Below, piece by piece: positions 1-64,000 of a DNA stretch of 64,000 bases. Within the stretch, counting starts at the first letter, position 1; each line of letters begins with the position of its first letter. The translations under genes and the position numbers were made by a program. Source of the stretch: Halothermothrix orenii H 168 (GTDB lineage: Bacteria > Bacillota > Halanaerobiia > Halanaerobiales > Halothermotrichaceae). Under the pieces are notes generated by a model. That model saw only the letters and a program-made list of their open reading frames with translations, was not told where the DNA came from and ran no database searches. Location of the stretch: contig NC_011899.1 in assembly GCF_000020485.1 (NCBI RefSeq), positions 807,937 through 871,936 on the forward strand, read 5' to 3'.

Positions 1-674
1 TTCCAGATTTCATGGACAGGAGTAGGTTGTTTTCCAGCAAGCTGACCACCACGTAAAGGTTCCATGATTACAATAGCAAGGCCTTTTTTAGAAGCATATT
101 TTAAACCTTTTTTACCGGCCTGAAAGTCTGTATCCAGATAGTTGTATTGAATCTGGCAGAAGGTCCAGTCATAAGCATCTACTATTTCTTTAAATAAATT
201 GTAATCATCATGAAAAGAAAAACCAATATATTTAATTTTACCCAGGGATATGACTTTTTCAATCCATTTAAAAACATTTAGTTTTTTGTAATTTTCCCAG
301 TGTTTTCTGTTAAGGGCATGAAGAAGATAAAAATCTATATAATCAACCTGTAGTTTTTTTAGTTGCTTATCCAGATAAAAATCCATATCTTCTTCCTTTT
401 TAATTAACCATGACGGTAATTTTGTTGCTAGTTTAACTTTATCACGGTAGCCATTTTTGAGGGCCTTTCCAACTACAATTTCACTATTACCTTTATGGTA
501 GGGCCAGGCAGTATCAATATAATTAACACCATTGTCTATCGCGTATCTAATCATTTCGATTGCCTTATTTTCATCAATTTTGCTGCTGTCATTATTAACA
601 GTTGGTAATCTCATTGCCCCAAAACCGAGAGCAGATGCCTTCCAGTTAAGTTTGCCAAATTGCCTATATTTCAT
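1..674 (-). CDS. aldo/keto reductase (3' part cut off by window edge)
   Basis: The minus-strand reading starts at the ATG at 674 ([14 protein letters not shown]) and runs off the left edge, so only the first ~224 residues are visible. A GGAGG-type ribosome site lies 7-12 bases upstream. Family motifs are present: [19 protein letters not shown] near residues 47-65 with the catalytic Asp and Tyr, the active-site Lys in KLATKLPSW, and LLHALN for the substrate-pocket His. Such proteins are cytosolic NAD(P)H-dependent carbonyl reductases. Clostridial members of this subgroup often carry a C-terminal Fe-S domain, which cannot be checked here. It is transcribed away from the rest of the window. The substrate is unknown. 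Confidence 0.9.
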
Positions 675-717
675 TAATTATCCTCCCCCCTGATTGTGAT
701 ATACCAATGTTAGCTAT

Positions 718-746
718 ATAATAACATAAATTTATGATTGAAACAA
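718..746 (-). promoter_or_regulatory. candidate promoter of the aldo/keto reductase gene
   Basis: Read on the minus strand, TTGTTT (741-746) and TATTAT (718-723) are separated by 17 bases and lie about 45 bases upstream of the start codon at 674. The -10 is good and the -35 is weak. Confidence 0.4.
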
Positions 747-761
747 ATTGTTTGAAATATT

Positions 762-790
762 TTTACAATACTATAGACTGTATTTAATTA
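762..790 (+). promoter_or_regulatory. candidate promoter of the DUF1540 gene
   Basis: TTTACA (762-767) and TAATTA (785-790) are separated by 17 bases in an AT-rich stretch, about 85 bases before the coding region. The -10 matches the consensus only partly. Confidence 0.35.
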
Positions 791-876
791 TATTATGATA
801 AATTTAAGATTTTTAAAATAGGAGAATAACCAGGTTGAATCGGTTATAAAATAAAAATAAATCTAAGTAGAAAGGG

Positions 877-1143
877 TTGATTTCTATACCACAGAAGACA
901 CATGTTCACTGTACAGTTGAAAATTGTAAATGGTTTGCAGAGCCCAATTTATGTGTTGCCGAGAAAATACTGGTTGTCAGTGATGATTTTGCCCGGGAGT
1001 TACCCAATGAAATGGATGTAGAACAGACAAACCAGATTGTTAGTCAAAAAGGCCTGTCTCCAATAACAGAATGCTACCAGAGTTGTTGTAAGACTTTTGT
1101 TCCCAGGGATTTATATGATAAAGGCCTTGGTGGTAGTAGCTAA
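877..1143 (+). CDS. DUF1540 domain-containing cysteine-rich protein
   Basis: An 88-residue protein with two Cys clusters: C12, C17 and C26 in an HCTVENCKW...NLC context, and C66, C70 and C71 in TECYQSCCKTF. This spacing is the DUF1540 signature, a small putative metal-binding family of Firmicutes with unknown function. The boundary used here is a TTG at 877, but the AAAGGG ribosome site (871-876) abuts it with no spacer. An in-frame stop at 868-870 excludes any earlier start. The ribosome site would fit an ATA at 886 better, so the start is uncertain. The gene stands alone and ends in a strong terminator. Confidence 0.85.
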   Translation: MISIPQKTHVHCTVENCKWFAEPNLCVAEKILVVSDDFARELPNEMDVEQTNQIVSQKGLSPITECYQSCCKTFVPRDLYDKGLGGSS

Positions 1144-1151
1144 ATCACACT

Positions 1152-1179
1152 AAACCGCAGTAATATTACTGCGGTTTTT
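1152..1179 (+). terminator. intrinsic terminator after the DUF1540 gene
   Basis: A 12-bp perfect stem (AAACCGCAGTAA with TTACTGCGGTTT, loop TA) is followed by a short T run. It ends the DUF1540 transcript before dprA. Confidence 0.85.
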
Positions 1180-1329
1180 CAGTTAAAATTAATTTCATAA
1201 AAATATTTATATAGTTTTTGATTAAATAAACTACCATTAATGAAAATGTACCAAAAAATGGAGGAAGTTGCAGGTATTTTTAAACATGTTAATGAATATT
1301 ATATAAAACAATCTAAGGATGGGGATAAA

Positions 1330-2469
1330 ATGCCAGAAAGAGTATATTTATTAGCCCTTACAATGATAAATGGACTGGGTATTCTTAGAATACAGAATTT
1401 ATTGAATTACTTTGGAAGTGCTTCTTCAATATGGCAGGCCAGTGAAAAAGAATTGAAACAGGTTAATGGAATTAACAAACTTGCTGAAAAGATTGTTAAG
1501 CAGAGAAAAAAAATTAATATTGAAAATATACTTGAGAATCTTGCTAAAAATAATATTAAATATGTGACCATATTTGATAACAATTATCCAGATAAATTAA
1601 GAGATATTAGTAAACCACCCCCTGTTATTTATTATAAAGGGAAATATGATAATAATGAAAGAATCATTGCCATTGTAGGTTCGAGGAGGGCTACCCGATA
1701 TGGATGTAATATTGCCAGAAACCTGGCCTATAGTCTGGCCGGTAGGGGGTTTGCCATTATCAGTGGATTTGCCAGGGGAATTGATACCTGTGCCCATAAG
1801 GGTGCTTTAAAGGTCGGGGGCAGGACCATTGCTGTCCTGGGAACAGGTTTAAATAGGATATACCCACCCGAAAACAAAAAACTGACTGGTCTGGTGACTG
1901 ATTCTGGTTATCTTTTAAGTGAACTTACCCCTGAGACCGGACCCCTTGCCAGTAATTTTCCCAGGAGAAATAGAATTATAAGCGGGCTGGCAGAAGGGGT
2001 AATAGTGGTTGAAGCCTCCAATAGAAGTGGTTCCCTGATAACTGCCAATTACGCCCGGAAGCAGGGAAAATTTATATTTTCTGTACCTGGTAATATTAAC
2101 CGTCCCCAGAGTCAGGGGACCAACAATCTAATTAAGAAAGGTGCCCGGGTACTAACATCTGTTGACGATGTTTTAAACACACTGCCAACGGCAGAAAAAC
2201 CATTAATAAAATCATATAATCGAAAAAATACAGGAGATAAAAGTACGGTAACTGAAGATTATAGCAGTTTATCTCCGGAGGAGAAAAAAGTTGTTTCAAT
2301 TTTACAAGGAGAAGACTTACACATAAATCAGATTATTACATTGACAGGTTTTGACGCATCTCAGGTTAACAAAATTCTCTTAAATCTTGAATTAAAAGGA
2401 CTTATATCCCCTAAACAGGGAAAAAAATATACATTTTTGGGTTTACAAAATCTTTTAAAACCAATATAA
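1330..2469 (+). CDS. dprA: DNA processing protein DprA/Smf
   Basis: DprA binds single-stranded DNA and loads RecA during natural transformation; it is also conserved in species not known to be competent. The protein (about 379 residues) has an N-terminal helix-hairpin-helix-like region (MINGLGILRIQNLLNYFG). A Rossmann-like DprA core follows, with IVGSRRATRYG, SGFARGIDTCAHKGAL and the GS-rich EASNRSGSLITANYA. A C-terminal winged-helix segment (INQIITLTGFDASQVN) completes it. The frame is open from an ATG at 1240, but no ribosome site precedes that one. The ATG at 1330 follows GGATGGGG and begins MPERVYLLAL, the usual family N-terminus, so it is preferred. The gene heads the dprA-smg-topA-trmFO order. 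Confidence 0.92.
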   Translation: MPERVYLLALTMINGLGILRIQNLLNYFGSASSIWQASEKELKQVNGINKLAEKIVKQRKKINIENILENLAKNNIKYVTIFDNNYPDKLRDISKPPPVIYYKGKYDNNERIIAIVGSRRATRYGCNIARNLAYSLAGRGFAIISGFARGIDTCAHKGALKVGGRTIAVLGTGLNRIYPPENKKLTGLVTDSGYLLSELTPETGPLASNFPRRNRIISGLAEGVIVVEASNRSGSLITANYARKQGKFIFSVPGNINRPQSQGTNNLIKKGARVLTSVDDVLNTLPTAEKPLIKSYNRKNTGDKSTVTEDYSSLSPEEKKVVSILQGEDLHINQIITLTGFDASQVNKILLNLELKGLISPKQGKKYTFLGLQNLLKPI

Positions 2470-2548
2470 TTATATATTAGTTATGAAATTGTAGGTGTCA
2501 ACCCTGGAAAGAGAAGGGAGGCAGACAGGTTATTCCTGTTAATCAAAT

Positions 2549-3043
2549 ATGAAACAGGCAGTTATTGAAATTATAAGTTTTTTGGTACAAAAACTTCTCC
2601 ATGATGATGATATGAAATTAAATGAAGAACATCTGGTAAATGAGTTAATTAATATGGGCTATAGCATAGAGGAAATAGACAGGGCTTTCGAATTAATATA
2701 TTCAACAACGGACATAATAGACGCTGATAAGATTGAGAAGACAGTTGTTGAAAGCTCTCCAACATATAATAGACTGTTAACCTGGCCGGAAAGGGTATAT
2801 CTTCCGGTTAAACTACAGGGTATTATCAGGCGTCTTTTACTGCTCAATATATTGCCTCCCGAACAATATGAGGAGTTGATAATAAAGACTATCCAGGGTA
2901 GTTATAATGGTTTTAATGAAATAAAGGACTTATGGGATATCTTAAAAGAGTTTGTTGAAGATGCAAGCAAGTTGGAGGCAATAACAGCTGAAATACCTGA
3001 ATTTCAGATATATTATAATGATCGACACAAGTATATAAATTAA
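2549..3043 (+). CDS. smg: Smg-family protein (DUF494)
   Basis: A 164-residue protein with the DUF494/Smg N-terminus (VIEIISFLVQKLL, then LVNELINMGYSIEEIDRAF). The molecular function is not known. In proteobacteria smg sits beside dprA (smf) and a topA-like gene, and the same grouping appears here. An in-frame TAA at 2540-2542 fixes the ATG at 2549 as the first possible start. The only good ribosome site (GGGAGG, 2516-2521) is 27 bases upstream, with a small inverted repeat in between that could bring it closer. Confidence 0.85.
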   Translation: MKQAVIEIISFLVQKLLHDDDMKLNEEHLVNELINMGYSIEEIDRAFELIYSTTDIIDADKIEKTVVESSPTYNRLLTWPERVYLPVKLQGIIRRLLLLNILPPEQYEELIIKTIQGSYNGFNEIKDLWDILKEFVEDASKLEAITAEIPEFQIYYNDRHKYIN

Positions 3044-3087
3044 AACGGTTATAACATAAAACCGGGTGTCTAATAGGAGGTGCGCCC

Positions 3088-5163
3088 ATGGGGAATAAAA
3101 GTAATAATACACTGGTAATTGTTGAATCTCCTGCTAAAGCTAAAACAATATCAAAGTTTCTGGGAAAAGGATATAAAGTGGAAGCAACAATGGGCCATGT
3201 TATTGATCTACCCAAGAGCAAACTGGGAATAAATATAGATAAAGGTTTTGAACCCAGGTATATAACAATCAGGGGTAAAGGAAAAGTATTAAAAAAATTA
3301 AGAAAGGAAGTAAAAAAGAGTAAAGATGTTCTCCTGGCAACTGACCCTGATAGAGAAGGGGAAGCCATATCATGGCATCTGACCCGGGCTTTGAAAATAG
3401 ATGAAGATAAACCAAGGATTGAATTTAATGAAATAACTAAAAGTGCTATTAAAAATGCCCTTAAAAACCGCAGGCCTATAGATAAGAATCTGGTTAATTC
3501 CCAGCAGGCCAGACGCCTGCTTGACCGTCTTGTCGGTTACAAACTCAGTCCACTATTATGGAAAAAGGTGAGACGGGGTTTAAGTGCCGGGCGTGTTCAG
3601 ACAGTTGCTGTCAAATTGTTATGTAATCGGGAAAAAGAGATAGAGTCTTTCGAACCTGAAGAATACTGGACTATTTCTGCTTCATTTAATAAAAAAGATA
3701 AAGATTTTATAGCTGATCTGTACCGAATTTCAGGTAAAAAATTCAAAATTAATAATGAGAAAGAAGCAAAACAAATTTTAGAAGATTTAAATAAAAGTAA
3801 ATTTGTTGTAAGTGACATAAAAGAAAAAACAAGGAAACGTAACCCCAATCCACCCTTTACAACAAGTACCCTTCAACAGAGGGCTTCTTCGATTCTGGGC
3901 TTTTCTGCTAAAAAAACAATGTATCTGGCCCAGCAGTTATATGAAGGAATAGATATGGGTAGCGAAGGGACCACTGGTCTTATAAGTTATATACGTACTG
4001 ACAGTACAAGAATCTCCAGAGAAGCCCAGAAACAGGCTTTAGACTACATTAAAGAAGCTTTTGGGGACAAATATATTCCCGATAAAGTGAAGGTATATAA
4101 GGCAAAAGAAGGTTCCCAGGATGCTCATGAGGCTATTCGTCCTACTTCAGTTGACCGTACTCCAGGTAAGGTAAAAAAATATTTAAACAAAGACCAGTAC
4201 AGGTTATATAAGTTGATCTGGGAAAGGTTTGTTGCCAGTCAAATGAGTCCAGCTCAGTATAAACAGGTGAAAGTATTGATAAAAGCAGGAGATAAATATA
4301 TTTTCAGGGCAAAGGGATCCAGAATTATATTCCCGGGGTTTTTACGGGTTAACACAAGCAGTCAGAAAAAAGACATCATATTACCACCTGTTAAAAAGTC
4401 TGAAAGACTTGATGTTAAGGAAATCAAGCCAGAACAGCACTTTACCCAGCCACCACCACGTTATACGGAAGCTACCCTGGTTAAAACATTAGAAGAAGAG
4501 GGAATAGGCCGCCCCAGTACTTATGCTCCGATTATTTCAACAATAATCTCCCGGGGCTATGTGGAGCGTCAGGGTAAGCAGTTAAAACCGACTGAACTGG
4601 GTTTTATAGTTACAGATCTGTTATCAAAATATTTTCCTGATGTAACTGACATAGAATTTACCGCACATATGGAAGAAAGGCTTGATAAGATAGAAGATGG
4701 CAAAGATGAATGGCGTAATGTGCTTGAAGATTTTTATTCCAATTTTTCCAGGAGACTTAAAGAGGCCAGTGAGGAAATGGAAGAAGTTAAACTTGAAGAT
4801 GAGGTAACTGATGAAGTATGTGAAAAGTGTGGCAGGAATATGGTAATAAAATATGGTCGTTATGGCAAATTTCTGGCCTGTTCTGGTTATCCTGAATGTA
4901 AAAATACCAAGCCTTATGTTATTAAAACTGGAGTTAAATGTCCTCAGTGTAAAGAGGGAGAGCTTGTTCAAAGAAAAAGCCGTAAAGGGCGTACTTTTTA
5001 CGGATGTAGTTCTTACCCTGATTGCAAATTTGTTGTCTGGAATAAACCAGTTAAAGAAAAATGCCCTGAATGTGGTGGCCTTATGGTAGAGAAGAACTCA
5101 AAAAAGCAAGGCCGGTATTATCTCTGTATTAACAAAGAGTGTGGTTATAAGAAAGAAGTATAA
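3088..5163 (+). CDS. topA: DNA topoisomerase I
   Basis: A type IA topoisomerase that relaxes negative supercoils. The 691-residue protein has an N-terminal TOPRIM domain: E13 in IVESPAKAKT and the acidic triad in ATDPDREGEA near residues 85-94. The catalytic Tyr is Y301 in GLISYIRTDSTR. A central region includes EEEGIGRPSTYAP. Three C-terminal zinc-finger repeats follow, each opening CxxC (CEKCG, CPQCK, CPECG) and closing with a CSGYPEC-like pair. The length is typical for Firmicutes TopA. AGGAGG lies just before the ATG. It is followed after 15 bases by trmFO. Confidence 0.98.
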   Translation: MGNKSNNTLVIVESPAKAKTISKFLGKGYKVEATMGHVIDLPKSKLGINIDKGFEPRYITIRGKGKVLKKLRKEVKKSKDVLLATDPDREGEAISWHLTRALKIDEDKPRIEFNEITKSAIKNALKNRRPIDKNLVNSQQARRLLDRLVGYKLSPLLWKKVRRGLSAGRVQTVAVKLLCNREKEIESFEPEEYWTISASFNKKDKDFIADLYRISGKKFKINNEKEAKQILEDLNKSKFVVSDIKEKTRKRNPNPPFTTSTLQQRASSILGFSAKKTMYLAQQLYEGIDMGSEGTTGLISYIRTDSTRISREAQKQALDYIKEAFGDKYIPDKVKVYKAKEGSQDAHEAIRPTSVDRTPGKVKKYLNKDQYRLYKLIWERFVASQMSPAQYKQVKVLIKAGDKYIFRAKGSRIIFPGFLRVNTSSQKKDIILPPVKKSERLDVKEIKPEQHFTQPPPRYTEATLVKTLEEEGIGRPSTYAPIISTIISRGYVERQGKQLKPTELGFIVTDLLSKYFPDVTDIEFTAHMEERLDKIEDGKDEWRNVLEDFYSNFSRRLKEASEEMEEVKLEDEVTDEVCEKCGRNMVIKYGRYGKFLACSGYPECKNTKPYVIKTGVKCPQCKEGELVQRKSRKGRTFYGCSSYPDCKFVVWNKPVKEKCPECGGLMVEKNSKKQGRYYLCINKECGYKKEV

Positions 5164-5178
5164 AGAGGTGGAATATAT

Positions 5179-6492
5179 ATGGATAGATTGATAGTAATTG
5201 GAGCAGGACTCGCAGGCTGTGAGGCAACCTGGCAGGCGATTAACAGAGGGGTTGAGGTCGATCTTTACGAAATGAGACCTGAACAAAAAACCCCGGCCCA
5301 CAATACCGGTTTTTTTGCTGAACTTGTCTGTAGTAATTCTCTGGGGGCAAACCACCTTCACAATGCCGGGGGTATTTTAAAAGAGGAAATGAGACATCTC
5401 AATTCCCTAATAATTAAAACTGCCGATAAACACAGGGTACCTGCTGGAAGGGCCCTTGCTGTTGATCGTAATGAGTTTGCCAGGGAAATAACTAAAAAGC
5501 TAAAAGAACATCCCGGGGTACATTATCATAACGAAGAGGTAACTGATATTCCTGAAGATAGAGTTGTAATTATTGCCACCGGGCCTTTGACCTCAGATAA
5601 ACTTACTAAAGAAATAAAAAAATTAACCGGTGAGGAATATCTTTATTTTTTTGATGCAGCTGCACCTATTATAACAGCTGATAGTATTGATTATAATAAG
5701 GTTTTCAGGGCATCCCGTTATGAAGATGGAAAGGGAGATTATCTAAACTGTCCTATGTCCAGAGAGGAATATGAAGAATTCTGGAATGCCCTTGTTTCAG
5801 CCGAAAGACACCAGCCCCATAACTTTGAAAAAGATATGTATTTTGAGGGATGTCTACCCATAGAGGTTCTGGCAGAAAGGGGTAAAAAGACTTTGCTTTT
5901 TGGCCCCCTGAAACCAGTTGGATTAGTTGATCCCAATACCCAGGAAAAACCTTATGCGGTAGTTCAATTAAGACAGGATAATGCAGAGGGTACCCTTTAT
6001 AACCTGGTCGGTTTTCAGACCAGATTAAAATGGGGAGAACAGAAAAGAATAATAAATATGATACCCGGACTTGAAAATGCAGAAATAGTCAGGTATGGTG
6101 TAATGCATCGTAATACTTACCTGAATTCACCTAAATTACTGAATTCTTGCTACCAGTTAAGGCATAAGGAGAACATCTTTTTTGCTGGTCAAATAACCGG
6201 GGTTGAAGGTTATGTTGAGTCTGCCTCATCTGGACTTATAGCCGGCTTAAATGCCGCCAGACTGTTACAGGGTAAAGAGTTATTAAGATTTCCCAGAACC
6301 ACAGCTCATGGGGCTTTAAGTAGTTATATATCAAATCCGGCCAAAGATAAGCTGCAACCCATGAATATTAACTTTGGTTTATTTCCTCCCCTTGATATAA
6401 AAATACGGAACAAAAGAGAGCGCAAGGAAAAAAAAGGAACTAGAGCCCTTGAAGATCTTAAAGGTTTTATGTTAACATATGGTTTACATTAA
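5179..6492 (+). CDS. trmFO: methylenetetrahydrofolate-tRNA-(uracil-5-)-methyltransferase TrmFO
   Basis: A folate- and FAD-dependent enzyme that makes 5-methyluridine at position 54 of tRNA. The 437-residue protein starts with the FAD-binding motif [11 protein letters not shown] and has [13 protein letters not shown]. The conserved C51 lies in LVCSNSLGA, a second catalytic Cys is likely in NCPMSREEY, and the C-terminus has [15 protein letters not shown]. It follows topA by 15 bases and probably shares its transcript, as in Bacillus (topA-gid). The next Bacillus gene, xerC/codV, is absent. Confidence 0.97.
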
Positions 6493-6540
6493 GTTAACAT
6501 TATTTTAACAAGATTGTTTTAATATTTTGCTGGAGGGTTC

Positions 6541-6569
6541 TTGACACATAGGGGGGGTTATGTTAATAT
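6541..6569 (+). promoter_or_regulatory. strong A-type promoter of hslVU (codY)
   Basis: TTGACA (6541-6546), a 17-base spacer containing seven consecutive G, and TAATAT (6564-6569) form a near-consensus promoter 60 bases before hslV. It starts the hslV-hslU unit in the space where xerC sits in related genomes. Confidence 0.85.
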
Positions 6570-6629
6570 ATAAATTAGTGAATCAAAAAACAATTTTGAA
6601 TCATTTGACAATTAAGCGGGAGAGGGTGG

Positions 6630-7175
6630 ATGAGGTTGGTTAGTGATATTCACGCAACCACTGTTGTTGCGGTGAAATATAAGGGGAAGACAGCCATGGC
6701 TGGTGATGGCCAGGTAACCATGGGTAATACCATTATGAAAGGTGGAGCCAGAAAGGTTAGAAGGTTATATAAAGGAAATATTCTGGCTGGTTTTGCCGGA
6801 ACATCTGCTGATGCTTTCACCCTTTTTGAAAAATTCGAGGTAAAATTAGAAGAGTATCATGGTAATCTGGAGAGGGCTGCGGTTGAATTAGCTAAAGAAT
6901 GGAGAACTGATAAAGTTTTGAGGAAACTTGAGGCTTTATTACTGGTTGCTAATGAAGAGAAAATTTTACTGATTTCAGGTAATGGTGATGTTATAGAGCC
7001 TGATGATGATGTAACTGCTATAGGCTCGGGTGGCCCCTATGCTCTTGCTGCTGCCCGGGCTTTAGTAAAACATAATTCAGGTCTTGAAGCCCAGGATATA
7101 GCCAGAGAGGCCTTGAAAATAGCCTCAGAAATTTGTATTTATACAAATGGTAATATTGTTGTTGAAGAATTGTGA
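6630..7175 (+). CDS. hslV: ATP-dependent protease subunit HslV (ClpQ)
   Basis: The peptidase subunit of the HslUV (ClpYQ) protease, forming double hexameric rings in the cytosol. The 181-residue protein has a short propeptide (MRLVSDIHA) before the mature N-terminal Thr of [10 protein letters not shown], the catalytic nucleophile. [11 protein letters not shown] and the [14 protein letters not shown] segment follow, both family signatures. A GGGAGAGGG ribosome site precedes the ATG. It is 17 bases from hslU, and a strong promoter lies just upstream. Confidence 0.97.
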
Positions 7176-7192
7176 TGGTGAGGGGGTGAAGT

Positions 7193-8581
7193 ATGAAAGA
7201 AGAGCTGACACCGAGACAAATTGTAAAAAAATTAGATAAATATATTGTAGGCCAGGAAGAAGCAAAAAAGGCAGTAGCTATTGCTTTAAGAAACCGTTAC
7301 CGCAGAAAAAAGATAATATCTGATCTGCAGGAAGAAGTTATTCCTAAAAATATACTCATGATTGGCCCTACGGGTGTTGGTAAGACAGAAATAGCCAGAC
7401 GTCTAGCCAGGATTGCCAGTGCCCCGTTTATAAAGGTAGAGGTAACTAAATTTACTGAAGTTGGTTATGTTGGCCGTGATGTTGAGTCCATGGTCAGGGA
7501 CCTGGTCGAAACAGCTATAAGAATGGTAAAAAGTGAAAAAATGAAGGATGTTGAACATAAGGCCCGTGACCTGGCTATAGATAGAATAGTAGATATTATC
7601 TTACCACTTCCGGGCAAGAAGAGAAGAAATCCATTTGAAGTATTGTTTTCCGACCGGGAAGAGAACCTGGATGATGTAGATAGTGATAATTACACCAGTT
7701 TAAAAGAAAGAAGAAAGCGCTTGCGTAAAAGGATTGTTAATGGTCAACTTGATGATCAGGTTATTGAAATAACAGTTGAATCACAGAATCCCCAGATGTT
7801 TGAAGTTTTTTCTGGAGCCGGGGTTGAAGAAATGGGTATAAATTTTCAGGATATGTTCGGTAATATTTTCCCGGCCCAAAAGAAAAAAAGAAAGGTTTCT
7901 GTTAAAGAAGCTAAGGAAATATTAAAACAGGAAGAAGCCCAGAAACTCATAGACATGGATGAGGTTAGTTTAGAGGCCATAAAGAAGGTTGAAAATGATG
8001 GTATCATTTTTCTGGATGAAATAGATAAGATTGCCGGACGGGAAAGTGGCAAGGGCCCTGAGGTCTCCAGGGAGGGTGTACAGCGTGATATCTTACCTAT
8101 TGTTGAAGGTTCTACAGTTATGACCAAATATGGGGCTGTGAAAACAGATCATATCCTTTTTATTGCTGCTGGAGCATTTCATGTTTCCAAACCCTCTGAC
8201 CTTATTCCTGAACTGCAGGGACGTTTTCCGATCCGGGTAGAATTAAAAAGCCTTTCCCGCGAGCATTTTAAACAAATTTTACTCCAGCCTAAAAATGCTT
8301 TAACTAAACAGTATGAAGCTCTTATAGAAACAGAAGGAATTAAAATTAAATTTACTGATGAGGCCATTGAGGAAATAGCCGATTTTGCTTACAGGGTTAA
8401 TGAGCAGACCGAAAATATAGGGGCCCGGAGGCTCCATACTATTATGGAAAAACTTCTTGAAGATGTTTCCTTTAATGCTCCTGACATGGATGTTGAAGAG
8501 GTTACAATTGATGTTGACTATGTTAGAAATCAACTGGCTGATGTTGTACAGGATAAAGACTTAAGCAAGTATATTTTATAG
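7193..8581 (+). CDS. hslU: ATP-dependent protease ATPase subunit HslU (ClpY)
   Basis: The AAA+ unfoldase partner of HslV. The 462-residue protein has Walker A GPTGVGKT at 58-65, the pore motif GYVGRD, the intermediate (I) domain roughly at 110-240, Walker [12 protein letters not shown] near 269, and sensor regions ending with [19 protein letters not shown]. The C-terminus (LSKYIL) has the hydrophobic tail that inserts into HslV. It is co-transcribed with hslV and precedes codY by 124 bases. Confidence 0.97.
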
Positions 8582-8705
8582 CTTCCTGAGACTATTTATT
8601 TTTAAAATCCATGTTATGGGGTATCTAATATTAGTCTACCAACAAGAAAAGTTTATAAGGTAATAGTTGTTGGTTACTAAATAATAAGAATGGAGGTAGA
8701 TAAAA

Positions 8706-9488
8706 ATGGATCAATTGTTAGAAAAAAGCAGAAAAATAAATCGCTTGTTGCAAAGAACTGGAGGAAAACCAGTAGATTTTAAAGAAATGGCCCAGGTATT
8801 AAAGGAAGCTATAAAATGTAATATTTATATTGCGAGTAAGAAGGGGAAAATTTTAGGATATAGTCTCCTCAGTGACTTTGAATGTGATATTATGGAAGAA
8901 GAGGTTATTGAAAAGGGACATTTTCCTGAAGATTACAATGAAGGATTAATGCGTGTCCAGGAAACGAGGGCCAATATTAAACAAAAACAGGGTAATTGTG
9001 TATTTACAGATGGAGAAGAGTGCCTGTTTCAAAATAAATTAACTACAATAGTTCCTGTTATTGGTGGCGGTGACAGGTTAGGTACTCTGGTTCTGGCCCG
9101 TTATGATGAAGAGTTTACAGATCATGACCTGGTTCTTGCCGAATATGGTTCATCAGTTGTTGGTATGGAAATACTCAGGTCCAGAAGTGAAAAAATAGAA
9201 AAAGAGGCCAGGAAAAAGGCGGCTGTCCAGATAGCTATTGATACTTTATCTTACTCTGAACTTGAAGCAATAGAGCATATATTTGAAGAGCTGGATGGTA
9301 AAGAGGGGCTTCTGGTAGCCAGTAAAATTGCCGACAGGGTAGGTATTACCCGCTCTGTTATTGTTAATGCCCTTAGAAAATTTGAAAGTGCTGGTGTAAT
9401 TGAATCACGTTCTCTGGGAATGAAGGGAACATATATAAAAATCCTTAATGACTATCTACTGGATGAACTGGAAAAATTAAGGGCCTAA
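8706..9488 (+). CDS. codY: GTP-sensing global transcriptional repressor CodY
   Basis: CodY senses GTP and branched-chain amino acids and represses nutrient-stress genes in Firmicutes. The 260-residue protein matches the family length. It has an N-terminal GAF domain ([12 protein letters not shown] through the [12 protein letters not shown] region) and a C-terminal winged helix-turn-helix ([23 protein letters not shown]). It lies directly after hslVU as in Bacillus, and a terminator separates it from the chemotaxis operon. I could not recognise a clear CodY box in its own upstream region. Confidence 0.97.
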
Positions 9489-9500
9489 ACCCTTATTTAG

Positions 9501-9537
9501 AAAGTCCTCAAAGGATTCTATCCTTGGGGACTTTTTT
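9501..9537 (+). terminator. intrinsic terminator after codY
   Basis: The stem AAAGTCCTCAAAGGA with TCCTTGGGGACTTT (one mismatch and one bulge) is followed by seven T. It separates codY from the che operon. Confidence 0.85.
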
Positions 9538-9653
9538 TATTTATCTATCTTAATACTGATAATTTGTTATTAATATGCAGGAACTTCCTCAATATTGTCG
9601 AATATATATTTAAACAATACTGAATTACACTCTTTTGAGCCAGGGGAGGGTAA

Positions 9654-10022
9654 ATGATGTCTAAAAGAGTTTTAATAGTAGACGATGCCGCCTTTATGAG
9701 AATGATGATTAAAAATATACTCACCGAGGGTGGTTATGAAATTGTCGGAGAAGCTGAAAATGGTATTGATGCTGCAAAACTTTATAAAGAGCTGAAACCG
9801 GACCTTGTAATGATGGATATTACCATGCCTGAAATGGATGGAATTGATGCTGTAAAAAAAATAATTGAAATTGATAAAGATGCTAAAATAGTAATGTGTA
9901 GTGCAATGGGCCAACAGGCCATGGTTTTAGATGCTATTCAGGCCGGAGCCAAAGACTTTGTAGTTAAGCCTTTTAAACCCGACAGGGTTCTTGAAGCTGT
10001 AAGCAGGGTTTTAAAATCATAA
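9654..10022 (+). CDS. cheY: chemotaxis response regulator CheY
   Basis: A stand-alone receiver domain of 122 residues. Counting from the first of two Met codons, the acidic pocket is D10/D11 (VDDAAFMR), the phospho-acceptor is D55 (MMDITMPEMDG), the switch Ser is S83 (CSAMG) and the conserved Lys is K105 (VVKPF). The second ATG (9657) could equally be the start. Phosphorylated by CheA, it signals to the flagellar switch. It is the first gene of a six-gene chemotaxis operon. Confidence 0.93.
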   Translation: MMSKRVLIVDDAAFMRMMIKNILTEGGYEIVGEAENGIDAAKLYKELKPDLVMMDITMPEMDGIDAVKKIIEIDKDAKIVMCSAMGQQAMVLDAIQAGAKDFVVKPFKPDRVLEAVSRVLKS

Positions 10023-10041
10023 AGGAGGGGTTGTTAGAGTT

Positions 10042-12009
10042 ATGGATAACAACTATTTACAGATGTTTTTTGATGAGTCCAGTGAATATCTCCGGATTTT
10101 AAATGAAAATGTTCTGGCCCTTGAACAGGACCCGGAAAACATTGAATTAATCAATGAAGTTTTTAGAGCTGCCCACTCCTTAAAAGGTATGGCAGCTACT
10201 ATGGGGTTTCAATACTTAACTGATTTGACCCACAAGATAGAAAACATTCTGGATAAAGTTAGAAACGGGCAACTTAATATTAATGAGGATATTATAGATT
10301 TGTTGTTTGATGGTCTCGACTATATAAAGCAGCTGGTTGAAGACATTAAAAATGAAGGTGAAGAAGCAACTGATGTTAGTGCTTACATAAAAGATCTGGA
10401 AAACTATGTAGATATAGAGGGTGTTTCTCTTGATGAAGATAGTTCTCCAGGAGATATAAGCTTTTCTGATGAAGAGAAAAAAGAAATTTTTGCAAAAATG
10501 CATGAGAGTGATAATATTTATAAAGTTAATGTCAAGCTAGTCAAGGATTGTCTTCTTAAAAATGTAAGGGGATTTATGATATTAAAAAATGCAGAAGAAC
10601 TGGGATATCTGGTAAAGTCAAAACCTACTAAAGATAACATAGAAGATGAAGATTTTGGTGATTCCATATCTCTGATTTTAGTTTCAAAGTTAAATAGTTC
10701 AGAAATAAAGAAGGAACTGGGTAATATTGTAGATGTTGATAAAGTTGAAATTGAAGTTATAAATAACGAATTCAACGAAAGTTCTGAACAGCAAAATACT
10801 ATAAAGAAGGTTAAACCAACTTCAAAGAAAACCAGTAAAAAAAGATTAACCAGTATGGAAGTATCTCCAACTGTAAGGGTAGATATAAATAAACTGGATA
10901 ATTTAATGAATATGGTTGGTGAATTATTAATTAATAAAACCAGACTGGAAGACTTGAATATTGAATCAGAAGTGTATCAGGATATTATCCAGCAGCTTGA
11001 CAGGGTAACTATGGAATTACATCATATAGTAATGCAAATCAGAATGGTTCCTATTGGTGGAATATTTAACCGCTTCCCCAGGATGGTCAGGGATTTATCT
11101 AAAGAATTAAATAAAGAAATTGATTTAATTATCGAGGGTGCTGAAACAGAGCTGGATAGGTCAATAATTGATGAACTGGTTGATCCTTTAATACATATTT
11201 TAAGAAATGCTGTTGACCATGGTATAGAATCTCCTGAGGAGAGGGTTAAGAAAGGAAAAGACAGAAGAGGGACAATCCTTCTTCAGGCCTATCAAAAGGG
11301 TAGTGAAATAATAATAGAAGTTGAAGATGACGGACGTGGTATTGAACCTGAAGTCCTGGCTGAAAAGGCGATAGAAAAGGGATTGGTAACCCTTGAAGAA
11401 GTTGAAGCCATGGATGATAGGGACAAGCTTAACCTTATTTTTAGACCCGGTTTTAGCACTTCTAAAACTATAACTGATGTGTCGGGCCGTGGAGTAGGTA
11501 TGGATGTGGTAAAACGTGTTGTGGAATCCCTTGATGGGCAGATTTTTATAGAATCAGATGTCGATGTTGGAACCAGATTCACAATATCCCTCCCCTTAAC
11601 TCTGGCTATAACCCAGGCCCTGATGGTCAAAGTTAATGAAGAAATATTTGCTATACCCCTTAATGCTATCAGTGAAACCCTGACTGTAACCCCTGATGAT
11701 ATAAGGCAGGTAAGGGGTCAGGATGTTATCGTATTAAGGGATAGAACTATTCCGATAGTAGAGTGTTCAAAACAGTTAAACATGGATGTAGAGTATGGCC
11801 TTTACCTCAAGAGGGAAGAGATCCCTGTTGTTATCATCAATCAGGGTGACCGTCAGGTTGGGCTGATTGTTGATGAGTTATTAAACCAGCAGGAGATTGT
11901 TATTAAATCACTGGGAAGTTATCTGGTTGATACCAAGAATATAAGTGGGGCGACTATAGTTGGTGATGGTGATGTAGCCCTTATATTAGATGTTAGAAAT
12001 ATTGCTTAA
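10042..12009 (+). CDS. cheA: chemotaxis histidine kinase CheA
   Basis: CheA is the sensor kinase of chemoreceptor arrays; it autophosphorylates and passes phosphate to CheY. The 655-residue protein has an HPt domain with H45 in AAHSLKGMAAT, a variable middle region with a likely CheY-binding domain (about 160-255), and a dimerisation domain (SPTVRVDINKLDNLMNMVGEL). The ATPase domain has the N box HILRNAVDHGIE, G1 EVEDDGRGI and G2 DVSGRGVGMDVV. A CheW-like C-terminus follows. It is 19 bases from cheY, with a strong AGGAGG site. Confidence 0.98.
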   Translation: MDNNYLQMFFDESSEYLRILNENVLALEQDPENIELINEVFRAAHSLKGMAATMGFQYLTDLTHKIENILDKVRNGQLNINEDIIDLLFDGLDYIKQLVEDIKNEGEEATDVSAYIKDLENYVDIEGVSLDEDSSPGDISFSDEEKKEIFAKMHESDNIYKVNVKLVKDCLLKNVRGFMILKNAEELGYLVKSKPTKDNIEDEDFGDSISLILVSKLNSSEIKKELGNIVDVDKVEIEVINNEFNESSEQQNTIKKVKPTSKKTSKKRLTSMEVSPTVRVDINKLDNLMNMVGELLINKTRLEDLNIESEVYQDIIQQLDRVTMELHHIVMQIRMVPIGGIFNRFPRMVRDLSKELNKEIDLIIEGAETELDRSIIDELVDPLIHILRNAVDHGIESPEERVKKGKDRRGTILLQAYQKGSEIIIEVEDDGRGIEPEVLAEKAIEKGLVTLEEVEAMDDRDKLNLIFRPGFSTSKTITDVSGRGVGMDVVKRVVESLDGQIFIESDVDVGTRFTISLPLTLAITQALMVKVNEEIFAIPLNAISETLTVTPDDIRQVRGQDVIVLRDRTIPIVECSKQLNMDVEYGLYLKREEIPVVIINQGDRQVGLIVDELLNQQEIVIKSLGSYLVDTKNISGATIVGDGDVALILDVRNIA

Positions 12010-12026
12010 AAGGAGGGGTCAATATT

Positions 12027-12506
12027 ATGCAGGTTTCTACTGAAGAGAAGGATGTTAATCTGGAAGCCCGGAAGCAGTTTGTAATATTTCAGCTTGGAGA
12101 AGAAGAATATGGGGTTAGCATAACCAATTCAAAGGAAATAATTAAACCTACAAAAATTACAAATGTCCCCAATACACCTGATTATGTACTCGGGGTTATT
12201 AATCTTAGAGGACAGATTGTTCCGGTTGTTGATCTGAGAAAACGGTTTAATATAAAGGGAGCTGACACTGATAAACAGAGAATTATTACAGTAGAAGTGA
12301 AAGGGAATTTAATTGGATTAATGGTAGATGGAGTTAATGAAGTGGTCTGGTTTGAAGAAAGCAAGATTGAATCAGCTCCTGAAGTTGATACTGACATTAA
12401 ACAGGAATATATTGCTGGTATTGGTAAAATAGATGAACGTTTAATAGTATTAATTGACCTGGAAAAGCTCCTTTTTGAAGATAAGGAAATAGAAGCCTCA
12501 ATATAA
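12027..12506 (+). CDS. cheW: chemotaxis coupling protein CheW (first copy)
   Basis: A 159-residue CheW domain that links chemoreceptors to CheA. Typical motifs are FQLGEEEYGVSITNSKEI, ITNVPNTPDYVLGVINLRGQIVPVVDLRKRF and GLMVDGVNEV. It lies 17 bases after cheA and 13 bases before a second, divergent cheW, all in one operon. Confidence 0.96.
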   Translation: MQVSTEEKDVNLEARKQFVIFQLGEEEYGVSITNSKEIIKPTKITNVPNTPDYVLGVINLRGQIVPVVDLRKRFNIKGADTDKQRIITVEVKGNLIGLMVDGVNEVVWFEESKIESAPEVDTDIKQEYIAGIGKIDERLIVLIDLEKLLFEDKEIEASI

Positions 12507-12519
12507 AGGAGGATAGAAA

Positions 12520-13017
12520 ATGCTATCTAAGTTTAATAAAGGTCAGAAGGAAGTTAAAAAAGAGGAAAAACAGTTTGTTGTTTTTACCGTATCCGGGGAA
12601 CATTTTGGGGTGGATATTCATCAAACCCGTGAAATCATTAATACTACAGAACTTACTTTTGTACCTAATGCCCCTTCTTTTGTCAAAGGGGTCATTAACC
12701 TCAGGGATGAAATTATTCCGATTATTAATTTGAAGAAGCGATTATCTTTAAAAGATAATGAAAGTGCAGATGAAGAGAAAATAATTATAGTTGAGATAAA
12801 TAATAATTTGATTGGTATGCAGGTTGATGATGTTAAAGAAATGATCAGGTTAAATGTTGATGAGATTGCTGATCCCCCCGAAATTATTAAGGGTATTAAC
12901 AAAAATTACTTAAGTGGGGTCGGTAAATTAAATGAAAAATTGTTAATTATCCTTGATTTAGCTAATATTTTAACGAAAGAAGAAATTGAGGAGCTTGATA
13001 ATGTTGATCTAGGTTAA
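12520..13017 (+). CDS. chemotaxis coupling protein CheW (second copy)
   Basis: A second CheW-type protein of 165 residues with VNLRD-type core motifs (FVPNAPSFVKGVINLRDEIIPIINLKKR and GMQVDDVKEMI). It is clearly related to its neighbour but divergent, especially in the charged N-terminus (KGQKEVKKEEKQ). Tandem cheW genes may serve different receptor classes. There is no receiver domain, so it is not CheV. Confidence 0.94.
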   Translation: MLSKFNKGQKEVKKEEKQFVVFTVSGEHFGVDIHQTREIINTTELTFVPNAPSFVKGVINLRDEIIPIINLKKRLSLKDNESADEEKIIIVEINNNLIGMQVDDVKEMIRLNVDEIADPPEIIKGINKNYLSGVGKLNEKLLIILDLANILTKEEIEELDNVDLG

Positions 13018-13030
13018 GGGGGTTTATACT

Positions 13031-13654
13031 TTGACAGATAATTTAATTAACAATCTTACAGATGACCATAAAGATGCCTTGAAAGAAATTGGTAATATCG
13101 GGGCTGGAAATGCTGCTACTGCTTTTGCCCAGTTTTTAAACTGTAAAATAGAAATGACAGTGCCTTCTGTTGAAATATTGCCTTTATCAGAAGTGCCAGA
13201 AATCACCGGTGGTGTAGAAGACAGGGTAGTTGGTATTTTACTGAAAGTTATGGGTGAAGCCCCGGGTAGTATACTCTTTGTTTTAAGTGAAGAAAGTACT
13301 GCCCATTTATTAAACATTATTACACAGCAGGATATTGATGTCTCCAGATTTAGTGAGGTTGAAATTTCAGCTATCAAAGAGATAGGAAATATTTTATCAG
13401 GTTCATACTTGAGTGCCCTCAATAAAATGACCGGTTTTAACCTGGTCCAATCAGTCCCCGGTTTTTCTCATGATATGGCTGGAGCTATCCTGAGCTCGTC
13501 AATGATTCCTCTCGGGGAGAGTAGTGATTATGCTCTGCTTATTGAAACCAAATTTCTGGACGGAGGCAATGAAATAGAAGGTTATTTTATTTTAATTCCT
13601 GATCCGGGTTCTTTAGACAAAATATTAAAGGCCCTGGGGTTTGATGTGAAATGA
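13031..13654 (+). CDS. cheC: CheY-P phosphatase CheC
   Basis: CheC dephosphorylates CheY-P and binds CheD in Gram-positive and Thermotoga-type chemotaxis. The 207-residue protein contains both pseudo-symmetric active-site helices, ALKEIGNIGAGNAATAF and AIKEIGNILSGSYLSAL. Each carries the E-x2-N core, followed by a conserved Pro. It begins with a TTG at 13031 after a GGGGG ribosome site. Its stop overlaps the cheD start (ATGA), which implies translational coupling. Confidence 0.96.
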   Translation: MTDNLINNLTDDHKDALKEIGNIGAGNAATAFAQFLNCKIEMTVPSVEILPLSEVPEITGGVEDRVVGILLKVMGEAPGSILFVLSEESTAHLLNIITQQDIDVSRFSEVEISAIKEIGNILSGSYLSALNKMTGFNLVQSVPGFSHDMAGAILSSSMIPLGESSDYALLIETKFLDGGNEIEGYFILIPDPGSLDKILKALGFDVK

Positions 13655-14127
13655 GTTCTACCCCAATCAGGGTACGCATGGCAGAATTTGCTATCGGGAA
13701 ATCCCCGGACATTCTGGTTACGATAGGTCTGGGCTCCTGTGTTGGGGTAGCTATTTATGATAGGTATAACAATATAGGTGGCCTTATCCATATTATGCTA
13801 CCTGAAAACAAAAAGGGCTTAAAACCTGCTAAATATGCCGATACCGGTATTCCATTACTGATAAAAAAGATGGAGGAAGAGGGTGCTAAAAGAAGAAATA
13901 TGGTCGCCAAAATTGCCGGAGGCTCACATATGTTCTCCAATGGAGATGACAATGGATTAAATGTGGGAAGCCGCAATATAAAAGCGGTCAGGGAAATACT
14001 TGCAGAACAAAATATCGACATTGTTGGTGAAGATGTCGGTAAAACATATGGTAGAACGATGGAATTCCATACTGAAGATGGTAAGGTGATTATTAAATCT
14101 TATAAAATGGGTAAAAAAATATTATAA
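13651..14127 (+). CDS. cheD: chemoreceptor glutamine deamidase CheD
   Basis: CheD deamidates receptor glutamines and modulates CheC. The 158-residue protein carries the expected catalytic triad spacing: T24, C30 (TIGLGSCVGVAIYD) and H47 (GGLIHIMLP). KIAGGSHMF is also typical. The start overlaps the cheC stop by four bases. It is the last gene of the chemotaxis operon. No cheB, cheR, sigD or flagellar gene follows. Confidence 0.95.
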   Translation: MSSTPIRVRMAEFAIGKSPDILVTIGLGSCVGVAIYDRYNNIGGLIHIMLPENKKGLKPAKYADTGIPLLIKKMEEEGAKRRNMVAKIAGGSHMFSNGDDNGLNVGSRNIKAVREILAEQNIDIVGEDVGKTYGRTMEFHTEDGKVIIKSYKMGKKIL

Positions 14128-14195
14128 TAATATATACCGGTTTGCTTTCAGGAAAATATTTTTATTTTGCCTCATTTATTTTTAATATAAACCCA

Positions 14196-14224
14196 TTGAT
14201 AAATATCTTTTTATGTGGTATACT
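14196..14224 (+). promoter_or_regulatory. A-type promoter of rpsB-tsf
   Basis: TTGATA (14196-14201), a 17-base spacer and TATACT (14219-14224) lie about 180 bases upstream of rpsB and begin a long structured leader. Confidence 0.85.
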
Positions 14225-14231
14225 ACCTAAT

Positions 14232-14398
14232 AGTGTAAAATAAACACGTCTGTGGACCCTGTTACTGGTGCTATGGTTAGTTATTAACTATAGTGGTAAC
14301 ATCGGAACAATATTGAAATAATATTGTTTCGATACCGGTTTCTTTTTTTATGTCCGGTAGGGGTTGAAACAGGCGGAAGTTAAACCAGGAAAGGAGGT
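14232..14398 (+). ncRNA. structured 5' leader of rpsB (candidate ribosomal-protein autoregulatory RNA)
   Basis: The predicted transcript start is followed by two adjacent hairpins. Hairpin A (14261-14300) pairs GTTAC with GTAAC and CTATGGTT with AACTATAG. Hairpin B (14301-14333) has a 14-bp stem, ATCGGAACAATATT with AATATTGTTTCGAT, with one G-U pair. TACCGG (14333-14338) can also pair with CCGGTA (14354-14359) across a run of seven T. The arrangement suggests S2-dependent feedback or attenuation. I do not recognise a named family. Confidence 0.6.
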
Positions 14399-14407
14399 GT
14401 GGGTATA

Positions 14408-15196
14408 ATGGCTGTTGTGACCATGAAACAGTTACTTGAGTCAGGTGTCCATTTTGGTCATCAGACCAGACGCTGGAATCCTAAAATGAAAGATTATATC
14501 TTTACAGAGCGTAACGGGATTTACATTATTGACCTGCAGAAAACTGTTGCTTTGCTTGATAAGGCATATGACTATGTAAGGGATATGGCCTCAAAGGGAA
14601 AAACAATTTTGTTTGTTGGAACCAAAAAACAGGCCCAGGAAACGATTAAAACTGAGGCTGAACGTTGTGGTATGCCTTATGTAAACCAGCGCTGGTTGGG
14701 TGGAATGTTAACCAACTTCAGGACAATTAAGAAGAGGGTTAAGCGCTTAAATGAACTGGAAAAAATGGAAGAAGATGGCCTCTTTGAGGTTTTACCTAAA
14801 AAAGAGGTGATCTTGCTTAAAAAAGAGCGTGATAAATTAGAAAGATTCCTTGGTGGGATCAGGGACATGAAAAACCTTCCTGATGTAGTGTATATTACTG
14901 ACCCACGGAAGGAGTCTATTGCTGTTGCTGAAGCAAGAAAGCTTAATATACCGATTGTTTCGATAGTAGATACCAATTGTGACCCTGACCTTATTGATTA
15001 TATTATCCCTGGTAATGATGACGCAATTAGAGCAGTTAAGTTGATTTCCAGTAAAATTGCCGATGCTGTTCTGGCTGGAAAACAGGGAGAACAGTTAACT
15101 GAGGAAGCAAAACCTGAAGACAAGGAAGATGAAAAAGGTCAGGCTGAAGAAAAAGAGGTAAAAGAGGAAAATAATTCAGCAAATAAAGAGGAATAA
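14408..15196 (+). CDS. rpsB: 30S ribosomal protein S2
   Basis: S2 of the small ribosomal subunit, 262 residues. It has family motifs [39 protein letters not shown] and [22 protein letters not shown]. The C-terminal ~40 residues form a Lys/Glu-rich tail. The frame extends upstream to a GTG at 14399, but the GGAGG at 14393-14397 is correctly spaced (10 bases) for the ATG at 14408, which gives the standard N-terminus. tsf follows, as in most bacteria. Confidence 0.98.
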
Positions 15197-15203
15197 TAAA
15201 GGG

Positions 15204-15246
15204 AAAAGGCGTTGGTTAGAAGAGTTTTCTTCTACCACGCCTTTTT
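15204..15246 (+). terminator. attenuator-like terminator between rpsB and tsf
   Basis: A long hairpin (AAAAGGCGTTGGTTAGAAGA with TCTTCTACCACGCCTTTT, loop about 4 nt) is followed by T residues. It could terminate part of the rpsB transcripts and lower tsf expression. No separate tsf promoter is visible in the remaining ~25 bases. Confidence 0.75.
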
Positions 15247-15269
15247 GTACGAAAAAAGGAGGGAAAAAA

Positions 15270-16169
15270 ATGGGTATTTCCATGAAAGACATAAAGGAAT
15301 TAAGGTCAAGAACAGGTGCTGGAGTACTTGACTGTAAAAAGGCTCTCGCTGAAACCAATGGTGATATCGATGCTGCTGTAGAATATCTAAGGGAAAAGGG
15401 TATTGCAGCAGCTGCTAAAAAGGCTGGCAGGGTTGCAGCTGAAGGTGCTGTAAATGTTTACATATCAGATGACCGCAAAAAAGGTGTTATTGTTGAAGTC
15501 AATAGTGAAACAGACTTTGTTGCCAAGAATGATAATTTTAAAGACCTTGTCAATAAGATTTCTGAACACTTAATGCAAAGTGATGCAAACAGTGTTGATG
15601 AGGTTCTGAAAGAAACCTGGTATCAAGATAGTGAAAAAGATGTAAATACTATCATAAAAGAAGCGATTGCCAGTATCGGTGAAAACATTAACCTGAGACG
15701 GTTTGAAAAGTATGAAACTAATGGATTCCTCCAGGGATATATTCATATGGGGGGTAAAATTGGCGTTTTAGTTGACATTGATGGAGAATTTAACGATAGT
15801 ACCCGAAAAGTGGCTAAAGATATTGCTATGCATATTGCTGCCATTAATCCCCGCTATTTGAGCAGAGATGATATTAGTGAAGAAGTAATTAATAAAGAAA
15901 AAGAGATATATAAAGAACAGATGTTAAATGAAGGAAAACCTGAACATATTATCGGTCAGATTGTAAAAGGTAAAATGGAAAAATATTATAGTGAAGTCTG
16001 TCTCCTTGACCAGGCCTTTGTTAGGGATGAAGATATTACTGTAGGTAAATTAATTGAAGACAATGGACTGAAAATTAACGGTTTTACCCGGTTTGAACTG
16101 GGGGAAGGTATTGAAAAAGAGGAAGAAGATTTTGCTGCAGAAGTAATGAAAGAAGTTAATAAAAAATAA
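15270..16169 (+). CDS. tsf: translation elongation factor Ts
   Basis: The guanine-nucleotide exchange factor for EF-Tu. The 299-residue protein has the N-terminal UBA-like domain with RSRTGAGVLDCKKAL, the core motif EVNSETDFVAKND, and the second-half MHIAAINPRYL. A GGAGG ribosome site precedes the ATG at 15270. It lies downstream of rpsB, separated by a terminator-like hairpin. Confidence 0.98.
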   Translation: MGISMKDIKELRSRTGAGVLDCKKALAETNGDIDAAVEYLREKGIAAAAKKAGRVAAEGAVNVYISDDRKKGVIVEVNSETDFVAKNDNFKDLVNKISEHLMQSDANSVDEVLKETWYQDSEKDVNTIIKEAIASIGENINLRRFEKYETNGFLQGYIHMGGKIGVLVDIDGEFNDSTRKVAKDIAMHIAAINPRYLSRDDISEEVINKEKEIYKEQMLNEGKPEHIIGQIVKGKMEKYYSEVCLLDQAFVRDEDITVGKLIEDNGLKINGFTRFELGEGIEKEEEDFAAEVMKEVNKK

Positions 16170-16181
16170 TATTTATTGGTT

Positions 16182-16214
16182 AAAAGAGAGCACTTTTAAG
16201 GTGTTCTCTTTTTT
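16182..16214 (+). terminator. intrinsic terminator after tsf
   Basis: The 12-bp stem AAAAGAGAGCAC with GTGTTCTCTTTT (one G-U pair) runs into a T-rich tail and ends the rpsB-tsf transcript. Confidence 0.85.
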
Positions 16215-16260
16215 CAGGTCTTATTTTTTAATATTAAAATTAATAAATTTGATTAAAGTT

Positions 16261-16289
16261 TTGTCTTAAAGAAAAGGAAAAAATAATTC
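16261..16289 (+). promoter_or_regulatory. possible promoter of pyrH
   Basis: TTGTCT (16261-16266) and TAATTC (16284-16289) are spaced by 17 bases, about 30 bases before pyrH. Each hexamer deviates from consensus at two positions. Confidence 0.4.
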
Positions 16290-16318
16290 TTTATCGAATA
16301 AATAATATTGGAGGTTAA

Positions 16319-17041
<723 letters not shown>

Positions 17042-17356
17042 AGAAGTAATTTATAAAATAAAAACAATTAGTAAATAAATTATCCTTAAAAAGCTATTTT
17101 ATATAACTGTGTTATAACTAAGCTATATAATTTATTTAGGAATTTTAAATAAAAATTTTAAATAAAATTGTATACAATAATAATATATTTATAAATTTTG
17201 CAATTTAATAATTTTTTATTTCCAGGTAAAAATAAGTATATATTTGTACCTTAAATTAATATTCTAAATTATTATGACTTCTTTAATTTATTCAGGCTTA
17301 ATATTTATATATAAATTAAGAGAAACCTCTAAAATAATACTAATGGGGGGAAGATT
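17042..17356 (+). other. AT-rich non-coding gap between pyrH and frr
   Basis: These 315 bases contain no credible gene. They hold an exact 13-base tandem repeat (ATTTTAAATAAAA at 17142-17154 and 17155-17167) and a 12-base perfect palindrome ATTGTATACAAT (17167-17178). A weak promoter-like pair lies near the 3' end. The composition is much poorer in G+C than the surrounding genes. Confidence 0.7.
17282..17310 (+). promoter_or_regulatory. possible promoter of the frr operon
   Basis: TTTAAT (17282-17287) and TTATAT (17305-17310) are spaced by 17 bases, about 45 bases before frr. Such matches are common in DNA this AT-rich, so it is tentative. Confidence 0.35.
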
Positions 17357-17914
17357 ATGATTAAACAGGTAGAGAAAAATGCCAAACAAAAAATGGAGAA
17401 GGTTTTAGAAGCTACAAAGCATGATTTAAATACGGTTAGAACCGGCCGGGCCAGGCCATCCCTGGTAGAAAATATTATGGTTGATTATTACGGAACCCAG
17501 ACACCCATTCAGCAGATGGCTAAAGTAGTAGCTCCTGAAGCAAGACAGCTCGTTATTGAACCCTGGGATAAGAGTGTTATAGAAAGTATTGAAAAAGCTA
17601 TTTTAAAATCAAACCTGGGTTTAAACCCTTCAAATGATGGTAATGTCATCAGGATTAATATTCCCCAGTTGACTGAAGAGAGAAGGAAAGAACTGGTTAA
17701 GGTAGCCCATGAAAAGGCAGAAAAAGGTAGAATTGCTATAAGAAATATTAGACGTGAAGCCAATGATGAATTAAAGGAAATGGAAAAAAACAGTGAAATA
17801 TCTGAAGATAACTACCACCGGGGACTTGATATGATTCAGGAACTAACTGATACATATATAGATAAAATAGATAAAATGCTTGAAGATAAAGAACAGGATA
17901 TTATGGAGGTTTAG
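17357..17914 (+). CDS. frr: ribosome recycling factor
   Basis: Frees ribosomes from mRNA after termination together with EF-G. The 185-residue helical protein has the hallmark LNTVRTGRARPSLVENI, VDYYGTQTPIQQMA and the C-terminal KAEKGRIAIRNIRREANDELK. It starts a long run of closely spaced genes extending to proS. Confidence 0.98.
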   Translation: MIKQVEKNAKQKMEKVLEATKHDLNTVRTGRARPSLVENIMVDYYGTQTPIQQMAKVVAPEARQLVIEPWDKSVIESIEKAILKSNLGLNPSNDGNVIRINIPQLTEERRKELVKVAHEKAEKGRIAIRNIRREANDELKEMEKNSEISEDNYHRGLDMIQELTDTYIDKIDKMLEDKEQDIMEV

Positions 17915-17915
17915 A

Positions 17916-18110
17916 ATGGATAATTATTTAATCGGGTCCAGTCCTGATTCTGTAAAAAAACATTATGAGAAAAAAGGGAAACGGGTAATCGTAAACCAGA
18001 CTAAACCTCCTGATAAAAAAGAGGGTTATGGTGAAAAACGGGTTATAGCTATTAAAGAAATAGATTCAGAACAGATCAAGATTATCTGGAGTTATGAAAA
18101 ATATAGGTAG
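17916..18110 (+). CDS. small hypothetical protein between frr and uppS
   Basis: A 64-residue basic protein (MDNYLIGSSPDSVKKHYEKK to IIWSYEKYR) that I do not recognise. An ATG at 17916, two bases past the frr stop, follows TGGAGG (17904-17909) with good spacing. An upstream in-frame ATG at 17880 lies inside frr and is less likely. It has no signal peptide or membrane segment and is rich in Lys. The tight fit in the operon supports a real gene. Confidence 0.7.
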   Translation: MDNYLIGSSPDSVKKHYEKKGKRVIVNQTKPPDKKEGYGEKRVIAIKEIDSEQIKIIWSYEKYR

Positions 18111-18116
18111 GACGGT

Positions 18117-18135
18117 CCCCCTCATTATGAGGGGG
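18117..18135 (+). other. GC-rich hairpin between the small ORF and uppS
   Basis: CCCCCTCA and TGAGGGGG form a perfect 8-bp stem with a TTA loop. No T run follows, so it is probably an mRNA-processing or stability hairpin rather than a terminator. Confidence 0.55.
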
Positions 18136-18162
18136 TGATTAGTTTTAGAATAGGGTGATAAA

Positions 18163-18885
18163 ATGAATATACCTTCCCATGTAGCAATAATAATGGATGG
18201 AAATGGCCGCTGGGCTCAGGAAAAGGGTCTGCCAAGGTATGCCGGGCACCGCGAGGGAGTTAAAACCCTTAAAAAAATAATTAAAAAGGCAGGGGAAATG
18301 AAAATACCCTGTCTAACTGTTTATGCTTTTTCTACTGAAAACTGGAGACGCCCCCGTAAAGAAGTTGATTTTTTAATGAAATTATTCAAAGAAACCCTTA
18401 AGAATGAGTCACAGGAGCTTGCCAGTAAAAATGTCCGGGTCAATATAATTGGAAGGCGAAATGGCCTCTCCAAAAGTCTCATAAATGCAATTGAGTATAT
18501 CGAAAAAATTACCCGGGATAAGAACGGGATGGAATTAAATATCGCCTTTAATTATGGAGGACGGGCTGAAATTGTTGATAGTGTAAAAAAAGTGGTGCAG
18601 GATGTCAATCAGGGTCTGGCCCTTGACGAGCTTGATGAGAATAATTTTTCAAAATACCTATATAACCCCAGGTGGCCTGAAGTAGAATTACTGATAAGAA
18701 CTGGTGGAGAAATGAGAATAAGTAATTATATGTTATGGCAACTGGCCTATGCTGAACTGTATTTTATTGATAAATGCTGGCCTGATTTTAATGGAGAGGA
18801 CCTGGAAAAAGCTATAAAGGTTTTTCAACAGCGAGATCGTAGATTTGGTGGATTACCTGAAGTGGGGGACGATAAAAATGCTTAG
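18163..18885 (+). CDS. uppS: isoprenyl transferase (undecaprenyl diphosphate synthase)
   Basis: A cis-prenyltransferase that makes the C55 lipid carrier for cell-wall synthesis. The 240-residue protein has MDGNGRWAQEKG with D12 as the catalytic Asp, YAGHREG, YAFSTENWRRP and the C-terminal RTGGEMRISNYMLWQLAY. The usual RTGGExRxSNFxxWQ signature is well kept. It overlaps cdsA by eight bases. Confidence 0.97.
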   Translation: MNIPSHVAIIMDGNGRWAQEKGLPRYAGHREGVKTLKKIIKKAGEMKIPCLTVYAFSTENWRRPRKEVDFLMKLFKETLKNESQELASKNVRVNIIGRRNGLSKSLINAIEYIEKITRDKNGMELNIAFNYGGRAEIVDSVKKVVQDVNQGLALDELDENNFSKYLYNPRWPEVELLIRTGGEMRISNYMLWQLAYAELYFIDKCWPDFNGEDLEKAIKVFQQRDRRFGGLPEVGDDKNA

Positions 18886-19678
18886 TTATAGAGTCTTAAG
18901 TGCTATTGCAGGAATTATATTATTTATATTATTTGTATTCTGGGGTTCTTTTCCTTATTTTCTTTTTGTATCACTTATTGCTATCCTGGCTGCTTTTGAG
19001 TATAACAGGTTGATTAATGGTGACTGGTATAATAAATATATTTTATCTTTTTTTATTCTATTACCTCTAATATATACATATCTAAGAATTGAAGGGTATA
19101 ATTTACCATTAGGGCTATATTTATATCTAATACTCTTGATATTTTTTATAATAAATGTTTTAATTTATAAAAAGGATTCTTTTACTATTAAAACGGGTTA
19201 TAATATTCTGGGATTTGTTTATATTGCAGGGGGTATGGTGTTTTTCCTTCTATTAAGGAATATTGATATTGAGCCATTCGGCCATACTAAAGCCCTCTGG
19301 CTGGCCCTTATTACTACCTGGATAACAGACACCGGTGCCTATTTTATCGGTAAATTTCTCGGTAATAAAAAACTGGCTGCCACCATTAGTCCCAATAAAA
19401 CAGTTGAGGGGGCCCTGGGGGGTATTATTTCCAGTATTATCGCTGTATTTTTGATGACAACAGCTATTGGTAGCTTTAGTCCACGGTGGGTATTGTATGC
19501 CCTGTTAATGTCTATTCTGGGGATTACAGGTGATCTCTTTGAATCTACCCTTAAGCGTGATTGCAATGTGAAGGACTCTGGTAATATTATTCCAGGACAT
19601 GGTGGGATTCTGGATAGATTTGATAGCCTTCTGTTTACTGTTCCGTTTACATACTACTTTATTATGTACTGGTTATAA
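18878..19678 (+). CDS. cdsA: phosphatidate cytidylyltransferase
   Basis: Makes CDP-diacylglycerol, the precursor of membrane phospholipids. The 266-residue integral membrane protein has about eight hydrophobic segments. The CDS signature runs through SPNKTVEGALGG and KRDCNVKDSGNIIPGHGGILDRFDS near the C-terminus. The ATG at 18878 overlaps the uppS end by eight bases and follows GGGGG. An in-frame ATG or GTG further upstream inside uppS is less likely. Confidence 0.96.
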   Translation: MLSYRVLSAIAGIILFILFVFWGSFPYFLFVSLIAILAAFEYNRLINGDWYNKYILSFFILLPLIYTYLRIEGYNLPLGLYLYLILLIFFIINVLIYKKDSFTIKTGYNILGFVYIAGGMVFFLLLRNIDIEPFGHTKALWLALITTWITDTGAYFIGKFLGNKKLAATISPNKTVEGALGGIISSIIAVFLMTTAIGSFSPRWVLYALLMSILGITGDLFESTLKRDCNVKDSGNIIPGHGGILDRFDSLLFTVPFTYYFIMYWL

Positions 19679-19702
19679 ATTACCCTGAAATGAGGGGTTA
19701 TT

Positions 19703-20770
19703 ATGGAAAAATGGTTAAAAAGGTTATTAATATATAGTGTTGTTTTTGTAATCGGGGTTATTTTATTAAAATATTTTTTTATATATTTCAGCCCGTTTAT
19801 AATTGCAGCAATTCTGGCAAGTTTAATAAATCCTGTGGTTGATCGTCTTGATGAGAAGATACCTGTCAACAGGGGTTTAGCTGTTATTATAGTGTTGGTC
19901 CTGTTAATCAGTATTTTGGTTCTTATTATTATCCTGGGGGTCTCCCAGATTTATCTTGAATTAAACAGATTACTCCAAAATTTGCCTGATTACAGTACCT
20001 TCGGGAGTAAATTCCACTGGATAGTCCAACAAAATTACAGGCTTCAGGAGTTTATTCAGGAGCTTGATATTTCACCTTCTGTTAAAGATGCACTTAACAA
20101 CAATCTTCAGATGATCTATAATGCCATAAAAAACGGTCTGGTAAAAGGAATTAATGGAACTTTAAACCTCCTGGGCAAACTTCCTATGTTATTAACAATT
20201 CTATTTTTAAGTTTTATTGCTACATATTTTATTAGCAGGGATAAAGATAAAATAAATCAATTTATAATGAAATTGTTTCCCGGGGAATTAAAACCCAAAG
20301 TCTTTAAAGTTGAAAAGGAGCTTATAAACTCAGCCATGGGCTTTATCCGGGCTGAATTAATATTAATTACAATTACAGGAATAATATCAGGGGTAGGTCT
20401 GGCTATTATCGGTAATCATTACGCTCTAATAATTGGTATAAGTTCAGCCTTGCTTGATTTAATACCAATCATTGGTCCTGCCTTAATATTTATACCCTGG
20501 ATTATTTATAATATGATCATGGGAAATTTAAGTTATGCCTTTGGCTTATTGGTAGTTTATACATTGATGGCTGCAGTAAGACAGGGAGCTGAAGGGAAGG
20601 TAATGGGGGACAATCTTGGTGTGCACCCACTGGCTACTATGATAGCCCTGTATGTTGGTTACCGGGTTATGGGGATGATTGGTTTTATTATGGGTCCTGC
20701 TATTTTAGTAATTATTAAGGCTTTGATTAATGCAGAAATTATACCACCTGATAAAAAAATAAAGGGGTGA
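19703..20770 (+). CDS. AI-2E/PerM family membrane protein (YtvI-like)
   Basis: A 355-residue integral membrane protein of the AI-2 exporter superfamily. It has N-terminal paired membrane helices, a hydrophilic middle region (about 85-150), and a C-terminal cluster of helices with LLDLIPIIGPALIFIPW and GVHPLATMIALYVGYR. The Bacillus members include YtvI, a sporulation-linked protein; others export ions or signals. The substrate here is unknown. It sits between cdsA and dxr, four bases before dxr. Confidence 0.88.
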   Translation: MEKWLKRLLIYSVVFVIGVILLKYFFIYFSPFIIAAILASLINPVVDRLDEKIPVNRGLAVIIVLVLLISILVLIIILGVSQIYLELNRLLQNLPDYSTFGSKFHWIVQQNYRLQEFIQELDISPSVKDALNNNLQMIYNAIKNGLVKGINGTLNLLGKLPMLLTILFLSFIATYFISRDKDKINQFIMKLFPGELKPKVFKVEKELINSAMGFIRAELILITITGIISGVGLAIIGNHYALIIGISSALLDLIPIIGPALIFIPWIIYNMIMGNLSYAFGLLVVYTLMAAVRQGAEGKVMGDNLGVHPLATMIALYVGYRVMGMIGFIMGPAILVIIKALINAEIIPPDKKIKG

Positions 20771-20774
20771 AATA

Positions 20775-21929
20775 ATGAAAAAGAAATTAGTTGTCCTGGG
20801 TTCAACTGGCTCAATCGGAACCCAGACCCTTGAAGTTCTCTCCCATCTTGAAGACCAGTGGGAGATTCTGGCTTTAAGTGCCAATAAAAGTACTGGTTTA
20901 ATTGAAAAACAGGCTAGAAAGTTTAAACCCCGTTATCTTGTTATGATGAATGAAAGGGCAGCCCTGGAGCTTAAACATAGATTGAGTGATATGTCTTCTG
21001 AGGTTTTAAGTGGTATGGAAGGGTTAATAACCATTTCTTCTCTTGAAGAGGCTGACCTGGTTATAAATGCCCTGGTCGGTGCGGTTGGTTTAAAACCGAC
21101 TGTTGCTGCTCTGCAGTCAGGGAATACCCTTGGTCTTGCCAACAAGGAGAGTCTGGTTATCGGAGGCGAGATTATAAAGAGTTATTTAAACGAAGAGGGG
21201 CGGGTTTTACCAGTTGATAGTGAACATAATGCAATATTTCAGTTGCTAAACGGACATAATGATAAAGAGGTTGAAAGATTAATCCTGACAGCCTCGGGGG
21301 GACCATTTTTAGAATTGCCCCGGGAGAGGTTTAAAGATGTATCCGTAAAAGATGCCCTTAAACACCCTAACTGGGATATGGGTGGCAAGATAACCATAGA
21401 TTCAGCTACCCTGATGAATAAGGGGTTAGAAGTTATAGAAGCCCATTATCTTTTTCGACAACCATATCATAACATAAATGTAGTTGTTCATCCTGAAAGT
21501 ATTATTCACTCTATGGTAGAGTTTGTAGATAAATCAGTTATAGCTGAAATGGGGTCGGCTGATATGAGGATGCCGATCCAGTATGTATTGACCTATCCCC
21601 GGAAGGTAAAAAGTTTAGCTAAAAGACTAGATTTAACCGAACTTGGTTATCTTACTTTTAAAAAACCGGATACCGTAAAGTTTCCGGCTCTAAAACTTGC
21701 CTATGAAGCCGGGCAACAGGGAGGGACTATGCCTGTTGTCTTAAATGCCGCTAATGAAATAGCGGTTTCTGCCTTTATGAATGAAAAGATTACATTTGAT
21801 AAAATACCGGTGGTAATAGAGCGGGTTATGGAAAACCATCAGATAATTTCTTCTCCGGACCTGGAAGATGTAATAGAGGTTGATAACTGGGCCCGGGCCA
21901 GGGCTAAGGAGGTAACTGGACAATGTTAA
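20775..21929 (+). CDS. dxr: 1-deoxy-D-xylulose 5-phosphate reductoisomerase
   Basis: The second step of the MEP isoprenoid pathway. The 384-residue protein has the NADPH motif VLGSTGSIGTQTLEVL, ALVGAVGLKPT and LANKESLVIGG. The metal site lies in PVDSEHNAIFQLL, followed by SATLMNKGLEVIEAHYLF and VHPESIIHSMVEF. It lies with uppS, cdsA and ispG in one run, which groups isoprenoid supply with its use. It overlaps rseP by seven bases. Confidence 0.98.
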   Translation: MKKKLVVLGSTGSIGTQTLEVLSHLEDQWEILALSANKSTGLIEKQARKFKPRYLVMMNERAALELKHRLSDMSSEVLSGMEGLITISSLEEADLVINALVGAVGLKPTVAALQSGNTLGLANKESLVIGGEIIKSYLNEEGRVLPVDSEHNAIFQLLNGHNDKEVERLILTASGGPFLELPRERFKDVSVKDALKHPNWDMGGKITIDSATLMNKGLEVIEAHYLFRQPYHNINVVVHPESIIHSMVEFVDKSVIAEMGSADMRMPIQYVLTYPRKVKSLAKRLDLTELGYLTFKKPDTVKFPALKLAYEAGQQGGTMPVVLNAANEIAVSAFMNEKITFDKIPVVIERVMENHQIISSPDLEDVIEVDNWARARAKEVTGQC

Positions 21930-22996
21930 CAACTATTATAAGCTTTATAATTGTTTTAGGAATATTAATCTTTATTCATGAGTTTGGTCATTATATTACT
22001 GCCAAAAAAGCGGGTATCAGGGTTGAAGAATTTGCCCTTGGATATGGTCCCCGGCTTTTTTCCCGTCAAAAGGGAGAGACTGTTTATTCTATCAGGGCTC
22101 TGCCTCTGGGGGGATTCTGTAAGATGACGGGAGAGTTTCCTGAAGATGAAGAAATGACCGAAGAAGAACGAAAAATATATTTAGATGCCAAGGAGAAGGG
22201 GGAATGTTTTTTTCAGAAATCACCCATTAAGCGATTTGCTGTAATTTTTATGGGCCCCTTTATGAACTTTATGCTGGCCGTATTACTTTTCATTTTAATG
22301 TTTTCAATTTATGGTATTCCTGTTGATAGCTCCAGTACTACTATAATCGGTACGATAGTTCCTGAAAAACCGGCGGCAGAGGCCGGTCTTGAACCGGGGG
22401 ATAAAATTATAGAAATAAACGGTACCAGGGTTGAAAACTGGGATGAGATGGCGTCAATTATACACCGTTCTCCTGGAAAAAAGCTGGAGATTAAATACAT
22501 ACGAAACAATGAGATCAGAGAAGTGACCCTGATACCTGACTTTAATGAGAATACCGAAACAGGGGTCATTGGGATTTATCCTGAATTGATTATGAAAAAA
22601 GTCAGTTTCACAAAATCTATAAAAATGGGGTTTTATCAAACCTGGTATGTATTTTCAAATACGATAATGGCTTTTGTAAAAATTATAACCAGAGAGACTT
22701 CTGCCGAATTAGCCGGACCGATTATGATAGCAAATATGGTTGGTCAGGCAGCTAAAGTTGGACTTTTAAACCTCCTCAATTTAATGGCTGTAATCAGTAT
22801 AAATCTTGGTATTCTTAATCTCCTGCCTTTTCCTGCCCTTGACGGAGGGAGGATTGTATTTATTCTGGTTGAGGTAGTCAGGGGTAAACCGGTTGACCCT
22901 GAAAAAGAAGGATTTGTTCACTTGATTGGTTTTGTCTTATTGATGGTATTAATGGTTTTTGTTATATATAAAGATATTATGAGAACATGGTTTTGA
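21923..22996 (+). CDS. rseP: RIP site-2 metalloprotease RseP/RasP
   Basis: An intramembrane zinc protease that cleaves anti-sigma factors and signal-peptide remnants. The 357-residue protein has the HExxH motif FIHEFGHY in the first membrane helix, a PDZ domain in the middle (GTIVPEKPAAEAGLEPGDKI), and the second metal-ligand motif LPFPALDGGRI in a C-terminal helix. Its start lies within the end of dxr, as in many Firmicutes. Confidence 0.96.
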   Translation: MLTTIISFIIVLGILIFIHEFGHYITAKKAGIRVEEFALGYGPRLFSRQKGETVYSIRALPLGGFCKMTGEFPEDEEMTEEERKIYLDAKEKGECFFQKSPIKRFAVIFMGPFMNFMLAVLLFILMFSIYGIPVDSSSTTIIGTIVPEKPAAEAGLEPGDKIIEINGTRVENWDEMASIIHRSPGKKLEIKYIRNNEIREVTLIPDFNENTETGVIGIYPELIMKKVSFTKSIKMGFYQTWYVFSNTIMAFVKIITRETSAELAGPIMIANMVGQAAKVGLLNLLNLMAVISINLGILNLLPFPALDGGRIVFILVEVVRGKPVDPEKEGFVHLIGFVLLMVLMVFVIYKDIMRTWF

Positions 22997-23020
22997 ATGG
23001 TTTCACTGGAGGTGTAGTAT

Positions 23021-23569
23021 TTGTATAAGGTTACCCTAGAATCTTTATTAACAGATAGTATTGCTTTAAAGCATTTACCCAACGCCGGATTTCGACATGC
23101 TGTACAAACTGCAGAAAATGCTTTTAAACTGGCTATTGAGCGTGGAATATGCCCTGATTTAGCCACAAAAGCTGGGCTTCTCCATGATATCGGACATACT
23201 AACTGGGAAGAACATGGTGAGTGGGATTATGAATCATATAACTATTTTGACATTCATCCCATTAAAGGGGCGGAACGCGCCCACGAGTTATTAACCTTGA
23301 AAGGTGAACACCTGGGTAAGGCCAGGGAAATTGCCCTGGCTATATTATTTCACAGTGGTTCAAGCCCTATAACCAGGAATATTGAGTTAACCCCGTTACA
23401 AAGATTGATAATGGAGGCAGATGACCTGGATGCTAGAGAAGGGGGTAAACACCATAATCTTGAGATATCATTTGAGAAAGCCCTCGAAAAGGTAAAAAAC
23501 CTGGACAGGCTTGTTCAGGATGAAATAAAAGATTGTGACGATAACTGTGAAAGTTGTCATAGAAGATAG
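23021..23569 (+). CDS. HD-domain hydrolase with a C-terminal Cys tail
   Basis: A 182-residue HD-superfamily protein, probably a metal-dependent phosphohydrolase. Motifs are FRHAVQTAENA, GLLHDIGHTNWEE, HPIKGAERAHELL, LFHSGSSP and EADDLDAREGG. The last residues (DCDDNCESCHRR) hold three Cys and a His that might bind metal. The start is a TTG at 23021 after GGAGG. It lies between rseP and ispG, five to eight bases before ispG. The substrate is unknown. Confidence 0.85.
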   Translation: MYKVTLESLLTDSIALKHLPNAGFRHAVQTAENAFKLAIERGICPDLATKAGLLHDIGHTNWEEHGEWDYESYNYFDIHPIKGAERAHELLTLKGEHLGKAREIALAILFHSGSSPITRNIELTPLQRLIMEADDLDAREGGKHHNLEISFEKALEKVKNLDRLVQDEIKDCDDNCESCHRR

Positions 23570-23577
23570 GTGGTTTG

Positions 23578-24627
23578 ATGAGACGAAAAAGTCGAAAAAT
23601 ATATTATGGCAATATTCCGGTAGGTGGGGATTCCCCAATTACCGTGCAATCTATGACAAATACAAAAACCGCTGATGTCAACGCTACAGTTAAACAGATA
23701 AAAAGGCTTGAAAAAGCAGGATGTGAAATAATAAGGGTTGCCGTTCCCGATATGGAATCTGCCCGGAAGCTTTCATTGATAAAAAAGAGGATTAGTATAC
23801 CCCTTATAGCTGATATTCATTTTGATTATAGACTGGCCCTGGAAGCTATACATCAGGGGGTTGATGGTATAAGAATAAACCCCGGTAATATTGGGAGTGA
23901 GGAGAAGGTAGTTAAAGTCATTGAGGCTGCTAAAACGGCCGGTATCCCCCTCAGAATAGGAGTAAATTCTGGGTCTATTGAAAAATCATTAATTGAAAAA
24001 TACGGGGGGCCCACAGCAGAAGCAATGGTAGAAAGTGCCTTAAAACATGTTTACATCCTTGAAAAACATAGTTTTTATGATATTATAATTTCCTTAAAAT
24101 CTACTGATATCTGGACTACTGTTGAGTCCTATCATTTAATGGCTAAAAAGGTTGACTATCCCTTCCATATAGGTATTACTGAAGCTGGAACACCCTGGTC
24201 GGGTACAATCAAATCATCGATTGGCATTGGAGCCCTTTTATTAGAGGGACTGGGTGATACCCTCAGGGTTTCCCTGACCGGAGACCCGGTGGAAGAAGTC
24301 AGGGTCGGCTGGCAGATTTTAAAATTATTAAACTTAAGAAAGAGTGGTCCTGTTGTTATTTCCTGTCCTACCTGTGGCCGGACCGAGATTGATTTAATAA
24401 AACTTGCTGAAGAGGTAGAAAAAAAGGTAAGTTCCCTGAAAAAACCCCTGACGATTGCAGTTATGGGTTGCGCCGTTAACGGACCCGGTGAAGCTAAAGA
24501 TGCCGATATAGGTATTGCCGGTGGTAAAGGGGAAGGAATTATATTTAAAAAGGGTAAATTAATAAAAAAAGTTAAGGAAGATGAACTATTAGATTGTTTG
24601 CTTGAAGAAATAAATAAAATAAGATAA
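23578..24627 (+). CDS. ispG: 4-hydroxy-3-methylbut-2-en-1-yl diphosphate synthase (flavodoxin)
   Basis: An iron-sulfur enzyme of the MEP pathway (GcpE). The roughly 349-residue protein has the TIM-barrel N-terminus (PITVQSMTNTKTADVNAT, ADIHFDYRLAL, RINPGNIG). The C-terminal 4Fe-4S site has Cys in ISCPTCGRTEIDL and in MGCAVNGPGEAKDADIGIAGG. The ATG at 23578 follows AGGTGG; a TTG just before it is an alternative. Oxygen sensitivity of this cluster fits an anaerobe. Confidence 0.97.
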   Translation: MRRKSRKIYYGNIPVGGDSPITVQSMTNTKTADVNATVKQIKRLEKAGCEIIRVAVPDMESARKLSLIKKRISIPLIADIHFDYRLALEAIHQGVDGIRINPGNIGSEEKVVKVIEAAKTAGIPLRIGVNSGSIEKSLIEKYGGPTAEAMVESALKHVYILEKHSFYDIIISLKSTDIWTTVESYHLMAKKVDYPFHIGITEAGTPWSGTIKSSIGIGALLLEGLGDTLRVSLTGDPVEEVRVGWQILKLLNLRKSGPVVISCPTCGRTEIDLIKLAEEVEKKVSSLKKPLTIAVMGCAVNGPGEAKDADIGIAGGKGEGIIFKKGKLIKKVKEDELLDCLLEEINKIR

Positions 24628-24644
24628 TATAAGGAGTGATCTAT

Positions 24645-26351
24645 ATGCGCATGTCAAACCTTTATATACCTACTTTAAAGGAAGTTCCTAAAGAAGCTGA
24701 GGTTGTAAGCCACCAGTTAATGCTCAGAGCAGGGCTTATAAGGAATTTAACAGCAGGTGTTTATTCTTTTCTACCGTTGGGATATAGAGTAATTAAAAAG
24801 ATTGAAGGTATAATCAGGAAAGTTATGGATGAGAGTGGTGCCCAGGAAGTATTGATGCCGGTGATTCATACATCAGACCTCTGGAAAGAATCTGGCAGGT
24901 GGGAAAAATTTGGACCCCTGATGATTAAATTTGAAGACAGGAAAGGTAGGGAATATTGCCTCGGCCCCACCCATGAAGAAGTAATTACAGACCTTGTCAG
25001 GGATGAAATTAGATCATATAAAGACCTGCCTTTAAACCTTTATCAAATTCAAACAAAGGTAAGGGATGAAATAAGGCCAAGGTTTGGTTTAATGAGAAGT
25101 CGGGAATTTATAATGAAGGATGCCTATAGTTTTGATAGAGATTATGAGGGTCTGGATAAGAGTTATCAGGTAATGTATGGAGCCTATACTGAAGTTTTTA
25201 ATAGATGTGGTCTAGAGGTCAGGGCTGTAGAAGCCGACACTGGTGCCATGGGGGGTAAGGATTCCCATGAATTTATGGTGCTGGCTGAATCAGGTGAAGA
25301 TGACATTGCTTTCTGTAACAGATGTGATTATGCTGCCAATGTTGAGAGAGCGGAAGCCCGATATGTAAAAAGCGAGAAAAATGAGGAAATTAAACCCCTG
25401 GAAAAGGTAGAAACACCCGGGAAGAAAAAGATAGATGAGCTGGTTGAATTTTTAAAAATGCCTTCCGAAAAGATGATCAAAGCTGTAGCTTATTTAGCTG
25501 ATGGAGAGCCAGTCCTTGCCTTGGTCAGGGGTGATGATGAATTAAATGAGGTTAAATTAATTAATTACCTGGATGTTATAGAACTCACCCCTGTTGTTGA
25601 TGAAGATTTTCCACAGTATTATAATAGTTATGCCGGTTATGTTGGGCCCATTGGTCTAAAAAATGTCAGGATTATTGCTGATAGGAAAGTTAAAGATATT
25701 GTCAATGGAATATGCGGCGCCAATGAAGAAAATTATCACTTTATCAATGTTAACCCTGAACGTGATTTCAGTGTAGAAAAATACCTCGATATAAGGAAGG
25801 TTAAAGAAGGTGACCAATGTCCCCATTGTGAGGGTACAATTGAGATAAAATCGGGAATAGAGGTAGGACATATTTTTAAACTGGGAACCAAGTATAGTGA
25901 AAGCATGGGGGCTACTTATCTTGATGAAAATGGAAAAGAGCAGCCAATTGTTATGGGGAGTTACGGGATAGGTGTTACCAGATTAGTTGCTGCTGCAATA
26001 GAGCAAAACCATGATGAACATGGAATTATCTGGCCTAAAGCTATTGCCCCCTATCAGGTAATTATTTTACCCCTTGGAAAGGGAGATGAGGTAAATAAAA
26101 GAGCCGAAGAGCTTTATCTAGAACTTAAAGATAATAATATTGAAGTACTTCTTGATGACCGTAATGAAAGAGCCGGGGTAAAATTTAATGACGCTGACCT
26201 GATCGGTATTCCCCTGAGATTAACTATTGGTTCCCGGTCTCTGGATAAAGGAGTAATTGAAGCACGGGTCAGGGGAACAGGCCAGGATTATGAAATATCT
26301 GTTGAAGATGCTATAAAGGATATAAAGAAATTACTAGAAAATGTTAAATAG
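24645..26351 (+). CDS. proS: prolyl-tRNA synthetase (bacterial type)
   Basis: Charges tRNA-Pro. The roughly 568-residue length and the YbaK-like editing insertion between motifs 2 and 3 (about 230-390) mark the bacterial long form. Visible class II motifs are motif 1 (VMDESGAQEVLMP), motif 2 (RDEIRPRFGLMRSREFIMKDAYSF) and motif 3 (MGSYGIGVTRLVAA). AAGGAG at 24631-24636 suits the ATG at 24645; a GTG at 24636 is inside the ribosome site. It closes the frr-proS run. Confidence 0.97.
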   Translation: MRMSNLYIPTLKEVPKEAEVVSHQLMLRAGLIRNLTAGVYSFLPLGYRVIKKIEGIIRKVMDESGAQEVLMPVIHTSDLWKESGRWEKFGPLMIKFEDRKGREYCLGPTHEEVITDLVRDEIRSYKDLPLNLYQIQTKVRDEIRPRFGLMRSREFIMKDAYSFDRDYEGLDKSYQVMYGAYTEVFNRCGLEVRAVEADTGAMGGKDSHEFMVLAESGEDDIAFCNRCDYAANVERAEARYVKSEKNEEIKPLEKVETPGKKKIDELVEFLKMPSEKMIKAVAYLADGEPVLALVRGDDELNEVKLINYLDVIELTPVVDEDFPQYYNSYAGYVGPIGLKNVRIIADRKVKDIVNGICGANEENYHFINVNPERDFSVEKYLDIRKVKEGDQCPHCEGTIEIKSGIEVGHIFKLGTKYSESMGATYLDENGKEQPIVMGSYGIGVTRLVAAAIEQNHDEHGIIWPKAIAPYQVIILPLGKGDEVNKRAEELYLELKDNNIEVLLDDRNERAGVKFNDADLIGIPLRLTIGSRSLDKGVIEARVRGTGQDYEISVEDAIKDIKKLLENVK

Positions 26352-26378
26352 ATAGATACTTTTTAGATAGATACTTTA
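26349..26378 (+). repeat. 15-base tandem duplication at the end of proS
   Basis: TAGATAGATACTTTT (26349-26363) is followed at once by TAGATAGATACTTTA (26364-26378), with one mismatch. The first copy contains the proS stop codon. The segment looks like a small slippage duplication. Confidence 0.8.
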
Positions 26379-26447
26379 TAGTATAGATAATAACTTCAGT
26401 ATAACTTTTTATAAATTATTGTATATAATATATAAAGGAGGACCAGA

Positions 26448-27077
26448 ATGAAAGTTAGTGCCCTGATTCCTGCTTATAATGAAGAAAACACAATAAAACC
26501 AGTAATTACTACCCTAAAAAAGGTTGAAATAATTGATGAAGTTGTTGTTATAGATGATGGTTCAACAGATAATACCTCTGATGTTGCCAGGGGAGCTGGA
26601 GCCAGGGTAGTCAGACTGGAAGAAAATGGGGGGAAAGGTGCCGCCCTCCAGAAGGGAATAGAAATTATAGAATCTGATTTTATACTTATGTTAGATGGTG
26701 ATTTAATAGGATTAACCCGGGAACATATTTATCGGTTGTTAAATCCGGTAATCGCTGAGGAAGTAGATATGACTGTAGGTGTTTTTTCTGAGGGCAGGGG
26801 TTTAACAGACCTTGCCCAGTTTATCTCTCCTCATCTTTCCGGGCAAAGGGCTATAAAAACCAGACTGATAAAAAAAATAGACAATTTGAATAGTGCCGGC
26901 TATGGAGTGGAAATTGCCATTAACAAATTCGTCAAGAAATATGGAACTCTGAAATATGTAGATTTAACAGATTTAACCCATTTAATGAAAGAGGAGAAAA
27001 GGGGTTTTGCCCGGGGCTTTATTGACCGGATGAAGATGTATTATGATATTTTAAAAGTTTTTATCAAGAAAATATAA
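26448..27077 (+). CDS. family 2 glycosyltransferase
   Basis: A 209-residue GT-A fold glycosyltransferase. It has the nucleotide-sugar motif SALIPAYNEENTI, VVVIDDGSTDNTSDVA, the GGKGAALQKGIE segment and the metal-binding LMLDGDLIGL. The protein is short and has no membrane helix, so it is likely cytosolic or peripheral. The acceptor is unknown. It follows proS after 96 bases with its own AAAGGAGG site and precedes an MgtC-like gene by 19 bases. Confidence 0.9.
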   Translation: MKVSALIPAYNEENTIKPVITTLKKVEIIDEVVVIDDGSTDNTSDVARGAGARVVRLEENGGKGAALQKGIEIIESDFILMLDGDLIGLTREHIYRLLNPVIAEEVDMTVGVFSEGRGLTDLAQFISPHLSGQRAIKTRLIKKIDNLNSAGYGVEIAINKFVKKYGTLKYVDLTDLTHLMKEEKRGFARGFIDRMKMYYDILKVFIKKI

Positions 27078-27096
27078 TTTGAGTTGGTGGTAATAA

Positions 27097-27762
27097 ATGT
27101 TTAATGTTTTAGATATCACATACCGGTTGTTGACGGCTCTTTTGTTAGGAGGCCTGGTTGGCTGGGAACGGGAACGGCATGAAAGACCGGCCGGGTTTAG
27201 AACCCATATTCTGGTCACTGTGGGTTCAGCCCTTTTGATGGTAATTTCCCTGAGTATGGTTGAATTATATCCTGATACTGATGCAGACCCGGCCAGGATA
27301 GCAGCCCAGGTTGTCAGCGGGATCGGTTTTTTAGGAGCCGGTACAATAATCAGGGAAGGTTTTTCAGTCAAGGGTTTAACTACAGCAGCCAGCCTGTGGA
27401 CTGTGGCTGCTATTGGACTGGCAGCAGGAGCAGGATATTATAAAATAAGTACCATTACTACTCTCATTGTTTTTATTACACTTTTTTTTCTTTCCAAACT
27501 GGAACTCGGTGTCAGTAGTGTTAATACCAGGATTTTAAAGTGTAGGGTTATGGATAAACCCGGTCTTCTTGGTGAGATCGGGGTAACTCTGGGTTCAAAG
27601 GAGATAAATATAACCAATGTAAATATAGAGAAAAACTCAAATGAAGGTGAAATGGATGTTGAACTAATTGTTAAAATACCGAGAAATTTTGATAAAAGTA
27701 TAATTAATCAGGAGTTATTAAAAATTGAAGGAATAAGAGCTATAAACTGGCGTAATCTTTAG
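27097..27762 (+). CDS. MgtC/SapB family membrane protein
   Basis: A 221-residue protein with four or five N-terminal membrane helices carrying the MgtC signature LLGGLVGWERERHERPAGFRTHILV, SGIGFLGAGTI and GLTTAASLWTVAAIGLAAGAG. A soluble ACT-like C-terminal domain (about 145-221) follows. MgtC-type proteins affect magnesium adaptation and F-type ATPase activity in pathogens; the role in free-living Firmicutes is not settled. It ends 14 bases before polC. Confidence 0.92.
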   Translation: MFNVLDITYRLLTALLLGGLVGWERERHERPAGFRTHILVTVGSALLMVISLSMVELYPDTDADPARIAAQVVSGIGFLGAGTIIREGFSVKGLTTAASLWTVAAIGLAAGAGYYKISTITTLIVFITLFFLSKLELGVSSVNTRILKCRVMDKPGLLGEIGVTLGSKEINITNVNIEKNSNEGEMDVELIVKIPRNFDKSIINQELLKIEGIRAINWRNL

Positions 27763-27776
27763 GGGGATGGGGTCAA

Positions 27777-30700
27777 ATGTTAGTAGCAATAAAACCATCA
27801 AATAAGTTCGGTAGTATTTTTAGATATATAATACTTAACAGGAAATCTAAAAAAATAAAATGTATATTAAAAGAAGATGTTAATATAGAACTGGATAAAG
27901 AAAAATATTTTGATGAAAAATTTAGTGAATTTCAGGTTGAGTTTGTTAAACCATTACCCCTGAAAAAAGAAATAAAGTTTATCTGGCCCCAGATTGTTGA
28001 AGAAGTAAATAAAAAATTTACTTACCTTAACGGATGGCTTTCCAGGGCTGAATTACAGGTTAATGAGAGAAATATAATTACCATTAAAGTTGAAGGTAAG
28101 GTTGCCTGGAAGAGCCTCAATGACACCAGGGTCAAAAAGTATTTAATAAACCGGATATCTTATTATCTTGATAGGGAAATTAAAATTGAAATAAAAAATG
28201 GCGATTTTTTAAAAAGCCTGCCGGAGAGTAAACCCGATTTGAATAGAATAAAAAAGAAAAAAGTTAATAAGACCGACAAGAAAAAAAGAGGGAAGCATAA
28301 GTCCGGTAGTGATACTAATATTATACTTGGAAACAGGATTAGAACAGAAGAAATTACCCCGATTGAAGAAGTAAAACATGAAGGACAGGGAGTAGTAATT
28401 AAAGGAGAGGTTTTCAACCTGGAAGAACGGGTAACCAGGCGGGGAAAGTATTTATATATTTTTGCTGTTACTGATAGAAGTAGTTCAATTACCTGTAAGT
28501 TTTTTATAGATGATAAATCTGACCTTAAATCTACATTAAATAATGAAGACTGGGTTATGGTCAAAGGTCGTGTTCAGTTTGATACCTATAGTAATGAAAT
28601 TGTGATAATGTGTAATTCAATAGAAAAAACAGAAGCCGAGGTTAGAGTAGATACTGCTGATGATAAGAGGATTGAATTACATTTACATACAAAGATGAGT
28701 GCACTGGATTCAGTAGTTGATGTAGAAAAAGTAATAGAAAGGGCTGCAGAATGGGGACATTCTGCTATTGCAATAACTGACCATGGTGTGGTTCAGGCCT
28801 ATCCTGATGCTTATCAGGCTGGCAAAAAGCATAATATAAAGATCCTGTATGGGCTGGAGGCATATATGGTAGACGACGGTGAGCCCATCATTTTAAATCC
28901 ACCTGATGTTTCTCTTGAATCGGCTACTTTTGTTGTATTTGACCTGGAGACAACCGGGTTAAACAAATTTAAAAATGAAATCATTGAAATCGGTGCCGTT
29001 AAAGTGAAATCGGGTAAGGTTATAGATGAATTTTCAAGCTTTGTTAAGCCCGGTGAAAGTATACCTAACAAAATTACTGAGCTGACCGGTATTACCAATG
29101 AAATGGTGTCCAGGGCCCCTGATATTGAGGGGGTTATTGGAGATTTCCTTGAATTCATAGATGGGTCTATTCTTGTGGCCCACAATGCTGATTTTGACTA
29201 TGGTTTTCTCCAGGTGGCCCTTAAAAAAACAGGTCAGGGGGATATATCATATCCCGTTCTGGATACCCTTACCCTCAGCAGGGCTTTGTTACCTGATTTA
29301 TCTAACCATAAATTGAATACCCTGGCCAGACATTTAAATGTAAGGCTTGATAATCATCACCGGGCTGTTGAAGATGCCCGGGCTACTTCCGAGATATTTA
29401 TTAATTTTTTAAGTAATATAAAAAATGAGGGTATAGAAACTGTTCCCGGAATTAATCGTCTGTCGACTAAAATAAACTGGAGGGAATTACCGACTTATCA
29501 TACTGTTATATTTGCCAAAAACAAACAGGGGTTAAAGGATATTTATCGGCTGGTATCGGAGTCTCACCTCAATTATTTTTATAGAAAGCCAAGAATCCTT
29601 AAAAGTCATTTAATTCAGTGCAGGAAAAACCTAATAATCGGGTCTGCCTGTGAAGCAGGTCAACTTTACAGGAGTATAATTAATAATAAACCCTATCGGG
29701 AAATCATAAAGATAGCAAGTTTCTATGATTACCTGGAGATACAGCCTACTGGTAATAATAAATTTCTGGTCGGTAATAAAGTGGAATCCATTGATGAGTT
29801 AGAAAAGATCAACTATCAGATTTATAAACTGGGGAAGAAATTAAATAAACCGGTAGTAGCAACCTGTGATGTTCATTTTCTAGATCCTGAAGATGATATT
29901 TATAGAAAGGTTCTCCAGGCCGGTCAGGGGTATGATGAAGCTGAGGAACAGGCCCCCCTTTATTTTAGAACAACCAATGAGATGCTTGAGGAATTTTCGT
30001 ATCTTGGTAAAAAAGCCGCCCGGGAGGTTGTTATTGAAAATCCAGCAAAAATTTCTGATCAGATTGAAGAATTGAAACCCCTGCCTGATGGATTATTTGC
30101 CCCTGAAATTGAAGGAGCCAACGACCAGATACGAAAGATGACTTATCAGAGAGCCCATGAACTTTATGGAGATCCCCTGCCTTCAATTATAGAGGAAAGA
30201 CTTGAAAAGGAATTAAAGGCAATTATAGATAATGGTTATGCTGTTATTTATCTAATTTCTCATAAACTAGTAAAAAAATCACTGGAAGACGGTTATCTGG
30301 TTGGTTCCAGGGGGTCAGTTGGTTCATCACTGGTGGCTACAATGTGTGAGATTACCGAGGTTAACCCCCTGCCCCCACATTATCGATGCCCACGGTGTAA
30401 ACAGGTGGAGTTTGTTAATGATGAAAATACAGGGGTTGGGGCTGACCTCCCCGATAAAAATTGTCCTCACTGTGGGACCAGGTATGTTAAAGATGGTTTT
30501 GATATTCCCTTTGAAGTATTTATGGGGTTTGAAGGAGATAAAGTACCTGATATTGATTTAAACTTCTCTGGAGAGTATCAGGGTGAGATCCATAAATATA
30601 CTGAAGAGCTTTTTGGATCTAACTATGTTTTTAGAGCTGGAACCATCTCTACTATAGCCAAAAGAACAGCTTTTGGATTTGTAAAGGGTTATCTTGATGA

Positions 30701-31970
30701 TAATGGTTTAAGGTTAAATAAAGCCGAGATTGACAGGCTTGTTAAAGGGTGTACCGGAGTAAAGCGGACAACAGGTCAGCATCCCGGAGGTTTGATGGTT
30801 GTTCCCAAAGCCTATGATATTCATGATTTTAGTCCTATCCAGCGCCCGGCCAATGACCAGGAGACTGATGTAATTACAACCCACTTTGATTATCATTCAA
30901 TAAGCGGGAGAATATTAAAACTGGATTTACTCGGCCACGATGATCCGACAACCATAAGAATGCTACAGGATTTGACCGGAGTAAACCCTCATGATATACC
31001 CTTAGATGATCCTGATACTATGGATATCTTTTCCAGTACTGATCCTCTGGGTGTCAGTCCTGAAGAGATAGGTACTGTTGTGGGTACACTTGGAATACCG
31101 GAGTTTGGCACAAGTTTTGTAAGGCAAATGCTTGTTGATACACGACCAACTACCTTTGCTGAACTGGTGAGGATTAGTGGTTTATCCCATGGAACAGATG
31201 TCTGGCTTAATAATGCCCAGGATTTAATTAAAAGTGGGAAGGCCAGACTTTCAGAGGTTATCTCAGTCCGGGACGATATAATGAACTATCTAATTCAAAA
31301 AGGGCTGGAACCAGGTAAATCCTTCTGGATAATGGAACATGTCAGAAAAGGAAAAGGGTTAACAGAAGAAGAAGAACAATATATGCGGGAACATAATGTG
31401 CCTGACTGGTATATTGAATCATGTAAAAAGATTAAATATATGTTCCCCAAGGCTCATGCAGCAGCCTATGTAATGATGGCTTTCAGAATTGCATATTTTA
31501 AGGTTCATTATCCGGAGGCATTTTATACTACCTACTTTACAATTAAAGCAGATGATTTTGATGCCCATATGATAAATCAGGGATATGATCATATAATTGA
31601 GGTAAAAAAGAACCTGGAAGCCAGGGGTAATGATATGACAGCGAAGGAGAAGGGAATTTTGACTGTTCTCGAAATAGTTATTGAAGCCATGGCCCGGGGG
31701 ATAGAATTTTTGCCTGTTGATCTCTATAAATCAGATGCTACTAAATTTAAATTAACAGACAAGGGATTATTACCCCCTCTGGTTAGTCTCCAGGGTCTGG
31801 GAAGTAGTGCTGCTGAAAAGATTGCTGTAACCAGACAAGAAGCGCCTTTTTCTTCTGTAGAAGATCTGGTTAACAGGACCAGAATCAGTAAAACAGTAGT
31901 TGAAATACTGGAAGAACATGGCTCCCTGGATGGACTACCGGAGCGGGATCAGTTATCACTGTTTAATTAA
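27777..31970 (+). CDS. polC: DNA polymerase III PolC-type alpha subunit
   Basis: The replicative polymerase of low-GC Gram-positive bacteria, 1397 residues. In order: an N-terminal domain; an OB-fold near 200-295 (GVVIKGEVFNLEERVT); a PHP domain split by the exonuclease (ELHLHTKMSALDSVV, AITDHGVVQAYPDAY); and a DEDD 3'-5' exonuclease starting at D389 (VFDLETTGLNKF, ending HHRAVEDARAT). The polymerase core has a Zn-finger (CPRCKQ and CPHCGTRY near 870-905), PDIDLNFSGEYQ, and a C-terminal HhH region. A lagging/leading pair with DnaE is usual, but DnaE is not in this window. Confidence 0.98.
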   Translation: MLVAIKPSNKFGSIFRYIILNRKSKKIKCILKEDVNIELDKEKYFDEKFSEFQVEFVKPLPLKKEIKFIWPQIVEEVNKKFTYLNGWLSRAELQVNERNIITIKVEGKVAWKSLNDTRVKKYLINRISYYLDREIKIEIKNGDFLKSLPESKPDLNRIKKKKVNKTDKKKRGKHKSGSDTNIILGNRIRTEEITPIEEVKHEGQGVVIKGEVFNLEERVTRRGKYLYIFAVTDRSSSITCKFFIDDKSDLKSTLNNEDWVMVKGRVQFDTYSNEIVIMCNSIEKTEAEVRVDTADDKRIELHLHTKMSALDSVVDVEKVIERAAEWGHSAIAITDHGVVQAYPDAYQAGKKHNIKILYGLEAYMVDDGEPIILNPPDVSLESATFVVFDLETTGLNKFKNEIIEIGAVKVKSGKVIDEFSSFVKPGESIPNKITELTGITNEMVSRAPDIEGVIGDFLEFIDGSILVAHNADFDYGFLQVALKKTGQGDISYPVLDTLTLSRALLPDLSNHKLNTLARHLNVRLDNHHRAVEDARATSEIFINFLSNIKNEGIETVPGINRLSTKINWRELPTYHTVIFAKNKQGLKDIYRLVSESHLNYFYRKPRILKSHLIQCRKNLIIGSACEAGQLYRSIINNKPYREIIKIASFYDYLEIQPTGNNKFLVGNKVESIDELEKINYQIYKLGKKLNKPVVATCDVHFLDPEDDIYRKVLQAGQGYDEAEEQAPLYFRTTNEMLEEFSYLGKKAAREVVIENPAKISDQIEELKPLPDGLFAPEIEGANDQIRKMTYQRAHELYGDPLPSIIEERLEKELKAIIDNGYAVIYLISHKLVKKSLEDGYLVGSRGSVGSSLVATMCEITEVNPLPPHYRCPRCKQVEFVNDENTGVGADLPDKNCPHCGTRYVKDGFDIPFEVFMGFEGDKVPDIDLNFSGEYQGEIHKYTEELFGSNYVFRAGTISTIAKRTAFGFVKGYLDDNGLRLNKAEIDRLVKGCTGVKRTTGQHPGGLMVVPKAYDIHDFSPIQRPANDQETDVITTHFDYHSISGRILKLDLLGHDDPTTIRMLQDLTGVNPHDIPLDDPDTMDIFSSTDPLGVSPEEIGTVVGTLGIPEFGTSFVRQMLVDTRPTTFAELVRISGLSHGTDVWLNNAQDLIKSGKARLSEVISVRDDIMNYLIQKGLEPGKSFWIMEHVRKGKGLTEEEEQYMREHNVPDWYIESCKKIKYMFPKAHAAAYVMMAFRIAYFKVHYPEAFYTTYFTIKADDFDAHMINQGYDHIIEVKKNLEARGNDMTAKEKGILTVLEIVIEAMARGIEFLPVDLYKSDATKFKLTDKGLLPPLVSLQGLGSSAAEKIAVTRQEAPFSSVEDLVNRTRISKTVVEILEEHGSLDGLPERDQLSLFN

Positions 31971-32067
31971 ATAGACAATCTTATTATTGTGTCTTTTAAT
32001 AATTAATTTCAGTTGAAAACTCCATTACGTCTTTAATTAAGGACTATTATGGGCTGTTTTTAAAAGA

Positions 32068-32120
32068 GACTCCCCTGTTAATTAAAGTTGTAAGCCAAAA
32101 TATAAAAGGGGAGTCCATTT
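32068..32120 (+). terminator. terminator-like hairpin after polC
   Basis: GACTCCCCT (32068-32076) pairs perfectly with AGGGGAGTC (32107-32115) across a 30-base loop, followed by CATTTTT. It lies about 100 bases after the polC stop and just before the rimP promoter. Confidence 0.65.
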
Positions 32121-32130
32121 TTGTTGTAAC

Positions 32131-32159
32131 TTGCAACCTATAGAAGTCTATGGTAAAAT
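32131..32159 (+). promoter_or_regulatory. A-type promoter of the rimP-nusA-infB operon
   Basis: TTGCAA (32131-32136), a 17-base spacer and TAAAAT (32154-32159) lie about 155 bases upstream of rimP. The region between is a leader with a hairpin. Confidence 0.8.
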
Positions 32160-32194
32160 TATTAAAGGTGTATTTTCAAGATATGTTCTGAGAG

Positions 32195-32219
32195 AAGGAG
32201 TGGGATTTTTCCCACTCTT
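32195..32219 (+). promoter_or_regulatory. leader hairpin upstream of rimP (possible attenuator)
   Basis: AAGGAGTGGGA and TCCCACTCTT form a stem of about 10 bp with a T-rich loop and an interrupted T tail. It begins about 30 bases into the predicted transcript. Similar GAGTGGG hairpins are, from memory, common before rimP in Firmicutes. NusA autoregulation is an inference. Confidence 0.55.
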
Positions 32220-32313
32220 TAATTATGAGTAGAAACTATTTGGATAATAGTTATTTTTAGATGGGTTACAATATTATTATAAAATTTGTTTTTCCAGGAA
32301 AGGAGTATTTACT

Positions 32314-32793
32314 ATGGGGAAAATAACTGACAGGGTAGAAGACCTGGCCCAGCCAATTGTCGAATCCCAGGGCCTTGAACTGGTAGATGTAGAATATGTT
32401 AAAGAAGGAGAGAACCGGGTTTTAAGGGTGTTTATTGAAAATCCGGAGGGTGAGGTTACTCTGGATCACTGTGAAAATGTGAGTAAGAATTTAGATGAAA
32501 AACTGGATGAAGTAGACCCTATTCAAGAGAGTTACATACTTGAAGTATCATCGCCAGGTATTGAAAGACCCCTCAAGAAAAAAGAGGATTTCGATAGGTT
32601 CTCCGGTAAACTGGCCTATATTAAGACATTTGCTCCTGTTTCCGGTAATAAAGAAATTACCGGTATAATAAAAGGAAGAGATGGAGACAACATTAAAGTT
32701 CTTAAAAAAGATGATGATAAAGAACTGGAAATACCTTTTTCACAGATTGCTAAAGCCCATTTAATGGTTGATTTTGATAATATTACAGGTTAG
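32314..32793 (+). CDS. rimP: ribosome maturation factor RimP
   Basis: Assists 30S subunit assembly. The 159-residue protein has the RimP N-terminal domain (VDVEYVKEGENRVLRVFIENPEG, LDHCENVSKNLDEKLDE), the LEVSSPGIERPLKK signature and an Sm-like C-terminal domain (GKLAYIKTF... IKGRDGDNIKVL). It is first in the conserved rimP-nusA-rnpM-infB-rbfA order. Confidence 0.97.
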   Translation: MGKITDRVEDLAQPIVESQGLELVDVEYVKEGENRVLRVFIENPEGEVTLDHCENVSKNLDEKLDEVDPIQESYILEVSSPGIERPLKKKEDFDRFSGKLAYIKTFAPVSGNKEITGIIKGRDGDNIKVLKKDDDKELEIPFSQIAKAHLMVDFDNITG

Positions 32794-32828
32794 ATAATGT
32801 TGCAAGTTTTTTATAAGGAGGAATTGGA

Positions 32829-33962
32829 ATGAATATTGAATTTTTACATGCGCTGGATGATATTGAAAAAGAAAAAGGAATATCCAAGGAAGTATTAATT
32901 GAAGCTATAGAAACAGCACTCCTTTCTGCCTATAAAAAAGAATTTGGTTCCAAGGAAAATGTTAGAGTACATATAGTTCCAGATAGTGGTGAGGTACATG
33001 TTTATAGTCAGAAAAAAGTAGTTGATGAAGTTAATAATGAGCGAAAGGAAATTTCCCTGGAAGAGGCACAAAAATTAAACAAAAATTACGAACCAGGGGA
33101 TATTGTGGAGAAGGAGGTAACTCCAGCTAATTTTGGTAGAATTGCTGCCCAGACTGCAAAACAGGTTGTTATGCAGAGAATCAGAGAAGCTGAACGTGAT
33201 GTAATTTATGAAGAATATAAACAAAAAGAGGGGGAAATAATTACCGGTACTGTCCAGCGCTTTCATAATAACAACGTGCTTATTGACCTGGGGAGGACTG
33301 AAGCCCTGTTACCGCCATCTGAACAAATCCCCGGGGAATTATATGAAATGGGTAGAAGGATTAAAGTATATGTTGTCGAAGTTGCTTCAACTACAAAAGG
33401 GCCACGTATCCTCGTTTCCAGGTCCCATCCCGGCCTCCTTAAAAGATTATTTGAAGTTGAAGTACCGGAGATATTTGATGGTATTGTTGAAATCAAGGCA
33501 GTGGCCCGGGAAGCAGGCTATAGATCAAAGATGGCAGTCAGTTCCTATGATGAGAATGTTGATCCGGTAGGTTCCTGTGTGGGGCCTAAAGGAATGAGGG
33601 TACAGGCGGTAGTTGACCAGCTTAACGGTGAAAAGATTGATATTATTGAATGGAGTGAGGACCCTGCTATACTTGTAGCCAATGCCCTTAATCCGGCCAA
33701 GGTTATAAATGTTAGCCTTGATGAAGAAGAAAAGGTTGCTGAAGTAGTTGTACCTGATTTTCAATTATCTCTGGCTATTGGTAAAGAGGGTCAGAATGCG
33801 AGATTAGCAGCCAAATTAACAGGATGGAAGGTTGATATCAAAAGTGAATCCCAGTTTGAGAAAGAAACCGGAGAGGTTGAGAAAAAAATTCCCGCAGATG
33901 ATGGGGAAAAAGTTGATGAAGTAGGGGTTGAAGATGATAGTCTAGATATAGAAGAGAGTTAG
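32829..33962 (+). CDS. nusA: transcription elongation/termination factor NusA
   Basis: Binds RNA polymerase and nascent RNA to control pausing, termination and antitermination. The 377-residue protein has the N-terminal polymerase-binding domain (1-~130), an S1 domain (GEIITGTVQRFHNNNVLIDLG), and two KH domains with GPKGMRVQAVVDQL and AIGKEGQNARLAAKLTGW. It lacks the C-terminal acidic repeats of proteobacteria, as usual for Firmicutes, and ends in a short acidic tail. Confidence 0.98.
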   Translation: MNIEFLHALDDIEKEKGISKEVLIEAIETALLSAYKKEFGSKENVRVHIVPDSGEVHVYSQKKVVDEVNNERKEISLEEAQKLNKNYEPGDIVEKEVTPANFGRIAAQTAKQVVMQRIREAERDVIYEEYKQKEGEIITGTVQRFHNNNVLIDLGRTEALLPPSEQIPGELYEMGRRIKVYVVEVASTTKGPRILVSRSHPGLLKRLFEVEVPEIFDGIVEIKAVAREAGYRSKMAVSSYDENVDPVGSCVGPKGMRVQAVVDQLNGEKIDIIEWSEDPAILVANALNPAKVINVSLDEEEKVAEVVVPDFQLSLAIGKEGQNARLAAKLTGWKVDIKSESQFEKETGEVEKKIPADDGEKVDEVGVEDDSLDIEES

Positions 33963-33974
33963 GAGGGATTTATT

Positions 33975-34247
33975 ATGTCCCGAAAGGTTCCGGTTCGAAT
34001 GTGTATCGGGTGTCAGACCAGGAAGCCAAAAAAAGAGTTAATAAGAATAATATATAATAAAAAAACGGGAGAAATAAAGGTTGATCCGTCCGGTAAATTG
34101 CCAGGACGAGGTGCTTATATTTGTCCCGACAAGGGGTGTTTAAAAAAGGCTAAAAAAGGAAATAGACTCAATAAATCTCTAAAGACTTCAATTTCTGACG
34201 AGATTTATACAAAATTGATGGAGGAGATTGATAAAATGAATGGATAG
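33975..34247 (+). CDS. rnpM: RNase P modulator RnpM (YlxR, DUF448)
   Basis: A 90-residue basic RNA-binding protein. The conserved N-terminus VPVRMCIGCQTRKPKKELIRI and the GRGAYICPDKGCLKKAKK segment, with its further pair of Cys, identify YlxR, reported in Bacillus to bind and modulate RNase P. It lies between nusA and infB as expected. The usual next gene, ylxQ (an L7Ae-type protein), is missing; infB starts 27 bases later. Confidence 0.93.
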   Translation: MSRKVPVRMCIGCQTRKPKKELIRIIYNKKTGEIKVDPSGKLPGRGAYICPDKGCLKKAKKGNRLNKSLKTSISDEIYTKLMEEIDKMNG

Positions 34248-34274
34248 TCAGGTAATTTTTCTGGAGGTGAAATT

Positions 34275-36335
34275 ATGAGTAAAATTAGAGTTTATAAACT
34301 GGCAAAGGAATTAGGTAAATCCAGTAAAGAACTGGTTAATATTTTAAATGATTTAGGTGTTGAAGTATCCAGTCATATGAGTACAGTAGAGGATGAGACG
34401 GCTGAACTTGTTAAGGGAATGTTACAGGAAGAAGATAAACCTGAAGAAAAAATTAGTAAAAAAGAGCCAGATAAGAAAGATAGAAAGAAGACTAAAGGAA
34501 AAAAACAGATGACCAGAACAGCCACTCAAAAAGAAGGTACAGAACATGGTCAGAAAGATACAGATAGAAGAGAGATGAGGGTAACTGTAAACCCTCCCCT
34601 GTCTGTAAAAGAGCTGGCTGAGAAGGCTGATATTCCTGTTAATCGTATAATTAAAACATTAATTGGACTGGGGGTTATGGCTACAGTTAATCATCAGATT
34701 GACGAAGAAATAGTTAAAAAACTAATAGACAAAATGAACTTAAAAATAAAAATTTCTCAAGGGGAAGATAAAGAAGAAAAACCGGATAAAGTTCAGACTG
34801 ATATAAAAGATAAACCTGAAGATTTAGAACTTCGCCCTCCTATTGTCACTGTAATGGGACATGTTGATCATGGAAAAACAACCCTTCTTGATGTAATCAG
34901 GGAAACCCGGGTTGCTGAAAGTGAGGCAGGAGGAATTACCCAGCATATAGGAGCTTATCAGGCAGTTGTACAGAATAAGAAGATTACATTTATAGATACC
35001 CCCGGTCATGAGGCTTTTACTGCAATGAGGGCCAGGGGAGCCAGGTTGACCGATATTGCTATTTTAGTTGTTGCAGCTGATGATGGGGTTATGCCCCAGA
35101 CTGTAGAAGCTATAAATCATGCCAAGGCCGCTGATATCCCGATAATTGTTGCTATAAATAAGGTGGATAAATCCAATGCCCAGCCTGATATGGTAAAACA
35201 GCAGTTAACAGAGCATGGTCTGGTACCCGAAGACTGGGGTGGAGATACTATCTGTGTTCCCATTTCTGCTTTAAAGAAAAAGAATATAGATGAATTACTT
35301 GAAATGGTTCTTCTTGTAGCTGAAATGGAAGAACTTAAGGCAAATCCCGATAGACCAGCAGAAGGTGTTATTGTAGAATCTCAGCTGGATAAAGGACGGG
35401 GCCCGGTTGCCACAGTACTTGTAAAAAATGGAACCTTAAAGGTCGGTGATCCAATCCTGGCCGGTTATACTCATGGTAAGGTCAGGGCCATGATAAATGA
35501 TCAGGGAAAACGTATTAAAGAGGCACTGCCGTCGACACCGGTTGAAGTTCTGGGCTTTTCTGATGTGCCGGCAGCTGGTGATTATGTTCAGGTTCTCGAA
35601 GATGAAAAAGAGGCCCGGGCTATTGCAGAAGAAAGATTACAGAAAAAGCAGGAACGTGATTTACAGCATGACGGGCGTATTTCCCTCGATGGTTTATATC
35701 AACAGATAAAAGAGGGAGGAGTTAAGGAGCTTAATTTAATAATCAAGGGAGATGTTCATGGTTCTATTGAGGCGTTACGTGAATCCCTTGTAAAATTAAG
35801 TACTGATGAGGTTACGGTCAATATTATTCATACAGGGGTCGGTGCTATTAACGAAACAGATGTTAACCTGGCCAGTGCTTCAAATGCAATTATAATTGGT
35901 TTTAATGTCAGGCCTGATTCCAATGCCAGAAAATTGGCTGAACGGGAAAAAGTTGAGATAAAAACCTACCGGGTTATTTACAAGATAATTGAAGACCTTA
36001 AAGATGCTATGGCCGGTATGCTTGAACCTGAACTTAAAGAAGAAGTTACCGGAAGGGCTGAAGTCAGAGCTACATTTAAGGTGCCCAATGTTGGAACCGT
36101 AGCCGGGCTTTATGTTAAAGAAGGGTTTATCAATCGAAATAATAAAGTGCGTTTATTGAGGGATGGCGTAGTCGTCTATGAAGGTGATATTGCTTCCCTG
36201 AAAAGATTTAAAAATGATGTCAGGGAAGTTAAAGAAGGTTATGAATGTGGTCTGGGAATTGAAGGTTATAATGATATTAAAGAAGGGGACCAGATTGAAA
36301 CCTATACCTATAGGGAAATAAAACGCACCTTATAG
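34275..36335 (+). CDS. infB: translation initiation factor IF-2
   Basis: A GTPase that brings initiator tRNA to the ribosome. The 686-residue protein has an N-terminal IF2-N helix motif ([21 protein letters not shown]), a charged linker, a second IF2-N repeat, and then the G domain. The G-domain motifs are [11 protein letters not shown] at about 195, [15 protein letters not shown] and NKVDK. Domains II-IV follow, ending [16 protein letters not shown]. The length is at the short end for the family, typical of clostridia. Confidence 0.98.
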
Positions 36336-36354
36336 GTTTTAAGAGGTGAGATAA

Positions 36355-36723
36355 ATGAAGAGGCAACGAGCCCGAAGACTTGGTGAACTTTTAAAAAAAG
36401 AAATTAGCGATATTATACTGAGAGAAGTTAAAGACCCGCGAATTGGGTTTATTTCTGTAACTGATGTAGAGGTTTCAAATGATTTGCGCCATGCCAAGGT
36501 TTTTGTTAGTGTATATGGTGATGAAAAAGAACGTAAAGAGACCATGGAGGGTTTAGAAAAGGCTACCGGTTATATAAGAAAATTGATTGGAGAAAGAGTA
36601 AAGGTTTATTATACACCTGAAATACTTTTCAGGTATGATGATTCACTTGAACATGGTGCCCGTATCAATGAACTTTTAAAAAAGGTTAAGGAGGAAGAAG
36701 AATCGGATAGGGAAGAGGGTTAA
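36355..36723 (+). CDS. rbfA: ribosome-binding factor A
   Basis: A KH-fold 30S maturation factor of 122 residues. Family motifs are RRLGELLKKEISDIILREVKDPRIGFISVTDVEVSNDLRHAKVF and the AIxF-like region VKVYYTPEILFRYDDSLEHGARINELL, shown here in parts. It follows infB by 19 bases and nrnA by two. Confidence 0.96.
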   Translation: MKRQRARRLGELLKKEISDIILREVKDPRIGFISVTDVEVSNDLRHAKVFVSVYGDEKERKETMEGLEKATGYIRKLIGERVKVYYTPEILFRYDDSLEHGARINELLKKVKEEEESDREEG

Positions 36724-36725
36724 CA

Positions 36726-37700
36726 ATGATAAAATTAACCACAGTAATTGAAGCGATAAAAAAGAGTGATAATTACCTTATTGTTGGCCATGTTGACCCA
36801 GATGGGGATTGTATTGGCTCCATGTTTGCTTTGAAATGGGGCCTTGAACGATTACAAAAAAAAGCCCTGGTCCTCCTGACAGAACCCCTTGATAAGATTT
36901 ATGATTATTTAAATATTTCCAGAGATGATTATTTAATACAGGATGAAGATGATATACAGGGATTATCCTGGTCAAACCCTAATATAATTTCTCTGGATAC
37001 AGGAAGCAAAGAGAGGCTTGGTAATAATAAAGACCTTGTTGATGACTATTACACCATTAATATTGACCATCATATAGATAACACTTTATATGGAGACTTG
37101 AATTATGTTGATAAGGACTCGGCAGCTACCGGAGAAATTGTTTACCAGATCCTTGAGAAACTGGGAATCAAAGTAGAAAAAAAGATTGGGACAGCTATAA
37201 TTACAGCTCTGGTCGGGGATACCGGGGGTTTTAGTTACCAGAACACAAAACCTGAAATATTGCGGCTCACATCTGATTTAATGGAATCAGGGGTTGATTT
37301 ATATACTGTTAACCGGGCCCTTTTTGCCTCTTATTCCTTTGAATCACTAAAACTAAAGGGTATGGTTTTTTCTAAAGCCAGGCGTACTTTTGATGGAAGG
37401 ATTTCATATTTTGTCCTCACACAGGAGATGATTAATAAAAGTGGTGCTTCTTTTAAGGATACCAGTGGCCTGGTGAATTTCGCAAGGGATATAAAAGGGG
37501 TTGAGGTAGGAATTTTATTTCAGGAAAAATCAGATAACGAAATTAAAGTCAACTTTCGTTCCAATAACTACTGTCCAGTCAATGAAATTGCTGCAGAATT
37601 TGGGGGTGGGGGTCACCCCAGGGCAGCTGGCTGTACTATAAATAATACCCTTGGAAATGCTATAAAAATGGTTTTAAAAAAGGTGAAGAAATATGTCTAG
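36726..37700 (+). CDS. nrnA: DHH-family phosphoesterase NrnA (nanoRNase/pAp phosphatase)
   Basis: Degrades short oligoribonucleotides and dephosphorylates pAp in Firmicutes that lack Orn. The 324-residue protein has DHH motifs VGHVDPDGDCIGSMFAL, the LDTGSKERLG segment, NIDHHIDNTLYGDLNYVD and the TALVGDTGGFSYQNT region. The DHHA1 domain near the C-terminus has GGGGHPRAAG. The rbfA-nrnA-truB order is common. It overlaps truB by eight bases. Confidence 0.95.
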   Translation: MIKLTTVIEAIKKSDNYLIVGHVDPDGDCIGSMFALKWGLERLQKKALVLLTEPLDKIYDYLNISRDDYLIQDEDDIQGLSWSNPNIISLDTGSKERLGNNKDLVDDYYTINIDHHIDNTLYGDLNYVDKDSAATGEIVYQILEKLGIKVEKKIGTAIITALVGDTGGFSYQNTKPEILRLTSDLMESGVDLYTVNRALFASYSFESLKLKGMVFSKARRTFDGRISYFVLTQEMINKSGASFKDTSGLVNFARDIKGVEVGILFQEKSDNEIKVNFRSNNYCPVNEIAAEFGGGGHPRAAGCTINNTLGNAIKMVLKKVKKYV

Positions 37701-38604
37701 GGTAGATGGTATTATCAGTATAATAAAACCTCCGGGAATGACTTCCTTTGATGTTGTTGCCTGGATCAGGAAAATGTATTCTGTAAAAAAAGCAGGGCAT
37801 ACCGGAACCCTGGATCCTGCAGCCAGTGGTGTATTACCGGTATGTCTGGGTAAAGGCACAAAAATCATACCTTATTTGCCGGATGAAGTAAAGGGATATG
37901 TTGCTGAAATAACCCTGGGGGTTAAGACCGATACTTTAGATTCAGAAGGTCAGATCATTGAAGAAAACCAGAAATGGGAGTCAATTACTGATAGTCATTT
38001 AAATAAGGTGATTTCTGATTTTCAAGGGGTAATTGAACAGGTTCCTCCCATGTATTCTGCCGTCAAATATAAAGGAAAGAGGTTATATGAACTTGCCCGG
38101 GAGGGTAAAAAGATAAAAAGAGAACCAAGGCAGGTTGAGATAAAAAAAATAAATATTCTTGATATAGACCTTCCTAAAGTAAAATTATTTGTTTTATGCT
38201 CTCCAGGAACCTATATCAGGTCAATTGCCCGTGATATTGGAGAAAAGCTTGGCTGTGGAGCTTACCTGTCATTTCTGGTAAGAACCAGATCAGGTTCGTT
38301 TAATTTAGAAAATAGTTTTACGTTATCTGAAATAAAATTCAGGGGGGATAAATTATTATATAATTTTGACTATCCCCTTACTAACCATTTTACCAGAATC
38401 GATATCAGGAGAGGTTCGCGTCAGAAGGTTTATAATGGTGCTCCCCTGTATGGAAGTGATATAGCAAAAATATATGGTAAAGTTACTTTAAGGGATAAAG
38501 TATTGATTTATAATAATAATACTTTTCTGGCCATATACCGGGTTAGTGATGTAGCAGGAAATCAGATTAACTTAAACGCGGAACGTGTATTTAAAACATC
38601 ATAA
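37693..38604 (+). CDS. truB: tRNA pseudouridine(55) synthase TruB
   Basis: Makes pseudouridine 55 in the T-loop of tRNAs. The 303-residue protein has GIISIIKPPGMTSFDVVAWIR and the catalytic Asp in AGHTGTLDPAASGVLPV. YVAEITLGVKTDTLDSEG, PPMYSAVKYKGKRLYELAR and CSPGTYIRSIARDIGEKLGC are also present. The start lies eight bases inside nrnA. A C-terminal PUA-like extension is present. Confidence 0.97.
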   Translation: MSRVDGIISIIKPPGMTSFDVVAWIRKMYSVKKAGHTGTLDPAASGVLPVCLGKGTKIIPYLPDEVKGYVAEITLGVKTDTLDSEGQIIEENQKWESITDSHLNKVISDFQGVIEQVPPMYSAVKYKGKRLYELAREGKKIKREPRQVEIKKINILDIDLPKVKLFVLCSPGTYIRSIARDIGEKLGCGAYLSFLVRTRSGSFNLENSFTLSEIKFRGDKLLYNFDYPLTNHFTRIDIRRGSRQKVYNGAPLYGSDIAKIYGKVTLRDKVLIYNNNTFLAIYRVSDVAGNQINLNAERVFKTS

Positions 38605-38633
38605 GTTGCTAGAGTACTTCTAGGGTGATGATA

Positions 38634-39557
38634 ATGAAAATAGTACAAAGCTCAAAATTTGGATTAATCAACAAAGAACCGGTAGTTGTCGCACTGGGTT
38701 CGTTTGATGGTATTCATCTAGGACACCAAAAGGTAATAACAACTGTATGCAAAATGGGCAAGCAACTTGGTATACCATGTGGGGTTTATACTTTTGATAA
38801 GCATCCCTTAAAAGTTATTAACCCAGATATAGCCCCTCAATCTCTTATGTCCCGGGACCAGAAGATTTCTTTACTGGAGGAGATGGGGGTTGATTATTAT
38901 TTTGAACAGGTTTTTACAACCGATTTTTCAAAACTGCCCTTCAATAAATTTGTTAGGGAGATCCTGGCAAAAAAATTAAAAGCAAAACATGTTGTTGTTG
39001 GTGAAGATTTTAGATTTGGAAATAGAGGTGCCGGCAATATTAATTCATTAAAGGTACTGGGCAAAGAGCTGGGATTTGGGGTTACAGTTTGTTCAATAAA
39101 AAGAGCCCACGGTAGAAAAATTTCCAGTACAACTATCAGATCGCTTATCCGGGAAGGCAAAATAAAAGAAATACCAGATTATCTTGGTAGGTATTACCAG
39201 CTCGATGGTACAGTGATTCATGGAGATGGGCGTGGAAAAACCCTCGGAATACCTACAGCTAATCTCAGGCTAAAGGCTGATTTTGCCCTGCCCCCCAATG
39301 GGGTTTATGCAGTTTATGTAAGATATGATAAGCAATTGTATAAAGGGATTGCAAATTTTGGAGATAGACCAACCTTTTCCGGGGCCGATTATTCTATAGA
39401 AGTTCACCTGCTTGATTTTGATGGTAAATTATATGGACAGGTTATTTTAGTAGACCTTGTTGACTTTATCAGACCCGAAATTACTTTTGAAAGTCCACAG
39501 GAATTAATAAATCAAATCAGGAAAGATATTCTTTACACCGCTTCCCTTTTGTGTTAA
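38634..39557 (+). CDS. ribF: bifunctional riboflavin kinase/FAD synthetase
   Basis: Makes FMN and FAD from riboflavin. The roughly 307-residue protein has the N-terminal FMN adenylyltransferase domain (ALGSFDGIHLGHQKVI, GEDFRFGNRGAGNI, ISSTTIRSLIREGKI). The C-terminal riboflavin kinase domain has GDGRGKTLGIPTANL and GVYAVYVR. Three in-frame starts lie close together (GTG 38625, ATG 38628, ATG 38634). AGGG at 38622-38625 best fits 38634. The rpsO promoter lies inside its 3' end. Confidence 0.95.
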   Translation: MKIVQSSKFGLINKEPVVVALGSFDGIHLGHQKVITTVCKMGKQLGIPCGVYTFDKHPLKVINPDIAPQSLMSRDQKISLLEEMGVDYYFEQVFTTDFSKLPFNKFVREILAKKLKAKHVVVGEDFRFGNRGAGNINSLKVLGKELGFGVTVCSIKRAHGRKISSTTIRSLIREGKIKEIPDYLGRYYQLDGTVIHGDGRGKTLGIPTANLRLKADFALPPNGVYAVYVRYDKQLYKGIANFGDRPTFSGADYSIEVHLLDFDGKLYGQVILVDLVDFIRPEITFESPQELINQIRKDILYTASLLC

Positions 39558-39560
39558 AAT
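39532..39560 (+). promoter_or_regulatory. A-type promoter of rpsO, inside the 3' end of ribF
   Basis: TTTACA (39532-39537), a 17-base spacer and TAAAAT (39555-39560) overlap the ribF stop codon and lie about 110 bases before rpsO. Confidence 0.8.
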
Positions 39561-39584
39561 AAGTAATGGATTTAAAATATATGC

Positions 39585-39640
39585 TTACCACTGGCTAGGA
39601 AATACGTTCCTCCAGCGTTTTTCTTGGCCTGTGGCCTATA
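39585..39640 (+). ncRNA. rpsO leader, candidate S15-binding autoregulatory RNA
   Basis: CTGG (39591-39594) and AGGAA (39597-39601) pair with TTCCT (39607-39611) and CCAG (39612-39615), leaving a CT bulge. An outer CCAC...GTGG helix (39587-39634) can enclose it, giving a branched leader just before the rpsO ribosome site. S15 feedback through leader RNAs is established in several bacteria; a match to the Geobacillus type is an inference. Confidence 0.6.
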
Positions 39641-39667
39641 AAAATTGCAGGAGGTGTAGTATTAATT

Positions 39668-39934
39668 ATGTTAACCAAAGAAGAGAAGAAAGCTATAATT
39701 GAAGAATACCAGTTAGAAGAAGGAGACACAGGTTCACCTGAAGTACAGGTAGCCCTGTTGACTGCCCGGATTAAAAATTTAACCGAACATTTGAAAGAAC
39801 ATAAACATGATTATCATTCCCGGCGTGGTCTCCTGAAAATGGTTGGAAAGAGGAAAAAACTCTTAAGGTATTTAAAAAGAAAAGATATAAACAGGTATCG
39901 TGATTTAATTAATCGACTTGGAATCAGAGGATAA
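39668..39934 (+). CDS. rpsO: 30S ribosomal protein S15
   Basis: An 88-residue primary 16S rRNA-binding protein. Motifs are [38 protein letters not shown] and [13 protein letters not shown]. It has its own promoter, a structured leader and a terminator, with pnp downstream as in most bacteria. Confidence 0.98.
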
Positions 39935-39938
39935 TATT

Positions 39939-39962
39939 AAGAGCGGGATTACCCGCTCTTTC
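39939..39962 (+). terminator. intrinsic terminator after rpsO
   Basis: A 9-bp perfect stem, AAGAGCGGG with CCCGCTCTT (4-base loop), is followed by TTCCTT. It may be leaky toward pnp. Confidence 0.75.
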
Positions 39963-40246
39963 CTTAATATTTATAACAATTTATTTTCGGGATAAAACAT
40001 TGGATAAAAGGAAATATTTTCAACAGGCAATTAACTTTTATTTAATTTATGGTATTTACATATATATAAGGATATTTAATTTACATAGTTAATTAATTAT
40101 TAAAAGAAGGTTATACTATTAAAAGTAAATAATTATACTTAACTATAAACAAAAAAGTACATATTTTTGTTTTTATTAATATTCAAAATTTTAATTTCAT
40201 GAAGTACAGGTTAATCAGAAAGATGTAAAGTTAAGGAGGATTATTT
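39963..40246 (+). other. AT-rich non-coding region before pnp
   Basis: About 284 bases without a credible gene. It is very AT-rich, with many TTTACA- and TATACT-like hexamers (for example TATACT at 40112-40117) but no well-spaced -35/-10 pair I would defend. A GGAGG site directly precedes pnp. Confidence 0.6.
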
Positions 40247-42364
40247 ATGCATAAAGATTGGACAATCGATGTTGCCGGAGGAAAGATGAAATTTGAGACT
40301 GGCAAATATGCTAAACAAGCAAATGGTTCTGTAGTGGCACGATATGGTGATACTACAGTACTGGTCACTGCGACCATGTCTGAACCCCGGGAAGGTATTG
40401 ATTACTTTCCATTAATGGTTAATTATGAAGAAAGGGTATATGCAATTGGGAAAATACCGGGGAGTATTACAAGAAGGGAAGGAAGACCGAGGGATGTAGC
40501 TACTTTAGCGGCCCGTTTAATAGATAGACCGTTGCGGCCTCTTTTCCCTGAAGGATTTAGACATGATGTACAGATTATCGCTACAGTTCTTTCTGTAGAT
40601 AATGACTGTGAGCCAGATATACTGGCCCTGAATGGTGCCTCAGTTGCTCTTACCCTATCTGATATTCCTTTTGACGGGCCCATTGGTGGTGTTAAAGTAG
40701 GTCTAGTTGACGGTGAGCTTGTTATTAATCCCGATGAGGAAGAAAGGGAAAAAAGTAAGCTTGACCTGACGGTAGCTGGAACCAGGGATGCCGTTTTAAT
40801 GGTTGAAGCAGGAGCAAATGAAGTTTCTGAAGATGTTATGCTTGATGCTATAGAACTTGCCCACCAGGAGATTAAAAGACTGGTGCTTTTACAGGAAGAA
40901 ATAGGGGAAGAAGCCGGGAAAAAGAAATTTGAATTTACAAAAGATGAAATTACTCCTGAACTAGATGAAGAAATAAGGAAATATATTAGCTCTGATATGG
41001 AAAATGCGTTGAGAATTCCAGAGAAACTGGAACGTAACGCAAAAGTTGATGAAATCAAGGAAAATACTTTACAGTACTTTGAAGACATGTTTGAAAATAA
41101 TGGCCTTGACAATGAAGAAAAAAATAAACAGTTGAAAATGGTAGAAAGAACAATTGAGAAGGTTATGAAGGAAAAAGTCAGGAAAATGATAATAGAAGAA
41201 GGAATCAGGCCTGATGGAAGGAAACCTGATGAAATACGACCTATATGGTGTGAGGTTGGTACTTTACCACGGGTCCATGGTTCCGGGGTATTTACACGTG
41301 GTCAAACCCAGGCTTTAAGTGTTGTCACTCTGGGAGCTACGTCTGATGAACAGATCCTATTTGGACTCGGTGAAGAAGAAACAAAGCGGTATATGCATCA
41401 TTACAATTTCCCCCCATATAGTGTTGGCGAAACAAGCCCTTTAAGATCTCCGGGTCGTAGAGAGATAGGACATGGAGCCCTTGGTGAAAGGGCCCTACAG
41501 CCTGTGATACCTGATCAGGAAGAATTTCCCTATACAATCAGGGTTGTCTCCGAAGTCCTCGAGTCTAATGGTTCAACTTCACAGGCCAGTATTTGTGGTA
41601 GTACCCTGGCTTTAATGGATGCTGGTGTCCCAATAAAGGAACCGGTAGCTGGAATTGCCATGGGATTGTTAAAAGAAGATGAAAAAGTTGTTATTCTTTC
41701 CGATATACAGGGTCTGGAAGATTTTTATGGAGATATGGATTTTAAGGTTGCCGGTACCAGAAATGGTATTACTGCCTTACAGATGGATATTAAAATTCAT
41801 GGAATTTCCAAGGAGATCCTGAAAAAGGCCCTTAAAAGAGCAAGAGAAGGTAGATTGTACATTTTAGATAAAATGTTACAGGTTATTGATAAGCCACGCC
41901 CTGAATTATCACCATATGCCCCTCTAATGATTACCATGAAGGTTTCACCGGACAAAATAAGGCACATTATTGGGCCTGGTGGTAAAATAATTAACAAGAT
42001 AATTGATGAAACTGGCGTTGAAATAGATATCGATGATGATGGTTCAGTTTATATTCTGGCCCAGGATCAGGAAAGTGGTAACAGGGCTAAAGAGATAATT
42101 AATAAACTGACAAAAGAGGTTGAAGTTGGAGATATATATGAAGGAAGGGTAAAAAAGATTACCAACTTTGGGGCTTTTGTTGAGATATTACCCGGGCGTG
42201 AAGGGCTGGTTCACATTTCTGAGCTTGCTGACCACCATGTAAAAAAAGTAGAAGATATTGTTAAAATAGGTGACAGAATACCTGTAAAGGTTATTGAAAT
42301 AGATGAACTGGGAAGGATAAATCTTTCAAGAAAACGGGCCCTGAAGGAACAAAAAAAAGAATAA
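40247..42364 (+). CDS. pnp: polyribonucleotide nucleotidyltransferase (PNPase)
   Basis: A phosphorolytic 3'-5' exoribonuclease of mRNA decay. The 705-residue protein has two RNase PH domains ([41 protein letters not shown] and [21 protein letters not shown], shown in parts), an alpha-helical linker, a KH domain ([17 protein letters not shown]) and a C-terminal S1 domain ([20 protein letters not shown]). The length is typical. It ends at a very strong terminator. Confidence 0.98.
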
Positions 42365-42403
42365 AAATAAAAATATAAAGGGATTAAAAGGCATAAATTC
42401 ATT

Positions 42404-42437
42404 AAACATAAACTAGGGCCCTAGTTTATGTTTTTTT
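42404..42437 (+). terminator. intrinsic terminator after pnp
   Basis: A perfect 30-base palindrome (AAACATAAACTAGGG and its complement) is followed by a run of T. It is the strongest terminator in the window by stem length. Confidence 0.9.
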
Positions 42438-42471
42438 ATTATCACAAAATTAGAGCAGGTGATAATTTATT

Positions 42472-43308
42472 ATGAGATTAGGTAAGCATGTATCTATCGC
42501 TGGTGGGCTTTATAAAGCAACAGATAGAGCCACTAAAATAGGGTGTAATGCCCTGCAAATTTTTGTAAAAAACCCACGTGGCTGGAAAATTAAAGAGGTT
42601 TCTGACTCAGAAATAAAAAAACTTAAAGACAATATTAAAAAAGAGAATATGTATCCCCTGGTGGTTCACTCTTCTTATTTAATTAACATGGCTACTCCCC
42701 GTGATGAGTTGTGGGAGAAGTCTGTCAATTCCTTAAAGAAAGAATATAAGAGGACTGAATTAATAAATGCTGATTATTTTGTAGTACATCCAGGTAGTCA
42801 TACCGGAAAAGGCCTTCATTTTGGTATTAACAGGATAATCGAGGCTATAAACAGTGTTTTTGGAGAAGTTAAAAATGGTCCCCAGCTATTGCTTGAAAAT
42901 GTTGCTGGAGCCGGTTCAAGTATAGGCTCGAATTTTACTGAGTTACGTGATATAATAAATAAAGTAGATGATTATGCCCGTATAGGGGTATGTCTTGATA
43001 CCTGTCATGCCTTTGCAGCAGGTTATGACCTAAGATATGAAGATGGTCTTGAAGAACTTTTAAATGATTTCGATAAGATTATCGGTCTTGATCTATTAAA
43101 GGTAATTCATTTAAATGATTCCAAATATGGACTCGCTTCTAATAAAGATGAACATGCCCATATAGGGGAAGGAGAAATTGGTGAAAAAGGAATTTCAAAT
43201 ATAATTAACCATCCACTCTTAAAGGACAAACCCTTTATACTGGAAACACCAAAATTTAGTGGTAGAGATAAAGATGTTGAGCTGGTTAATTTATTACGGA
43301 GGGATTAG
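42472..43308 (+). CDS. nfo: endonuclease IV (AP endonuclease)
   Basis: Cleaves DNA at abasic sites in base-excision repair. The 278-residue TIM barrel has zinc-ligand motifs: LGKHVSIAGGL, VVHSSYLINMA, DYFVVHPGSHTGKG, LLLENVAGAGSSIG, GVCLDTCHAFAAGYD, LKVIHLNDSKYGL and DEHAHIGEGEIG. All expected His, Glu and Asp ligands are visible. It is followed nine bases later by a helicase fusion gene. Confidence 0.97.
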   Translation: MRLGKHVSIAGGLYKATDRATKIGCNALQIFVKNPRGWKIKEVSDSEIKKLKDNIKKENMYPLVVHSSYLINMATPRDELWEKSVNSLKKEYKRTELINADYFVVHPGSHTGKGLHFGINRIIEAINSVFGEVKNGPQLLLENVAGAGSSIGSNFTELRDIINKVDDYARIGVCLDTCHAFAAGYDLRYEDGLEELLNDFDKIIGLDLLKVIHLNDSKYGLASNKDEHAHIGEGEIGEKGISNIINHPLLKDKPFILETPKFSGRDKDVELVNLLRRD

Positions 43309-43317
43309 TAACTAAAA

Positions 43318-45786
43318 GTGACTGTTGAAGAATTGTTTGCTAAATCAATAATAACAAATATTAGACATGACATTCAGGAAGCTGGAGGACAGGAAATATA
43401 TTTGATCGGGGATATAGATGTTGATACCGGGAAAATAATGGATTATACATTACTGGCCCGTGGTAATCTTAAAATGGTTCCGGCAATTATTTCAGACCTT
43501 AAGCCCGGTCAGGTTATAGTACATAATCATCCTTCATCTGATCTGACTCCATCAGCAGCTGATATAAGAATAGCTTCACGGATGGGTAATCAGGGTATTG
43601 GATTTATTATAATAGATAATGACTTGAATAATGCCTATGTAGTCGTTGAACCAAAGATTCCCCATAGGGAAGTTCAGCTGGATATAGATGAAATTATTGA
43701 ATTTTTTGAGCCCGGGGGGAGTCTATCCCAATTCCTTAATGATTACGAGTACCGGGAGCAGCAACTGGAGGTTGTCCGGGAAGTAATAAATTCATTTAAT
43801 AACCATGAATTTACGCTAATAGAAGCAGGGACCGGAACTGGTAAATCTTTTGCTTATCTGGTACCGGCCTTATTCTGGGCTAAAAAAAATGAGAAAACTG
43901 TAGTGGTCTCTACCAATACTATAAATTTACAGGAACAATTAATCTATAAGGATTTAGTACTATTGAAAAAAGCCCTTTCCTTTGATTTCAAAGCGGTTAT
44001 GGTTAAGGGGAGGAGTAATTATATTTGCAAAAGGAAGATAAAACACCTTGAACAGGAATTAAATAATTATTTTGATGATGACCCTGAAAAACAGGTTCAG
44101 TTTTATAAAGTACTGGACTGGCTTGAGGAAAGTAAGTCTGGTAGTAAATCTGAATTAAATTTTGTAGTTGATAATGAAATATGGAATGAAATTGCTTCAG
44201 AAACAGATTTATGCTTACGGACAAATTGTCCCTTTTTTGATACCTGCTATTTCATGAAAGCAAGGAAAGAAGTTTTTAGTGCAGACATTCTTATTGTAAA
44301 CCACCATCTTCTTCTGTCAGATATCATGTTGAAGAGTGAATATAGTGAAAGGGATGGAGGAATATTACCCCGGTATAGTAATTTGATTATTGACGAGGCC
44401 CATAATTTTGATGAAATAGCAAGTAGACATCTGGGACGTCCTTTTTATTATAAATTGTTACACAAATACTTAAACAAAGTATACTACCCCAAAAATAGAT
44501 TGTCTTTGATTCCCAGGATTAGAAACAGGTTTAGTGCTACTAATTTAAAAAACAAAAAAGAAGTACTTAAAATTATAGATACTGAAATTGTTCCCCAGGT
44601 AAAGAGGGTAGAAGAGCAGAGCCATGAATATTTCCAGAAGTTAAATGAGTTTGTTAATCAAGATGGAGAGGGAGTTATAAGACTCACCCAGGATATAATT
44701 GAGGGAGAAGCATATAGTAAGATTGTCGATAGTGGGGATACATTACTTGGTAATTTAAATAATCTCGGCATTTATTTGAATAACCTTTATGAAGAATTTA
44801 TGACCCTCAATTCATCCGATATCAGTAATTTTGAAGAATTAATTATTGAATTGGAGGCTTATATTAATAGATGTCAGCATTTTGCAAAATCACTGGAGTT
44901 TAATATAAAAGCAGAGGAAGAAAATTATGTTTTCTGGATTGAGAAGGATTATAATCTTAATGTTAAACAGGAAAATGCCCCCCTTAAGGTTTCAAATATA
45001 ATAGATAAGATCTTGTGGGAAACCATGGATAATGTAATATTGACGTCGGCAACATTAACGGTAAATGATAATTTTAATTACTTTAAGACAATTCTTGGGA
45101 TCAATAAATGTAGTCAGTTGAAGATAGAATCACCTTTTAATTATAGTGAGCAGGCTACTTTAATTATTTCTGATGATATACCTCCGGCTAATTCTAAAAA
45201 GTATTTACCGGTGGCTACCGATATATTAAAAGAAATGCTACTTTTACTGAGGGGTTCAACGCTGGTTTTATTTACATCCTATAGCATGTTGAACTATTGT
45301 ACGAAAAAAATTGAGCCTGTATTAAAAGATGACGGTATCGTTATTCTGCCCCAGGGCCGATATCCCCGAAAGTATATTTTAGAAACTTTTAAAGCCAACA
45401 GTAACCAGGTAATTTTTGGGACCATGAGTTTCTGGGAAGGTGTTGATATTAAAGGTGATGATCTGAGATATCTGGTAATGATGAAATTACCTTTTCCTGT
45501 ACCCACTGAACCTGTCTCTGCTGCCAGAATGGAACAACTTAAGGAGGAAGGTAAAAACCCTTTCACTAATTTTAGTTTACCTAATGCTGTAATCAGGTTT
45601 AAACAGGGTTTTGGCCGTCTGATCAGGTCCAGTAAGGATACAGGGAAGATTATATGTCTTGATAGTAGAATTAAAACAAAATCTTATGGACGAGTATTCT
45701 TGAATTCAATCCCGTCAGGTTGTCCAGTAAAAGTAATGGATAAAACAGTATTATTACAGGAATTGCATAATTCAAAGGATAAATAA
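43318..45786 (+). CDS. DinG-family Fe-S helicase with N-terminal JAMM/RadC-like domain
   Basis: An 822-residue fusion. Residues 1-~125 resemble a RadC/JAMM metalloprotease-fold domain, with H69-N-H71-P then S79 and D82 (HNHPSSDLTPSAAD), matching the HxHPx6Sx2D zinc signature. From ~140 on it is an XPD/DinG-type superfamily 2 helicase. It has the Q-like motif YEYREQQLEVV, Walker A AGTGTGKS near 170-177, DEAH in LIIDEAHNF, and VILTSATL. The C-terminal motif is RFKQGFGRLIRS. Cys 237, 299, 304 and 310 fit the DinG 4Fe-4S ligands, with the last spacings 5 and 6. Bacillus DinG carries a DnaQ exonuclease domain instead. GTG start at 43318, with GGAGGG 14 bases upstream. Confidence 0.88.
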   Translation: MTVEELFAKSIITNIRHDIQEAGGQEIYLIGDIDVDTGKIMDYTLLARGNLKMVPAIISDLKPGQVIVHNHPSSDLTPSAADIRIASRMGNQGIGFIIIDNDLNNAYVVVEPKIPHREVQLDIDEIIEFFEPGGSLSQFLNDYEYREQQLEVVREVINSFNNHEFTLIEAGTGTGKSFAYLVPALFWAKKNEKTVVVSTNTINLQEQLIYKDLVLLKKALSFDFKAVMVKGRSNYICKRKIKHLEQELNNYFDDDPEKQVQFYKVLDWLEESKSGSKSELNFVVDNEIWNEIASETDLCLRTNCPFFDTCYFMKARKEVFSADILIVNHHLLLSDIMLKSEYSERDGGILPRYSNLIIDEAHNFDEIASRHLGRPFYYKLLHKYLNKVYYPKNRLSLIPRIRNRFSATNLKNKKEVLKIIDTEIVPQVKRVEEQSHEYFQKLNEFVNQDGEGVIRLTQDIIEGEAYSKIVDSGDTLLGNLNNLGIYLNNLYEEFMTLNSSDISNFEELIIELEAYINRCQHFAKSLEFNIKAEEENYVFWIEKDYNLNVKQENAPLKVSNIIDKILWETMDNVILTSATLTVNDNFNYFKTILGINKCSQLKIESPFNYSEQATLIISDDIPPANSKKYLPVATDILKEMLLLLRGSTLVLFTSYSMLNYCTKKIEPVLKDDGIVILPQGRYPRKYILETFKANSNQVIFGTMSFWEGVDIKGDDLRYLVMMKLPFPVPTEPVSAARMEQLKEEGKNPFTNFSLPNAVIRFKQGFGRLIRSSKDTGKIICLDSRIKTKSYGRVFLNSIPSGCPVKVMDKTVLLQELHNSKDK

Positions 45787-45817
45787 TATTAAATAAAGGA
45801 TAATTGGGGAGGTTAGT

Positions 45818-46750
45818 ATGAGTATTAATAATAAATATAAGAAATATTGTCTGATTTCAATACTGACATTAGTTTTGTTAATATCGTTAACTTTAATTTC
45901 CACAGCCGGTCCTAAATTCACCCTGATTTATGTTGTTCAGGAAGGAGATACCCTGATTGATATTGCCAGAAAATATGGAGTTTCTGTTAATGATATTTTA
46001 GAGATTAATGGCATTACTGAAAATAGCTGGATAAAATTAGGTCAGGAACTTATAATTCCACAACCTGAAAAGAATAATCTTCCCGATTGGGATTATAAGC
46101 TTTTAGGTAAACCAGACAAACTGGACCATTTTAAACTAGATGTTGGTAGTAATTATTCAGTCAGGGTAAATCCAATGCAGTCACTGCCTGAAGTTAAAAT
46201 ACCAGCGGATAAGATTATAACATATCATGTCGGGCTTGGGGATACATTATTTGACCTGGCCCGGAGTTTTAATACTTCTATAGGGGTTATTATGGCCTTA
46301 AACAATATGGAGGATAGTATTATCAGGGTCGGTGATAAAATAAAATTACCGATCAATAATTTGACCCCACGCCAGGTTCTGGAGAGGACAATCAATCGAA
46401 AAGAACTGGAATTACTGGCAAGGGCTATACATGCTGAAGCCCGTGGCGAGCCATTTATTGGACAGGTTGCTGTTGGTGCTGTAATTATAAACAGGGTATT
46501 AAGTCCCCATTTCCCGGATACATTTTACGGGGTAATTTATCAGCCCGGTCAATTTACAGCTGTAGTAGATGGTCAGATTAATTTAACCCCCAACCGCACT
46601 GCCTTCAGGGCGGCCAGGGAGGCCTTGAAGGGTAATGACCCGACTATGGGAGCCTTATATTATTATAATCCAAAGACTGCTGAAAACAAATGGTGGTTTG
46701 CTACAAGGAGATTGCTGGTAACAATTGGAGACCATGTTTTCGCAAAGTAA
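45818..46750 (+). CDS. LysM-repeat spore-cortex-type hydrolase (SleB family)
   Basis: A 310-residue secreted cell-wall hydrolase. An N-terminal signal peptide (KKYCLISILTLVLLISLTLIS) is followed by two LysM peptidoglycan-binding domains (YVVQEGDTLIDIARKYG near 45-88; YHVGLGDTLFDLARSFN near 135-180). The C-terminal hydrolase-2/SleB domain has LLARAIHAEARGEPFIGQVAV, with the catalytic Glu, and PGQFTAVVDGQI. SleB-type enzymes degrade spore cortex during germination, though some act in vegetative cells. Gene and neighbours suggest a sporulating lineage. Confidence 0.93.
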   Translation: MSINNKYKKYCLISILTLVLLISLTLISTAGPKFTLIYVVQEGDTLIDIARKYGVSVNDILEINGITENSWIKLGQELIIPQPEKNNLPDWDYKLLGKPDKLDHFKLDVGSNYSVRVNPMQSLPEVKIPADKIITYHVGLGDTLFDLARSFNTSIGVIMALNNMEDSIIRVGDKIKLPINNLTPRQVLERTINRKELELLARAIHAEARGEPFIGQVAVGAVIINRVLSPHFPDTFYGVIYQPGQFTAVVDGQINLTPNRTAFRAAREALKGNDPTMGALYYYNPKTAENKWWFATRRLLVTIGDHVFAK

Positions 46751-46763
46751 TATTGTCTTAAGA

Positions 46764-46817
46764 AGATATTCTATAAAACTTTTTAAAATATATAATTGTA
46801 AAGTTTAAAAAATATCT
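46764..46817. terminator. nested inverted repeats between convergent genes
   Basis: AGATATT (46764-46770) pairs with AATATCT (46811-46817) and AAACTTT (46776-46782) pairs with AAAGTTT (46800-46806). The A- and T-rich flanks could make it a bidirectional terminator for the SleB-like and amidase genes. Confidence 0.45.
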
Positions 46818-46841
46818 AAGGTGATTTTTATTTATAAATGA

Positions 46842-47993
46842 CTAATCTTTTATAATTCTATTCAGGATTATATGACCCCCTATAGTTTGATTTGTTTCAC
46901 CTTCTATTAAAATATCTATGGCTTCAATACCAGGAACTGAAAAAAGGGTTCTGGTTATAGCTTCAACTGTATAATTTTCCAGGCCGCCACCTCCTTTAAA
47001 ATTTTCTTTTAGTTCTCTGGAGAAGTTAACTACAGCCACATTTCTTTTAACTGTCAGGGATTTTATTCTGGTCCCCTTAGGCAGGGGTGATACAAGTCCA
47101 TCGGGAGATGTTTTGAGCTGATTTAAGGCATGAATGGCCATTATTTCGTTTAGTTTCAGGCCACTGTATTTTTTGTTTAAGAGGACAGCAGTTGGATATG
47201 AGAGTTCTTTGCGGACCAGAAACATTGCTCCGTTGTAAGTCCCTATATAATATGTAAACATTCCTTTTTTGTCTTTTTTTATGGTTGGAGTACCATCTGT
47301 TGTTGGTTTTTCAGGATTACCAAAACTTGATTGTAAATAATTAATAATTCCTTTTGTAATTGCCCGGGCCAGATTTTTCTGGTATTCAGGATCAGTTAAT
47401 TTTTTACGATCAACCGGGTTTGAGATAAAGCCTGCCTCTATTAAGACTGCCGGGCAGGGGGATTGTTTCAGTACATAATAATTCCCTTTACTAAGGCTTC
47501 TATTATTTTCCTGCCTGATCATGACCAGTTCTTCATGAATGTATTTTGCCAGCTCTTTACTTTCAGAAGAGTCAGGTTTATAGAATACCTGACTACCCGA
47601 GGGTTGACTGGTAGGAAAATTATTTATATGAATACTGATAAATAGATCGGCTTGATATTCTCTGGCAATCTCCGGTCTATGTTTCAGGTCTTTATTCCTG
47701 TCATTCTGGTAAAGTTTGTCTTCATTTCTGGTCATTATAGGAATTATATTTACTTTTTTAAGTTCATCTACCAGATGTCTGGCTATTTCAAGGTTAATAT
47801 CTTTTTCAAATATATTACCATGGTGGGTTCCTGTATCTATACTCCCATGTCCTGGATCAACTACGACTTTAAAAACCATATCCTTAGTATTGGTTGGAAT
47901 AGAATGGAGACTAAAATATAAAAGGGTTGCAAGAACAATACCACCTAGCAGCAAACCAATAATTTTTTTATTCAACTTTAATATAAGAAACAT
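46842..47993 (-). CDS. N-acetylmuramoyl-L-alanine amidase fused to a GerMN domain
   Basis: A 383-residue exported protein on the minus strand. The N-terminal hydrophobic segment (IIGLLLGGIVLATLLYFSL) is a signal or anchor. An amidase-3 domain follows, with zinc ligands in VVVDPGHGSIDTG, EKDINLEIARHL, FISIHINNF and the catalytic Glu in LIEAGFISNP. A C-terminal GerMN (sporulation/germination) domain runs from about 255 (MFLVRKELSYPTA ... GTRIKSLTVKRNVAVVNFS). A GGAGG site precedes the ATG. The fusion suggests peptidoglycan remodelling in sporulation or germination. Confidence 0.9.
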   Translation of the reverse strand: MFLILKLNKKIIGLLLGGIVLATLLYFSLHSIPTNTKDMVFKVVVDPGHGSIDTGTHHGNIFEKDINLEIARHLVDELKKVNIIPIMTRNEDKLYQNDRNKDLKHRPEIAREYQADLFISIHINNFPTSQPSGSQVFYKPDSSESKELAKYIHEELVMIRQENNRSLSKGNYYVLKQSPCPAVLIEAGFISNPVDRKKLTDPEYQKNLARAITKGIINYLQSSFGNPEKPTTDGTPTIKKDKKGMFTYYIGTYNGAMFLVRKELSYPTAVLLNKKYSGLKLNEIMAIHALNQLKTSPDGLVSPLPKGTRIKSLTVKRNVAVVNFSRELKENFKGGGGLENYTVEAITRTLFSVPGIEAIDILIEGETNQTIGGHIILNRIIKD

Positions 47994-48209
47994 AATTTAC
48001 CTCCGTTTTTGTAGAGTTTTTATAATTTTTTGTAATAGTGTTTCTCTGTAAATATACACCCGTTTTTAATCCTTTATAATTTTACCTATGATTTTTACAA
48101 TTATATTCAATATATATTTTCATAATTTTTATTTATGTTATTGTTTTATTTTGTGTTTAAGAAGTTTTATATTATAAATCTTTAATCTGACAGTTATTAA
48201 AAAGAATAT
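47994..48209. other. divergent AT-rich region between amidase and deacetylase genes
   Basis: About 216 bases without a gene, upstream of both divergent genes. No convincing A-type promoter is visible. A TATAAT at 48205-48210 has CTGACA only 14 bases upstream. Sporulation-sigma promoters were considered but not convincing. Confidence 0.5.
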
Positions 48210-48258
48210 AATCCCTCCAGTTTGCATAAGTTTTATTTAGGAATAAATTGGAGGGATT
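48210..48258 (+). promoter_or_regulatory. hairpin masking the ribosome site of the deacetylase gene
   Basis: AATCCCTCCAGTTT (48210-48223) pairs with AAATTGGAGGGATT (48245-48258), 14 bp with one G-U and a 21-base loop; a further T-A pair extends it outward. The 3' arm contains the whole GGAGGG Shine-Dalgarno sequence. The ATG (48262) lies three bases beyond it. No T run follows, so it is not a terminator. Confidence 0.75.
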
Positions 48259-48261
48259 AGA

Positions 48262-49053
48262 ATGAATCGTATTTTAACCCTGGGAAAAAAAAGTATACTT
48301 GGTCTGGGGTTGCTTTTTTTTATTTCTGTATTTACGATCGGCTTTTTCGCGGGTGATAAATATGGTGATGTTATCCCTGTTTTGAATAAAAGACTGGTTC
48401 CCATATATAAGGTTGACAGGGTTGATAAAAAAATATCCATAACTCTGGATGGTACCTGGGGTGCTAATTATACAGAAGAATTACTTGATATTTTTGAAGA
48501 AAATGATGTGAAGGTTACATTTTTTTTTGCTGGTTACTGGCTGGAGAAATATCCTGATCTTGTTAAAAAGATAGCAGTTGAAGGTCATGATGTTGAAAAC
48601 CATACTTATACCCATCCCCATTGTAATTCTTTATCACCTGAACAAATAGAAGATGAACTAGAAAGAACCTCAGATTTAATTGAAGAATTAATAGGTAAGA
48701 GACCGAGATTTTTCCGTCCCCCATTTGGTGAATATAATAATAAGGTTATTGAAACTGCGACCGGTCTTGATTATCAGGTAGTACAATGGAGTCTTGATTC
48801 CCTTGACTGGCAAGAACCGGGTGTGCAGTATATTGTTGACCGTATTTTAAACAATGTTACATCTGGTGAAATTGTATTAATGCATAATAATGCTCCCCAT
48901 ACTCCTGAAGCATTAAGGATATTAATTCCGGAGTTAAAAAAACGGGGTTTTAAAATAGTCCCCCTGTCTGAATTAGTATATAAAGATAATTATTATATTC
49001 AGTCCCATTCCGGATTACAGGTAAGACAGAAGGGGGCAGGTGATAGAAATTGA
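48262..49053 (+). CDS. polysaccharide deacetylase, first of a pair
   Basis: A 263-residue NodB-homology protein with an N-terminal membrane anchor (SILGLGLLFFISVFTIGFF). Motifs are ITLDGTWG (motif 1, with Gly where many members have a second Asp), ENHTYTHPH (HxxxH metal ligands), RPPFGEYNNK, SLDSLDW and VLMHNN. It probably de-N-acetylates peptidoglycan, and PdaB-like members act in spores. Its ribosome site is buried in a strong hairpin. It overlaps the next deacetylase gene by four bases. Confidence 0.93.
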   Translation: MNRILTLGKKSILGLGLLFFISVFTIGFFAGDKYGDVIPVLNKRLVPIYKVDRVDKKISITLDGTWGANYTEELLDIFEENDVKVTFFFAGYWLEKYPDLVKKIAVEGHDVENHTYTHPHCNSLSPEQIEDELERTSDLIEELIGKRPRFFRPPFGEYNNKVIETATGLDYQVVQWSLDSLDWQEPGVQYIVDRILNNVTSGEIVLMHNNAPHTPEALRILIPELKKRGFKIVPLSELVYKDNYYIQSHSGLQVRQKGAGDRN

Positions 49054-49736
49054 TAAAAAAATATGTTGTGGTTATTGCCTTATTTATTGGAATTGTAGCC
49101 GGTATGGCCCGGCATGAATTAACCATGCCAGTTGTTAGCAGGCCAGATAGTCCCTTTTACCATGGTGTCAGGGGAAGAAATCAGGTAGCTATTACCGTTA
49201 ATGTGGACTGGGGGGAAAAATACCTTCCGGGTATGTTGAGGATATTACATGAGAACCAGGTAAAAGTAACTTTTTTTGTGACAGGAAAATGGGCCCGAAA
49301 ATGTCCTGATCTCCTGCAGGAAATGGCTGCAATGGGACATGAAATTGGGAATCATGGATATAACCATGCCCACCCGAAGCAGCTCAGCAATGAGGCTTTG
49401 GCAAAGTTAATTAAGGATAATGAAGAATTAATATACAAGGTAACCGGTCAAAGAACAAAGCTTTTTGCCCCACCATATGGTGAAGTTGATTCCAGGATAA
49501 CAAAGGTTGCCAGCAAGCTGGGTTATGATACCATAATGTGGTCAGCTGATACAGTTGACTGGCAAAGGCCTTCACCGGATATCATTGTGCAAAGAGTAAT
49601 GGCGAAAATTGACGATGGTGGTATAATTCTGATGCATCCAACTGAACCAACTCTTTATGCCCTTGAAGATATAATTAATAATCTGAGACAGAGAGGATAT
49701 GAGATAGTAACCGTATCTGAATTAATATCAAAGTAA
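49050..49736 (+). CDS. polysaccharide deacetylase, second of a pair
   Basis: A 228-residue NodB-domain protein with a signal anchor (KKYVVVIALFIGIVAGMA). The first motif reads ITVNVDWGEKY, with Asn in the usual catalytic-Asp position and Asp two residues later, a pattern seen in a clostridial subgroup. HxxxH (GNHGYNHAH), APPYGEVDS, SADTVDW and LMHPT are present. It starts with TTG at 49050, overlapping the previous stop, so the two are likely translated together. Confidence 0.92.
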   Translation: MIKKYVVVIALFIGIVAGMARHELTMPVVSRPDSPFYHGVRGRNQVAITVNVDWGEKYLPGMLRILHENQVKVTFFVTGKWARKCPDLLQEMAAMGHEIGNHGYNHAHPKQLSNEALAKLIKDNEELIYKVTGQRTKLFAPPYGEVDSRITKVASKLGYDTIMWSADTVDWQRPSPDIIVQRVMAKIDDGGIILMHPTEPTLYALEDIINNLRQRGYEIVTVSELISK

Positions 49737-49788
49737 ACTGGAAATAACTCCAAATTCCTGTGCGTGTTCATTAAAAAATGTATCCCAA

Positions 49789-49817
49789 TTGATAATTAAT
49801 ATCAATAGTTATAAAAT
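49789..49817 (+). promoter_or_regulatory. A-type promoter of dut
   Basis: TTGATA (49789-49794), a 17-base spacer and TAAAAT (49812-49817) lie about 40 bases before dut. Confidence 0.8.
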
Positions 49818-49853
49818 ATATAGTAATTATAAATAAAATTGAGGTGATACTGG

Positions 49854-50285
49854 ATGAAAATCAAAGTTAAAAGATTGGACAAAACTTTACCTTTACCTGA
49901 ATACCAGCATTATGGTGAAGATGCTGGTATGGATTTATATTCTGCTGAAGATAAAGTCCTTAAGCCCGGTGAATACAAATTAATAAAAACAGGCATAAAA
50001 ATTGCTATACCAGAAGGGTATGGAGGTTTTGTTTATCCGCGAAGTGGATTGGCATTAAAACATGGGATTACAGTGTTAAATGCAGATGGTGTTATTGATC
50101 CCGGTTATCGGGGAGAGGTTGGGGTAATCCTGATTAATCATAGTTCGTGTTCTTTTGAAATTAAGAAAGGGGACCGGATTGCCCAGTTGATAATACATAA
50201 AACCTATGAAATTGAGTGGGAAGAAGTCGAGGACCTGGATAATAGCACCAGGGGAACTGGAGGTTTTGGTCATACGGGTATTTAG
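49854..50285 (+). CDS. dut: deoxyuridine 5'-triphosphate nucleotidohydrolase (dUTPase)
   Basis: Hydrolyses dUTP to dUMP, keeping uracil out of DNA. The 143-residue trimeric dUTPase carries all five motifs: DAGMDLYSA, PRSGLALKHGI, NADGVIDPGYRGEVGVIL, GDRIAQLIIH and the C-terminal RGTGGFGHTG that closes over the active site. It has its own promoter and precedes a YlmC/YmxH gene by 14 bases. Confidence 0.97.
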   Translation: MKIKVKRLDKTLPLPEYQHYGEDAGMDLYSAEDKVLKPGEYKLIKTGIKIAIPEGYGGFVYPRSGLALKHGITVLNADGVIDPGYRGEVGVILINHSSCSFEIKKGDRIAQLIIHKTYEIEWEEVEDLDNSTRGTGGFGHTGI

Positions 50286-50299
50286 CTGGAGTGGTTGTA

Positions 50300-50524
50300 A
50301 TGAAATTAAGAGACCTTAGTGGAAAAAAGTTAATAAACATTAAAACCGGTCGGGTCCTTGGTACAGTCAGGGATACTGATCTGGTTTTTGAGACTAATAC
50401 CGGAAGTATTGAATCTATTATATTTCAGCAGAAGGGTCTTAAAGGAGAAAAGTATATAGTTATTCCGGTTGGGGCTATAAAACAGGTAGGCACCAGAGTA
50501 ATACTGGTAGATTTGAATGAATAA
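50300..50524 (+). CDS. YlmC/YmxH family PRC-barrel protein
   Basis: A 74-residue protein beginning MKLRDLSGKKLINIKTGRVLGTV, matching the YlmC/YmxH family, a PRC-barrel group linked to sporulation in Firmicutes; the function is unclear. GGAG ends at 50291 and suits the ATG at 50300; a GTG at 50291 is inside the ribosome site. In Bacillus ymxH lies downstream of pnp and a deacetylase gene, which resembles the local order here. Confidence 0.85.
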   Translation: MKLRDLSGKKLINIKTGRVLGTVRDTDLVFETNTGSIESIIFQQKGLKGEKYIVIPVGAIKQVGTRVILVDLNE

Positions 50525-50592
50525 AAGAAAACATATATGTAAATTATATTTTTTAGAACAGGTAAGTTAATTAAAACAAAGGAGGTAATAAA

Positions 50593-51075
50593 GTGCCTAC
50601 CGTAGTAGGAGTATTTGATAATAAGGAGCAGGCAGAAAGGGCAGTTGAAGAAATCAGAAATGCCGGAGTGACTGATGACAAAATATCCATTGTAGCTAAA
50701 GAGGATGCTGTTAAAGGTGATAGAAACCAGGAAGGTGCAAACTATACCAATCAGAATCTGACCAGTGGGGTAACTTCTGGTGGAGCCCTTGGAGGTTTAG
50801 CCGGGCTTATGGCCGGTGCCGGAGCTCTTACAATCCCGAGTATTGGACCCATTCTGGCTGTAGGGCCCCTTGCAGCTGGTCTAACAGGAGCAGCAGTTGG
50901 AGGAGTTGCCGGTGGACTGGTTGATATGGGGGTTCCCCAGGAGAGGGGAGAATACTATGAAAATGAAGTCAAAAGAGGTTCAATACTGGCAGCCGTCAAA
51001 GCCGATCAGGAAGTAGTAAATGATGCTGCATCCTATTTAAGGAAAAATGGTGCCAGGGATGTTGAAACCCATTAA
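50593..51075 (+). CDS. general-stress protein with a glycine-rich hydrophobic core (YflT-like)
   Basis: A 160-residue protein. The N-terminal segment PTVVGVFDNKEQAERAVEEIRNAGV matches the YflT/17M general-stress domain. A Gly/Ala-rich hydrophobic stretch (about 58-115) resembles the transmembrane-like region of related proteins. The C-terminus RGSILAAVKADQEVVNDAASYLRK repeats the alpha-beta pattern. GTG start at 50593, with AAAGGAGG upstream. A role in osmotic or envelope stress is inferred only from family behaviour. Confidence 0.82.
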   Translation: MPTVVGVFDNKEQAERAVEEIRNAGVTDDKISIVAKEDAVKGDRNQEGANYTNQNLTSGVTSGGALGGLAGLMAGAGALTIPSIGPILAVGPLAAGLTGAAVGGVAGGLVDMGVPQERGEYYENEVKRGSILAAVKADQEVVNDAASYLRKNGARDVETH

Positions 51076-51099
51076 AAATTATTAAAGGTTCAGGGTATT

Positions 51100-51134
51100 A
51101 AAGCACCCTTATTATATATAAGGGTGCTTTTTTT
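51100..51134 (+). terminator. intrinsic terminator after the stress-protein gene
   Basis: AAAGCACCCTT pairs perfectly with AAGGGTGCTTT over a 9-base AT loop and runs into TTTT. Confidence 0.88.
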
Positions 51135-51152
51135 ATATAACTTTTATTTTTG

Positions 51153-51238
51153 ATACCTGACCTAATAATATGTATTGTTATGTAATGAAGGAATATAGGA
51201 AACTATTAGAGAAATTATAATAAAATGGTGTCAGGTAT
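51153..51238 (+). repeat. long-range inverted repeat upstream of the Cys/Met enzyme gene
   Basis: ATACCTGAC (51153-51161) is repeated inverted as GTCAGGTAT (51230-51238), 68 bases apart. No gene lies between. It could be a leader element or a protein-binding pair. No SAM riboswitch or T-box motif is visible. Confidence 0.5.
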
Positions 51239-51268
51239 TGCAAACGGAGTGAACAGAGGTTTTTTAGT

Positions 51269-51297
51269 TTTACAGGATAAAATGGATAATATATTAT
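51269..51297 (+). promoter_or_regulatory. A-type promoter of the Cys/Met-type PLP enzyme
   Basis: TTTACA (51269-51274), a 17-base spacer and TATTAT (51292-51297) lie about 40 bases before the gene. Confidence 0.75.
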
Positions 51298-51337
51298 TTA
51301 AAATAATTAAAAAGTAACAGAAGGGAGACAGGGATAG

Positions 51338-52516
51338 ATGGATGACTATAAATTTAACACACTATCAATTCATGGTGGAGATGAAGGGAAAAATCCAGAA
51401 AATGCTTTGAATTATCCGCTCTTTTTAACATCAACCTTTACTTTTAATGACCTTGAACATGCTGAAAAGACCTTTTCATTTGAATGTAAAGATTATGTTT
51501 ATACAAGAGGGAATAACCCTACAACCAGGTTATTAGAGAAAAGGCTGGCCTGCCTTGAAGGTGGGGCAGATTGTGTTGTTTTTTCTTCTGGTATGGCAGC
51601 TATATCATCAGCACTTCTGTCATTATTAAAGCCGGGTGATGAATTGATTGCCCATCAGGTTTTGTATGGCTCGTCATATAAGGTAATAAAAGAAGTGTTA
51701 CCCCGGTACGGTATCAAAACAAGTTTTATTGATTTAACTCAAATTGACAAATTAAAAACAGGTATAACTGATAAGACTACATTAATTTATTTTGAAACTC
51801 CGGTCAACCCCAATCTTGAAATAATAGATATTAAAGAAGTTAGCCAGCTATGCTCTTCACATAATATAAAAGTGGTGGTTGATAATACTTTTGCTACCCC
51901 ATTTTACCAGAATCCATTAAAATTGGGAGCAGATGTTGTAATCCACAGTGCTACTAAATACCTGAATGGCCATGGTGATGTTCTGGCCGGGGCTGTTATT
52001 GCCAGGGATCAGGAATATATACATGAATTAAAATTTAATTATTTAACTGAACTGGGTGGTGTTTTAAGTCCCTTTAATTCCTGGTTAGTATTAAGAGGTC
52101 TTAAAACATTGGGTCTCAGAATGAGAGAACATGAAAAAAATGCCAGCAAGATTGCTAAGTACCTTAAAAATCATCCGGGGATAAACCGGGTATACTACCC
52201 CGGTTTACAGGACTTTAAGGGTTATGAAATAGCCAAAAAACAAATGTCCGGTTTTGGGGCAATTATAAGTTTTGAAATTATGGGTGGGTATCAGGATATA
52301 AAAAGGGCAGTTGAATCCCTGAATTTAATTAAACTGGCCGTTAGCCTCGGAGATGCTGAAACCCTTATTGAATATCCCTTTGGCATGACTCACCGGGATT
52401 ATTCCGGTCAAGAACTGGCCAGAATGGGTCTCAATAAAAATATGGTAAGATTGTCGGTGGGACTTGAAAATTACGAAGATATAATAGCTGACCTGGATCA
52501 GGCCTTATCTAAATAA
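51338..52516 (+). CDS. Cys/Met-metabolism PLP-dependent enzyme (cystathionine gamma-synthase/lyase or methionine gamma-lyase type)
   Basis: A 392-residue fold-type I PLP enzyme. Motifs are YPLFLTSTFTF, VYTRGNNPTTRLLEKRLA, FSSGMAAISSALL, the PLP lysine in IHSATKYLNGHGDVLAGAV, and SLGDAETLIEYPFGMTH. These show the Cys/Met metabolism family but do not separate cystathionine gamma-synthase, gamma-lyase and methionine gamma-lyase. It stands alone with its own promoter, just upstream of the threonine genes; both use homoserine-derived metabolites. Confidence 0.9.
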   Translation: MDDYKFNTLSIHGGDEGKNPENALNYPLFLTSTFTFNDLEHAEKTFSFECKDYVYTRGNNPTTRLLEKRLACLEGGADCVVFSSGMAAISSALLSLLKPGDELIAHQVLYGSSYKVIKEVLPRYGIKTSFIDLTQIDKLKTGITDKTTLIYFETPVNPNLEIIDIKEVSQLCSSHNIKVVVDNTFATPFYQNPLKLGADVVIHSATKYLNGHGDVLAGAVIARDQEYIHELKFNYLTELGGVLSPFNSWLVLRGLKTLGLRMREHEKNASKIAKYLKNHPGINRVYYPGLQDFKGYEIAKKQMSGFGAIISFEIMGGYQDIKRAVESLNLIKLAVSLGDAETLIEYPFGMTHRDYSGQELARMGLNKNMVRLSVGLENYEDIIADLDQALSK

Positions 52517-52540
52517 ATATCCATCAGGAACAAAATACTC

Positions 52541-52569
52541 TTGTTTTTTATGCAAAATAGTGATAGAAT
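52541..52569 (+). promoter_or_regulatory. promoter of the thrB-hom-thrC-aspartokinase operon
   Basis: TTGTTT (52541-52546), a 17-base spacer and TAGAAT (52564-52569) lie about 40 bases before thrB. Confidence 0.65.
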
Positions 52570-52608
52570 ATACGATAAGAATTTTTTTACAGGATAAGGT
52601 GGATAGCA

Positions 52609-53544
52609 ATGTTTACAATAAAAATACCGGCAACATCTGCAAACCTGGGGCCTGGCTTTGATAGCCTCGGTCTTTCTTTACAATTATATAATAAATTTAC
52701 TTTTAAAAGACTTAAAAGTTCTGATATCAGAATTAAAATTAAGGAAGTAGACACAGGTAATATTATTGAATTACCGATTAAAGATAATTTAATTTACCGG
52801 GCCATGATGTATCTTTTTGAGCGTTATGATGTTAGACCTGAGGGCATAGAACTTATGGAAGAAGTTGCTATTCCCTTTGCCCGGGGACTTGGTAGTAGTG
52901 CCACCGCTATACTCGGTGGCTTATTTGGGGCTAACATCATGTTAGGGGAACCCCTAGAAGACGAAGAACTATTAAAGATTGCTGTTAAATTGGAAAAACA
53001 CCCTGATAATGTAGTTCCTGCCCTGAAAGGTGGTTTTGTTATAAATGTTTTAAAGGGTAGTGACCTTTATTATAAAAAGATTAACCCCGGTGAGCAATTA
53101 AGGGTAATTCTGTGTATCCCTGAATTTCAATTAAAAACAGAAGATTTAAGGCAGGTTTTACCCCGCCAAATAGAATTTAAAGATGCTGTTTTTAACCACA
53201 GTAGAACCGCTTTTTTAACTTCCTGTTTTTATGAAAGAGACTGGGAAAGTCTAAGGGTTGCCATGCAGGATAGATTACATCAGGATTACCGTTCCTCGCT
53301 AATTCCCGGGTTTGATGAAGTTGTTAAGAGTGCCTATGACAATGGGGCGGTAGGTGTAGCTTTAAGTGGGGCCGGCCCAACTGTTATCAGTTTTGCAAAA
53401 GATAAAGGAGATAAAATTGGTGAAGCTATGGTTAAGGCCTTTGGTCATTATAACATAAACAGTAAATATATCGAAACAGGACTGGATAATAAGGGATTAA
53501 TTTTAAAAGGACACAAGTTCAGTCTGTCAGGAGGGAGCAGGTAG
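52609..53544 (+). CDS. thrB: homoserine kinase
   Basis: A GHMP-family kinase that phosphorylates homoserine in threonine synthesis. The 311-residue protein has IPATSANLGPGFDSLGLSL, the ATP-binding PFARGLGSSATAILGG and the C-terminal AVGVALSGAGPTVISFA. Its stop is immediately followed by the hom start, so the genes are tightly coupled. The order thrB-hom-thrC-aspartokinase is unusual but collects the whole branch. Confidence 0.96.
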   Translation: MFTIKIPATSANLGPGFDSLGLSLQLYNKFTFKRLKSSDIRIKIKEVDTGNIIELPIKDNLIYRAMMYLFERYDVRPEGIELMEEVAIPFARGLGSSATAILGGLFGANIMLGEPLEDEELLKIAVKLEKHPDNVVPALKGGFVINVLKGSDLYYKKINPGEQLRVILCIPEFQLKTEDLRQVLPRQIEFKDAVFNHSRTAFLTSCFYERDWESLRVAMQDRLHQDYRSSLIPGFDEVVKSAYDNGAVGVALSGAGPTVISFAKDKGDKIGEAMVKAFGHYNINSKYIETGLDNKGLILKGHKFSLSGGSR

Positions 53545-54831
53545 ATGATTAAAATAGGTTTACTGGGTCTGGGTACTGTCGGTAGTGGAGTTGTTACAAT
53601 TATGGAGAACAATAAGGAGAGTATAAGGAGAAAAGTGGGGACCTCTCTAGCAATAGAGAAGGTTCTAGTTAAAAATCTTGACAAGGAAAGGGACCTGGAT
53701 ATTGATTCCAGGGTGTTGACCAGTAATATTGAAGATATAGTCTACAATCCTGATATTGATCTTGTTGTGGAATTAATTGGTGGTGAAGAACCTGCCTGCC
53801 AGTATATTAAAGAGGCTATAAATAGGGGGAAGAGTGTTGTTACTGCCAATAAATTGGTTATAGCCAAACATGGTACTGAGATCTTAAAACTGGCCCGGGA
53901 AAAAGGGGTTCAGGTCAGCTATGAGGGTAGTGTTGGTGGTGGAATTCCTATTATCAGGCCATTGAAGGAATCACTGGCGGCAAACCGGATTCATGAAATT
54001 TATGGTATTCTAAATGGTACCACCAATTATATTCTAACTAAGATGACCAGAGAGGGGAGAAAATTTCAGGAAGTACTGGCTGAAGCCCAGAAACTAGGAT
54101 ATGCTGAAAGTGATCCCTCTTCTGATATTGAAGGTTATGATGCTGCCTATAAAATAGCTATACTGGCCTCTATTGCCTTTGAAACATCTATTGACATCAG
54201 TTCGGTTTATGTAGAAGGTATTGATGGTATCAGTGTTGATGACATTGAACTTGCCCGGGAACTGGGTTATGTTATAAAATTATTAGCTATAGGAAAAAGG
54301 TGTGAACGTGGTCTCGACATCAGGGTCCATCCCACCTTTATTCCCAGAAGCCATCCTCTGGCCCTGGTAAGTGATGTTTATAACGCTGTTTATTTACATG
54401 GTGATGCAGTAGGGGATGTTATGTCCTATGGTAAAGGGGCTGGACAGATGCCGACCGGTAGTGCTGTAGTTGCTGACATTATTCAGGTGGCAAGAGATAT
54501 TCATTCTGGTAGAGTTGTGACCCCGTCCCTGGACACGACTATAAAACACAGGGTAGTTGATATAAATGAAATTGAGAATAGTTTTTATCTGAGATTACAG
54601 GTTAGAGATAAGCCGGGAGTTTTAGCCCAGATTACTAAAGTTTTAGGTGATAATAAGGTAAGCCTTGCTTCTGTCTTACAAAAGCATCGATTAACAACTG
54701 TAGTACCCCTGGTGTTAATAACCCATCCTGTTAAAGAGCAATTTATTAATAAGTCATTAAAGGAATTAAAGAAGATTGAAGATGTTGTTAGCATTGATAG
54801 TTTAATAAGGGTTGAGGAGGAATCAATATGA
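53545..54831 (+). CDS. hom: homoserine dehydrogenase
   Basis: Reduces aspartate semialdehyde to homoserine. The 428-residue protein has the Rossmann motif [53 protein letters not shown] and [20 protein letters not shown]-terminal ACT domain (about 350-428, [20 protein letters not shown]) suggests feedback control by threonine. It overlaps thrC by four bases. Confidence 0.97.
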
Positions 54832-55883
54832 AAAAATGGCCTGGAATAATTGAAGCTTATAGAGAATTTATGCCCCTTAAGGAAACAACAAAACCGGTAA
54901 CCCTGCAGGAGGGAAATACCCCTTTAATATATGCTGACAGGTTAAGTGAAAAACTTGGTATTCAACTATACTTAAAATATGATGGAGCCAATCCAACTGG
55001 TTCTTTTAAAGATAGGGGTATGACTCTGGCTGTAACTAAAGCTATAGAAGATGGATCAGAGGCTATTATGTGTGCATCAACAGGTAATACTTCTGCAGCA
55101 GCAGCAGCCTATGGGGCCAGAAGTGGCCTTAAGACAGCTGTAGTTATTCCTGAAGGAAAGATAGCCCTGGGGAAACTGGCCCAGGCCTTAATGCATGGGG
55201 CTGAGGTAATACCTATCAAGGGAAATTTTGATGATGCCCTGGCTATAGTTAAGGAGATTACCAGTAAATATCCCATAACACTTGTTAATTCTTTAAATCC
55301 ATACCGGATAGAAGGCCAGAAAAGTGGTGCCTTTGAGGTCTGTGATCAACTCGGAAACGCCCCTGATGTTCTGGCTATACCGGTTGGTAATGCCGGAAAT
55401 ATAACTGCCTACTGGAAGGGTTTTAAAGAATATTACCGGGCTAAAAAGATAGAGTCATTGCCCCGTATGCTTGGTTTTGAAGCTGAAGGTTCAGCAGCCA
55501 TAGCTAAAAATACTGTAATCAGTGAACCGGAAACAATTGCTACTGCAATAAGAATCGGTAATCCAGCCAGCTGGGATAAAGCTGTTAAAGCTGCTGAAGA
55601 ATCCCGGGGTCTTATTGATTATGTAACAGATAATGAGATTATTGAGACCTACAGGGAAATTGCCTCAGAGGTTGGTATATTTGCTGAGCCGGCGTCGGCC
55701 GCTTCAGTGGCAGGGGTTAAAAAAATGGTGGCCCGGAGTGTGATCAAGCCCGGGAGTCAGGTTGTGGCTGTCTTAACCGGTCACGGGCTTAAAGACCCAA
55801 CCACTGCAATTGATACCATCAAAAAACCAGAACCTGTTTCCGCAGAGGTAGAGGCGGTTCTTGAGAAAATGGGAACATGGTAG
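54828..55883 (+). CDS. thrC: threonine synthase
   Basis: A PLP enzyme converting O-phosphohomoserine to threonine. The 351-residue short form has the PLP Lys in [32 protein letters not shown], a phosphate cup in [14 protein letters not shown], and [12 protein letters not shown]. It overlaps hom by four bases (ATGA) and is followed by aspartokinase. Confidence 0.96.
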
Positions 55884-55908
55884 TAATACAGCGAATGGAG
55901 TTGGTATT

Positions 55909-57144
55909 ATGGCTTTAATAGTACAAAAATACGGTGGTACATCGGTGGGAACTATTGAAAGGATTAAAAATGTTGCCGACCGTGTCATTAAAGAATATAA
56001 AAGTGGTAACAAACTGGTTGTAGTTGTTTCAGCAATGGGTGATACCACTGATAAGCTAATCAAGCTCATGAAAGGGGTTACAAGTGACCCCGATCCACGG
56101 GAAGCGGATATGCTATTAACAACAGGAGAACAGGTTTCAATTGCGCTTCTCACAATGGCTATCCAGGAAAGAGGTTATCCCGCTATTTCCCTGACTGGAA
56201 GTCAGGTCCAGATCAAGACCAATGACCATCATAATAAAGCTGAAATACTAGGTGTTGATAATAACCGGCTTATTGAGGAACTGGATCAGGGTAAAATTGT
56301 AGTGGTAGCAGGTTTTCAGGGGATTAACAGTAATAATGATTTTACAACACTGGGGCGTGGTGGTTCTGATACAACTGCCGTTGCTCTGGCAGCATCCCTG
56401 GGGGCAGAAAGGTGTGAAATATATTCAGATGTTGAAGGGATCTATACTACCGATCCCAGGGTTGTACCTGAAGCGGTAAAGCTTGATTATATATCGTATA
56501 ATGAAATGCTGGAGCTAGCCCATCTAGGGGCTAAAGTCCTTCATCCCCGTTCTGTGGAACTGGCCAAAGCCTATAATTTAAAACTATATATAGCCTCAAG
56601 TTTTAATTATAAACCAGGTACGGTAGTAAAGGGGGTTGATGACATGGAGAAGAGGAGAAGTGTTACCGGGGTAACCTGTGAAAAAGATGAGGTAAAAGTA
56701 ACTGTACAAAAAGTACCTGATAGACCAGGTGTTGCCGGGAAAATTTTTAAAGAACTGGCCAGATATAATATAAACGTTGATATGATTATCCAGAACCTGC
56801 AGTATGATAACCGAAATGATATTACTTTTACCATAAATAAAGAAGATTTAATTAAATGTAAAAAGGTTATTTACCGGATTGCAGAAGAATTAAATGCCGG
56901 TGGTGTTGAAATCGATACCAGGGTAGCCAAAGTATCAATAGTGGGAGCTGGAATGATATCAACACCCGGTATAGCCGGAAAAATGTTTGAAATAATGGGG
57001 AATGAAAATATTAACATTCAGATGATTACTACATCTGATATAAAGATCTCCTGTTTAATAAGGGAAAACCAGGCTGAAAAAGCCCTTAAAACCCTTCACA
57101 GACAATTTGAACTGGGGAATATTACTCAGAAACAGGCTCGATAA
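55909..57144 (+). CDS. lysC: aspartate kinase
   Basis: The first step of the aspartate family pathway. The 411-residue protein has LIVQKYGGTSVGTIERI, VVSAMGDTTDKL, TTGEQVSIALL, TLGRGGSDTTAVALA and DVEGIYTTDPRV. Two C-terminal ACT domains (about 265-411) follow. GGAG at 55894-55897 fits the ATG at 55909; an earlier in-frame start lies inside thrC. Position in the thr operon suggests control by threonine or lysine, but the effector cannot be read from sequence. Confidence 0.95.
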   Translation: MALIVQKYGGTSVGTIERIKNVADRVIKEYKSGNKLVVVVSAMGDTTDKLIKLMKGVTSDPDPREADMLLTTGEQVSIALLTMAIQERGYPAISLTGSQVQIKTNDHHNKAEILGVDNNRLIEELDQGKIVVVAGFQGINSNNDFTTLGRGGSDTTAVALAASLGAERCEIYSDVEGIYTTDPRVVPEAVKLDYISYNEMLELAHLGAKVLHPRSVELAKAYNLKLYIASSFNYKPGTVVKGVDDMEKRRSVTGVTCEKDEVKVTVQKVPDRPGVAGKIFKELARYNINVDMIIQNLQYDNRNDITFTINKEDLIKCKKVIYRIAEELNAGGVEIDTRVAKVSIVGAGMISTPGIAGKMFEIMGNENINIQMITTSDIKISCLIRENQAEKALKTLHRQFELGNITQKQAR

Positions 57145-57169
57145 ACCAAAGTGTGGTTTGATACTTTAT

Positions 57170-57198
57170 TTGACTAAAGGTTTTTGATAATGTATAAT
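57170..57198 (+). promoter_or_regulatory. strong A-type promoter of the NifV-like synthase gene
   Basis: TTGACT (57170-57175), a 17-base spacer and a perfect TATAAT (57193-57198) lie about 200 bases before the gene. A weak hairpin (AAACCA with TGGTTT, 57143-57159) precedes it. Confidence 0.85.
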
Positions 57199-57400
57199 AA
57201 TAAGCAGCCAAAATTAACTAACTTTTGTATAAAAGATTAAAAGGTTGTTATGACAGGAATAAAAGATGATTTATTTTTTCATTATAATATTTTTAATTAT
57301 TCTTTTATGAATAAAAAAACATAGTTAAGAATATATATTATTGGGGATTTATAGTTTTTTAAGTAGATAGAATAGAGCAGCTTAGAAAGGGGTTGTAATC

Positions 57401-58558
57401 ATGGGAAGGAAAATAAAGATTGTTGATACTACATTACGTGATGGTGAGCAGACAGCAGGTGTTGTTTTTGCCAATGAAGAGAAAATAAGGATTGCCAAAC
57501 TCCTGGCCGAGATCGGGGTACAGCAGATTGAGGCCGGGATTCCGGTTATGGGTGGTGATGAGAAAAAGGCAATAAAAAGTATTGTAGAAGCAGATCTCGA
57601 TGTCAGTGTCATGGCCTGGAACCGGGCAGTTATTTCAGATATAAAAGAGTCAATTGATTGTGGGGTTGATGCTGTTGCTATTTCTATATCTACTTCTGAT
57701 ATTCATATTAAACATAAACTAAAAAGAGACCGGGACTGGGTCCTGAAAAACATGGTGGAGGCAACCAGGTTTGCTAAAAAACATAACTTATATGTGTCTG
57801 TCAATGCTGAAGATTCTTCCCGGACAGATATGGATTTTTTATTAAGGTTTGCTAAAGAAGCTAAAGAAGCCGGAGCTGACCGTCTCCGTTATTGTGATAC
57901 TGTAGGAACAATGGAGCCTTTTCAGCTTTATGAACAGGTCAAATTAATACGAAACGAAATAGGAATTGATGTAGAGATGCATACCCATAATGATTTTGGC
58001 CTGGCTACTGCCAATGCTTTAGCTGGAGTTAAAGCCGGTGCCAATTATGTAGGGGTTACCGTAGGCGGTCTTGGAGAGCGGGCCGGGAATGCAGCCCTTG
58101 AAGAAGTAGTTATGGCTTTAAAATATCTATATAATATTGATCTCAATTTTAAGACAAGTAAATTCAGGGAACTTAATGAATATGTCGGAATGGCTTCTAA
58201 CCGCCCTGTTCCTGCCTGGAAACCTATTGTAGGCAGTAACATGTTTGCTCATGAATCCGGTATTCATACCGATGGGGTTATTAAAAATGCCAGTACTTAT
58301 GAAATATTTTCACCAGAAGAAGTGGGGTTAACAAGACAGATTGTTATCGGGAAACACTCGGGTAGAAATGCCATCATAAATAAGTTTAAGGAATATGGAA
58401 TAAGCTTAAATAATGATGAGGCCACTGAAATCCTTAAAGAAGTCAGATCCCTTGCCGTCAAATTAAAACGGGCTTTATTTGATAAAGAGCTTGTTTATAT
58501 CTATCAGGACCTTAAACAGGAAAGAGGAGAAGAATGGGAAGAGGAAAAACTGTCATAG
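57401..58558 (+). CDS. NifV-like acyltransferase: homocitrate synthase or Re-citrate synthase
   Basis: A 385-residue DRE-TIM metallolyase. Motifs are VDTTLRDGEQTAGVVF with the catalytic Arg and Asp, EAGIPVMGG, YCDTVGTMEPF, the metal-binding HTHNDFGLATANALAG, GGLGERAGN and GKHSGRNAI. It is closest in pattern to NifV/homocitrate synthases and lacks the LeuA regulatory domain. The next gene is an NAD-type isocitrate dehydrogenase and no aconitase or nitrogenase gene is here. A Re-citrate synthase role, known for NifV-like proteins in clostridia, is plausible. Confidence 0.85.
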   Translation: MGRKIKIVDTTLRDGEQTAGVVFANEEKIRIAKLLAEIGVQQIEAGIPVMGGDEKKAIKSIVEADLDVSVMAWNRAVISDIKESIDCGVDAVAISISTSDIHIKHKLKRDRDWVLKNMVEATRFAKKHNLYVSVNAEDSSRTDMDFLLRFAKEAKEAGADRLRYCDTVGTMEPFQLYEQVKLIRNEIGIDVEMHTHNDFGLATANALAGVKAGANYVGVTVGGLGERAGNAALEEVVMALKYLYNIDLNFKTSKFRELNEYVGMASNRPVPAWKPIVGSNMFAHESGIHTDGVIKNASTYEIFSPEEVGLTRQIVIGKHSGRNAIINKFKEYGISLNNDEATEILKEVRSLAVKLKRALFDKELVYIYQDLKQERGEEWEEEKLS

Positions 58559-58751
58559 ATAAATATTGAATACCCATTCCTGTCAGGATGTGAAGAATCG
58601 TGGGTTATTACTGATATAGGTTTTATAATAGGCCAGGCATTTAGAGACCAGGTCCCTCTGGTTACAAAATGTGCTGGAATTGGGGCTGTTATTACAAGGT
58701 CTTGAGGGTAAATTAAGAGTATGAAGCCTTAAATGTTTAAGGGGGGTTAAA
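58559..58751 (+). other. gap between the NifV-like and isocitrate dehydrogenase genes
   Basis: These 193 bases hold no intact gene on the + strand. A small inverted repeat ACCAG...CTGGT (about 58650-58665) and short open frames interrupted by stops are visible. Ribosome site GGGGGG directly precedes the next ATG. Confidence 0.5.
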
Positions 58752-59747
58752 ATGATAACAGTAACTTTGATTCCTGGAGATGGAATTGGACCTGAAATAA
58801 CGGACGTTGTGGTTGAAGTTTTTGAAGCACTGGGGGTTGATGTAGACTGGGAAGTAGTTAATGCCGGCAAGTCGGTAATGGATAAATACGGCACCCCACT
58901 TCCTGATGAAGTAATTGAATCCATTAAGAAAAATAAAGTAGCCTTAAAAGGGCCTATTACTACACCTGTCGGATCTGGTTTTCGTAGTGTTAATGTAGCT
59001 ATAAGAAAAAAGCTCAATTTATATGCTAATTTACGACCTGTTGAGAGTTTACCGGGGCTTAAAACCCGTTATGATAAGGTTAATCTTGTTGTAGTTAGAG
59101 AAAATACTGAAGGATTATATAGCGGGGTAGAACATAAAATTAGTGATTTTGCTGCCGAAAGTATAAAAATTATTACCAGAAAGGCGAGTGAGAGGATTAT
59201 AGAATTTGCCTTCAGTTATGCTAAAAAAAATGACCGTCAGCAGGTTACTGCGGTTCACAAGGCCAACATAATGAAAATTTCTGATGGGTTATTTCTGGAT
59301 ACGGCCCGTAAGGTGGCTGAAAAATACCCTGGTATTGAGTACAATGAGCGAATTATAGATAATATGTGTATGCAACTGGTTCAAAATCCTGAAGATTATG
59401 ATGTTCTGGTAATGCCTAATTTTTACGGAGATATAGTATCAGATCTGGGGGCAGGTCTGGTTGGAGGGCTTGGTGTAACCCCGGGGGCAAATATTGGAGA
59501 TGAAATTGCAGTTTTTGAAGCAGTACATGGTAGTGCCCCTGATATTGCCGGAAAGGGAGTAGCCAATCCTGTGGCTATTTTACGCTCAAGTATTATGTTA
59601 TTAAATCATATCGGTGAAAGTGAAAAAGCCAGTAAACTTGACCAGGCTATTAAGAAAACCCTGGTTAAAGGTAAGGGTCTAACTCCGGACCTCGGTGGTC
59701 AGGGAACCACCCGGAGCTTTAAAGACCAGATAATTAATAATATCTAA
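58752..59747 (+). CDS. isocitrate dehydrogenase (NAD-type)
   Basis: A 331-residue beta-decarboxylating dehydrogenase. LIPGDGIGPEITDVV opens the protein. GFRSVNVAIRKKLNLYANLRP carries the Ser-x-Asn pair that in isocitrate dehydrogenases contacts substrate (Escherichia coli S113/N115) and is absent from isopropylmalate enzymes. VVRENTEGLYSG, HKANIMKISDGLF and MPNFYGDIVSDLGAGLVGG are typical. In HGSAPDIAGKGVANP the Asp-Ile pair, where NADP enzymes have Lys-Tyr, indicates NAD. Its end overlaps the convergent SOD gene by 14 bases. Confidence 0.9.
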   Translation: MITVTLIPGDGIGPEITDVVVEVFEALGVDVDWEVVNAGKSVMDKYGTPLPDEVIESIKKNKVALKGPITTPVGSGFRSVNVAIRKKLNLYANLRPVESLPGLKTRYDKVNLVVVRENTEGLYSGVEHKISDFAAESIKIITRKASERIIEFAFSYAKKNDRQQVTAVHKANIMKISDGLFLDTARKVAEKYPGIEYNERIIDNMCMQLVQNPEDYDVLVMPNFYGDIVSDLGAGLVGGLGVTPGANIGDEIAVFEAVHGSAPDIAGKGVANPVAILRSSIMLLNHIGESEKASKLDQAIKKTLVKGKGLTPDLGGQGTTRSFKDQIINNI

Positions 59748-60210
59748 TGACACCACAGGCGAATCTTGGACCAGAGTTCCCGGCTGGTTGACTCCGGTAA
59801 TCATCGGGATACTCATGAATAATAACTGACCTTCCTATTATATCTTTAACCCTGAATTTGTTGGTAAAAAAGCACATCCGGGCATACCCGTTGTTTGAAA
59901 ATAAAACGGGAAAATCACCGGCATGATTTCCATGGGGTTGGTTTTCGGGATTCCAGTGGCCTCCTGCTGCCTTAAAGGGGTCTTCCGGGTTTCCAACCTT
60001 ACAGTTACCAAACCCGTGAATATGAAAACCATGGGGACCGATTGGAGGTCTTTCTTCTGTGGCCGGCTGGTAAGGTGGGAGGCCATAAATTTCAGCACAA
60101 ACCCAGGTTCCCTCCGGAACATTCTTGAAGATTACCTCCCCCCTTATTTCCGGAGCAAGGGGTCCCCCCCTGACCAGGGCCCGGGCTCTGTTTCTATCGC
60201 TAAAGAACAA
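59734..60210 (-). CDS. Cu/Zn superoxide dismutase-like protein
   Basis: A 158-residue protein of the Cu/Zn SOD family on the minus strand. Metal ligands and motifs are PHGFHIHGFGNC, AAGGHWNPENQPHGNHAGDFP (shown in part as two His-rich sites), SVIIHEYPDD and the active-site Arg in GNSGPRFACGVI. The two structural Cys are present. There is no signal peptide, although bacterial members are usually exported. TTG start at 60210 after GGAG. An oxidative-stress role is likely but activity is untested. Confidence 0.88.
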   Translation of the reverse strand: MFFSDRNRARALVRGGPLAPEIRGEVIFKNVPEGTWVCAEIYGLPPYQPATEERPPIGPHGFHIHGFGNCKVGNPEDPFKAAGGHWNPENQPHGNHAGDFPVLFSNNGYARMCFFTNKFRVKDIIGRSVIIHEYPDDYRSQPAGNSGPRFACGVIRYY

Positions 60211-60313
60211 TGGATATTCTCCTTTCTATTTGTCTATTAATTTATTTGATATTATTTTATATTATGAAATATAGATGTATAATGTTACTTCAAAATAACC
60301 GGGGGAATTAGTC

Positions 60314-60880
60314 ATGGTTAAAATTGAAATTGAAGGTTCACAATTAATCCTGGATACAGGTGATATTACTCAGGAAAGGGTTGAAGCCATTGTTAATGCA
60401 GCTAATTCTTCACTGATGGGTGGAGGAGGTGTTGATGGGGCTATCCACCGGGCTGGTGGTCCTGATATACTTGAGGAATGTAAGGAAATCAGGAAAAAAA
60501 AGGGTAAACTACCTCCAGGCCAGGCGGTAATAACTACCGGTGGAAAGCTTAAGGCCAGATATGTAATCCATACCGTTGGTCCTGTCTGGCATGGTGGTCA
60601 AAAAAATGAAGGTGAAGTCTTAAAACAGGCATACAGGAACTGTTTAGACCTGGCGAGAAAAAACGGGATCAGGTCTATTGCCTTTCCATCCATCAGTACT
60701 GGAGCTTATAGATTTCCGGTTGACAGGGCAGCCGGTATTGCGATAGATACAATTTATACATATCTTTCAAAATACAAAGGGGTATTCGAGAAGGTTAAAA
60801 TGGTTTTATACACTGAAGCTGATTATAACATATATGTCTCCAAATATAATAAAATTATCCATAAATCTGATCAACAATAA
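60314..60880 (+). CDS. macro-domain protein (ADP-ribose/O-acetyl-ADP-ribose hydrolase type)
   Basis: A 188-residue MacroD-type protein. [27 protein letters not shown] is the signature for ADP-ribose binding and deacylation. [43 protein letters not shown] and a C-terminal [17 protein letters not shown] complete the fold. Such enzymes remove ADP-ribose from proteins or hydrolyse O-acetyl-ADP-ribose. It is divergent from the SOD gene, with about 100 bases between. No ADP-ribosyltransferase partner is adjacent. Confidence 0.94.
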
Positions 60881-60907
60881 TGAGAATGGGTTAATATTAA
60901 AAACTTT

Positions 60908-60936
60908 TTGACAACTATATTATTTTATAATATAAT
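60908..60936 (+). promoter_or_regulatory. perfect consensus promoter of glpK
   Basis: TTGACA (60908-60913), exactly 17 bases, then TATAAT (60931-60936): a full-consensus A-type promoter about 115 bases upstream of glpK. So strong a promoter implies control after initiation. Confidence 0.92.
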
Positions 60937-60961
60937 TTAAGTAATAGAGGTTTAATAACCA

Positions 60962-62553
<1,592 letters not shown>

Positions 62554-62560
62554 TTATAAA

Positions 62561-62589
62561 TTGATTTTTAACTGATAATATTATATAAT
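62561..62589 (+). promoter_or_regulatory. A-type promoter of the glp oxidoreductase gene
   Basis: TTGATT (62561-62566), a 17-base spacer and TATAAT (62584-62589) begin a leader of about 150 bases. Confidence 0.82.
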
Positions 62590-62632
62590 TAATTTAGGTA
62601 ATAAAATTAACTACTAAAATAGAATAAAAATG

Positions 62633-62720
62633 GTGGAGAACAAGAGAGAACCATTATTATTGACCTGGGTGAAGTATGCCTTCATTACATAAAGGTCAGT
62701 AAGGTGGTTCTCTTTTTTTA
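62633..62720 (+). promoter_or_regulatory. leader of the glp oxidoreductase gene with a terminator
   Basis: GGTGGAGAACAAGAGAGAACC (overlapping 62633-62652) leads into a long hairpin: AGAGAACCA (62645-62653) with TGGTTCTCT (62705-62713), a second helix TTATTGACC with GGTCAGTAA, and an inner TGAAG/CTTCA loop. Seven T follow (62713-62719). The purine tract resembles that before glpK. It is a terminator placed between promoter and gene, so antitermination is likely. Confidence 0.72.
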
Positions 62721-62744
62721 TTTAAACAAAAAGGAGGAATATAG

Positions 62745-64000
62745 ATGAGAGCAGACGTTATTATCATCGGAAGTGGTGTTGTTGGAAGTGCAATTGCCCG
62801 GAGACTTGCCAGATATAACCTTGATATTATTCTTCTTGAAAAAGAACATGATGTTGCTATGGGTACAAGTAAAGCTAATTCAGGTATTATACATGCCGGT
62901 TATAATGCACCCTATGATAGTCTTAAAGGTAGATTGAATGTCAAATCAAACCCTGAATTTGATAAACTTTGCAGAGATTTAAGGGTTCCCTTTAAACGGA
63001 TTGGTTCCCTGGTAGTTGGCTTTGATGATAAAGACCTGAAAATACTTAAAGAAGAAAAAGAAAATGGAGAGAAGGCCGGAATAAAAGACCTGGAGATAGT
63101 AAAGGGCAAAAGGCTTTTTGAAATTGAACCAAATTTAAATCCAGAAGCCATGTATGCCCTGTATGCTCCGACTGCCGGTATTATTTCTCCACACCAATTT
63201 ACAATTGCCCTTGCTGATAGTGCTGCCCTCAATGGAGTTAAAGTTATGCTTTTGACAGAAGCCCGGAACATAAAAACTGAAAACGGTATGATTACCGGGG
63301 TAGAAACTAACAGAGGTTTTATTGCTGCTAAAGTAGTTATAAACGCTGCTGGTGTATATGCCGGGAATATTGCCAGTTTAGCCGGTGATTCGAGTATTTC
63401 TATAACCCCGAGGAAAGGTGAGTATCACCTTCTCGATAAAGAATGGGGTGATAAAGTCAATCACGTATTGTTCCCTATTCCCAGTACAGTATCAAAAGGA
63501 ATTCTGGTGACACCTACTGTCCACGGTAACCTCTTAATCGGTCCTAATTCTTATAATGTTGAAGACCCTGAAGATGTATCAACTACAACATCTGGACTTG
63601 ACGAGGTTTATAACGGGGCCAGAAGGCTTGTTCCTTCAATAAATCGAAGGGATGTAATTGCTTCTTTTGCTGGATTAAGGGCTGCAGCCTCAGGAGAAGA
63701 TTTTATCATTGGTTCTTCCAGTCACATTAAGGGGCTTATTCATGCTGCTGGTATCCAGTCACCGGGATTAAGCTCAGCTCCAGCAATTGCAGAAAAGGTA
63801 GAGGAAATTTTTAAAGATATAGCTGATGAGTTTTCCCTTGAGATCAGTTATAAGGATGATTTTAAGGAAACTCTTCCGGAATACCCCTGTTTTTCAGAAA
63901 AACTTGAAAAAAGTCATGAACAGGAGTGGAATAATTTGGTTAGGGAAAATCCAGATTTTGGTGAAATAGTTTGCCGATGTGAACGGGTAACAAAGGGTGA
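62745..64000 (+). CDS. FAD-dependent glycerol-3-phosphate dehydrogenase-like protein (3' end cut by window)
   Basis: The first ~418 residues of a D-amino-acid-oxidase-fold FAD enzyme: ADVIIIGSGVVGSAIARRLA (FAD site), KANSGIIHAGYNAP, VVINAAGVYAGNIA and ASFAGLRAAASGEDFIIG. The visible end, EIVCRCERVTKG, is the opening of a C-terminal BFD-type Fe-S domain, as in anaerobic GlpA-type enzymes. It follows glpK and shares its leader type, so it probably oxidises glycerol-3-phosphate. Clostridial clusters continue with a second FAD subunit and a DUF1667 protein. Confidence 0.85.
   Translation, partial: MRADVIIIGSGVVGSAIARRLARYNLDIILLEKEHDVAMGTSKANSGIIHAGYNAPYDSLKGRLNVKSNPEFDKLCRDLRVPFKRIGSLVVGFDDKDLKILKEEKENGEKAGIKDLEIVKGKRLFEIEPNLNPEAMYALYAPTAGIISPHQFTIALADSAALNGVKVMLLTEARNIKTENGMITGVETNRGFIAAKVVINAAGVYAGNIASLAGDSSISITPRKGEYHLLDKEWGDKVNHVLFPIPSTVSKGILVTPTVHGNLLIGPNSYNVEDPEDVSTTTSGLDEVYNGARRLVPSINRRDVIASFAGLRAAASGEDFIIGSSSHIKGLIHAAGIQSPGLSSAPAIAEKVEEIFKDIADEFSLEISYKDDFKETLPEYPCFSEKLEKSHEQEWNNLVRENPDFGEIVCRCERVTKG

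Follow-up and report, generated by a model that had tools for sequence, protein, structure and literature searches.

A Shine-Dalgarno-hiding hairpin at a pdaB-like gene of Halothermothrix orenii overlaps a sigma-E-type promoter motif and is a likely silencer of read-through transcripts

Analysis of the window, the whole stretch of 64,000 nucleotides of Halothermothrix orenii DNA studied here, revealed a hairpin that hides the Shine-Dalgarno (SD) site of a pdaB-like gene and whose 5' arm lies between the two boxes of a sigma-E-type promoter motif. This hairpin probably surrounds a sporulation promoter and silences read-through transcripts, in a layout that recurs at other sporulation genes.

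The stem consists of 16 pairs, two of which are G.U, between a 5' arm TAATCCCTCCAGTTTG at 48209-48224 and a 3' arm TAAATTGGAGGGATTA at 48244-48259 (both plus strand), which enclose a loop of 19 nt (48225-48243); the SD sequence GGAGGG lies within the 3' arm at 48250-48255 and the ATG of the gene is at 48262. The initial annotation had described this hairpin, and its sequence is as stated there with the stem one pair longer, while its remarks on a stability above chance, on the absence of a T run after the stem and on an overlapping second deacetylase gene were all borne out. The calculated free energy of the isolated hairpin is -22.0 kcal/mol at 37 C and -12.0 kcal/mol at 60 C, and in RNA with both arms the SD core has a calculated unpaired probability of at most 0.002 at 37 C. 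The 181-nt leader had a z-score of -2.89 against dinucleotide shuffles, equal stability being reached in 2 of 200, and of the 1117 gene starts predicted in the sampled 1.22 Mb, 2 had an SD-pairing score of at least 34, compared to 0.0 for shuffled upstream sequences. The window hairpin ranks second among the 1117 sampled gene starts; the sole higher score (L133:13000 region, minus strand, TGAAGAAGACACTGGATA / TATCCGGTGTTTTTTTTA; gene start 7030, reverse strand) belongs to a structure resembling an intrinsic terminator that overlaps a doubtful small ORF. Because no T run follows its stem, the window hairpin itself is not an intrinsic terminator.

Regarding the genes at the locus, the one behind the hairpin (48262-49053, plus strand) encodes a polysaccharide deacetylase (Pfam Polysacc_deac_1) that scored 219.9 bits against TIGR02764, the PdaB equivalog model; the cut-off of this model is higher (237.4 bits), and the protein is therefore referred to as PdaB-like and not filed as PdaB. 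The second deacetylase gene (49050-49736, plus strand, TTG start; YlxY/PdaB-like, TIGR02873 at 214.9 bits, below cut-off) overlaps the first by 4 nt and is probably translationally coupled to it. The upstream neighbour is divergent (46842-47993, minus strand) and encodes a CwlD-like amidase (TIGR02883 at 176.9 bits, cut-off of 221.55 not reached). Just past the deacetylase pair and dut, at 50291-50524, lies a second gene of the YlmC/YmxH family, without such a hairpin.

The position of the 5' arm between both promoter boxes suggests that it is probably the spacer of a sporulation promoter. The motif, on the plus strand, is composed of the -35 element GAATATA (48204-48210), a 14-nt spacer ATCCCTCCAGTTTG (48211-48224) and the -10 element CATAAGTT (48225-48232), the latter located in the hairpin loop. 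The sigma-E promoter consensus of Bacillus subtilis is KMATATT and CATACAHT separated by about 14 nt, and the window boxes fit this layout with a KMATATT-like and a CATA-type element at that distance. The form GAATAWH-N14-CATARRTW, with its fixed 14-nt spacing, is present upstream of the same gene in H. orenii and the eight nearest relatives found (L001-L009), looser forms are present in most other relatives, and the promoter motif is kept in relatives while the arm sequence is not. Within the sampled genome the promoter of the pdaB-like gene has the best promoter score. The layout of a -35 element and a CATA-containing -10 element is also that of sigma-E and sigma-K promoters of B. subtilis, a species in which SpoIIID binds a set of mother-cell genes that includes ybaN (pdaB) (PMC517825). 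A vegetative promoter with TATAAT at 48207-48212 was considered and rejected, as it has no properly spaced -35 box; its start would also fall inside the 5' arm. Elsewhere in the window (42440-42540) a sigma-E-like AAATATA-N14-CATAAATT is directly followed by a strong palindrome, AAACATAAACTAGGGCCCTAGTTTATGTTT, and a T run, with a gene at 42472.

At the usual distance from the -10 element, transcription is predicted to start at about 48239 (48236-48242, plus strand); this start lies in the loop, so that RNA from the gene's own promoter could not form the stem, which can probably form only in read-through RNA. In calculations for 60 C, 11.1 kcal/mol is needed to open the SD of the long leader, as against 3.6 kcal/mol in RNA from the predicted start, in which the site would be far more open. 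The initial annotation had named a transcription start within the 5' arm or beyond it as speaking against its reading, and just such a start is predicted from the conserved sigma-E-type promoter. Under the proposed mechanism, RNA from the mother-cell promoter would begin past the 5' arm with its SD open and would be translated, and RNA that enters from the upstream side, whether in growing cells or in the wrong compartment, would hold both arms, hide the SD and go untranslated; the spore-wall gene would thus be kept silent until its own promoter fires. Pervasive transcription affects sporulation in B. subtilis (PMC5540618); sporulation of H. orenii is unproven (PMC2626281).

The hairpin had initially been read as a true RNA switch, in which transcription from a promoter further upstream covers the whole leader and the stem opens through heat, a protein, a small RNA or processing. 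A very stable stem with a hidden SD agrees with this reading, and sigma-70-like sites occur further upstream, though at chance rate. Closure of the SD stands for any RNA with both arms, but no support was obtained for opening by temperature, a ligand, a protein or a small RNA. Folding of the leader at growth temperatures, as had been proposed, gave a hairpin that is shut even at 75 C, and since the calculated SD core was closed at all temperatures up to this value the hairpin is no RNA thermometer. A riboswitch was likewise discarded; the Rfam search returned two matches, far below gathering scores, and no family fits. The presence of a conserved sigma-E-type promoter with the 5' arm as its spacer, the lack of conservation of the arm sequence and the unrelated arms at other genes also argue against an RNA switch, which is considered very unlikely.

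Regarding recurrence in the H. orenii genome, 60 stretches of 20 kb were sampled, covering 46% of the single-contig genome of 2,578,146 bases, of which 58 were used together with the window, amounting to 1.22 Mb, and the 18 nt before each CATA were paired with the SD of that gene, with a threshold score of at least 22. In this test, which was devised once examples from the first two sample sets were already at hand, 13 of 331 CATA sites reached the threshold vs 115 of 25205 sites of other one-G/C tetramers (p = 1.3e-8), an approximately ninefold enrichment that concerns mostly spore genes (spoIIM, spoIIP, spoVK, yabQ, ylmC, ytaF, gerA). The 11 permutations of CATA yielded 0-4 genes each at the same score, and the TATAAT control sites yielded 3 of 220. 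Correctly spaced -35 motifs of the sigma-E or sigma-K type were present at 8 of the 13 hairpin genes vs 21 of the 263 remaining CATA genes (p = 5e-6). The 13 genes encode the PdaB-like deacetylase, a GerA family protein, DUF441, SpoIIM, a D,D-carboxypeptidase, a SpoVK-like protein, YabQ, a TIGR04086 family protein, YlmC/YmxH, RmlD, SpoIIP, YtaF and an aldo-keto reductase, the last of these being probably a chance case (AT-rich arms, little predicted effect); YtxC follows next below them with a score of 19. Arm sequences differ between hairpin genes (CCCTCCAGTTT, TCCCCCCG, ACCCATCTCCGG, CCTCACCCC). Opening the SD at 60 C takes a calculated mean of 7.2 kcal/mol in long leaders of the hairpin genes vs 1.4 kcal/mol from their predicted starts, the values for ordinary genes being 2.0 and 1.5 kcal/mol, respectively. 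SD hiding in general, irrespective of CATA, showed no excess in the first 0.82 Mb sampled, and in the 1.22 Mb strong scores were moderately over-represented (13 vs 3.8 expected at a score of at least 28). Smaller samples of other genomes contained zero matches in two cases and two matches in a third.

Two further leaders were observed in addition to these genes. Outside the sample, at L056:1501-1600 (1203470-1203570 of the same genome), an uncharacterised gene of about 180 aa is a further candidate, with the promoter GAATAAA-N14-CATAAATA and a spacer ATCCCCTCC complementary to its SD GGAGGGGAT. At L116:3872-4366, in the leader of a gene for a 165-aa protein for which Pfam and NCBIfam gave no match, the arms TAACCTCCCGGG / CCTGGGAGGTTG enclose an entire sigma-E-like promoter, GGATATT-N14-CATAAGGA.

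Comparison with related genomes, which had been suggested as a check of the pairing, gave a mixed outcome: at pdaB the pairing is weak or absent in most relatives and kept with a different sequence in three (L002, L007, L027), and all nine species tested have strong pairing at spoIIM. For a test of covariation, orthologues were taken from sporulating members of the order and promoters were picked by promoter score, not by pairing. The leaders of spoIIM and pdaB fit sigma-E, and those of spoVK and ylmC fit the sigma-K pattern MACM-N16-CATANNNTA. With H. orenii excluded, spacers paired better with their own SD than with the SDs of other species for spoIIM (p = 0.011), pdaB (p = 0.037), ylmC (p = 0.002) and spoVK (p = 0.004), with a combined p of 1.6e-5 for these four genes; the p-values are approximate because the rows are not independent, and arms shared among related rows make the swapping conservative. 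In the same test no covariation of spacer and SD was detected for spoIIP (p = 0.55). In spoIIP leaders (L210-L214, L219) the CATA box lies in or beside the 5' arm (CTCTCAT / ATGGGAG), and since the SD is within about 13 nt of this box the predicted mRNA leader is extremely short.

Template switching can perfect inverted repeats. The window hairpin could have arisen in this way or by drift, without function, the other cases being selected coincidences, and such an origin would be in keeping with a test framed post hoc, with the weak pairing of most pdaB orthologues and with the held-out third sample set, which taken alone pointed in the same direction and was not significant (2 of 92 vs 51 of 7681, p = 0.13). 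Chance is nevertheless regarded as an unlikely explanation, given that the enrichment is confined to CATA and not shared by its permutations, is concentrated at sporulation genes, and is matched by the own-over-swapped pairing in species other than H. orenii.

The -10 box is flanked by the two arms, which is also what might be seen if a repressor or a mother-cell regulator bound both arms as a DNA operator across the promoter; SpoIIID and GerR repress many sigma-E genes of B. subtilis, including spoIIM and spoIIP (PMC517825). The arms vary by gene, their common feature being complementarity to the gene's own SD, and those near-copies of the arm that were examined at other places in the genome do not coincide with promoter sites, so that an operator is very unlikely. 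As these near-copies are not comparable sites, membership of a repeat or operator family was also rejected.

Thus, silencing of read-through RNA is the preferred reading of the hairpin, and the same layout, with each gene having its own arms, is found at other sporulation genes of H. orenii and of its order. Counting against it are the post hoc framing of the CATA test with its non-significant held-out third, the lack of matches in the samples of two related genomes, the missing covariation at spoIIP, the weak pairing at pdaB in most relatives, the divergent orientation of the upstream neighbour in the window and the frequency of same-strand neighbours at hairpin genes, which is about that of the background. 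More tentatively, and with somewhat less than even probability, the reading might extend to the whole mother-cell regulon of sporulating Halanaerobiales, in which promoter spacers would be antisense to their own SDs and the sigma factor that starts an RNA would license its translation. Promoter and anti-SD would then evolve as a single unit, and the arrangement would be a regulon-wide bacterial equivalent of undecoded long isoforms. If true, silencing of this kind would give the sigma-factor cascade of a developmental regulon a second lock at the level of translation, would explain the silence of wall-cutting and membrane-remodelling spore genes packed 50-90 nt behind other genes and would impose a constraint on promoter evolution.

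Read-through-silencing hairpins have so far been known gene by gene, from phage T4 and from sigG of B. subtilis. In T4, gene e, soc, I-TevI and related late genes have a late promoter inside an SD-hiding hairpin, such that the long early RNA is silent (about 100-fold for gene e) and the short late RNA is translated (PMC3014915; PMC2988022); this arrangement serves a phage time programme with the T4 late sigma factor and is experimentally proven, whereas in H. orenii it is inferred. In B. subtilis, a large stem has been proposed to block translation of sigG in read-through RNA from the spoIIG promoter; transcripts of the sigG promoter itself are unable to form it (PMC5942855). Like the genes considered here sigG is a sporulation gene, but it is a single gene with the promoter of a forespore sigma factor, whereas here many genes with mother-cell promoters are concerned and the arm is in the spacer. 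In B. subtilis spoIIM and spoIIP are also sigma-E genes (PMC517825); no report of spacer complementarity to the SD in sigma-E or sigma-K promoters of this species, nor of regulon-wide use of spacer/SD hairpins, was found in the open-licence literature searched. The LUTI transcripts of yeast meiosis, poorly translated 5'-extended isoforms of developmental genes, are an analogy only, as they act by upstream ORFs and promoter interference and not by SD pairing (PMC8153250). The mechanism is thus already known from T4 late genes and sigG, and its spread over many mother-cell genes with covariation of spacer and SD appears to be new; the best reading is a gating of translation by the transcription start site, of the kind described for T4 gene e and B. 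subtilis sigG and here extended over a mother-cell regulon.
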